From: Gammaproteobacteria bacterium
GTDB lineage: Bacteria > Pseudomonadota > Gammaproteobacteria > GCA-001735895
Direction: 5' to 3'
Assembly: GCA_024229615.1 (NCBI GenBank)
Contig: JAAESG010000112.1
Span: 1 to 33,165, forward strand
Length of the DNA: 33,165 nucleotides
Part shown: positions 1-33,165 of the stretch, one piece after another
How the letters are laid out: the number at the start of each line of letters is the position of its first letter
Numbering within the stretch: position 1 is the first letter of the stretch
Made by a program: the position numbers and the translations under genes
The notes under the pieces: model-generated
The model's input: the letters and a program-made list of their open reading frames with translations, nothing else
Databases searched by the model: none
Told to the model about the DNA's origin: nothing

Positions 1-16
1 CCGGGCCTTTTTTTTT
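1..16 (+). terminator. Right half of a truncated rho-independent terminator
   Basis: The window opens with CCGGGCC followed directly by nine T residues, which looks like the descending arm and U-tract of an intrinsic terminator. The ascending arm lies outside the window, so this is inferred. It would end an upstream + strand gene just before phaA and leaves almost no room for a promoter of phaA after it. Confidence 0.4.
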
Positions 17-30
17 ACAGGAAATCAAAA

Positions 31-1209
31 ATGACTGATGTTGTAATAGTAGATGCTGTACGTACGCCCATCGGCGCTTTTGGCGGCGCTTTATCTTCGC
101 TGCCCGCGAGCCATATGGGTGCTCTGGTGATCAATGCGCTGCTGGAGCGAAATAAACTCGCCGCAGATCAGGTGGATGAAGTCATCCTCGGGCAGGTACT
201 GACCGCCGGAACCGGACAAAATCCAGCACGACAGGCCTCTATCGAGGCAGGACTGCCACAGGAATGCCCTGCAATGACAATCAACAAGGTCTGCGGTAGC
301 GGACTCAAGGCGGTACAACTGGCAGCCCAGGCGATCAAGTGTGGTGACGCCGATGTCATTATTGCCGGTGGTCAAGAGAACATGAGCGCTTCGCCTCACG
401 TGTTACCGAAATCTCGTGATGGGCAGCGCATGGGTGACTGGCAGTTGCGCGACACGATGATCGTCGATGGTTTGTGGGATGCGTTTAACGATTATCACAT
501 GGGCGTTACCGCGGAAAACATAGCCAAAAAATACCAGCTATCGCGTGATGATCAGGATGCGTTCGCGGCTGCCTCACAGCAGAAAACCGAGCAGGCGCAA
601 AACGATGGTGTCTTTGATAACGAAATCATAGCAGTAGAAATCCCGCAACGTCGTGGCGATCCGGTCGTGTTTGACCGTGATGAGTACCCCAAAGCAGGCA
701 CCAACGCCGAGGGTCTGGGTAAACTGCGACCGGCCTTTGATCGTGAAGGTACCGTTACTGCGGGTAATGCCTCCGGCATTAATGACGGCGCGGCAGCATT
801 GTTGGTGATGAGCGCCGACAAGGCGGCGGCATTGGGTCTCGAACCCCTGGCAACTATCAGCGCTTATAGCAGTGCCGGTGTCGATCCAGCCATCATGGGA
901 ACAGGTCCGATTCCGGCTTCGAAGAAATGTCTCGAAAAAGCCGGCTGGTCGGTTGGTGATCTCGATCTGATCGAATCCAACGAAGCCTTCGCAGCGCAAT
1001 CGATGTCGGTAAACTGCGACATGGAATGGGATACCAGCAAAGTAAATATCAGTGGTGGTGCGATTGCGTTAGGGCATCCGATTGGCGCCTCGGGCGCGCG
1101 CGTGCTGGTCACCCTGCTGCACGGGATGAAACGTACTGACGCGAAGCGTGGTCTGGCGACACTGTGTATCGGTGGTGGCCAGGGTGTAGCACTTGCAGTC
1201 GAAAGATAA
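31..1209 (+). CDS. phaA: Acetyl-CoA C-acetyltransferase (beta-ketothiolase)
   Basis: This thiolase condenses two acetyl-CoA to acetoacetyl-CoA, the first step of polyhydroxybutyrate synthesis, and can run in reverse in degradation. The 392 residues match the usual length of biosynthetic thiolases. The nucleophile is Cys88 in NKVCGSG; the catalytic His349 lies in GHPIGASGA and Cys379 in CIGGGQG, close to the numbering of the Zoogloea enzyme. AGGA at 19-22 sits eight bases before the ATG. The reductase gene phaB follows after 42 bp on the same strand, so the two are probably one transcript. The family is certain; the biosynthetic role is inferred from the neighbours. Confidence 0.93.
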
Positions 1210-1251
1210 AGTCCAAATAATCAAGTAACCAACAGCTAAAGGAGAAAAGTC

Positions 1252-1974
1252 ATGAGCCGAGTAGCTCTAGTAACAGGCGGTACCCGTGGAATCGGTGAAG
1301 CCATTTGCCTGGCATTGAAAGATGCCGGATATACCGTGGTCGCAACCTATGCGGGTAACGAAGAAGCAGCAAATAAATTTAGCGCCGATACCGGCATTAA
1401 GGCCTGTAAATTCGACGTTGGCAATTATGATCAATGCCAGGCTGAAGTCGCAAAGATCGAAAGCGAAGTGGGGCCGGTCGAAGTTTTGATAAACAATGCC
1501 GGCATCACGCGCGATGGCACCATGCACAAAATGAATTTCGAGCAGTGGAATGCGGTAATCCAGACCAACCTGACCTCGTGCTTCAACATGTGCCACGCCG
1601 TGCTGAACGGCATGCGCGATCGTGGATTTGGTCGTATTGTCAACATTGGATCGGTTAACGGACAGGCCGGTCAGTATGGACAGGTTAACTACGCCGCCGC
1701 CAAGTCGGGTATCCATGGATTTACCAAGGCCCTGGCTCAGGAAGGCGCAGCCAGGGGAATTACCGTCAACGCGATCGCACCCGGTTATATCGCCACTGAG
1801 ATGGTGCGTGCGGTGCCTGAGAACGTTCTGGAGAAAATCGTTCAGCGAATTCCGGTTGGTCGCCTCGGTGAAGCCAGTGAAATCGCACGTGGCGTTGTAT
1901 TCCTGACGTCGGACGATGCCGGTTTTATCACCGGTTCAACCCTGTCCATCAACGGTGGGCAACACATGTACTAG
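1252..1974 (+). CDS. phaB: Acetoacetyl-CoA reductase, NADPH-dependent SDR (first copy)
   Basis: This enzyme reduces acetoacetyl-CoA to (R)-3-hydroxybutyryl-CoA, the monomer used by PHA synthase. It is a classical short-chain dehydrogenase of 240 residues: the cofactor motif TGGTRGIG is at 8-15, NNAG at 81-84, and the catalytic triad is Ser134 (IGSVNGQ), Tyr147 and Lys151. NGQxGQxGQ after the serine is typical of PhaB and separates it from FabG. A good ribosome site (AAGGAG) precedes the ATG. It sits directly downstream of phaA and before a terminator. A second reductase of the same family lies at 7759-8505, so the two may differ in expression or substrate. Confidence 0.9.
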   Translation: MSRVALVTGGTRGIGEAICLALKDAGYTVVATYAGNEEAANKFSADTGIKACKFDVGNYDQCQAEVAKIESEVGPVEVLINNAGITRDGTMHKMNFEQWNAVIQTNLTSCFNMCHAVLNGMRDRGFGRIVNIGSVNGQAGQYGQVNYAAAKSGIHGFTKALAQEGAARGITVNAIAPGYIATEMVRAVPENVLEKIVQRIPVGRLGEASEIARGVVFLTSDDAGFITGSTLSINGGQHMY

Positions 1975-2085
1975 CCCACGTTTCTCACCACTCTTCTACT
2001 GCGACGATGGGATGCAGGCCCGTTTTTCCGTCCCATGGCGTTGAAGTTCGCCTGTATAGAGTAAATCGGCATTAAATGGTCGAAC

Positions 2086-2120
2086 AAAAGCCGGGCCTCG
2101 AGAGAGGACCGGCTTTTTTA
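2086..2120 (+). terminator. Rho-independent terminator of phaAB
   Basis: AGCCGG-G-CCTC, loop GAGA, GAGG-A-CCGGCT forms a stem of about ten pairs with one mismatch, followed by a run of T. It lies 115 bp after the phaB stop and would end the phaA-phaB transcript. Confidence 0.85.
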
Positions 2121-2402
2121 GTTTGAGTCAGGCCGAGCCATTTTTCTTTCTCGCCAGGTTTTTCTTGAATTTCGAGTCAGCGGAGCAGTGCCTTCAGTAA
2201 TGCAGTTTCCTGCATAAACCATCAATTGGGAAGTATGATCGCGCCTTTACTGGTGTTTTTATCAGCCTGTGCTCTGGACAGTCGATGAACGTCGGATTTT
2301 GGTAAGCTGGTTACCGTCCATCTGAGCAATTCGGCTTTAAAGGTAAGCGGCATTTAGCAGGAGTAATGCAGGGCAGGAAGCACCGTTTGAAAATATATGC
2401 TC
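2121..2402. other. Intergenic stretch without recognisable gene
   Basis: The DNA between the phaAB terminator and the end of the minus-strand regulator gene holds no open frame that I recognise, no tRNA and no clear promoter. It marks the boundary between the PHA genes and the accessory patch. Confidence 0.5.
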
Positions 2403-2654
2403 TTACTCTTCCGTCAAATTGTGACTGTCTGCCGCACTCAGGTCGAGTCCATAAGCGGATCGCATTTGCTTGATGAATTCCAGCGTCTCAGCACCAAAGG
2501 GGGATTGTCCCTCAAAGCTGTGTAGTACGATCCCTTCAATGAGGTCTCCCATCCCTATCTCATTTCGTGCTGCGATAGCTTTCAGGACTTTAAGGATTCT
2601 TTTTTCAATGCGTACGCCGGTCTGAACGCGTTCGATCTTCTTGAGGTTAGTCAT
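2403..2654 (-). CDS. Small ribbon-helix-helix type regulator (putative)
   Basis: A protein of 83 residues, not recognised as a named family. Its first half fits a ribbon-helix-helix fold: a short strand (RVQTGVRIE), a basic helix (KRILKVLKAIAARNE), a turn (IGM) and a second helix (GDLIEGIVLHSF). Such proteins bind DNA as dimers through the strand pair. The open frame reaches up to 2702 inside a palindrome, but ATG at 2654, or the adjacent in-frame GTG at 2657, is preferred because AGAAGG lies 9-12 bases upstream. It is divergent from the EamA transporter gene with a 28-bp perfect palindrome between them, which suggests it represses itself and the transporter. Function is inferred from fold and context only. 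Confidence 0.6.
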   Translation of the reverse strand: MTNLKKIERVQTGVRIEKRILKVLKAIAARNEIGMGDLIEGIVLHSFEGQSPFGAETLEFIKQMRSAYGLDLSAADSHNLTEE

Positions 2655-2691
2655 CACTGGATAATACCTTCTTGGATTTTTCTTGTAAATA

Positions 2692-2719
2692 ATTGGTACC
2701 ATGGTACCATGGTACCAAT
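2692..2719. promoter_or_regulatory. 28-bp perfect palindrome of tandem 8-bp boxes, likely operator
   Basis: The sequence is identical to its reverse complement over 28 bp, with its centre between 2705 and 2706. It is built from three GGTACC cores spaced exactly 8 bp apart (GGTACCAT, GGTACCAT, GGTACCAA). MetJ-type ribbon-helix-helix repressors bind tandem 8-bp palindromic boxes in this way. It lies between the divergent starts of a ribbon-helix-helix-like gene and an EamA transporter gene, where it could control both. Confidence 0.6.
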
Positions 2720-2743
2720 CGGTTCGAAAGAAAATATTTACTC

Positions 2744-3652
2744 ATGGCAATCAGCATTCAGATGCAACAGATATCGAGTACGGTGTCAGATAATGTCAAG
2801 GGCATACTATGGGCGCTGCTCGCTACAGCATTGTTCGCAATAGTTGCCGCTATGGCGAAAGTTGCCGTCAAAGAATATCATGTTCTGCAAATCCTCTTTT
2901 TCAGGCAGGTTTTAGTCTTTTTGTCCTGTCTGCCATCGATCGCAAGGTCATTTCCTGGAAGCCTGAAAACCCAATACCCAAATATTCATGCGTCACGCTT
3001 GCTCGGTGCATTCGTTGCTTTGTCTTGTAGTATCTGGGCAGTTGCAGTGCTTCCGCTGACCACAGCGATAACATTGGGGTTCGCGCAAGTATTTTTCGTC
3101 GCTTTGCTTGCATTGAGCCTGCTGAATGAATCCGTCGGCAAACATCGAATTGTTGCGGTTGTAGTGGGGTTCGTTGGTGTCGTGATTGTTATGCGCCCAG
3201 GTGTTGAGGGAATGGTCGATATATACGCCCTTATTCCTATCTTAAGTGCGCTCGGAGCAGCCGTCGCAGTTATCTCGGTTCGCAAACTCTCACAAACTGA
3301 ATCAACGGCTACGCTGCTTGTTTATCAATCCGTGTTTGTTGGAGCTTTAGCGGGCGTGCCTCTTTTCTGGTTATGGGTAACCCCGGATTTAAACGGGATG
3401 ATACTTTTGCTGGCAATGGGTGTTCTTGCCACAGTTGCGAATTGGATTGGTGTCAAGGCACTTCGTCTGGGCGAGGCGAGCGTTGTTGGAAACATTCAGT
3501 ACATGCAACTGATCTATGCGGCAATCCTGGGCTTTTTCCTGTTCAGTGAGGTTCCTGATAAATATACGATTGTTGGTGCAGCCATTATTATCGGATCATC
3601 CATTTACATATTCCATCGCGAGGCTATATCAAAGAAACAAGAGTCGATTTAA
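2744..3652 (+). CDS. EamA/DMT-superfamily membrane transporter
   Basis: This is an inner-membrane permease of the drug/metabolite transporter superfamily, 302 residues with about ten hydrophobic segments in two EamA repeats. The first repeat has the typical stretch MRPG near the end of its fifth segment; the second ends in a helix and a short basic tail. Members export amino acids, nucleotides or other small metabolites; the substrate cannot be told from sequence. The open frame begins at 2693 inside the palindrome, but ATG at 2744 is chosen because EamA proteins start just before the first membrane segment. The ribosome site is weak. The divergent regulator at 2403-2654 is the likely controller. 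Confidence 0.8.
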   Translation: MAISIQMQQISSTVSDNVKGILWALLATALFAIVAAMAKVAVKEYHVLQILFFRQVLVFLSCLPSIARSFPGSLKTQYPNIHASRLLGAFVALSCSIWAVAVLPLTTAITLGFAQVFFVALLALSLLNESVGKHRIVAVVVGFVGVVIVMRPGVEGMVDIYALIPILSALGAAVAVISVRKLSQTESTATLLVYQSVFVGALAGVPLFWLWVTPDLNGMILLLAMGVLATVANWIGVKALRLGEASVVGNIQYMQLIYAAILGFFLFSEVPDKYTIVGAAIIIGSSIYIFHREAISKKQESI

Positions 3653-3674
3653 CGACAACAGTGTGTTCCATTGA

Positions 3675-3951
3675 ATATCCTGGGCGCAACGCTTGAAGCG
3701 AGTTTTCAAAATTGATATTACAACTTGGGAAAGATGCGATGGCGCCGTCAAAATGATTGCCTGGACGTCGGATCGCAGTATCGAAGACCCCGCAGTGATA
3801 CCCAATGCACTCGCTGCGCTCGCGGGGCAGGCTCTCAGCAGATACTTGCCCAACTTCTGAGAAAACGGAATCAAAAGAATTCAACCCGTTACCCGAGAGC
3901 AGGGTACCGCCCCATTTGGGTTTGTTCGGGCGGCCGACGAGATCAGTTTGA
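3675..3951 (+). pseudogene. Decayed C-terminal remnant of an IS91-family transposase
   Basis: Frame one from 3675 to the stop at 3858-3860 reads ISWAQRLKRVFKID, then WERCDGAVKMIAW and IEDPAVI. These resemble the C-terminal part of IS91-type transposases, where WAQRLKRVFNID, a CGG-containing zinc-like motif and IEDPAVI are usual. After a frame change, 3883-3951 reads NPLPESRVPPHLGLFGR, matching the family's usual last residues (LPESRAPP..GLFG). The stop, the frame change, the lost cysteine and the missing N-terminal two thirds mark it as dead. No element ends were found. The match is from memory of the family and needs a search. Confidence 0.55.
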
Positions 3952-4179
3952 CTCTGTCAACTCACCAAATTGCTGTGAGCAAATGTAGTGGCAGGCAACC
4001 GGCATGCCCGGTGGCTGAGATTTGGCGGGATTGGCCGGCGGCAAGCAGCAATTTTTGGCATATCGGTGGAAATCAGTCAGATTGCGGGTGCCCCAGGGCC
4101 GGGCTGTGTTGTGAATCGCTTTCTTTTCATGGTGGAACAAGGTAAATAGGGTGTTAATTCTTTCTATATTTTCCGGTGG

Positions 4180-4353
4180 ATGTTGATACTGTTATCGGCT
4201 GCATTGATGATCGGGTTGGTGATCATTGGAGCCGGGTCGAACAGCGTGGGGGCACTTTTTGAGGGCCAGTTACATAAGCGCATCTTCGCATTGGCTGAGC
4301 TGACAATGAATATCAATCAGAGGAATCAACATCCAGGTTGCATTGTGCGGTGA
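4180..4353 (+). pseudogene. Possible Flp/Fap pilin-like fragment (weak)
   Basis: A 57-codon frame begins with a hydrophobic segment (LLSAALMIGLVIIGAG) followed by SNSVGALFEG, which resembles the C-terminal half of short Flp-type pilins. The conserved N-terminal part (normally ..EYA/G..) is missing, no ribosome site is visible, and the end of the frame runs antisense to the TPR remnant. It is best read as a fragment or as chance resemblance. Confidence 0.2.
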
Positions 4354-4475
4354 AACACGCATGGCATAGTTGATCCGGGGCAGTGCATCGGCAGGTCGAT
4401 CGGTGCAACAATAAATCTGTGCAAGGTAAGCAAGGGTATTCGGATCATTAGGCTTTAACTCGACCGCTTTGAAAC
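4270..4475 (-). pseudogene. C-terminal remnant of a TPR-repeat protein
   Basis: Reading from 4475 down to the TAA at 4270-4272, the frame gives FKAVELKPNDPNTLAYLAQIY and then RPADALPRINYAMRVSPHN. These are two helix pairs of tetratricopeptide type with the PND/PHN turns common in adenylate-cyclase-linked or sulfotransferase-linked TPR proteins. There is no start codon in a sensible place and the upstream DNA is not coding, so only a piece of the gene survives. The parent family cannot be fixed. Confidence 0.5.
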
Positions 4476-4706
4476 TCGGTATCGGAAATGCTTGCCGTTT
4501 TGCCGACTTGAACCGGCAAGCGGCAACCCTCCAGGTATTACTTCGTGCGAGCCATCGTCTATTTTGGCGTATGGAATAACAATCTGTAGGTTACCTGAGG
4601 GGGTTGCGCTGGGAAAAGTGCCCTCGGCGTTCCTCGTTGTTCATTTGGGATAACCAAACGACAGGCCACATGGCCTTGATCTGACATTTTCCTGAAGCCC
4701 CGAATA
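4476..4706. other. Non-coding tail of the decayed region
   Basis: No gene is recognised between the TPR remnant and the thioesterase gene. A short inverted repeat (CTTGCCG...CGGCAAG, about 4491-4520) is present. The whole stretch 3653-4706 looks like eroded accessory DNA. Confidence 0.4.
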
Positions 4707-5120
4707 CTATAACTGTGGAGGGATAGAATAGGTGCCGGTAGCGTGAGCGACGATCTCCTCGTCGCTATAAATCGAAACTTCGACGACCGCGAGGCGTTTG
4801 CCGAGCTTTATGATATTGCCCTTTGCCACCAGGTCGCATTCGCTGGGCTTGCGCAGAAAATTGATGTTGAGACTGGTGGTCACCGCGAGCTTCATTTCTC
4901 CCAGCTTGCTCAACACGACTGCGAACATGCAGACATCGGCGAGCATCATCATGAAGGGTCCGGCAATGGTGCCACCCGGGCGCAGCGATTTGCTATTGTA
5001 GGGCAGGACTAATTCAGCCTTGCCCTCGTCAATGTCGCGCAGGTAAATACCGGAATCCGCGGCCGAAGGTAACTCTGCCTCGATGATTGCATTGAATTCT
5101 TTGGTCGTGACTTTACTCAT
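4707..5120 (-). CDS. PaaI/DUF4442-like hot-dog thioesterase
   Basis: A 137-residue single hot-dog domain protein. The central stretch LRPGGTIAGPFMMMLADVCMF corresponds to the long helix and preceding loop that form the acyl-CoA site in PaaI/YiiD-type thioesterases; the following strands (LNINFLRKP, VEVSIYSDEEIVAHATGTY) are also typical. It probably hydrolyses an acyl-CoA ester. It lies downstream of phaE-phaC on the same strand, about 250 bp after the phaC stop, so it may adjust 3-hydroxyacyl-CoA or CoA pools, but co-transcription is not shown. A TCACAGG...CCTGTGA hairpin at 5136-5156 lies in its leader. Confidence 0.75.
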   Translation of the reverse strand: MSKVTTKEFNAIIEAELPSAADSGIYLRDIDEGKAELVLPYNSKSLRPGGTIAGPFMMMLADVCMFAVVLSKLGEMKLAVTTSLNINFLRKPSECDLVAKGNIIKLGKRLAVVEVSIYSDEEIVAHATGTYSIPPQL

Positions 5121-5373
5121 GGTGAAAAGATTTAATCACAGGAGTCATCCCTGTGAAAGGCCGTTTTTATGTGTTGTTTTATAAATCTGAACTATGGAAC
5201 GGAGATTTGATAGCTGAGCGTGTTCGGGATCCCGCTTGTGCGTGCCCCCGCGTGTGCAGGGGGCTACATGAGTCGAACCGTGCCTTTGATTTACTGATCT
5301 GGGAGTCTGTCGGGGTTGGTTTCCCATCGCCGCAGCAGATTCTCCCTAAATCCGGTACTCCTTAGAAGGAGTA

Positions 5374-6441
5374 CTAGCTGCGTTTGTTCAGCCATTCTGA
5401 TATTGCCGGGGTTACCGTTGCTTGCGCCTTGCCGCTGACATAAATACCGATGTGACCACCGGGGAAGGACAGTTCGGTATAGTCCTTACTGCTGATCAAC
5501 TTGGGTAAAATCTTTGATGCTGCCGGTGGCACCAGGTGATCCTGCTCTGCATAGATATTTAATACCGGTAGCTTGAGGTTCTTCAGGTCGACGTCGTGTT
5601 TGCCGATCTTGAGTCCACCTTCCACGAGTTTGTTCTGCTGGAAGAAATCCTTGATAAACTGCCGGAACGCTTCGCCGGCCTGATCGGGGCTGTCGAAGAT
5701 CCATTTTTCCATGCGCATGAAGTTTTTGACGTTCTTTTCATCGCTGATGATGTCGACCATGGAAACATATTTCTGCCCCATCAACTGGAACGGTTTCAGG
5801 TTCAGAAAAGTCCAGTTGAGCATTTCTCCAGGCAAATTACCCATCGCATCGACGATTGCGTCAATGTCCATTTGTTGTACCCAGTGACTCAACATATTGT
5901 CCGGAGTCTTGCAATCTACCGGTGTCACCATGGTGACCAGGTTTTGCACCTTGTCCTGGTGCAAAGTGCTATAGCACAGGCTGAAGACACCACCCTGGCA
6001 AATGCCGAGGATATTGACCTTGTCGACACCATGGCGTTCACGCATCACGTCGACGCAGCGATCGATATAGCCGTTAATGTAGTCGTCAAGTGTCAGGTAT
6101 TTATCCGCCATATCCGGGTAGCCCCAGTCGATCAGGTAGACGTCCTGTCCGGTATCCAGCAAGCCTTTTATGGTCGATCTGTTTTCCTGGATGTCGGCCA
6201 TGTAGGGACGGTTTACCAGTGCGTAGACGATCAGTGTTGGTATTTTGTTTTGTACAACACCGGTCGATGGCTGATAGCGATACAGTGTAAGCTTATCTTC
6301 ACTGTAGATTTCCTGACGCGGGGTAACGCCAGCTGAAATTTCGTCGGCATCGAGCAGATTCTTAACGCCCTGGCTCAAATTCTGGTTGAATTGCACCAAC
6401 TCATCGACCAATTGGTCGGAACGAAACGGGATATTCGACAT
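5374..6441 (-). CDS. phaC: Class III poly(3-hydroxyalkanoate) synthase catalytic subunit
   Basis: PhaC polymerises (R)-3-hydroxyacyl-CoA on the surface of cytoplasmic PHA granules. At 355 residues it matches class III synthases, which need the partner PhaE. The alpha/beta-hydrolase triad is complete: Cys148 in the lipase-like box GICQGG, Asp301 in AEQDHLVPP and His330 in GGHIG, one residue off the Allochromatium vinosum numbering (149/302/331). It starts four bases after the phaE stop, so the subunits are translationally coupled. A short hairpin (5355-5374) overlaps its stop but lacks a U-tract. Confidence 0.96.
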   Translation of the reverse strand: MSNIPFRSDQLVDELVQFNQNLSQGVKNLLDADEISAGVTPRQEIYSEDKLTLYRYQPSTGVVQNKIPTLIVYALVNRPYMADIQENRSTIKGLLDTGQDVYLIDWGYPDMADKYLTLDDYINGYIDRCVDVMRERHGVDKVNILGICQGGVFSLCYSTLHQDKVQNLVTMVTPVDCKTPDNMLSHWVQQMDIDAIVDAMGNLPGEMLNWTFLNLKPFQLMGQKYVSMVDIISDEKNVKNFMRMEKWIFDSPDQAGEAFRQFIKDFFQQNKLVEGGLKIGKHDVDLKNLKLPVLNIYAEQDHLVPPAASKILPKLISSKDYTELSFPGGHIGIYVSGKAQATVTPAISEWLNKRS

Positions 6442-6445
6442 GATA

Positions 6446-7606
6446 TCAGGCTCCTGCTTTGGCTTTGTTTACGGCGGCTTGCTTTTTCACCACGGCGTCA
6501 GGTTTTTTCGCCGGTGCTTTCCTGGCGACAGCTTTTTTACGTGATGGGGCAGTTTTTGCTGGCGCGCGTTTGCTAGCTGGTGCGGGCTTGGTAACTGGCG
6601 TTGCTTTCGCCGCGGGTGCAGATTGGGGTTGCTTTAACATCGCCCTGATGTCCTTGATTTCATTCCTCAATTCGATATTGTCACGCCGCAGTTGCTGCAA
6701 ACGCATCTGCATGGTGTCGACTTCGCGAGTGTTCGGCAGATTCATCGCACGCAGGAAGTCGTCGGTGATTTCGCTGTAATGCTTTTTCAGAATCATCAGG
6801 CGATTGACCATGTTGCCGTAGAGCGCCTGGTACTCCTCGCTCATTGCAAACTCGGCGTAGTGCTCTTCACTGATTTCAACCCACAGGTCATAGATCTGGC
6901 GCAAGGTCTTCGGAGTCGCTTCGCCATCTATTTTTAACAGGCGGGCCTGGAAACCCTGAATCGATTCGGAGGCCACACGCAGGAAGGCCTGATTGAACTC
7001 GAAGTTAGCCTGGTGGTATTCGATGCCCAGCTGAATTCCTTTTTGTTGCTTCTCCTGGGGTTCACGGAAATAGCCAACACCCGGTGAAGACAGGATCTTG
7101 CCCATTGGGTCAATGGCTTCGCCCATGTTGAATACTGAGGTGTTCATACCTGGTAGCTGCCACGCGGCCTGGTTCATCGGAGTGAAAGCGTCGGCCATCT
7201 GTTGCCAGGACTGTGTCGGATTAAACCACTGTTTCATGAAATCACCGAAAGCGGTGCTATCAAATCCAGGTACACCGGAAAACTGCTGCATCGATTGTTT
7301 GATCTGCTCCATCCATTGGTTGACCGCTTCGACCGGGTTGGCGCCGTTGGTCATGCCCTTGCTGATTTGCTCGGCCATGGAAAAGTATTCCTTGCCCATG
7401 TCGATACATTTCTGCATTGCCTGCTGGATATCGGGTTGGGTTTGAGCTTGACAAGCCTGGCGCCAGAGTTCAAAACTTTGCGACCATAGATCAGACTGAC
7501 TGGCATTGCCGCCGGCATTACTCGATTTGGCCATATCGCTCCAGGCGCCAACGAATTGCTGTTGCGCCTTGAGCCACTGATCTGCCCAGGGATTGCTTTC
7601 GCTCAT
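6446..7606 (-). CDS. phaE: Class III PHA synthase subunit PhaE with a basic Ala/Lys/Pro tail
   Basis: PhaE is the non-catalytic partner that activates PhaC. The N terminus (MSESNPWADQWLKAQQQF), the WFNPTQSWQQM region and a C-terminal coiled segment (MQMRLQQLRRDNIELRNEI) match the family. The frame opens at GTG 7648, but ATG 7606 gives the usual PhaE N terminus and 386 residues. The last 57 residues (330-386) are an Ala/Lys/Pro tail with 16 Lys/Arg and a single acidic residue, including PAKTAP and KAPAKK. Such tails resemble histone H1 and the DNA-binding ends of PhaF and PhaM, so this PhaE may tether granules to the nucleoid (inference). Confidence 0.93.
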   Translation of the reverse strand: MSESNPWADQWLKAQQQFVGAWSDMAKSSNAGGNASQSDLWSQSFELWRQACQAQTQPDIQQAMQKCIDMGKEYFSMAEQISKGMTNGANPVEAVNQWMEQIKQSMQQFSGVPGFDSTAFGDFMKQWFNPTQSWQQMADAFTPMNQAAWQLPGMNTSVFNMGEAIDPMGKILSSPGVGYFREPQEKQQKGIQLGIEYHQANFEFNQAFLRVASESIQGFQARLLKIDGEATPKTLRQIYDLWVEISEEHYAEFAMSEEYQALYGNMVNRLMILKKHYSEITDDFLRAMNLPNTREVDTMQMRLQQLRRDNIELRNEIKDIRAMLKQPQSAPAAKATPVTKPAPASKRAPAKTAPSRKKAVARKAPAKKPDAVVKKQAAVNKAKAGA

Positions 7607-7654
7607 GTGGATAACTCGTTCAAATTTAGAAAGATATGAGCCTAGCACAGACTA

Positions 7655-7667
7655 TTGTGCACTGCAA
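7655..7667. promoter_or_regulatory. Putative PhaR box upstream of phaE
   Basis: TTGTGCACTGCAA contains TGC-ACT-GCA, fitting the TGC-N3-GCA pattern reported for PhaR operators. The identical 13 bases occur in front of the second reductase gene (8559-8571, opposite orientation). Its place about 50 bp before the phaE start suits a repressor site. Confidence 0.5.
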
Positions 7668-7697
7668 CAAAAATTGCTTGAACAGATTCAATTTGGC

Positions 7698-7724
7698 ATA
7701 AAAAAACGGGTTCTGAAACCCGTT
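7698..7724 (-). terminator. Rho-independent terminator after the second reductase gene
   Basis: On the minus strand AACGGGTT, loop TCAG, AACCCGTT is followed by a run of T. The 8-bp perfect stem lies 35 bp beyond the reductase stop and separates that transcript from phaE-phaC, implying that phaE has its own promoter. Confidence 0.85.
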
Positions 7725-7758
7725 CTATTATGCCTGCGGATGGATCAGGAATATTGCT

Positions 7759-8505
7759 TCATGTCATATACATGCCGCCGTTAACCGGCAGGTTAGCGCC
7801 GGTCATGTAAGTGTTGCGATCGTCTGTGAGAAAACTGACCACATATGCAATTTCATCGGGCAGGGCCATACGCCCCATCGGCACTTGCTGGATAATTGAA
7901 TTGCGCACATCTTCCGGGATGGCGTCGGTCATTTCGGTTTTGACATAGCCCGGGGAAACGGAATTCACCGTTACACCCTTGGTTGCCAGTTCCTGAGCGA
8001 CCGCCTTGGTGAAACCGTGCAAGCCGGCTTTGGCGGCGGAGTAGTTAGCCTGACCATACTGACCTTTTTGTCCATTCACTGAAGAAATATTGACGATGCG
8101 TCCAAAGCCATTTTCAGACATGTTGTCGACCACCTGGCGAGTGACGTTGAACGCCGAATCGAGATTGGTGCGTAGAACCGAATCCCACTGCTCGGGCGTC
8201 ATTCTGCGCAAAGTCTTGTCACGGGTGATGCCGGCACAATTGACCAGAATGTCGACCGCGCCGATTGTATTCTCGACGTCGTGTAACATCTGTTGACTGG
8301 ATTCATAGTCACTGACATCGCAGGCGACAATTTCGAAATCATAGCCGTTGGCTCTGTGTTTTTGTTGCCAGGCGTCGGCAATTTCCTTTTCCGGTGGGAA
8401 GTATCCTGCGATCACTTTACGACCCTGATCGGCGAGAGCGATACATATCGCGGTACCGATGCCTCCGGTTCCGCCTGTGACGAGTGCTATTTTTTGTTGG
8501 CTCAT
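7759..8505 (-). CDS. phaB: Acetoacetyl-CoA reductase, NADPH-dependent SDR (second copy)
   Basis: A second PhaB-type short-chain dehydrogenase, 248 residues. TGGTGGIG lies at 10-17, and the catalytic residues are Ser142 (ISSVNGQKGQYGQ), Tyr155 and Lys159. The serine-region sequence is closer to Ralstonia PhaB than that of the first copy. The frame continues upstream to 8598, but ATG 8505 is chosen because GAGGTG lies about eight bases before it and the SDR domain starts there. It has a good promoter with two PhaR-like sites just downstream, and its own terminator. It lies between phaR and phaE-phaC, so it is probably the storage-linked copy. Confidence 0.9.
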   Translation of the reverse strand: MSQQKIALVTGGTGGIGTAICIALADQGRKVIAGYFPPEKEIADAWQQKHRANGYDFEIVACDVSDYESSQQMLHDVENTIGAVDILVNCAGITRDKTLRRMTPEQWDSVLRTNLDSAFNVTRQVVDNMSENGFGRIVNISSVNGQKGQYGQANYSAAKAGLHGFTKAVAQELATKGVTVNSVSPGYVKTEMTDAIPEDVRNSIIQQVPMGRMALPDEIAYVVSFLTDDRNTYMTGANLPVNGGMYMT

Positions 8506-8537
8506 ACTCCTGTCACCTCTTTGCGCTATGATGGAAG

Positions 8538-8552
8538 TGCTGCATTGCAGCA
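8538..8552. promoter_or_regulatory. Putative PhaR operator (CTGC-N3-GCAG palindrome)
   Basis: TGCTGCATTGCAGCA is a near-perfect 15-bp palindrome whose core CTGCATTGCAG fits the CTGC-N3-GCAG consensus described for PhaR of purple bacteria. It lies between the promoter and the start of the second reductase gene, about 20 bp from the sister box at 8559-8571. Confidence 0.55.
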
Positions 8553-8558
8553 AATATA

Positions 8559-8571
8559 TTGCAGTGCACAA
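8559..8571. promoter_or_regulatory. Second PhaR-like box adjoining the -10 element
   Basis: TTGCAGTGCACAA is the exact reverse complement of the box before phaE (7655-7667). It overlaps the last two bases of the -10 hexamer of the reductase promoter, a position where binding would block RNA polymerase. Confidence 0.5.
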
Positions 8572-8598
8572 AATAGTGGTTAAATGCCTGACTGTCAA
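8570..8598 (-). promoter_or_regulatory. Sigma-70 promoter of the second reductase gene
   Basis: On the minus strand TTGACA (8598-8593) is separated by exactly 17 bp from TATTTT (8575-8570). The -35 is a perfect match and the -10 matches four of six positions. Transcription would start near 8563, inside the PhaR-like box. Confidence 0.7.
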
Positions 8599-8643
8599 GT
8601 CAGCTGCATCACAAAAAATAGGAAAATGCTATAAATCAACTGT

Positions 8644-9108
8644 TTATCGATTGTCCTTGTCGTCATTTTCAGGGCCGAGACCCATCATCTGACGCCAGGA
8701 ATCGATATTTTTCTGAGTCATATCGGTCCAGAATGCCATCGGATTATGCCGGCTCATGCCTTCTACCGCTTTGCCAAATTCGCGCTGTTGCTGCTGGAAA
8801 AAACTTAAGCCCTGACCGATAAAATCGGAAAAACCCATATGCGTGCCGGCATTGTAGAAGCGGATAAAACGTTCCAGGTTGTCATTTGAAAACAGCGGGT
8901 TGGATTCCGACTCCTGTTCGAAAATAATCTGCAGCAGGATACTGCGTGTAATGTCGTCCTGGGATTTCTTGTCAATTACGACAAAGGGTGTTTCCTCGAG
9001 CACCAGGTCGCGAATTTCCTGCAGCGTCACATACTGGCTCTTGACGGTGTCGTAAAGGCGCCGATTCGGATATTTCTTGATAATTCTGGGTTCGATCTCT
9101 TCGTTCAC
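8644..9108 (-). CDS. phaR: PHA synthesis transcriptional repressor PhaR
   Basis: PhaR represses phasin and PHA genes and is released when it binds nascent granules. The 154-residue protein has the conserved N-terminal DNA-binding domain (RIIKKYPNRRLYDT, then YVTLQEIRDLV) and the following PHB-accumulation domain (RSILLQIIFEQE, NAGTHMGFSDFIGQ). The C terminus is short and polar. Translation starts at GTG (9108), with AGGA eight bases before it. It lies just upstream of the second reductase gene on the same strand with no terminator between, and TGC-N3-GCA sites near that gene and phaE are its likely targets. No phasin gene was found in the window. Confidence 0.94.
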   Translation of the reverse strand: MNEEIEPRIIKKYPNRRLYDTVKSQYVTLQEIRDLVLEETPFVVIDKKSQDDITRSILLQIIFEQESESNPLFSNDNLERFIRFYNAGTHMGFSDFIGQGLSFFQQQQREFGKAVEGMSRHNPMAFWTDMTQKNIDSWRQMMGLGPENDDKDNR

Positions 9109-9150
9109 TTTGAATTTCCTGCCGCTTGTTAATGATGCAAGTGTAACCTA

Positions 9151-9179
9151 TTAACCCGGCGACAATGTCGCCGGGTTAA
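9151..9179 (-). terminator. Strong hairpin after the AhpD-like gene
   Basis: A perfect 13-bp stem (TTAACCCGGCGAC / GTCGCCGGGTTAA) with a 3-nt loop starts three bases after the stop of the minus-strand gene at 9182. The tract after it is only moderately T-rich, so it may act as a terminator or as a 3'-end stabiliser; it separates this gene from phaR. Confidence 0.65.
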
Positions 9180-9181
9180 TT

Positions 9182-9766
9182 TTACTCTCGCGGCACCCGA
9201 CCCATCAGGTAAAACTCATCGTTGGTGCGCATGCTGGACATGTTGACGATACGATTCGAAAGCCCGAAGAAAGCGCTAATCACGCCTATATCCCAGATGT
9301 CTTCGTCATCGAAACCAAATTCGTTGAGACGCTGGTAATCGGACTCGTTGACGGTTTCGGCCTCGCGCGAAATTTTCAGTGCATAGTCGAGCATCGCTTT
9401 TTGGCGATCACTGATATCTGCCTTGCGATAATTGGTCGCGACCTGGTCGGCAATCTGAGGGTTCTTAGCACGAATACGCAAAATCGCACCATGAGCGATA
9501 ACGCAATACTGGCACTGGTTGCGCGCGGAGGTCGCGACCACTATCATTTCACGTTCAGCCTTGTTTAAACCGGGAGTTTCTTTTTCCATCAGCGCATCGT
9601 GGTAAGTAAAGAAAGCGCGAAATTCATCGGGGCGTCGCGCCAGCACCAGGAAAACGTTGGGTACGAAGCCCGATTTTTGTTGAACCTCGGTGATGCGTTG
9701 CTGTATATCTTCCGGTAAGTCTTCAAATTCCGGGAGCGGAAAACGACTGATCGCGTGACTGGACAT
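9182..9766 (-). CDS. AhpD-like peroxidase-related / carboxymuconolactone decarboxylase family protein
   Basis: A 194-residue helical protein of the AhpD-like superfamily. The core carries EREMIVVATSARNQCQYC followed by VIAH, that is CxxC plus His at the expected spacing from the upstream Glu, as in alkylhydroperoxidase D and 'peroxidase-related' enzymes, which use the cysteine pair for peroxide reduction. The open frame extends to 10075, but the extra N-terminal part is unlike the family and overlaps the divergent nitroreductase gene. ATG 9766, with AAGG eight bases upstream, is chosen. The substrate is unknown. It ends at a strong hairpin and is divergent from the nitroreductase gene. Confidence 0.82.
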   Translation of the reverse strand: MSSHAISRFPLPEFEDLPEDIQQRITEVQQKSGFVPNVFLVLARRPDEFRAFFTYHDALMEKETPGLNKAEREMIVVATSARNQCQYCVIAHGAILRIRAKNPQIADQVATNYRKADISDRQKAMLDYALKISREAETVNESDYQRLNEFGFDDEDIWDIGVISAFFGLSNRIVNMSSMRTNDEFYLMGRVPRE

Positions 9767-9845
9767 GGGAGTACCTTCGATTGTGTGACAATTGTTGTAA
9801 TATAAATGAAATTTGCGAAAGAGCACTAACAGTTCTAACAAAAAC

Positions 9846-10538
9846 ATGAAACAACAAACCAGCGATCCGCAGACGGTGCGGGTTTTCGAAGAGTTGGCCA
9901 GCTCACGGCGCTCGATTCGTGGATTTCTGCCCCAGGCAGTGGAACCGGCCATACTCGAACAGATTTTCGTGACCGCGGCCTCGGCGCCATCGAATTGCAA
10001 TACCCAACCCTGGTATTGCCACGTTGTTTCAGGAGAGATGCGTGATCGCCTGAGCGCTATTTTCACAAAAACCATTGCGCAGGGAAAGTACTCGCTGGAT
10101 TTTCCTTATGACGCAAAATACGAAGGTGTCTTTCGTAAGCGCCAGCTCGATGTCGGCATCCTGTTATACGAGGCGCTCGGTGTGACGCGCGAGGACAAGG
10201 AGGGTAAGCGCCGCGCATTCTTGCGTAACCTCGAATTTTTCGATGCACCGCACGTCGTGTTTATCTTCATGCCTGAGTGGGGTGGGGTGCGTGAAGCCTG
10301 CGACGTGGGTATGTATGTTCAAAACCTGATGTTGACGATACGCTCGCACGGGCTCGCCAGTTGTCCGCAGACGATTCTGGGTTATGATGCTGACTCGGTG
10401 CGGCGTGAACTGAACATCGAACCACAGATGAAACTTTTATTCGGGGTTTCATTCGGTTATGAAGCTCCCGATCTACCCGAGAACCAGATTGTACCCGAGC
10501 GCGCGGCGCTCGATGAACATGTGCAATTTCACAGCTAG
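9846..10538 (+). CDS. Nitroreductase-family FMN oxidoreductase
   Basis: A 230-residue FMN enzyme of the nitroreductase family. The N-terminal phosphate-binding motif SRRSIRGF, the loop APSNCNTQPWYCHVV, and the later helix with QNLMLTIRSHGLASCPQ are characteristic. These enzymes reduce nitro groups, quinones or enones with NAD(P)H; the physiological substrate here is unknown. A TTG at 9813 would add 11 polar residues; ATG 9846 is preferred although its ribosome site is weak. The acyl-CoA dehydrogenase gene starts nine bases downstream, so it probably shares that transcript. Confidence 0.82.
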   Translation: MKQQTSDPQTVRVFEELASSRRSIRGFLPQAVEPAILEQIFVTAASAPSNCNTQPWYCHVVSGEMRDRLSAIFTKTIAQGKYSLDFPYDAKYEGVFRKRQLDVGILLYEALGVTREDKEGKRRAFLRNLEFFDAPHVVFIFMPEWGGVREACDVGMYVQNLMLTIRSHGLASCPQTILGYDADSVRRELNIEPQMKLLFGVSFGYEAPDLPENQIVPERAALDEHVQFHS

Positions 10539-10547
10539 GTCCAGATT

Positions 10548-12329
10548 ATGTCCGATTACATCGCTCCCACCCAGGATATGCAATTTGTCATCGAAGAAAT
10601 TGCTGACCTGGATTCGATCTCAAGCCTGTCGGGCTTCGAGGAAGCCTCCGCAGACCTGGTTGAGGCTGTGCTGGAACAGGCCGGGGTACTGGCTAACGAA
10701 GTATTTTCGCCTTTAAATCAGCCCGGTGATATACACGGAACCCGCATCGAAGAGGGTATCGTGGTCAGCCCGCCCGGATATGCCGAGGCCTACCAGCAGT
10801 TTGTCGAAAACGGCTGGCAGGGCATTGGAAAATCTACCTCGATCGGTGGCCAGGGCCTGCCTTTTCTGGTGCATTCCGCGGTCGCTGAGATGTGGTATTC
10901 ATCAAACATGGCGTTGGCGCTTTGTCCGCTATTAACCTCGGGCGCGATCGAGGCAATTGAGACACATGCGCCTGAAGCGTTGCGCGACAGCTATCTTCCA
11001 AAAATGGTCAGCGGTGAATGGAGTGGCACGATGAATCTGACCGAGCCGCAGGCCGGTACCGATCTCGCCGCAATCAAAACCAGGGCGGAACGCGATGGAG
11101 ATCGTTATCGCATTCGCGGACAAAAAATTTTTATCACCTGGGGTGAGCACGAAATGAGTGACAATATCGTGCACCTGGTGCTGGCACGTCTGCCCGATGC
11201 GCCTGAAGGCGTCAAGGGCATATCGCTTTTTCTGGTGCCAAAATACCTGGTCGACGAAAATGGAAACAAGGATCAGCGCAATGATCTCAGGGTGGTTTCT
11301 GTCGAAGAAAAAATGGGCATCCATTCATCGCCTACCTGCGTCATGTCGTATGGCGACGGCGAGGGCGCAATCGGATTCCTGTTGGGTGAAGAACACAATG
11401 GGCTCGCCTGCATGTTTACGATGATGAACAATGCAAGGCTCGAGGTCGGCATGCAGGGTGTGGCGATATCGGAACGTGCCTACCAGAGAGCGGTACTGTT
11501 CGCGAAAGAACGCGTCCAGGGTGTTGCTCGTGGCCACAGCGAACGTAGCAGCATCATTCATCACCCCGACGTGCGCAGAATGCTGATGCAGATGCGCGCC
11601 ATCAGCGAGGCGGGACGAGCGCTGGCCTATTACGCCTCCGCGCAAACAGATCTGGCTCATCATGCCGAATCGGCACAGGACCGTGAAAGCTTTCAGCGCC
11701 GGGTGGATCTGGTGATACCGATCGTCAAGGGCTGGTGCACCGAAATGGCACAGGAAGCGACCTATACGGGTATCCAGGTTCACGGTGGCATGGGGTTTGT
11801 CGAGGAAACCGGGGCCGCACAACATATGCGTGACGCCCGCATACTGACCATCTATGAGGGCACCACAGGCATTCAGGCACTGGATTTAATGGGCCGAAAA
11901 ATGTTACGCGATAACGGGCTGGCGATGGCAGAGCTGATCGCGGAACTGAAACAATTCAACCAGCAAATTGCTGCCGCCGATGACGATCTGGGCAGTGTTG
12001 CGAAACGCTTTAATGTGGCCCTGGCCGTACTCGAAGATGTCAGCTGTTGGTATCTCGATAATGCCGAGATCGATCCGGATCTGGGTAATGCCGTCGGTGT
12101 CGACTACATGATGCTGGCAGGTAATGTCGTTTGTGCCTGGTTGATGGCCAAGGCCGCGATTGCGGCACAAAAACACATTGCAAACGGCAGTAGCGATGGT
12201 TTTTATGCGCAAAAAATAAACACCGCGGTGTTCTTTGCTGAACATATTCTGCCACGCAGCGAGGCCCAGGCGGTGATGGTGAAAGCCGGGTCGGCCAGTG
12301 TCATGGCTATCGATGCTGATAGCTTTTAG
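10548..12329 (+). CDS. Acyl-CoA dehydrogenase (long, DmdC/FadE-like type)
   Basis: A 593-residue flavoprotein that introduces an alpha,beta double bond in an acyl-CoA and passes electrons to ETF. The mid-domain signature MNLTEPQAGTDLAAIKTRA and the C-terminal QVHGGMGFVEETG and YEGTTGIQALDLMGRK are those of the roughly 600-residue subfamily that includes 3-methylmercaptopropionyl-CoA dehydrogenase (DmdC). A further C-terminal domain of about 120 residues is present, as usual in that subfamily. Whether the substrate is a fatty acyl-CoA or methylmercaptopropionyl-CoA cannot be read from sequence. It begins an acyl-CoA cluster with the thioesterase and hydratase that follow. Confidence 0.88.
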   Translation: MSDYIAPTQDMQFVIEEIADLDSISSLSGFEEASADLVEAVLEQAGVLANEVFSPLNQPGDIHGTRIEEGIVVSPPGYAEAYQQFVENGWQGIGKSTSIGGQGLPFLVHSAVAEMWYSSNMALALCPLLTSGAIEAIETHAPEALRDSYLPKMVSGEWSGTMNLTEPQAGTDLAAIKTRAERDGDRYRIRGQKIFITWGEHEMSDNIVHLVLARLPDAPEGVKGISLFLVPKYLVDENGNKDQRNDLRVVSVEEKMGIHSSPTCVMSYGDGEGAIGFLLGEEHNGLACMFTMMNNARLEVGMQGVAISERAYQRAVLFAKERVQGVARGHSERSSIIHHPDVRRMLMQMRAISEAGRALAYYASAQTDLAHHAESAQDRESFQRRVDLVIPIVKGWCTEMAQEATYTGIQVHGGMGFVEETGAAQHMRDARILTIYEGTTGIQALDLMGRKMLRDNGLAMAELIAELKQFNQQIAAADDDLGSVAKRFNVALAVLEDVSCWYLDNAEIDPDLGNAVGVDYMMLAGNVVCAWLMAKAAIAAQKHIANGSSDGFYAQKINTAVFFAEHILPRSEAQAVMVKAGSASVMAIDADSF

Positions 12330-12364
12330 TGTTCCACTAGAAATTACGGGCCCCGGGTGTCATT

Positions 12365-12811
12365 GTGATTCAACTGCATGAGTTCGCGCGTGACAGATTT
12401 CGTTTTTTTACGCCGACACCGACGCGCTGGGGCGACTGTGACATGTTTGGTCATGTCAATAACGTGCAATTTGTGCGTTACTACGAGTCGGGTCGGCTGG
12501 ATTATTTTCATCGCCTGCTGGATCTAAACAGCGGCCCGGATGTGCACAACAGTTTGATTATTGCCGATATACACGTCACTTTTTTGCGTCAGATCCATCA
12601 CCCCTGCGCGCTGGAAGTCGGTACGCGTATCAGCAGGCTCGGTAATAGCAGCTTCGATTTCGAGGCCGCAATATTTTCGTCAGGCGAAGAGGAACCTTAC
12701 TCGACCGCAAAGGCGGCCTGTGTCTGGTTCAACTATCGGGATAACCACAGTACGCCGATTCCACCCGTCGAACGTGAAATCATCCAACAATTTGAAGGAA
12801 TAGAGTCATGA
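12365..12811 (+). CDS. 4HBT-type acyl-CoA thioesterase
   Basis: A 148-residue hot-dog thioesterase. The segment TRWGDCDMFGHVNNVQFVRYYE holds the catalytic Asp and the HVNN motif of the 4-hydroxybenzoyl-CoA thioesterase family (YbgC/FadM-like). It probably hydrolyses acyl-CoA. Translation starts at GTG 12365; there is no suitable in-frame ATG near it. Its TGA overlaps the ATG of the next gene (ATGA), so it is coupled to the enoyl-CoA hydratase and both follow the acyl-CoA dehydrogenase by 35 bp. Confidence 0.82.
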   Translation: MIQLHEFARDRFRFFTPTPTRWGDCDMFGHVNNVQFVRYYESGRLDYFHRLLDLNSGPDVHNSLIIADIHVTFLRQIHHPCALEVGTRISRLGNSSFDFEAAIFSSGEEEPYSTAKAACVWFNYRDNHSTPIPPVEREIIQQFEGIES

Positions 12812-13587
12812 GTGAATTGCATTATCTGGAAGTCGAAAAACGTGATGCCGTAGCGCTGGTCCGGTTCAATCGTCCCGAAGTTTTGAATGCACTGTGTATG
12901 GGTCTTATGCAGGAACTGGCTCAGGTTTTTGCCGACCTCGAAAGTGATGAATCGATTGCGGTGATAGTATTGACGGGCAACGATAAGGCGTTTGCGGCAG
13001 GCGCAGACATTAACGAGATGAAGGAGGTCAGTTACCAGTACATGCTGGAGGATGGCGGCCTGACACGTCACTGTGACACTATCGCTGATTTTAAAAAGCC
13101 GGTTATTGCAGCGGTTGCAGGTTATGCACTCGGTGGTGGTTGCGAGCTGGCGATGATGTGTGATTTCATCATCGCCGCTGATAATGCAAAGTTCGGACAA
13201 CCCGAAATCACTATCGGCACGATTCCCGGTTTCGGTGGCTCGCAACGATTAACCCATCTGGTGGGTAAATCCAAGGCCATGGATATGTGCCTGACTGGTC
13301 GCATGATGGATGCCGCCGAAGCCGAACGCAGTGGGCTGGTATCGAGGGTGGAAGCGCTCGAGAATTATCTGCCGGTGGCGCTGGAGGCGGCTGGCAAGAT
13401 TGCGAGTTTCTCGCGCCCGGTGGCGTCGATGGTGCGGGAAGCGGTAGACCTCGCCCACGAAACCAGTCTCACGCAGGGGATTAAAACCGAGCGCCAGATA
13501 TTCAAGGCCACGTTTGCGCTGGATGATCAGAAAGAGGGCATGACCGCATTCGCGGAAAAGCGCAGCCCGGATTTCAAACACCGTTGA
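12808..13587 (+). CDS. Enoyl-CoA hydratase (crotonase family)
   Basis: A 259-residue crotonase that should hydrate trans-2-enoyl-CoA to (S)-3-hydroxyacyl-CoA. Both catalytic glutamates are present 20 residues apart, Glu113 (GGGCELAMMCD) and Glu133 (GQPEITIGTIPG), and the oxyanion-hole segment AFAAGADI is at 61-68. Length and motifs fit short-chain hydratase (FadB1x/PaaF-like). It is the last gene of the nitroreductase-dehydrogenase-thioesterase-hydratase run and overlaps the thioesterase stop by four bases. The product could feed beta-oxidation next to the PHA genes. Confidence 0.9.
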   Translation: MSELHYLEVEKRDAVALVRFNRPEVLNALCMGLMQELAQVFADLESDESIAVIVLTGNDKAFAAGADINEMKEVSYQYMLEDGGLTRHCDTIADFKKPVIAAVAGYALGGGCELAMMCDFIIAADNAKFGQPEITIGTIPGFGGSQRLTHLVGKSKAMDMCLTGRMMDAAEAERSGLVSRVEALENYLPVALEAAGKIASFSRPVASMVREAVDLAHETSLTQGIKTERQIFKATFALDDQKEGMTAFAEKRSPDFKHR

Positions 13588-13661
13588 AATCGGCGCAAAC
13601 GGAACTATTTGGCATTTCCCTGGAATAAATCCGGTTAGGCACTATTAGTTTTTTGACAGTG

Positions 13662-13670
13662 TGTTAGAAT
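13662..13670 (+). promoter_or_regulatory. Extended -10 promoter of the EF-G gene
   Basis: TG-T-TAGAAT is an extended -10 element followed by a GC-rich discriminator (ATGCGCCGGC). A TTGACA at 13653-13658 is too close to serve as its -35. The 170-base leader after it contains small inverted repeats and T-runs but no gene. Confidence 0.45.
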
Positions 13671-13846
13671 ATGCGCCGGCAGATTTCGAGCCTCTCAGAA
13701 TATCTTTGTAAATCAATAGTTTACAGTAGCTTTCGCGTCTTTAAATGAGAAAAGACGGAGGGATTTGTTTTGGGATCGCCTGGGCAGAGCCCGGGTCTGG
13801 AAAGAATTTTTGTTTTTTTGCATTTTATTTTTACGTGGAAACAACC

Positions 13847-15931
13847 ATGGCTGACCTGAACAACTATCGGAATATCGGCATATTTGCCCATGTTGACGCT
13901 GGTAAAACGACCACCACCGAGCGCATTTTGAAACTCACCGGCAAGATTCACAAAATCGGTGAAGTGCACGATGGCGCGGCAACAACCGACTTCATGGACC
14001 AGGAACAGGAACGTGGTATTACGATCCAGTCCGCGGCCACCAGTTGTGAATGGAACAAGCACCGTTTGAATATTATCGATACCCCGGGACACGTCGATTT
14101 CACGATCGAAGTTTATCGCTCACTGAAAGTTCTCGATGGCGGTGTTGGCGTTTTTTGTGGGTCCGGTGGGGTTGAGCCACAATCGGAAACCAACTGGCGC
14201 TATGCTAATGACTCTGAAGTCGCACGCATCATTTTCGTCAACAAACTCGATCGCCTGGGCGCTGATTACTATCGTGTCGTAAAACAGGTTCAGGAAGTTC
14301 TCGGAGCCAATCCGCTGGTCATGACATTACCGATCGGTACCGAGGAAAATTTTACCGGCGTAGTCGATTTGCTGACCCGCAAAGCCTGGGTTTGGGACGA
14401 CTCCGGTGATCCGACCAAGTACGAAATTCAGGAGCCGCCAGAAGATATGGCCGACCTGATCGAGGAGTATCGTGAGAAATTGATCGAAGGTGCTCTCGAA
14501 CAGGACGACGACCTGCTGGAAATGTACCTCGAAGGCGAAGAGCCGGCGCTCGACGACATCAAACGTTGCGTCCGTAAGGGCACCATCGCACTCGATTTTT
14601 TCCCAACCTATTGTGGATCGGCGTTCAAGAACAAAGGCATCCAACTGGTGCTCGACGCCGTTGTCGACTACCTGCCGAATCCGACTGAGGTTACACCGCA
14701 ACCTGAAGTGGACCTGGAAGGCACCGAAACCGGTGAAGTGGCAACGGTTGATCCAACGAGGCCTTTGCGTGCACTGGCTTTCAAGATTATGGACGACCGT
14801 TTTGGCGCACTGACCTTTACCCGGATTTACTCGGGCAAACTGTCCAAAGGCGATACTGTCGTCAATACTTTTACAGGTAAAACCGAGCGTATCGGGCGTA
14901 TCGTCGAGATGCATGCGGATGATCGCATCGAGCTCGACTCCGCCGAAGCCGGTGATATCGTCGCATTAGTAGGGCTGAAGAACGTACAGACCGGGCACAC
15001 CCTGGCCGATGTGAAGAATCCGGCTACCCTGGAACCGATGGTATTTCCCGACCCGGTTATTTCAATTGCGATCAAGCCAAAAGACCAGGCCGCATCTGAA
15101 AAAATGAGTATTGCGATTGGTAAGATGGTTAAAGAAGATCCCTCATTTTACGTCGAGACGGACGAAGAGAGCGGTGAAACCATCATCAAGGGTATGGGTG
15201 AGTTGCATCTCGATATCAAGGTTGACATTCTGCGCCGTACGCACATGGTCGATGTCGAGGTTGGTAAGCCGCAGGTCGCGTATCGTGAAACCATTACCCA
15301 GCTTGTAGAAGACAGTTACACTCATAAGAAACAAACCGGTGGTTCGGGCCAGTTCGGTAAGATCGATTATATTGTTGAGCCGGGCGAGCAGGGCAGCGGT
15401 TTTCAGTTTGAGTCCAAGGTCACCGGTGGTAATGTTCCGCGTGAATTCTGGCCTGCGGTAGAAAAAGGTTTTGCGGGTTGCATGAAGGAAGGTGTGCTCG
15501 CCGGTTTCCCATTGCTCGATGTCAAGATAACGCTCTACGATGGTGCCTTTCATGCGGTTGACTCCTCTGCGGTCGCGTTTGAAATTGCCGCCAGGAGCGC
15601 CTATCGCCAGACCATTCCCAAGGCTGTACCGCAGTTGATGGAGCCGATCATGAAGGTCGATGTGTTCGTGCCCGAAGATCACGTCGGTGATGTTATCGGT
15701 GATCTGAACCGTCGTCGCGGTATGATCAAGTCACAGGAACCGACCGCAACGGGCGTACGTGTCAAGTCCGATGTACCCTTGTCGGATATGTTCGGATATA
15801 TCGGTGATTTGCGCACCATGACCTCGGGTCGTGGCCAATTTTCGATGGAATTTGAGCGCTATGCACCTTGTCCGCGTAATGTCGCCGAGGAAGTTATCAA
15901 GGAAGTAAACGAGCGACGCGCAGCGAAGTAA
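13847..15931 (+). CDS. fusA: Elongation factor G, divergent paralogue
   Basis: EF-G drives ribosome translocation with GTP. The 694 residues carry all five domains: P-loop AHVDAGKT at 14-21, DTPGH at 78-82, NKLD at 132-135, GSAFKN, and the domain IV tip FHAVDSS. It is not preceded by rpsL-rpsG and differs from the enteric FusA at many positions (for example [19 protein letters not shown] in domain I), so it is probably the second EF-G found in many marine Gammaproteobacteria, with the str-operon copy elsewhere. The frame opens at 13745, but the first 34 codons are unlike EF-G; ATG 13847, with GGAA upstream, gives the normal start. Paralogue status is inferred. Confidence 0.9.
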
Positions 15932-15972
15932 CTAAGCCATTGATGTATTTGGTGAATTTAGATTCATCGCTA

Positions 15973-16001
15973 TTGACATGACTCAGGGGCGTGTAGAGAA
16001 T
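15973..16001 (+). promoter_or_regulatory. Promoter of the tRNA-Tyr gene / tRNA-tuf unit
   Basis: A perfect -35 TTGACA is followed after 17 bp by GAGAAT (four of six matches to TATAAT) and a start site just before the tRNA at 16016. The position and quality fit a stable-RNA promoter. Confidence 0.7.
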
Positions 16002-16015
16002 ACGCTCCTTAGTTT

Positions 16016-16100
16016 GGAGGGGTTCCCGAGTGGCCAAAGGGGACAGACTGTAAATCTGTTGGCACTGCCTTCGGTGGTTCGAATCCACCCCCCTCCACCA
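16016..16100 (+). tRNA. tRNA-Tyr (GTA)
   Basis: The 85-nt sequence folds as a class II tRNA: acceptor GGAGGGG / CCCCTCC, anticodon stem ACAGA / TCTGT with loop CTGTAAA (anticodon GTA), a long variable arm, T-loop TTCGAAT, discriminator A and an encoded CCA. It heads the Tyr-Gly-Thr series that precedes tufB in enteric bacteria. Confidence 0.97.
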
Positions 16101-16138
16101 TCTTCTTATGCGGGCTTACGCCCGCATAAGAAGATGGT
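16097..16138. repeat. 19-bp perfect inverted repeat starting at the CCA end of tRNA-Tyr
   Basis: ACCATCTTCTTATGCGGGC pairs perfectly with GCCCGCATAAGAAGATGGT around a 4-nt loop. The left arm includes the last four bases of the tRNA (ACCA). There is no U-tract, so it is not a standard terminator. It could influence 3' processing or be a small inverted-repeat element that landed at the tRNA end. Confidence 0.8.
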
Positions 16139-16490
16139 GTTGGGCGGGCCCGGATAAGAACCAGGCGCGTTAGCGCCGGTTCGACGCATCAGTTGACCAA
16201 TGTGGTGCCGGGAGCGATTTTGGACGCGCAAAGCGCGGCCCTGGAGGGCGGCCGAAGGCCGACCGGAAGGGCGAAATACAGGATGTATTTCGCAATCCAC
16301 CCCCCGGAAACGATTCGGGATGTTCCGGGGCTGAGAGGTTGATTCAGCCTTCCAGTGACATCAGATTTTTGAGGGGCGGGACAAAAACCCACCCCCAGGC
16401 AGTATTGGTCGAAGGGCAGGTTAAATCACCGAGCCAAAAGATACCTTATATATAAAGGCGTCTTTCAAGGGAGTAGAATGTTGCAATTGC
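16139..16490. repeat. Hairpin-rich spacer between tRNA-Tyr and tRNA-Gly
   Basis: No gene is seen. The stretch is a string of short palindromes: GAACC-A-GGCGC-GTTA-GCGCC-GGTTC (16158-16182), CGCGC-AAA-GCGCG (16225-16237), GGCCGAAGGCC, GCGAAATAC-AGGAT-GTATTTCGC (16271-16293) and CCCCGGAA...TTCCGGGG around 16305-16340. They may be spacer hairpins shaping processing of the tRNA precursor, or REP-like debris. Confidence 0.6.
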
Positions 16491-16565
<75 letters not shown>

Positions 16566-16592
16566 GACTTGGAGTAGAGCTGCAGGTTTTAT

Positions 16593-16668
<76 letters not shown>

Positions 16669-16675
16669 TCGTTAT

Positions 16676-16828
16676 GCGTGATACAGGGCTCCTGCCCTGA
16701 TCACGCTACGCAAGACAAAAAGGTGCTACTTTTTGTCTTGCTCCATTCCAAGCGCGTTGCGCTCGGAATGTTGGCACATGACCTACAGGGATGTAGGTAA
16801 TGCAGGTTTTGCAGGAGCAAAAACCTGC
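16676..16828. repeat. Five tandem hairpins between tRNA-Thr and tuf
   Basis: Five inverted repeats follow one another: 16676-16706 (GCGTGAT..CAGGGC/GCCCTG..ATCACGC), 16711-16740 (CAAGACAAAAAG/CTTTTTGTCTTG, 12 bp perfect), 16744-16770 (CATTCC..GCGC/GCGC..GGAATG), 16781-16798 (ACCTACA/TGTAGGT) and 16802-16828 (GCAGGTTTT/AAAACCTGC). None has a clear U-tract. They may shape processing between tRNA and tuf mRNA. Confidence 0.7.
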
Positions 16829-16943
16829 CCCTGTGCCAAGTCCCAGACCATGTGTTTGAGGTTTGGGAGCCCAAGGTTGGGAAGGGAAGGGTTTTATTGT
16901 GTTAACAGGGCTGTGATCAGCCGAAAAGAGTGAGAGAAGACAG

Positions 16944-18134
16944 ATGTCAAAAGCAAAATTCGAGAGAAACAAGCCCCACGTAAACGTGGGTACTATCGGT
17001 CACGTTGATCACGGCAAGACTACATTGACCGCGGCGTTGACCAAGGTTATGGCGGAAGCGTCGGGTGGTGAGATTAAAGCCTTCGACGAGATCGATAACG
17101 CGCCGGAAGAAAAGGCACGAGGTATCACGATTGCGACGTCGCACGTTGAGTACGAGTCAGCCAATCGTCACTACGCACACGTTGACTGCCCTGGACACGC
17201 GGATTATGTGAAGAACATGATTACCGGTGCGGCGCAGATGGATGGCGCAATCCTGGTGGTATCGGCAGCCGATGGCCCGATGCCGCAAACCCGTGAGCAC
17301 ATTCTGCTGTCACGCCAGGTTGGTGTTCCATATATCCTGGTTTATATGAATAAGGCCGACATGGTTGACGACGAGGAACTGCTGGAACTGGTCGAGATGG
17401 AAATCCGCGAATTGCTGGATGCCTACGATTTTCCAGGCGACGATACGCCGATCATCATTGGATCGGCGCTGAAGGCGCTGGAAGGCGACAGCAGTGATAT
17501 TGGTGTACCGTCGATCATGAAGCTGGTAGAGGCACTGGATACATACGTGCCGGAACCCGAGCGAGCGACAGCGGGTGATTACCTGATGCCGGTGGAAGAC
17601 GTATTTTCCATTTCGGGTCGTGGTACCGTGGTTACAGGCCGTATCGAGCGTGGCATCATCAAGGTGGGTGAAGAGATCGAGATCGTCGGTATCAAGGAAA
17701 CCGCGAAGACAATCTGTACCGGTGTTGAGATGTTCCGCAAGCTGCTGGACCAGGGTGAAGCGGGAGATAACGTTGGAATACTGTTGCGTGGCACCAAGCG
17801 TGAAGAAGTGGAGCGTGGACAGGTACTGGCGAAGCCGAAATCGATAACGCCGCACACCAAGTTCGAATGTGAAGTCTATATACTGTCGAAGGATGAGGGT
17901 GGTCGTCATACCCCGTTCTTCAATGGCTATCGTCCGCAGTTTTACTTCCGTACCACGGATGTGACGGGAGCCTGTGAATTGGCCAGTGGCGTTGAGATGG
18001 TGATGCCGGGCGACAATGTGAAGATGGAAGTAACGCTGATCGCACCGATAGCGATGGAAGATGGTCTGCGTTTTGCGATCCGTGAAGGCGGACGTACCGT
18101 GGGTGCCGGCGTCGTATCCAAGATTATCGAGTAA
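16944..18134 (+). CDS. tuf: Elongation factor Tu
   Basis: EF-Tu delivers aminoacyl-tRNA to the ribosomal A site as a GTP complex. The 396 residues hold GHVDHGKT (19-26), DCPGHADY (81-88) and NKAD (136-139), and the two beta-barrel domains end in [13 protein letters not shown]. The upstream tRNAs are those of a tufB locus, while rpsJ begins six bases after the stop as in the tufA/str-S10 arrangement; this mixture suggests the two loci have recombined. Expression is probably from the tRNA promoter at 15973-16001, as no strong promoter is visible directly before the gene. Confidence 0.98.
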
Positions 18135-18140
18135 TTAAAA

Positions 18141-18455
18141 ATGGCTGCAAATCAAAATATTCGTATTCGTCTGAAGGCTTTTGACCACCGTTTGATCGAT
18201 CGTAGTGCGGCTGAAATCGTTGAAACAGCGAAGCGTACCGGTGCTCGTGTCAAGGGTCCGATTCCACTGCCGACGCGTAAGGAGCGTTTCACGATCCTGA
18301 TTTCACCGCATGTGAACAAGGATGCGCGCGATCAATACGAGATCAGGACACACAAGCGGTTGATGGATATCGTTGATCCCACCGACAAGACTGTCGACGC
18401 GCTGATGAAGCTTGACCTCGCGGCCGGAGTCGACGTTCAAATCAAACTGAACTGA
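18141..18455 (+). CDS. rpsJ: 30S ribosomal protein S10 (NusE)
   Basis: S10 sits in the 30S head and also acts as NusE in antitermination complexes. The 104-residue product has the family signature in [17 protein letters not shown] and ends VDVQIKL. It begins six bases after tuf and must be co-transcribed with it. Unlike the usual S10 operon, the rplC gene does not follow at once: 480 bp with a hairpin, a REP-like element and a promoter intervene, so S10 has been split from the rest of its operon. The stop codon is part of a long hairpin. Confidence 0.97.
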
Positions 18456-18502
18456 CAAACGACTCCGTTTCTGGCATCCGCCAGAAACGGGTGCGTTTGT
18501 CA
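18453..18502. repeat. Long hairpin overlapping the rpsJ stop codon
   Basis: TGACAAACG / CGTTTGTCA (outer, 9 bp) and CCGTTTCTGG / CCAGAAACGG (inner, 10 bp) are separated by a 3x3 internal loop, with a 6-nt apical loop. The TGA of rpsJ is the first part of the left arm. With no U-tract it is more likely a 3'-end stabiliser than an intrinsic terminator. Confidence 0.75.
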
Positions 18503-18614
18503 TCCCGGAAGTTGCGTAAGCAACTACCGATGCGTCGGACCGTCGGGATCTCGTACCACACCGTCGCTGATCAGCGTTGTTGTTTCACAAGATTCCCGCC
18601 TGTGCGGGGATGAC
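18499..18614. repeat. REP-like element bounded by inverted GTCATCCC/GGGATGAC
   Basis: The element is framed by GTCATCCC (18499-18506) and GGGATGAC (18607-18614). Inside are GTTGC-GTAA-GCAAC and CCCGC-CTGT-GCGGG hairpins. The right end (TTCCCGCCTGTGCGGGGATGA) resembles a repeat type scattered through many proteobacterial genomes. It lies between rpsJ and rplC. Confidence 0.55.
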
Positions 18615-18664
18615 GTCAGATTTGCTGGGCAGGCAAAAAAGATGCCAGTTTTTCATGTAAGTAC

Positions 18665-18693
18665 TTAACTTCCAGAAGTTAATCTGGTATAGT
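18665..18693 (+). promoter_or_regulatory. Strong promoter for rplC and the ribosomal superoperon
   Basis: TTAACT is followed after exactly 17 bp by TATAGT and a G+C-rich discriminator (GCGCGCC) typical of growth-rate and ppGpp-controlled promoters. Transcription would start near 18700, giving a leader of about 236 nt before rplC. Confidence 0.75.
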
Positions 18694-18699
18694 GCGCGC

Positions 18700-18935
18700 C
18701 CTCGCGGCCCGATACAGATTTCCTGTATCGGGCCGCGCGTTCGAAAGTAGGGTGGTAAATTCTTACGGTGATGTTGTTACATCTGCCGCTGTAGAGGGAA
18801 ATACAGACGTTTTCATCGGCAATCAGGCCTTTAGAAAACGAAAGAAAAGTATAGAAGGCTTATATTTTTCGTCATTTGAAAATTCGTGGATGAATTAATC
18901 AAATGCAACAGCTTATTTAATTTTGAGGTTTATCA
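18700..18935 (+). promoter_or_regulatory. Structured mRNA leader of rplC
   Basis: The predicted transcript begins with a perfect 15-bp stem (18703-18717 with 18723-18737, loop ATTTC). Further on are CTGTA/TACAG (about 18790-18806) and an AU-rich hairpin at 18838-18872 ending in a T-run (ATTTTTC). In E. coli a comparable leader, placed before rpsJ, lets protein L4 stop transcription and translation of the S10 operon. Here it would precede rplC. That it is an L4 target is a guess from position and size. Confidence 0.45.
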
Positions 18936-19568
18936 ATGTCTCTCGGTTTGGTAGGACGAAAAGTCGGCATGACCCGGGTTTTTTCCGATGAAGGTGCTTC
19001 GATCCCGGTAACGGTTATTGAAGTTGAGCCCAATCGGGTCTCGCAGATCAAAACAGTCGAAACAGACGGCTATGTCGCGGTACAGGTTGTTACCGGCGGG
19101 CGTCGTGCCAATCGTGTGACCAGGCCGATGGCCGGGCACTTTAAGAAAGCAGGTGTTGAGGCTGGCCGTGGCGCATGGGAATTCCGCGTTGACTCAGTCG
19201 AAGAAATCGAACTGGGTTCGGAGTTCAAGGTTGATCTTTTTGAACAGGGGCAGATCGTCGATGTGTCCGGTGTCTCCAAGGGCAAAGGCTTCCAGGGTGG
19301 CGTAAAGCGTCATAACTTCACCATGCAGGATGCAACCCACGGTAACTCGATATCTCACCGCGCTAACGGTTCCATCGGTCAAAACCAGACCCCGGGACGC
19401 GTTTTCAAGGGCAAGAAGATGTCGGGCCACATGGGAGCCGCGAATGTCACTACGCAAAATCTTGAAGTCGTCAAGGTTGACGCCGAGCGTAACTTGTTGT
19501 TGATCAGGGGAGCGGTGCCCGGCGCGAAAACGGGTGATGTGATTATTCGCCCGGCGTCCAAGCAATAA
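18936..19568 (+). CDS. rplC: 50S ribosomal protein L3
   Basis: L3 is an early assembly protein whose loop reaches toward the peptidyl-transferase centre. The 210 residues begin [16 protein letters not shown] and contain the conserved loop [19 protein letters not shown] and GKKMSGHMG; the usual length is about 209. TGAGGT precedes the ATG. It is the first gene after the promoter at 18665-18693, which is unusual because rpsJ normally leads this operon. Confidence 0.98.
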
Positions 19569-19598
19569 CACAGCGCAGCTATATCAATAGAGTCTGGT

Positions 19599-19624
19599 AA
19601 TAGAGCCAAGAAATAGAGCCAAGA
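19599..19624 (+). repeat. 13-bp tandem duplication in the rplD leader
   Basis: AATAGAGCCAAGA occurs twice head to tail (19599-19611 and 19612-19624), flanked by further AATAGAG / GATAGAG pieces. It fills the 73-bp gap between rplC and rplD and carries purine-rich stretches close to the ribosome site. Confidence 0.75.
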
Positions 19625-19641
19625 GATAGAGAAATTAAGAA

Positions 19642-20247
19642 ATGGACATAGCGATTCATAACTCGAAGAAAAAGGTATCCGTTTCCGACGATGCTTTCGC
19701 AGCCAGTTTCAATGAAGCGCTGGTGCACCAGCTGGTCGTGTCGTACATGGCTTCGGCCCGCGCAGGCACCAAGGCGCAGAAAAATCGCGCTGCTGTCAAC
19801 GGCGGTGGTGCCAAGCCCTGGCGTCAGAAAGGTACTGGTCGAGCTCGTGCCGGAACTATTCGCAGCCCGCTTTGGCGCTCTGGTGGCGTGACCTTTGCCG
19901 CTACACCGCGTGATTTCAGCAAAAAGCTGAATAAAAAAATGTACCGCGTCGGTATGCGCAGCCTGGTCTCCGAACTGGTGCGTCAGCAACGCCTGATTCT
20001 GATCGATAAGCTTGGCGTTACCGAGCCAAAAACTCGACAGATGCAGGCTCGTCTCGAAGAACTGGGGGTTAACGACGCGCTGGTATTAACCGACGGTCTC
20101 GATTCGGCGGTTTACCTGGCTGCGCGCAATCTGCCGAATATCCATGTGATGGATATTGCGATTGTCGATCCGGTCAGCCTGATCAAACAGGAAAAAGTTG
20201 TAATCGACGAGGCGGCGCTGAAGAAACTTGAGGAGCGTTTGTCATGA
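19642..20247 (+). CDS. rplD: 50S ribosomal protein L4
   Basis: L4 lines the peptide exit tunnel through an extended loop; in E. coli it also represses the S10 operon by binding its leader. The 201 residues match the usual length. The tunnel loop is visible in GTKAQKNRAAVNGGGAKPW followed by QKGTGRARAGTIRSPLWRSG. The gene overlaps rplW by four bases. The upstream gap contains a short tandem duplication. Confidence 0.97.
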   Translation: MDIAIHNSKKKVSVSDDAFAASFNEALVHQLVVSYMASARAGTKAQKNRAAVNGGGAKPWRQKGTGRARAGTIRSPLWRSGGVTFAATPRDFSKKLNKKMYRVGMRSLVSELVRQQRLILIDKLGVTEPKTRQMQARLEELGVNDALVLTDGLDSAVYLAARNLPNIHVMDIAIVDPVSLIKQEKVVIDEAALKKLEERLS

Positions 20248-20543
20248 ACCAGGAAAGAATATTCCAGATTTTAAAGACCCCGCATATTTCAGAAAAATCG
20301 GCAGGGCTTGGTGATAGCGCTAACCAGGCGGTGTTTCAGGTCGCTACCGATGCAAAAAAGGGTGAAATCAAGGCTGCCGTTGAACAATTATTCAATGTCA
20401 AAGTCGCCAATGTGCGGACTGTTAACATGAAGGGCAAGACCAAGCGTCAGGGCCTGCGTCGCGGTAAGCGTAGCGACTGGAAAAAAGCATACGTCTCACT
20501 CGAACAGGGTCACGAAATCGACCTTGCATCCATAGGTGGTTAA
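20244..20543 (+). CDS. rplW: 50S ribosomal protein L23
   Basis: L23 lies at the tunnel exit and is the docking site for trigger factor and SRP. The 99-residue product has the family motifs TPHISEKSA near the N terminus, [14 protein letters not shown] in the middle and a basic [15 protein letters not shown] segment. It overlaps the end of rplD (ATGA) and is followed by rplB after five bases. Confidence 0.96.
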
Positions 20544-20548
20544 GCATT

Positions 20549-21376
20549 ATGGCGCTGATTAAAGCAAAACCTACTTCACCTGGTCGTCGCTTCGTCGTTT
20601 CGGTCAAGACCCCCGGGCTTCACAAGGGCAAGCCGTTCGCCGCGCTGCTCGAAAAGAAGGCCAAAACGGGTGGTCGTAACAATGCCGGTCGTATCACAAC
20701 GCGTCATATCGGTGGTGGTCACAAGCAGCATTATCGAATGATTGATTTCAGACGCGACAAGGATGGCATCGACTCGATTGTAGAACGTATCGAATACGAC
20801 CCTAACCGCAGCGCACATATTGCCTTGCTGAAGTACATGGACGGCGAACGTCGCTACATTGTTGCGCCCAGGGGTGTTAGCGCAGGCGACAAACTGCGCT
20901 CCGGTGACGACGCCGGAATCAAGAATGGCAATTGTCTGCCGCTGCGTAATATTCCGGTCGGCTCGGTCGTGCACTGTATCGAACTGAAGCCAGGCAAAGG
21001 TGCCCAGTTGGCTCGTTCGGCTGGCACTTCGGCCCAATTCGTGGCTCGTGAAGGCAAGTATTCTACCCTGCGTCTGCGTTCCGGCGAAATGCGTAAAGTA
21101 CTCTCTGACTGCCGCGCAGTAATCGGCGAGGTTGGCAATGGTGAGCATAGCCTGCGTTCACTGGGTAAGGCTGGCGCGACCCGCTGGCGCGGCGTTCGTC
21201 CCACCGTACGCGGTGTTGCGATGAACCCGGTAGATCATCCACATGGTGGTGGTGAAGGTCGTACTTCGGGTGGTCGACACCCGGTATCGCCCTGGGGAAC
21301 CCCTGCCAAAGGATTCAAGACACGTTCGAACAAGCGCACCGACAACCTGATCCTGCGTCGTCGGAACAAGAGGTAA
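20549..21376 (+). CDS. rplB: 50S ribosomal protein L2
   Basis: L2 binds 23S rRNA near the peptidyl-transferase centre and bridges the subunits. The 275 residues match the family; the most conserved stretch [18 protein letters not shown] with its key histidine is intact, and the C terminus is very basic (LILRRRNKR). Tightly packed between rplW and rpsS. Confidence 0.98.
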
Positions 21377-21382
21377 TAGTAG

Positions 21383-21661
21383 ATGCCACGTTCACTGAGA
21401 AAAGGCCCGTTTATCGATCAGCACCTGATGAATAAAGTGCTCGAAGCGGTTGCAAGCAACAACAAACGCCCGATCAAGACCTGGTCGCGCCGTTCCATGA
21501 TCGTGCCCGAAATGGTCGGTTTGACCATCGCGATTCATAACGGGCGTCAACATGTGCCGATATTGATAAACGAGAATATGGTTGGACACAAGCTTGGTGA
21601 GTTTTCACTGACACGTACCTACCGTGGCCATATCGTCGATAAGAAAGCGAAGGGCAGGTAA
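21383..21661 (+). CDS. rpsS: 30S ribosomal protein S19
   Basis: S19 forms a complex with S13 in the 30S head near the A site. The 92-residue protein starts [15 protein letters not shown] and has [23 protein letters not shown], both diagnostic. It begins six bases after rplB. Confidence 0.97.
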
Positions 21662-21666
21662 TTGCC

Positions 21667-21999
21667 ATGCAAACCAGTGCAAAACATCGTCACGCTAAAA
21701 TCTCCGCGCAAAAATGCCGCCTGGTGGCGGATCAGGTGCGTGGAATGCAAGTTGAAAAAGCGTTGACCCTGCTGACTTTCAGCAACAAGAAAGCCGCGGT
21801 TCTGGTGCGCAAGGTGCTCGAGTCGGCGATCGCCAACGCCGAGCACAACGATGGCGCCGATATCGATGAGCTCAAGGTCGCGTCGATTTATGTGGATCAG
21901 GGCCCGAGCATGAAGCGTATGCGCGCACGTGCCAAAGGCCGTGGGAATCGTATTATAAAACGTACCAGTCACATCACCGTGACTGTCGCTGACAGTTAA
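21667..21999 (+). CDS. rplV: 50S ribosomal protein L22
   Basis: L22 lines the exit tunnel with its beta hairpin; changes there alter macrolide sensitivity. The 110 residues include [15 protein letters not shown] at the start and the tunnel hairpin region [20 protein letters not shown], both standard, with no loop changes evident by eye. Confidence 0.97.
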
Positions 22000-22009
22000 A
22001 GAGGCAAGC

Positions 22010-22687
22010 ATGGGACAAAAAGTTCATCCAACAGGTTTCCGTCTCGGGATTGCCACCGACTGGACCTCGAAGTGGTATGCGGATTCGGCGAATTTCGCGG
22101 ATTTTCTCGATGAAGATCTGAAAATTCGTGAATTCCTGAAAAAGAGGCTCGCGCAGGCAGCGATCAGCCGTATCCAGATTTCGCGTCCGGCAAAATCGGT
22201 TGCTGTGACCATCCATACCGCACGTCCGGGTATTATTATCGGCAAGAAGGGTGAAGATATCGAAAAGCTGCGTCACGAAGTCGCGGCACTGGTATCGGTG
22301 CATCTGAATAACGTCAAGATTAACATCGAGGAAATTCGCAAGCCGGAACTCGATGCACAGCTGGTCGCCGAAGGCATCGCCTCGCAGCTGGAACGCCGCG
22401 TGATGTTTCGTCGTGCGATGCGCCGCTCGGTCACCAATGCCATGCGTATCGGTGCCGAAGGTATCAAGATTAATGTTTCGGGTCGCTTGAACGGCGCAGA
22501 GATAGCGCGCAACGAATGGTATCGCGAAGGTCGCGTACCGCTGCATACGCTGCGCGCCAATGTCGATTACGGGTTTGCCGAAGCGCTGACGACTTATGGG
22601 ATCCTCGGTGTCAAGGTCTGGATTTACAAGGGTGAAGTTTTCGACCTTGAAAATAAGGACTCTGGTGGCAAGCAGGCGGCGAAGTAA
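22010..22687 (+). CDS. rpsC: 30S ribosomal protein S3
   Basis: S3 guards the mRNA entry channel and, with S4 and S5, helps unwind mRNA. The 225 residues start [14 protein letters not shown]; the KH-domain loop [10 protein letters not shown] is at 74-83, and the C-terminal domain has [17 protein letters not shown]. The usual length in relatives is 225-235. Confidence 0.97.
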
Positions 22688-22699
22688 GAGAATCAAGTT

Positions 22700-23113
22700 A
22701 TGTTACAACCTAAAAGAACGAAATTTCGTAAACAGTTCAAGGGTCGCAATCGCGGGCTTGCAACCAGTGGCAGCAAGGTCAGCTTTGGTGAATTTGGCCT
22801 CAAAGCTGTCGAGCGTGGCAAGATGACTGCACGTCAGATCGAAGCTGCACGTCGTGCTATGACGCGTCATATCAAGCGTGGCGGCAAAATCTGGATTCGT
22901 GTATTCCCGGACGTGCCGGTGTCCAAGAAACCGCTTGAGGTGCGCATGGGTAAGGGTAAGGGCAACGTCGAGTACTGGGTTTGCAAAATCCAGCCTGGTC
23001 GCGTGCTCTACGAAATGGAAGGTGTCGACGAGACCATTGCTCGTGAAGCGTTTCGTCTGGCTGCGGCCAAACTTCCATTCAAGACAACATTTGTTTCCAG
23101 GACCGTAATGTAA
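22700..23113 (+). CDS. rplP: 50S ribosomal protein L16
   Basis: L16 contacts A-site tRNA at the central protuberance and is needed for peptidyl-transferase maturation. The 137 residues begin [19 protein letters not shown] and contain [11 protein letters not shown] and [15 protein letters not shown], all typical. Its TAA shares one base with the rpmC ATG (TAATG). Confidence 0.97.
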
Positions 23114-23316
23114 TGAATGCTGCAGAACTACGTGGAAAGACCGAACAAGAATTGCGCGACGAATTGCTCGCGTTACGTCGCGAGCAATTCAACCTGCGTA
23201 TGCAACAGGGCATTAACCCCGATGCGGTGCGCAATGACAGGTTTATCCGGGTGCGCAAGGATATTGCGCGCGTCAAAACCGTAATGAATGAGAACCGTGG
23301 TGGTAAAGAGTCATGA
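23113..23316 (+). CDS. rpmC: 50S ribosomal protein L29
   Basis: L29 is a small two-helix protein beside L23 at the tunnel exit. The 67 residues contain [20 protein letters not shown] and [14 protein letters not shown], the two expected helices. It overlaps rplP by one base and rpsQ by four, a sign of tight translational coupling. Confidence 0.95.
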
Positions 23317-23567
23317 GTGAAAAGGTGTTAAGAATCCAGACCGCTTCGGTTGTCAGCGACAAGATGGATAAATCGGCGGTGGTTATGATCGAACGTAGAG
23401 TTAAGCACCCGATTTACGGCAAATTCATGAAGAAATCGACCAAGTTGCACATTCACGATGAGAACAATGAATGTGGCATCGGCGATACCGTACAGATTTC
23501 GGAATGCCGCCCGATTTCCAAGACCAAGTCGTGGAAACTGGTGAAAGTCGTCGAGAAAGCAAATTAG
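23313..23567 (+). CDS. rpsQ: 30S ribosomal protein S17
   Basis: S17 is an OB-fold primary binder of 16S rRNA. The 84 residues include [21 protein letters not shown] and a [16 protein letters not shown] stretch typical of the family. It closes the S10 part of the superoperon; rplN follows after 19 bases without a visible separate promoter. Confidence 0.96.
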
Positions 23568-23586
23568 AGCGCGTGGGTAAACAGCT

Positions 23587-23955
23587 ATGATTCAAATGCA
23601 AACAGTTTTAAACGCCGCAGACAACAGCGGTGCGCGCAAGATGCAATGCATCAAGGTGCTGGGTGGTTCCAAGCGCCGTTACGCTGCAATTGGCGACATC
23701 ATCAAGGTCAGCATCAAGGATGCGATCCCGCGTGGCAAGGTCAAAAAGGGTGAAGTTTACAATGCTGTTGTGGTTCGTACCGCACACGGTGTGCGCCGTC
23801 CCGACGGTTCTGCGATCAAATTTGACGGCAATGCGGCAGTTATTTTAAACAATAACCTGCAACCGATTGGCACGCGGATTTTTGGACCGGTAACACGCGA
23901 ACTGCGTGGCGAAAAGTTCATGAAAATCATTTCGCTGGCACCTGAAGTGCTCTAG
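23587..23955 (+). CDS. rplN: 50S ribosomal protein L14
   Basis: L14 lies at the subunit interface and binds the silencing factor RsfS. The 122 residues start [20 protein letters not shown] and contain [18 protein letters not shown] and the terminal ISLAPEVL, as usual. It is the first gene of what is the spc operon in E. coli; here it seems to be read through from rpsQ. Confidence 0.98.
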
Positions 23956-23970
23956 CTGGAAATTAAAGTT

Positions 23971-24288
23971 ATGCAAAAGATCAAGAAAGGTGACGAAGTA
24001 ATTGTGATCGCGGGGCGCAGCAAAGGCCAACGCGGCAACGTACTGAAGCGACTGGATGATAATCGTCTGCTGGTGGAAAACGTCAACATGGTGAAGAAGC
24101 ACGTCAAGGGTAACCCGCGCAGCGGAGATGCCGGCGGCATTCTCGATCAGGAATCTCCAATCCAGATTTCCAACGTGATGCTGTTCAACCCGCACACCCA
24201 AAAGGGTGATCGCGTCGGCATCAAGACCCTGGAAGATGAGCGCAAGGTCCGTTTCTTCAAATCTAACGGCGAAGTCGTGGATATTTAG
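23971..24288 (+). CDS. rplX: 50S ribosomal protein L24
   Basis: L24 is an early assembly initiator with a KOW motif, visible here in [21 protein letters not shown]. The 105 residues continue with [11 protein letters not shown] and end KSNGEVVDI. It is followed by an unusual tandem-repeat spacer before rplE. Confidence 0.97.
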
Positions 24289-24295
24289 GATATCG

Positions 24296-24341
24296 TTAAT
24301 TAGGAACAGGTTGATTAGGAACAGGGTTAATCAGGAACAGG
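24296..24341 (+). repeat. Three tandem copies of a 15-16-bp unit carrying Shine-Dalgarno-like AGGAACAGG
   Basis: The units TTAATTAGGAACAGG (24296-24310), TTGATTAGGAACAGG (24311-24325) and GTTAATCAGGAACAGG (24326-24341) run directly into the rplE start two bases later. Each has AGGAACAGG. TGATTA (24312-24317) could pair with TAATCA (24328-24333), hiding the second copy in a loop. This is the place where S8 represses translation in E. coli. Confidence 0.8.
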
Positions 24342-24343
24342 CA

Positions 24344-24883
24344 ATGACCAGACTAGAACAACATTATCGAGACACCGTGGCGAAAGACCTGCAGGCGAAG
24401 TTTGGCTACAAGTCATCGATGGAAATTCCGCGCATCACCAAGATTACCCTCAATATGGGTGTTGGCGAGGCCTCGCAGGACAAGAAGATTATCGACCACG
24501 CAGTCGAGGATCTGACCTTGATTGCGGGGCAGAAGCCGGTGATTACGCTAGCCAAGAAAGCGATTGCGGGTTTCAAGATCCGCGAAGACATGCCTATTGG
24601 CTGTAAGGTAACCCTGCGTCGAGACAAGATGTACGAATTCCTGGATCGTCTGATTAACTTTTCGATTCCGCGTATTCGTGACTTTCGTGGTCTCAGCGGA
24701 AAGGCCTTCGACGGGCAGGGTAATTACAATATGGGAATGACCGAGCAAATCGCCTTCCCGGAAATCGACTATGACAAGATTGACAAGCTGCGTGGGCTGA
24801 ATATCAGCATTACCACCACTGCACGTACCGATGACGAAGGTCGCGCATTGTTAGCTGCTTTTCAATTTCCTTTTAGAGGTTAG
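24344..24883 (+). CDS. rplE: 50S ribosomal protein L5
   Basis: L5 binds 5S rRNA and contacts P-site tRNA. The 179 residues start [16 protein letters not shown] and include [31 protein letters not shown] and [20 protein letters not shown], all diagnostic. An open frame reaches back into rplX, but ATG 24344 gives the family's N terminus and normal length. Three tandem Shine-Dalgarno-like units lie directly before it. Confidence 0.97.
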
Positions 24884-24896
24884 ACGAGTTTAGATT

Positions 24897-25202
24897 ATGG
24901 CAAAGAATTCCATGGTTCAGCGCGAATTGAAGCGTAGCCGCCTGGTGGCGAAGTACGCAGAAAAACGCAGCGAGTTGAAGGCGACTATCGTGAGTAGCGA
25001 AGCCACCTATGATGAAAAGATGGCTGCAGTCGAGAAATTGCAGAAGCTGCCTCGAGATTCATCGGCGGTACGCAAGCAAAACCGTTGCCGTATCACCGGA
25101 AGACCCCATGGTGTTTACCGTAAATTTGGCCTGTGCCGTAACAAGATCCGCGAAGCCGCCATGCGTGGCGATATCCCGGGTTTGGTCAAGGCTAGCTGGT
25201 AA
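24897..25202 (+). CDS. rpsN: 30S ribosomal protein S14, zinc-free type
   Basis: S14 is in the 30S head. At 101 residues it is the long form found in most Gammaproteobacteria; it has [21 protein letters not shown] and ends LVKASW, and lacks the CxxC pairs of the short zinc form. It may therefore work when zinc is scarce. Confidence 0.97.
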
Positions 25203-25212
25203 GAGGACAGAA

Positions 25213-25605
25213 ATGAGCTTACAAGATCCAATCGCAGATATGCTGACTCGCGTGCGCAATGCGCAAAAGGCGAACAAGGTTAGTGTAAAAATGCCCGCGT
25301 CCAAGCAGAAATCCCGAATTGCGGAAGTGCTTAAGGGTGAAGGTTATATCAGTGATTACAAGGTTTCAGACGATACCCTGAAGCAACTGATTATCGAATT
25401 GAAGTATTACCAGGGCAGGCCGGTCATTGAAGAAATGAAACGTATTAGTCGCCCGGGTTTGCGTATTTTTAAATCGAAAGATGACTTACCGTCGATCAAT
25501 GGTGGTCTTGGCATTGCCATCATCTCAACCTCGAAAGGGGTTATGACCGATCGTCAGGCGCGCGCTGCGGGCTTCGGTGGTGAAGTTATCTGTTCGGTGA
25601 TTTAG
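25213..25605 (+). CDS. rpsH: 30S ribosomal protein S8
   Basis: S8 is a primary 16S rRNA binder and, in E. coli, the repressor of the spc operon through a site near the rplE start. The 130 residues start [18 protein letters not shown] and end with [20 protein letters not shown], the standard C terminus. The open frame extends back into rpsN; ATG 25213 with GAGGA upstream is the right start. Confidence 0.97.
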
Positions 25606-25614
25606 GTTAGCGAC

Positions 25615-26148
25615 ATGTCAAGAATTGCGAAAAAACCAATCGAATTGCCCAACGGCGTTGAGTTCAGTGTTAAAGGCAGTGAATTGTCCGCCAAGGGTCC
25701 AAAGGGCTACCTGTCGGTTACACTGCATGATGCTGTGAAACTGACCCAGGAAGGCAATGTGCTGACCTTTTCACCAAAAGATTCACGCCAGTCCTCACTC
25801 GCGGTTACCGGTACCATGCGCTCTGTGGTCAGCAATATCGTCGAGGGTGTTACCAACGGTTTCGAAAAGAAATTGCTGCTGGTCGGCGTTGGTTATCGCG
25901 CCCAGGCACAGGGTAAACAACTCAACCTGTCGCTGGGTTTATCGCATCCGGTGAACTTTCAGGTGCCCGAGGGAATCGAAATCGAAACGCCGTCGGCTAC
26001 CGAAATCGTTGTGCGCGGCTGCGACAAACAGAAGATCGGCCAGGTATGTGCGGAAATCCGCGGCTACAGACCACCCGAGCCTTACAAGGGCAAGGGTGTT
26101 AAATATGCTGACGAACAAGTCGTCAGAAAAGAAGCGAAGAAGAAGTAA
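25615..26148 (+). CDS. rplF: 50S ribosomal protein L6
   Basis: L6 lies near the factor-binding site of the large subunit. The 177 residues have two repeated domains: [16 protein letters not shown] at the start, [14 protein letters not shown] in the middle and the signature [20 protein letters not shown] near the end. Confidence 0.98.
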
Positions 26149-26152
26149 GGTT

Positions 26153-26506
26153 ATGGATAAGAAACAATCCCGAATCAGACGTTCACGTCGTGCACGCGCC
26201 AAGATCGCCACACTGGGTGTTAATCGCCTCTGTGTGCATCGCACACCGCGTCATACCTACGCGCAGGTTTTTTCCGGCGAAAGCGGAAAAGTGGTTGCCT
26301 CGGCATCGACCCTGTCGGCTGACGTCAAAAAAGCGATCAAATACTCAGGCAATGTCGATGCGGCAGCGGCTGTGGGCAAGATTATTGCCGAAAAAGCGAA
26401 AGCTGCAGGCATCGAGTCGGTTGCATTTGACCGCTCGGGTTTTAAGTATCACGGTAGAGTAAAGGCCCTGGCCGACTCCGCCCGTGAAAATGGTTTGAAA
26501 TTTTAA
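26153..26506 (+). CDS. rplR: 50S ribosomal protein L18
   Basis: L18 carries 5S rRNA into the 50S subunit together with L5. The 117 residues start [18 protein letters not shown] and contain [16 protein letters not shown] and a C-terminal [20 protein letters not shown], as expected. ATG 26153 is chosen over an upstream extension into rplF. Confidence 0.97.
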
Positions 26507-26529
26507 GCGCGCCTATCCAGGAGATTCGA

Positions 26530-27036
26530 ATGGCAGAACCCAGAAACAATCAGGCCGGCGACGATTTGATGGAAAAATTGGTCGCGGTTAATCGTGTGGC
26601 CAAAGTGGTTAAAGGTGGTCGTCAATTTGGCTTTACCGCCCTTACGGTTGTTGGTGACGGTAATGGCAAAGTCGGTTTTGGATATGGCAAGGCACGTGAA
26701 GTGCCGTTGGCGATTCAAAAGGCGATGGAAAAGGCGCGTGCGAATCTGACCACGGTTGCGATTACCAATGGTACTCTGCAGTATCCATTGAAAGCGCGCC
26801 ATGGGGCCGCCAAGGTCTACATGCAACCCGCTTCGGAAGGTACTGGTGTTATCGCCGGTGGTGCGATGCGTGCGGTATTTGAGGCAGTTGGCGTACACAA
26901 CGTATTGGCCAAGTGCAACGGCTCGCGCAACCCGATCAACCTGGTGCGGGCGACCATCAGCGGTTTGAAAGCAATGAAATCGCCGCAGGACATCGCTGCC
27001 AAACGCGGTAAAACCGTGGAAGAAATTACAGGTTAG
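26530..27036 (+). CDS. rpsE: 30S ribosomal protein S5
   Basis: S5 is involved in mRNA unwinding and decoding accuracy. The 168 residues include the double-stranded-RNA-binding segment [20 protein letters not shown] and [19 protein letters not shown], and later [19 protein letters not shown]. The next gene (rpmD) begins only four bases beyond its stop. Confidence 0.98.
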
Positions 27037-27040
27037 AGTG

Positions 27041-27463
27041 ATGACGGAAGAAGATAAAGTTGTAAAGAAGGCTGCGCCCAAGAAAGCTGCGACGAAGAAG
27101 GCCGCGGTAAAGAAAGCTGCGGTGAAGAAAACCGCCGCCAAGAAGGCTGCGCCCAAGGCCGAAGCCAAGGCCGTTGCTGAAAAAGCAGCGCCCAAAGTCG
27201 AAGCCAAGGCTGTTGTCGAAAAGGCAGCACCCAAGGCTGACAGCAAGCCGGCAAAAAAGACGGCAGCCAAGGCGGATTCGGGCGTCAAGAAACTGAGTGT
27301 GACCCTGGTGCGCAGTAAGCATCATCGTCTGGCATCACATAAGGCCTGTGTAGCCGGATTGGGGTTGCGTCGTATGCATCAAACTGTGCAGGTGATCGAT
27401 ACCCCGGAAAATCGTGGCATGATCAACAAGGTCCAGTATATGCTGAACGTTGAGGAAGCGTGA
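27041..27463 (+). CDS. rpmD: 50S ribosomal protein L30 with a long Lys/Ala-rich N-terminal extension
   Basis: The C-terminal 59 residues (about 82-140) are a normal L30: [31 protein letters not shown] and [12 protein letters not shown] match the family, which is usually 58-62 residues in total. The first 81 residues are an added low-complexity arm: [14 protein letters not shown] repeats, then EAKAV..EKAAPK repeats, resembling histone H1 or the AlgP/PhaF tails. No in-frame ATG lies between the arm and the L30 domain. ATG 27041 starts the arm; an adjacent GTG at 27038 is also in frame. The last codon overlaps the rplO start (TGATG). The arm may bind rRNA or DNA; its function is unknown. Confidence 0.93.
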
Positions 27464-27897
27464 TGTACCTGAATAGTATCAAGCCCGCGAAGGGCTCTAC
27501 CAAAAATGCCAAGCGCGTCGGTCGTGGTATCGGCTCCGGCTCGGGCAAGACCGCGGGACGTGGCCACAAAGGCCAGAAATCCCGTTCTGGCGGCGGTGTG
27601 CGTGCCGGATTTGAAGGTGGACAAATGCCTTTACAGATGCGTCTGCCGAAGTTTGGATTTACCTCGCGCAAGTCACGTTTTTCTGCCGAGGTTCGCCTCA
27701 GTGAGATCGAAACCTGTGGACTCGAGGACATCAGTCTTAAAGCGCTGGTTGAAGCCAATGTCGTCCCGACTCAAACTCGTCAGGCAAAGATTTTTATGTC
27801 CGGTGAATTGAAGCGCAAAGTCAGTGTCGACGCGAGCGTTGGCGTCAGCAAAGGTGCCCGGGCGGCGATCGAAGCCGCCGGTGGCAAGGTAGCATAG
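27463..27897 (+). CDS. rplO: 50S ribosomal protein L15
   Basis: L15 is a late assembly protein. The 144 residues carry the glycine- and arginine-rich N-terminal extension ([20 protein letters not shown], then [15 protein letters not shown]) that threads through 23S rRNA and a globular C-terminal half. The start ATG overlaps the TGA of rpmD, so its translation is coupled to the extended L30 gene. Confidence 0.97.
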
Positions 27898-27904
27898 GCG
27901 CATC

Positions 27905-29263
27905 ATGGCCGGCCCTTCCGCACAACAGTTAGCAGGTAGCCTCTCGGGTGGCTCGTTAAGCGAGCTGCGCAAGCGTATCTTTTTCGTCGTCGCCGCGCTG
28001 ATCGTGTTCCGCATCGGTACTTTTATTCCGGTTCCTGGAATCGATATCAACGTCATGCGGGAGATATTCGATCAACAGCGTACCGGCATTCTCGGCATGT
28101 TCAATATGTTCTCGGGCGGTGCCTTGGAGCGTATGTCGATATTTGCGCTGGGTGTTATGCCGTATATTTCTGCGTCAATCATCATGCAGTTGCTGACCGT
28201 GGCGGTTCCGACTCTGGAGCAGCTCAAGAAGGAAGGCGAATCAGGTCGACGCAAGATTACCCAATACACACGCTACGGTACTGTTTTCCTGGCGACATTC
28301 CAGTCGATTGGTATTTCTATCGCGTTGTCCGGGCAAAGCGGTGGCGGTGGCGCTGCCCTGGTTGTAAACCCGGGTCCCTCGTTTATTTTCACCGCGGCGG
28401 TAACTCTGGTGACCGGTACCATGTTTTTGATGTGGCTCGGTGAACAGATTACCGAACGCGGCATTGGTAATGGTATCTCGGTGCTGATTTTTGCCGGTAT
28501 CGTAGCCGGCCTGCCATCTGCAATTGGTGGTACCTTTGAACTGGTACGCACCGGAGAATTGAATTCGCTGGTTATTCTGGCGCTGTTTGCCGGGGCCCTG
28601 GCGGTGACTTACTTTGTCGTCTTCGTCGAGCGTGGGCAACGTCGAATTACGGTGAACTATGCCAAACGCCAGCAAGGGCGCAAGATGTACGCAGCGCAAA
28701 GCAGCCATTTGCCGTTGAAGTTGAACATGGCGGGTGTCATCCCGCCGATTTTCGCTTCCAGTATCATCCTGTTCCCGGCAACGCTGGGTAGCTGGTTCGG
28801 CCAGGCAGAGGGTATGCGTTGGTTGCAGGATTTATCGGCGACGCTGTCGCCGGGTCAACCCCTGTATGTCATGTTCTATGCCGCGGCAATTATCTTCTTC
28901 TGTTTTTTCTATACCGCGCTGGTGTTCAATTCCAAAGAAACCGCGGAGAACCTGAAGAAATCGGGTGCGTTTATTCCGGGCATCCGACCCGGTAATCAAA
29001 CCGCGAGTTATATCGATGGTGTTATGTCACGTTTGACCCTGGTCGGCGCGCTGTATATCACCTCGGTATGTTTGCTACCGGAATTTCTAATTTTATTCTG
29101 GAATGTGCCTTTCTATTTTGGGGGTACATCGTTGTTGATAATCGTGGTCGTGGTGATGGATTTCATGTCGCAGGTACAGGCGCATCTGATGAGTCATCAA
29201 TACGATGGTTTGATGAAGAAGTCGAATTTTAAGGGATACGGTGGCGCCGGCGTGGTGCGCTAG
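27905..29263 (+). CDS. secY: Preprotein translocase channel subunit SecY
   Basis: SecY forms the protein-conducting channel of the inner membrane with SecE and SecG. The 452 residues have ten membrane segments and the family signatures [13 protein letters not shown], [31 protein letters not shown] start of segment 2, and [20 protein letters not shown] in the C4 cytosolic loop. The last loop ([14 protein letters not shown]) and a short basic tail follow. It lies at the usual position between rplO and rpmJ. Confidence 0.98.
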
Positions 29264-29285
29264 TTCCCGGGATTAAGGTAAGGCC

Positions 29286-29399
29286 ATGAAGGTAAGAGCT
29301 TCAGTTAAAAAAATGTGCAAGAACTGCAAGGTGATTCGTCGCAATGGTGCGGTTCGTGTGATTTGCAAGGACCCGCGCCACAAACAGCGTCAGGGTTGA
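29286..29399 (+). CDS. rpmJ: 50S ribosomal protein L36, zinc-binding type
   Basis: A 37-residue protein beginning [20 protein letters not shown] and ending RHKQRQG. The zinc site is complete: Cys11, Cys14, Cys27 and His32. It lies 22 bases after secY, its standard position. In E. coli such C+ forms are replaced by a zinc-free paralogue when zinc is short. Confidence 0.97.
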
Positions 29400-29431
29400 T
29401 TTTCGAGATGTTTGAAATGTTGATTGATTTA

Positions 29432-29460
29432 TTGAATTTTGGGCCAGCGAGAGCTAGAAT
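29432..29460 (+). promoter_or_regulatory. Promoter of the alpha operon (rpsM-rpsK-rpsD-rpoA-rplQ)
   Basis: TTGAAT, a 17-bp spacer and TAGAAT with a GC-rich discriminator (CTGCGCCC) form a good sigma-70 promoter in the 103-bp gap between rpmJ and rpsM. Transcription would begin near 29467, giving a leader of only about 36 nt. Confidence 0.75.
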
Positions 29461-29475
29461 CTGCGCCCATTTTGG

Positions 29476-29489
29476 CCTAACGGCTTAGG
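29476..29489 (+). promoter_or_regulatory. Small hairpin covering the rpsM Shine-Dalgarno
   Basis: CCTAA-CGGC-TTAGG pairs the first bases of the TTAGGAG ribosome site of rpsM with an upstream CCTAA. It could modestly limit initiation. The leader is too short for an E. coli-type S4 pseudoknot located entirely upstream of the start codon. Confidence 0.4.
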
Positions 29490-29502
29490 AGAAAGGTTTC
29501 TT

Positions 29503-29859
29503 ATGGCTCGTATTGCAGGTGTAAATATACCGGATCACAAGCATACAGTGATTGCTTTGCAGTCGATTTTTGGCATCGGTGCGACACGCTCCGCCCAAAT
29601 CTGTAGCGCGACCGGCATCAACCCGGAAACCAAGGTGCGTGAACTCTCCGAAGAACAGCTTGAACAAATTCGTACAACGATTGACAGCTATACCACCGAA
29701 GGCGATCTGCGTCGCGAAATATCGATGAATATCAAGCGTTTGATGGATTTGGGCACCAACCGTGGCATTCGTCATCGTCGTGGGTTACCGGTGCGTGGTC
29801 AGCGTACCAAGACCAATGCGCGCACCCGTAAGGGACCGCGTCGTCCGCTTAAGCGATAA
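29503..29859 (+). CDS. rpsM: 30S ribosomal protein S13
   Basis: S13 contacts P-site tRNA and forms bridges with L5. The 118 residues start [19 protein letters not shown] and end with a basic tail after [19 protein letters not shown], both standard. TTAGGAGAAAGG precedes the start. First gene of the alpha operon with its own promoter. Confidence 0.98.
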
Positions 29860-29897
29860 GCCGGGACTAACAGGCAACAAAACAGGTAATAAGGTAA

Positions 29898-30284
29898 ATG
29901 GTTGATAAGACACGTACCAAGAAGAAGACAAAACGCGTTGTTTCTGACGGTGTCGCACATATACACGCGACCTTTAACAACACGATTGTGACCATCAGCG
30001 ATCGTCAGGGTAATGCTTTAACCTGGGCTACCGCCGGTGGTTCGGGCTTTCGTGGTTCACGTAAATCCACTCCATTCGCAGCACAGGTTGCCGCTGAACG
30101 TGCGGGTCAGGCAGCCCAGGAAATGGGCATGAAAAACCTTGAGGTCATGGTCAAGGGACCAGGGCCTGGACGTGATTCGGCGGTTCGTGCGCTGAATGCT
30201 ATCGGCTTCAAGATTTCACGTATCGACGACGTTACCCCGATTCCGCACAACGGATGTCGGCCCCCGAAAAAACGTCGCGTTTAG
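29898..30284 (+). CDS. rpsK: 30S ribosomal protein S11
   Basis: S11 lies on the 30S platform near the mRNA exit. The 128 residues include [34 protein letters not shown] and the C-terminal [13 protein letters not shown], all typical of the family. Confidence 0.98.
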
Positions 30285-30296
30285 GCAGGAATAGTA

Positions 30297-30923
30297 ATGG
30301 CAAAATACATTGGACCAAAATGTAAACTGATGCGTCGTGAAGGCGCAGACCTGAGTCTGAAATCTTCACGTCGTGCTGTTGATACCAAATGCAAGATCGA
30401 CAATCCACCCGGTATGCATGGTGCTGGAACGCGTAAGCCGCGGCAGTCGGACTACGGCTTGCAGTTGCGCGAAAAGCAGAAGCTGCGCCGCATTTATGGC
30501 ATTCTCGAGCGTCAGTTCCGCAACTACTACAAGGAAGCCTCTCGCCTGAAGGGCTCGACCGGTGAAAACCTGCTGCAATTGCTCGAAGCCAGGCTCGACA
30601 ACGTAGTTTACCGCATGGGATTCGGTTCCACGCGCGCCGAGGCGAGACAACTGGTTAACCATAAGTCGATTCTGGTAAATGGCAAAATCGTCAATATCCC
30701 TTCCTATGTGGTTTCGGCTTCGGATATCGTCAGCGTTCGTGAGAAATCACGCAAGCAGGCGCGTATCGCCGAATCACTGTCGTTGGCGGAGCAAGTCGGT
30801 TTTCCGGACTGGGTTGAGGTTAACCAGAGCAAGTTCGAAGGCACTTTCAAGGCTTTGCCTCTGCGCAGTGAATTGCCGCCGGATATCAACGAGCAGCTCG
30901 TAGTTGAACTTTACTCCAAATAA
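30297..30923 (+). CDS. rpsD: 30S ribosomal protein S4
   Basis: S4 starts 30S assembly and, in E. coli, represses the alpha operon. The 208 residues match the family (about 206). The S4 RNA-binding domain is visible in [20 protein letters not shown] and [21 protein letters not shown]. The N-terminal part has no zinc cysteine cluster. Confidence 0.98.
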
Positions 30924-30937
30924 TTAGCGGGTTATTT

Positions 30938-31936
30938 ATGTCTAAATTGTACTCAGATTTACTGAAACCGAAGCATGTCAAGGTCGAAGATCAGCAGACT
31001 TACCATGCGAAAGTTTCAATCGAACCGCTGGAGCGCGGTTTCGGTCATACGCTTGGTAATGCCCTGCGACGTATCCTGCTGTCATCGGTGCGCGGTTGCG
31101 CGATCGTAGACTGCCGCATCGAAGGCGTACTGCATGAATACACCTCCATCGACGGTGTTCAGGAAGACGTCATCGACATTTTGCTCAACCTCAAGGGTGT
31201 GGGTATCATCATGCACGCCAAAGACGAAGCCACGTTGACCATTTCCAAGAAAGGTCCGGGCGTCGTCACGGCGGGCGATATCCAGCTCGATCACGATATC
31301 GAAATTGTCGATCCCGACTATGTTATCGCGACGCTGACCAAGGCAGTAGAGTTGAATATGTCTCTGCACGTCATGAAGGGCCGCGGTTACCAGCCAGCCA
31401 ATACTCGCCAGACTTCAGAAGAAGACGCAGCACTCGGTCACCTGCAGCTTGACGCCTCGTTCTCGCCGGTACGCAAGATCGCTTACAGCGTCGAGGCCGC
31501 GCGTGTCGAACAGCGTACCGACCTGGACAAGTTGATCATCGACATTGAAACCAATGGAACGATTGACCCGGAAGAAGCGATTCGTATCGCCGGCAGTATC
31601 CTCAAAGATCAGCTCTCGGTATTCGTCAACCTGGAAGGTTCAGACGAAGAAGTCGAAGAAGAGCCGGAATCACATATCGATCCGATTCTGCTACGTCCGG
31701 TAGATGATCTCGAATTGACCGTACGTTCGGCCAACTGCCTGAAGGCGGAAAATATTTACTACATCGGCGATTTGATTCAACGTACCGAAGTCGAGTTGCT
31801 GAAAACCCCGAATTTGGGTAAGAAGTCCCTGACTGAGATCAAGGATGTACTGGCGTCGTATAGCCTGTCATTGGGTATGCGTCTCGAAAACTGGCCACCG
31901 GCCAGCATCGATAACGACAGCAAGTTAGCAAGTTAA
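30938..31936 (+). CDS. rpoA: DNA-directed RNA polymerase alpha subunit
   Basis: Alpha forms the dimer that nucleates RNA polymerase, and its C-terminal domain binds UP elements and activators. The 332 residues have the N-terminal dimerisation domain ([20 protein letters not shown]), a flexible linker with an acidic stretch ([11 protein letters not shown]), and the C-terminal domain ([36 protein letters not shown]) with the UP-element arginine in place. Confidence 0.98.
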
Positions 31937-31948
31937 GAGGTTTAGACG

Positions 31949-32329
31949 ATGCGTCATCGCAATAGTGGGCGACAGCTCAACCGAAACAGTTCTCATCGCA
32001 AGGCGATGTTCAAGAACATGGCTGTTTCATTATTTGATCACGAAGTGATTCGTACTACTGTGCCCAAGGCGAAAGAATTACGCCGTGTTGCCGAGCCGTT
32101 GATCACGTTGGCCAAACAGGACAGTGTCGCCAATCGGCGCGTGGCTTTCAGTCGTCTGCGTGACGACGCCGCGGTAGGTAAGTTGTTCGCCGATCTCGGC
32201 CCGCGTTACAAGGAACGCCCTGGCGGCTATATGCGTATCCTCAAGTGCGGTTATCGTCCGGGTGACAAGGCGCCGATGGCTTATGTCGAACTGGTCGATC
32301 GACCCGATGCGGAATACGACGACGAGTAA
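31949..32329 (+). CDS. rplQ: 50S ribosomal protein L17
   Basis: L17 sits at the bottom of the 50S subunit near the tunnel exit. The 126 residues start [20 protein letters not shown] and contain [10 protein letters not shown]-type and [20 protein letters not shown] motifs of the family. It ends the alpha operon and is followed by a strong terminator. Confidence 0.98.
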
Positions 32330-32342
32330 CTGCGCCGCCAGC

Positions 32343-32374
32343 AAAAAAAGCCAGCGTTAAGCTGGCTTTTTTTT
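32343..32374 (+). terminator. Rho-independent terminator of the ribosomal superoperon
   Basis: GCCAGC-GTTAA-GCTGGC is flanked by seven A residues on the left and eight T residues on the right, so the stem can extend and the U-tract is strong. It lies 13 bases after the rplQ stop. Confidence 0.93.
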
Positions 32375-32483
32375 GCCAAGATGGTTTTCGAAGCTCAGAG
32401 CTGAACCGCCGGGAGAGGTTGCTGTGGTAATCTCAGTTTGTGTTTGTCGAAGGAGTCTGGAACTAGCCTGAATATTTCACCAG

Positions 32484-32622
32484 TATCCCGAGTGATGTGA
32501 TGCGGCGCTCCGACGTAGGACAGCTATGCCTGAACGCCGGGCTGGACTGAGAGCCATAGCCGTAGCTATGGCTCGAAGGAAGCCCAAGTTCAAGCGTAGC
32601 TGGACAAGTTAGCGCCGGGATA
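32484..32622. repeat. 139-bp imperfect palindrome (MITE-like or structured RNA)
   Basis: Matching arms occur in order: TATCCCG/CGGGATA (outermost), GGCGCT/AGCGCC, CAGCTATGCCTGAA/TTCAAGCGTAGCTG (two mismatches), GGGCT/AGCCC and GAGCCATAGC-CGTA-GCTATGGCTC at the centre (32551-32574). Together they make one long interrupted stem. No gene lies in it. It may be a miniature inverted-repeat element or a non-coding RNA. Confidence 0.6.
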
Positions 32623-32796
32623 GGGCTCAGGCCGGTTACAAATTGCTCAGTCGCACTTGGCATAAAAGCTATCAATTAATCTTTCATATTCAATGGTTTA
32701 CGACAAGGCTTGAGACCGACTGGTGAGAAATGTGGGCTAGTAATGGGTAGACTTCCCCGAGTCGACCAGAGATCCGGCTAACCCGTTCCTGAGCGA
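32623..32796. other. Gene-free spacer
   Basis: No coding frame, tRNA or clear terminator is recognised between the long palindrome and the stop codon of the minus-strand surface-protein gene. Confidence 0.4.
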
Positions 32797-33165
32797 TTAT
32801 TTTTTTCGACTTGAAATTAATCTTCTGGTTATCAAAAGTGGTCCAAAAAGCATCAGTGCCAGCAGCATCGGCAGGTCGAATGCGCCACTCGAGCTACTCT
32901 TGGATCCCGTATCTACTGTGACCACGCCGGTGTTGTTATTGTCGGCATTGTCACCAATGCCGTCGCCATCGCTATCCTCCCATTCGGTCGGGTCTAGCGG
33001 GAAAACATCGATGGTATCCAGCACGCCATCATTGTCGTCGTCCGGATCGGCATTATTGCCCATCCGGTCACCGTCCGTGTCGAGTGATTCGCTCGGATCC
33101 AGTGGAAAGGCATCGCTGACATCCGGTGTGCCATCGTTGTCGTCGTCTGGATCGCCATTGTCGCC
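32797..33165 (-). CDS. C-terminal part of a calcium-binding-repeat (thrombospondin type 3-like) surface protein; 5' end outside window
   Basis: The visible 123 codons begin outside the window. They contain thrombospondin type 3-like Asp/Asn-rich repeats (DPDDDNDG twice, DSDGDGIGDN once) separated by DAFPLDPSE / DVFPLDPTE units, which usually bind calcium in secreted proteins. A Ser/Gly linker (KSSSSG) leads to one hydrophobic segment (LPMLLALMLFGPLLI) and a basic end (RRLISSRKK). This plan resembles C-terminal sorting tags of the GlyGly-CTERM type, cleaved by rhombosortase. An ATG at 33063 is internal, not the start. Function of the full protein is unknown. Confidence 0.8.
   Translation of the reverse strand, partial: GDNGDPDDDNDGTPDVSDAFPLDPSESLDTDGDRMGNNADPDDDNDGVLDTIDVFPLDPTEWEDSDGDGIGDNADNNNTGVVTVDTGSKSSSSGAFDLPMLLALMLFGPLLITRRLISSRKK

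Follow-up and report, generated by a model that had tools for sequence, protein, structure and literature searches.

The closest described counterpart in operator geometry is MetJ, each dimer of which binds one 8-bp box and which represses only when two or more adjacent boxes are available (PMC3228920). In gene layout, the closest counterpart is SerE, a DMT exporter of Corynebacterium glutamicum whose gene is divergent from that of its dedicated regulator, NCgl0581, which binds the intergenic DNA (PMC7260847). The locus analyzed here resembles MetJ in that a small putative repressor is paired with palindromic 8-bp boxes in tandem (three in the window and two to three at 55 of 84 related loci), although the box is KKTAMM rather than the metbox, the protein is shorter, and its partner genes encode exporters and SRPBCC or DUF proteins instead of methionine functions. 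It resembles SerE in that a drug/metabolite-superfamily exporter is divergent from its own regulator (PMC7260847), but NCgl0581 is a LysR-type, positive regulator that responds to L-serine, whereas the regulator here is a ribbon-helix-helix (RHH) protein and most likely a repressor. A literature search that reached few subscription papers returned nothing relevant on RHH genes paired with EamA or SRPBCC genes, on RHH repressors of efflux with a divergent transporter, or on RHH proteins with a GGTACC operator. The regulatory cassette is real and ordinary in kind, and it has apparently not been described so far.

The window, by which we mean the whole 33,165-nucleotide stretch analyzed (contig JAAESG010000112.1 of a Gammaproteobacteria bacterium), carries a minus-strand gene for an RHH regulator of 83 aa (MTNLKKIERVQTGVRIEK...DSHNLTEE; positions 2403 to 2654) and a plus-strand gene for an EamA/DMT-family transporter of 302 aa (2744 to 3652). 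Between their ATG codons, at 2654 and 2744, lies an 89-bp gap that contains a perfect 28-bp palindrome at 2692 to 2719 (ATTGGTACCATGGTACCATGGTACCAAT; halves ATTGGTACCATGGT and ACCATGGTACCAAT), which we propose as the operator. Within it, GGTACC boxes start at 2695, 2703, and 2711 (box 1, 2695 to 2700; the central box 2, 2703 to 2708; box 3, 2711 to 2716), an exact 8-bp period. These positions confirm the first-pass annotation, which had described three GGTACC cores at that period in a symmetric 28-bp site between the two genes. When up to 3 mismatches were allowed, GGTACCATGGTACC occurred 4 times in the window, versus 0.79 expected: two exact overlapping copies inside the palindrome and two weak ones. 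The three-box pattern KKTAMMnnKKTAMMnnKKTAMM was found at one location in the 5.24-Mb genome; this count is weak evidence by itself because ~0.3 locations are expected by chance from the base counts. Given that the strict pattern occurs at a single genomic location, the switch seems dedicated. Longer reading frames for both genes were considered and rejected, since their starts (2702 for the RHH gene and a TTG at 2693 for the EamA gene) would fall inside the operator and lack conservation support; conservation among relatives of the regulator begins at residues 1 to 7.

A possible EamA promoter on the plus strand (2683 to 2710) can be read as TTGTAA at 2683 to 2688 and, 16 bp downstream, TACCAT at 2705 to 2710, within the boxes. 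A consensus scan for promoters and terminators did not find this element and recognized no strong promoter in the 89-bp gap. Since the scan gave no more sites than shuffled sequences, the placement of the promoter is putative.

We identified the regulator as an RHH protein from a subthreshold profile match, a structural model, and conservation among relatives. Its only Pfam match was to PF13467 (RHH_4), shared over residues 7 to 42 yet scoring 20.1 bits, under the cutoff of 25. The relatives likewise score below this cutoff, and searches with the protein gave no match among NCBIfam profiles and no clear relative among PDB sequences. An AlphaFold2 monomer model built from a 70-sequence alignment (pLDDT 92, pTM 0.80) shows an N-terminal strand followed by two helices (residues 18 to 30 and 35 to 47), as in solved RHH proteins, and then an extension with helices at residues 55 to 68 and 74 to 79. 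Foldseek returned no significant E values for this model. In a second structural comparison, the five best chains were Arc and CopG (Z = 3.4 to 3.8), with a root mean square deviation of 1.7 to 2.1 Å over 37 to 39 residues, corresponding to model residues 12 to 50; these Z values are low because the domain is small. YiiF and ParG, which like Arc and CopG are RHH proteins, ranked lower. The RHH fold suspected from the sequence is thus the fold of the model.

Arc reads DNA through residues 9, 11, and 13 of its strand. The superposition places Q11, G13, and R15 of the regulator, all invariant in the 70 RHH sequences, at these Arc positions. Despite this likeness to Arc and CopG, identity to them is only 15 to 22%, and the protein differs from both in its tandem 8-bp operator and in a conserved C-terminal extension of ~33 residues (about 50 to 83). 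The first-pass annotation had likened the site to those of MetJ-type repressors. The 8-bp geometry does match, but the regulator had no match to a MetJ profile in either Pfam (up to E = 1) or NCBIfam. The chains listed by the second structural comparison did not include MetJ, which is uninformative about likeness either way. The regulator thus appears to work like MetJ in operator geometry, while the profile searches argue against MetJ membership.

If the boxes are the regulator's operator, they should recur near other members of its family. A scan with one genome per species gave at least 520 RHH loci; the best 80 of these, which come from Proteobacteria, Acidobacteria, and other groups, were taken for comparison, and a separate search added a relative in Nonomuraea (Actinomycetota). 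Most of the loci taken show the array upstream on inspection. Strict boxes (KKTAMM) were counted from -200 to +20 of the RHH match at 84 loci. At least two strict boxes with 8-bp spacing were present at 55 of the 84 loci and at least three at 20, compared with 0 to 3 loci for strict box pairs at each of the other spacings between 6 and 14 bp and with 4 of 2,553 background pieces of 220 bp. With one mismatch allowed, 67 of the 84 loci carried an array, versus 1 to 7 at other spacings. The KKTAMM consensus was read from the very loci counted, a circularity that the spacing and background controls answer in part, and the loci are not independent (many are from Mesorhizobium, four are from Pseudovibrio, and several are close relatives). 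The cross-genome footprint is nevertheless more than chance, and homologous loci do keep the box array.

The information profile of these sites has an 8-bp period that extends across about four boxes, with the two central ones strongest, and is alike in the loci with EamA (17) and those without (38). What is conserved is the KKTAMM array rather than the perfect palindrome emphasized in the first-pass annotation: the exact 28-bp symmetry is confined to the window among the loci seen. The nearest relative (L005, with an RHH protein 94% identical) has an imperfect palindrome with two perfect boxes and degenerate flanking boxes, and the palindrome of L025 is perfect but shorter. At the threshold used, nine loci had no array (L022, L024, L026, L031, L038, L041, L046, L052, and L075); L041 is an EamA locus, and the sequence of L052 is masked in that region. 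Among 19 more diverged RHH members in an independent set drawn from a single family, 6 had an upstream array, with the genome of L013 counted again, so either the footprint fades as relatives become more distant or the box consensus shifts. As a separate observation, a Roseobacter subgroup (L021, L022, L024, L026, and L119) has the RHH gene near large repeat-type proteins and no array.

The transporter assignment rests on PF00892, which matched the EamA protein in two repeats with 86 bits (cutoff, 28.2), and on orthologues (53 to 89% identical) that are divergent from an RHH gene at 18 loci besides the window. A PDB sequence search gave no clear solved relative, and a plasmid collection held only EamA paralogues of <40% identity, which were of no help regarding the substrate. 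At 17 of the 19 RHH-EamA loci, the window included, at least two strict boxes lie between the genes; the regulator-operator-EamA trio noted in the first-pass annotation therefore recurs, mostly in Alphaproteobacteria. Distances among the RHH proteins correlate with those among the EamA proteins (Mantel r = 0.79; 0 of 5,000 permutations), a codivergence to which shared species history contributes.

The site could, however, serve autoregulation only, with the RHH protein binding the array at its own promoter and the EamA gene merely placed in the shared intergenic space. The array does lie mostly at the promoter of the RHH gene itself, and the partners vary (SRPBCC, DUF, MFS, or none evident). 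On the other hand, the RHH-EamA pair holds together across classes. In addition, when 390 genomes of the order were searched starting from EamA, 4 had a close orthologue. L115 (the genome of L013) and L117 have an EamA orthologue with an adjoining RHH gene and an array, and the L117 site reads like that of L018. At L116, a C-terminal RHH remnant adjoins the EamA orthologue and the site is weakened; the intact RHH gene is elsewhere in that genome, at L119. At L118, the EamA orthologue keeps two arrays with no adjoining RHH gene, the genome's RHH gene being ~4.3 kb away, which counts against autoregulation only.

Rearrangements at loci whose RHH gene itself lacks a strict array point the same way. 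The array heads a DUF-RHH operon at L045 and L057 and an SRPBCC-GNAT-RHH run at L048, precedes an SRPBCC gene at L020, and stands beside a LysE-like gene at L009. In the search of such loci, six arrays lay outside the RHH-proximal region, and ~1.4 were expected over the searched length at the measured background (0.029 per kb). Nothing supports the array as the RHH operator, and the partner as the target of the regulator, more strongly than these natural rearrangements. Since L009, L020, and L048 carry the array at the partner's promoter, autoregulation as the sole role of the site is improbable.

The RHH family has several types of partner, EamA among them. LysE exporters adjoin the RHH gene at L007, L008, L010, and L013 (with a PF01810 match for L008), and MFS transporters do so at L042 and L058. 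A frequent partner is a ~130-aa protein family with DHxxHVRxxW...YHETIT motifs (L028, L032, L045, L051, L057, and L061, and further L063, L074, L076, and L080 to L082). This protein has no Pfam match, and in many relatives its gene overlaps the upstream RHH gene by 4 bp. Partners with an SRPBCC fold overlap or follow the RHH gene at L034, L036, L043, L044, L050, L053, L055, L062, L066, L068, and L070 and at L037, L052, L065, L078, and L079. Glu and Trp residues are invariant among them, and the Acidobacteria members have a signal-peptide-like N terminus. A model of an SRPBCC-type partner (pLDDT 94.8) matched SRPBCC, Bet v 1, and START structures with Foldseek E values down to 2.6e-7.

The small RHH protein, its autoregulatory-type site, and the 4-bp overlap with the ~130-aa downstream gene in many relatives would also fit an antitoxin of a toxin-antitoxin-like pair, since such modules usually autoregulate through a tandem operator. 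We regard this role as highly unlikely, given that the partner here is a divergent 10-helix-type transporter, that the partners elsewhere are SRPBCC-fold proteins or LysE or MFS transporters, and that no partner looks like any of the toxin families known to Pfam.

Judging from the sequence comparisons, it is very probable that the RHH protein uses the three-box site as a switch to control both itself and the exporter. We consider it likely that the protein is an autorepressor on tandem 8-bp boxes that occludes both divergent promoters until a signal relieves repression, which would make the locus a self-contained export switch. At least two RHH dimers would sit side by side on the boxes (KKTAMM; here three copies of GGTACC), each inserting its beta-ribbon into the major groove; as in MetJ, each 8-bp box would take one dimer, and a minimum of two boxes would be required. 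The bound dimers would shut both promoters, that of the RHH gene and that of EamA, and TACCAT inside the array may provide a -10 element in both directions. The signal, most likely the substrate of the presumed exporter or a related metabolite, would act on the C-terminal extension (residues about 50 to 83), whose conservation makes it a candidate sensor. Release of the repressor would then allow the exporter to be made.

The protein might instead, or in addition, activate the EamA promoter. AmrZ is an RHH protein that both activates and represses (PMC3325190), and a divergent layout with the site between the two starts suits an activator as well. Given that the array in many relatives falls within 20 to 60 bp ahead of the controlled gene's first codon, often beside the start, bound protein would, as a general argument, block RNA polymerase, and we find activation quite improbable.

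Repression by an autorepressor at this site would give a compact two-gene exporter switch that is directly testable. More broadly, an operator can now be predicted for an RHH family of more than 500 loci that falls below the cutoff in Pfam and is absent from NCBIfam. Targets of these regulators could become predictable from DNA alone across phyla, which would lead to exporters and uncharacterized partner genes, possibly responsive to one kind of signal. That a single operator serves both exporters and proteins with hydrophobic-ligand-type folds suggests a role in small-molecule handling. Tentatively, and with low confidence, the family could comprise widespread, unnamed small sensors in which a hydrophobic metabolite or xenobiotic is the ligand of the short C-terminal extension, with one conserved 8-bp box array controlling interchangeable modules: exporters (EamA, LysE, and MFS), SRPBCC-fold binding proteins, and the ~130-aa protein.

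The RHH-operator-EamA cassette looks horizontally acquired as a unit, because the RHH gene is present in only 2 of 41 genomes of the window's family, because homology with the other family genome has sharp edges, and because the next relatives of the cassette after that genome are Alphaproteobacteria. In the stretch compared, this homology covers exactly 2399 to 3654, with 84% nucleotide identity, and ends at both edges. The cassette is flanked in the window by acetyl-CoA acetyltransferase/acetoacetyl-CoA reductase-type and polyhydroxyalkanoate-synthase-type genes (31 to 1974 and 5374 to 8598). A Rhodospirillaceae relative (L006) has such a reductase gene (7475 to 8210) ~3 kb from its RHH gene; this gene setting may be a coincidence.

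Follow-up and report, generated by a model that had tools for sequence, protein, structure and literature searches.

A basic C-terminal tail of the class III PHA synthase subunit PhaE as a candidate nucleoid-docking module

The class III PHA synthase subunit PhaE encoded in the window (the whole 33,165-nucleotide stretch of gammaproteobacterial DNA analyzed here) ends in an Ala/Lys/Pro-rich basic tail that is located outside the synthase domain and is preceded by a PhaF-like helical stem. Judging from sequence comparisons, tethering of the synthase to the nucleoid by PhaE appears to be the best reading of these features, and one that we slightly favor. A PhaF-type module, namely, a short helical stem that probably oligomerizes followed by a disordered polycation, would extend the PhaE synthase domain, with the polycation binding nucleic acid, presumably DNA, in a sequence-nonspecific manner. 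The tail would dock the PhaEC synthase, and hence the young granule, on the nucleoid, and this docking would spread the granules along the cell and share them at division. The proposal rests on the presence of the tail beyond the synthase domain, the retention of its charge, its wide distribution, the likeness of the stem to that of PhaF, the predicted disorder, and the replacement of the tail by a helix-hairpin-helix domain in some relatives; against it stands the fact that RNA, polyphosphate or acidic proteins are also possible ligands of a polycation. The concept of such tethering is already known; what the present analysis adds is PhaE as a carrier, together with the spread of the tail, the similarity of the stem to that of PhaF, and the domain that can stand in for the tail.

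The PHA cluster is located on the minus strand of the window and consists of phaR (PHA synthesis repressor, 8644..9108; TIGR01848 over the cut-off), phaB (acetoacetyl-CoA reductase, 7759..8505; TIGR01829, 377 bits), phaE (6446..7606) and phaC (catalytic subunit of the class III synthase, 5374..6441; TIGR01836, 549 bits), all four of which pass the cut-offs of the respective NCBIfam models. The PhaE protein consists of 386 amino acids, with an ATG start at 7606 that is consistent with the starts in congeners, and matches both TIGR01834 (180.1 bits, with a curated cut-off of 154.95; 7.8e-53; residues 9-321) and PF09712 (221.5 bits, with a cut-off of 25.7; 2.1e-65; residues 10-314). The adjoining class III phaC, which starts 4 bases past the phaE stop, is in agreement with this assignment. 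The tail, residues 330-386 (6449..6619, minus strand), is outside both family model matches. The initial annotation described it as a 57-residue stretch with 16 basic residues and one acidic residue, and on recount both the coordinates and the numbers proved exact (13 K, 3 R, 1 D, no E, 19 A and 8 P). The proposed similarity to the tails of PhaF and PhaM is borne out by composition as well: the PhaE tail contains 75% A+K+R+P and carries +0.26 charge per residue, within the ranges of 71-77% and +0.19 to +0.33 found for five PhaF-type or PhaM tails. Among solved structures, PhaE yielded a single chance match (E 0.43), and no matches were found among plasmid records.

The low-confidence AlphaFold2 model of PhaE (11 sequences; mean pLDDT 52.5) is helical, the last helix (residues 293-325) being better modeled; from residue 326 to the end, secondary structure is absent and pLDDT is below 50, which predicts a disordered tail. 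High net charge by itself is not unique to the PhaE tail in a window that includes ribosomal genes: among the 92 window open reading frames of at least 100 amino acids, three contain a 57-residue stretch exceeding the net +15 of the PhaE tail, one of these being the extension of ribosomal protein L30. Chance is excluded for the PhaE tail by the comparison with relatives rather than by charge alone. The L30 protein (27038-27463, plus strand) contains a Lys/Ala-rich N-terminal extension of about 80 amino acids, with the Pfam L30 domain at residues 87-135. The long form is nearly genus-specific (128-178 amino acids in 22 of 25 same-genus loci vs 63-115 amino acids in 20 other genomes), the exceptions being two proteins of 73 amino acids (G024 and G014) and one that is cut by a contig end (G025). 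Given that L30 of the same genus has such an extension, an Ala/Lys-rich extension does not mark a protein as a granule tether.

A PF09712 match is present in 19 of the 31 same-genus genomes. Comparison of PhaE C-termini, which the initial annotation suggested as a check, revealed a basic tail after the PhaE domain in all 18 readable congeners, including the Olavius algarvensis Gamma 3 endosymbiont (L038; same protein as L023). These tails are 31-134 amino acids long, with a net charge of +10 to +26 and 0-4 acidic residues. The 19th congener (G002) was left out of this reading because its PhaE match is weak and interrupted by internal stops; this weak phaE match (L026; G002:C101:2387-2767) contains two in-frame TGA codons, and a phasin gene is retained in the same genome.

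In the class-wide draw, PF09712 matches were found in 66 of 370 genomes. One PhaE C-terminus per genome was scored by the best net charge over 30 residues past the domain, with a strong tail defined as +7 or more (a threshold chosen here) and a weak one as +4 to +6; by this measure, 38 of the 66 C-termini have a strong tail, 7 a weak one and 19 fall below or have no tail, and the remaining two end in a helix-hairpin-helix domain. For the 45 canonical PhaE proteins (domain end reached, and E <1e-55 with a model built in this analysis), the corresponding numbers are 31, 5, 7 and 2, and the 31 strongly tailed proteins come from 19 of 24 families (hand count). Among control C-termini from the window and its relatives, 7 of 109 reach +7, with some of the control frames perhaps not being genes. 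Thus, the basic tail is not peculiar to the window genome but is widespread; given that 7 of the 45 canonical proteins lack it and another 5 have only a weak one, it is not essential to the enzyme. In family f105 (L099/G244, L100/G139 and L102/G392), a conserved (M/V)IE(L/I)KF peptide follows the Lys-rich tail of PhaE.

Both the sequence and the length of the tail drift among PhaE relatives, with the positive charge being kept. The mean identity among congeners is 0.35 in the tail vs 0.72 for the preceding 180 amino acids, and the only invariant tail positions in an 11-sequence alignment are K357, G385 and A386. Aspartate and glutamate account for 14 of the 334 tail residues in the classes D, E, N, Q, T, S, G and V, that is, 4.2% vs the 19% expected from one-base codon neighbors. 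Across 17 close pairs (of 153), the one-base differences in the tail include no K/E exchanges (7.4 expected) and 23 K/R exchanges (8.3 expected), and D or E is involved in 8 of 135 exchanges, all of them A/E, vs the expected 12% (about 16); these counts come from related, non-independent pairs that share ancestry and are indicative only. With this qualification, the substitution pattern is such as selection on charge, not on sequence, would give.

The end of the tail is conserved for a different, probably translational reason. The last phaE codons, GCA GGA GCC TGA, contain AGGAG (6451..6455, minus strand), the probable Shine-Dalgarno sequence of phaC, 9 bases before the phaC ATG, so that G385 and A386 of PhaE lie inside the phaC ribosome-binding site. 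In 17 of 18 congener sequences, the last phaE codons include GGAGC ahead of the stop, with the phaC ATG a few bases downstream; in the remaining sequence, L017, the phaE stop and the apparent phaC ATG overlap (by eye). Because GGAGC is kept before the phaC ATG, the conserved AGA/KGA end is probably the phaC ribosome-binding site. We rejected this end as a protein motif, given that AGA is read from GCA GGA GCC, the codons that hold AGGAG.

Immediately upstream of the tail, residues 283-325 (6632..6760, minus strand) form a putative PhaF/PhaI-like stem that consists of an NLPN motif and a coiled-coil-like helix. Comparison of the profile of 62 PhaE C-terminal regions with that of 10 PhaF/PhaI proteins using hhalign yielded a probability of 93.7% (E 1.9e-7, 48 columns) vs 1.2% for the reversed family and 0.29% for the best of 50 column shuffles, all scored on family profiles and not on the window PhaE alone. 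A leucine/proline pattern is common to both stems (LNLPTR in PhaE and LxVPSR in PhaF/PhaI). Furthermore, PF05597, the model of PhaF/PhaI phasins, weakly matches the C-terminal part of PhaE in 8 genomes (G183, G278, G241, G050, G254, G195, G011 and G024), with the matches ending at profile position 120-125, close to the end of the model. Given the hhalign match of the pre-tail helix to the stem of PhaF/PhaI, PhaE appears to end in a PhaF-like stem and tail, so that PhaE and PhaF would have these two elements in the same order and differ in the front half. Coiled coils might have converged, but convergence would not readily explain a proline motif at a fixed distance. The PhaM core was also considered as a relative of the PhaE stem, but no similarity was found (hhalign 2.6%).

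In some relatives, the place of the tail is taken by a helix-hairpin-helix domain. The PhaE protein of G075, in family f41, ends in HHH_5 (3e-8, over the cut-off), and the C-terminal domain of the PhaE of G404, from the same family, aligns with it; in G404, phaE is flanked by frames that read by eye as thiolase and phaC, in the order thiolase-phaE-phaC. A helix-hairpin-helix end is also found in a divergent PhaE-like protein of g3, a sister genus in the family of the window genome (L091/G032 and L025/G035); here, Pfam alone remains below the cut-off, and the assignment comes from a full-length alignment with the f41 domain. The 5.5 kb read around the G032 locus contain frames reading as phaB, phasin and phaR, and no phaC was found within them, so that the g3 protein may be no synthase subunit; possibly, it is a PhaH-like phasin derived from PhaE. 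In the window PhaE, PF09712 is the only Pfam match, and no helix-hairpin-helix domain was found.

The initial annotation further noted that the window lacks a phasin gene and took this as an argument for a granule link through PhaE. The observation holds for the window, but the genome encodes two Phasin_2 proteins on other contigs (C232 and C174), and at least one phasin was detected in 18 of the 19 PhaE-bearing congeners and in 65 of the 66 genomes with PhaE in the class-wide draw, so that the argument fails and absence of phasins was rejected as a reason for the tail. None of 49 phasins from 42 genomes reaches +7 in the last 30 residues, the highest value being +6 (this reading leaves out G063, G332, G397 and further copies in several genomes). 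PhaF-type phasins (PF05597 over the cut-off, outside PhaE) are present in 6 of the 66 genomes with PhaE; of the other 304, 9 have one, three of these only by summing pieces in one frame. PhaM was found in none of the 66 PhaE genomes and in 2 of all 370 (the NF043076 model matches in G128 and G234, and therefore works). Because tailed phasins, PhaM and PhaF are rare or absent, PhaE is the polycation-carrying granule protein in most of the genomes examined. A pattern of mutual exclusion between the PhaE tail and PhaF or PhaM was not found in the comparison of the 66 PhaE genomes with the 304 others. Neither was compensation seen among 9 phasins from 6 of the 7 genomes in which canonical PhaE lacks a tail, as none of these phasins carries a strong one instead, the seventh genome, G063, being outside this reading. 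In phasins of another family (L142/G341, L147/G163 and L148/G262), a long stretch rich in Lys and Ala is located N-terminally instead of C-terminally.

As summarized in the available text of a 2025 review (PMC13052382), PhaM, PhaF and PhaH bind the granule through the N-terminus and DNA, unspecifically, through the C-terminus, which is histone-like in PhaM and PhaF and a helix-hairpin-helix in PhaH. Pseudomonas PhaF has been modeled as a PHA-binding helix, a leucine zipper and a disordered DNA-binding tail (available text of PMC3574117). In PhaF as in PhaE, a helical stem with a leucine-zipper-like end precedes a disordered A/K/P tail, whereas the front part is a PHA-binding phasin helix in PhaF and a class III synthase subunit domain in PhaE. 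By the hhalign match of the family profiles given above, PhaE has the stem in common with PhaF, and by composition, the window PhaE has an A/K/P-rich basic tail like the histone H1-like tail of PhaF; PF05597, the phasin domain of PhaF, matches nothing encoded in the window genome. Congeners such as L004 contain the exact AAKP motif, which the window PhaE tail lacks (by eye). PhaM of Cupriavidus/Ralstonia, a granule protein in contact with the synthase, resembles PhaE in its Lys/Ala/Pro C-terminus and attaches granules through the lysines of PAKKA motifs (PMC9049629, available text). The core model NF043076 has no match in the window genome; the PhaE tail fits in its basic composition and contains PAKKP once and no exact PAKKA (by eye).

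A parallel among synthase polypeptides is PhaC2 of Cobetia, with a basic histone-like (AAKP/HC2-like) C-terminus for which a role as nucleoid anchor replacing PhaM has been speculated, and in the same source, a nuclease-type H3TH domain is noted in the related PhaC2 of Halomonas (PMC8686332, available text). In contrast to PhaE, the Cobetia tail is attached to a class I catalytic subunit. A helix-hairpin-helix domain is noted in Haloferax PhaC as well, in a 2025 paper where, in its available text, the role of PhaE beyond its need for activity is called unclear (PMC12028471). The helix-hairpin-helix ends of Caulobacter PhaH and Haloferax PhaC correspond to the alternative module in the f41 PhaE and the g3 PhaE-like protein, in contrast to the window PhaE, which is without this domain. 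Our literature search, with subscription journals mostly outside its range, found no report on a basic tail or a helix-hairpin-helix of PhaE.

Polycations are unspecific, and so the tail might bind another polyanion or partner, such as RNA, ribosomes, polyphosphate, acidic phasins or PhaC, and tune the assembly of the synthase or its activity, not its position on the nucleoid. The Ala/Lys-rich extension of L30 in the same genus and the histone-like AlgP protein, which acts on polyphosphate granules (PMC13052382, available text), are compatible with such a role; the PhaF-like stem and the replacement by a helix-hairpin-helix domain both point to DNA, and we regard a non-DNA partner as rather unlikely. 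Alternatively, the tail could be a low-complexity expansion of little function, with its end held only by the phaC ribosome-binding site, as might be suggested by the wide range of lengths (31-134 residues), the repeat-like units, the three sole invariants among 11 relatives, two of them within the phaC site, and the absent or weak tail in 12 of 45 canonical PhaE. An expansion of this kind would hardly account for the depletion of acidic residues and K/E exchanges or for the recurrence of the same charge in unlike sequences from 19 of 24 families, which makes this explanation improbable.

PhaF has also been reported to affect the transcription of phaC1 and phaIF (PMC9049629, available text), and by analogy, PhaE might regulate the transcription of pha genes through its tail. 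The presence of a dedicated repressor gene, phaR, in the same cluster argues against this, as does the Pfam search of PhaE, which found no sequence-specific DNA-binding family, and we consider such a function highly unlikely.

Beyond the docking of the window synthase that we favor, a more general and tentative possibility, less probable in our estimate, is that the PhaE C-terminus serves class III synthases as a nucleoid-docking port, in which the stem shared with PhaF would take either a histone H1-like tail or a helix-hairpin-helix module. In these bacteria, attaching the granules to the chromosome would then be the task of the synthase rather than of a phasin or PhaM, starting with the first polymerization step. 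In PhaE, the C-terminus accommodates two unrelated DNA-binding-like modules, and the conserved end of the protein can be set apart from the ribosome-binding site that probably explains it. A docking module in PhaE would let class III producers, which are here mostly without PhaM and PhaF, place their granules and share them at division.
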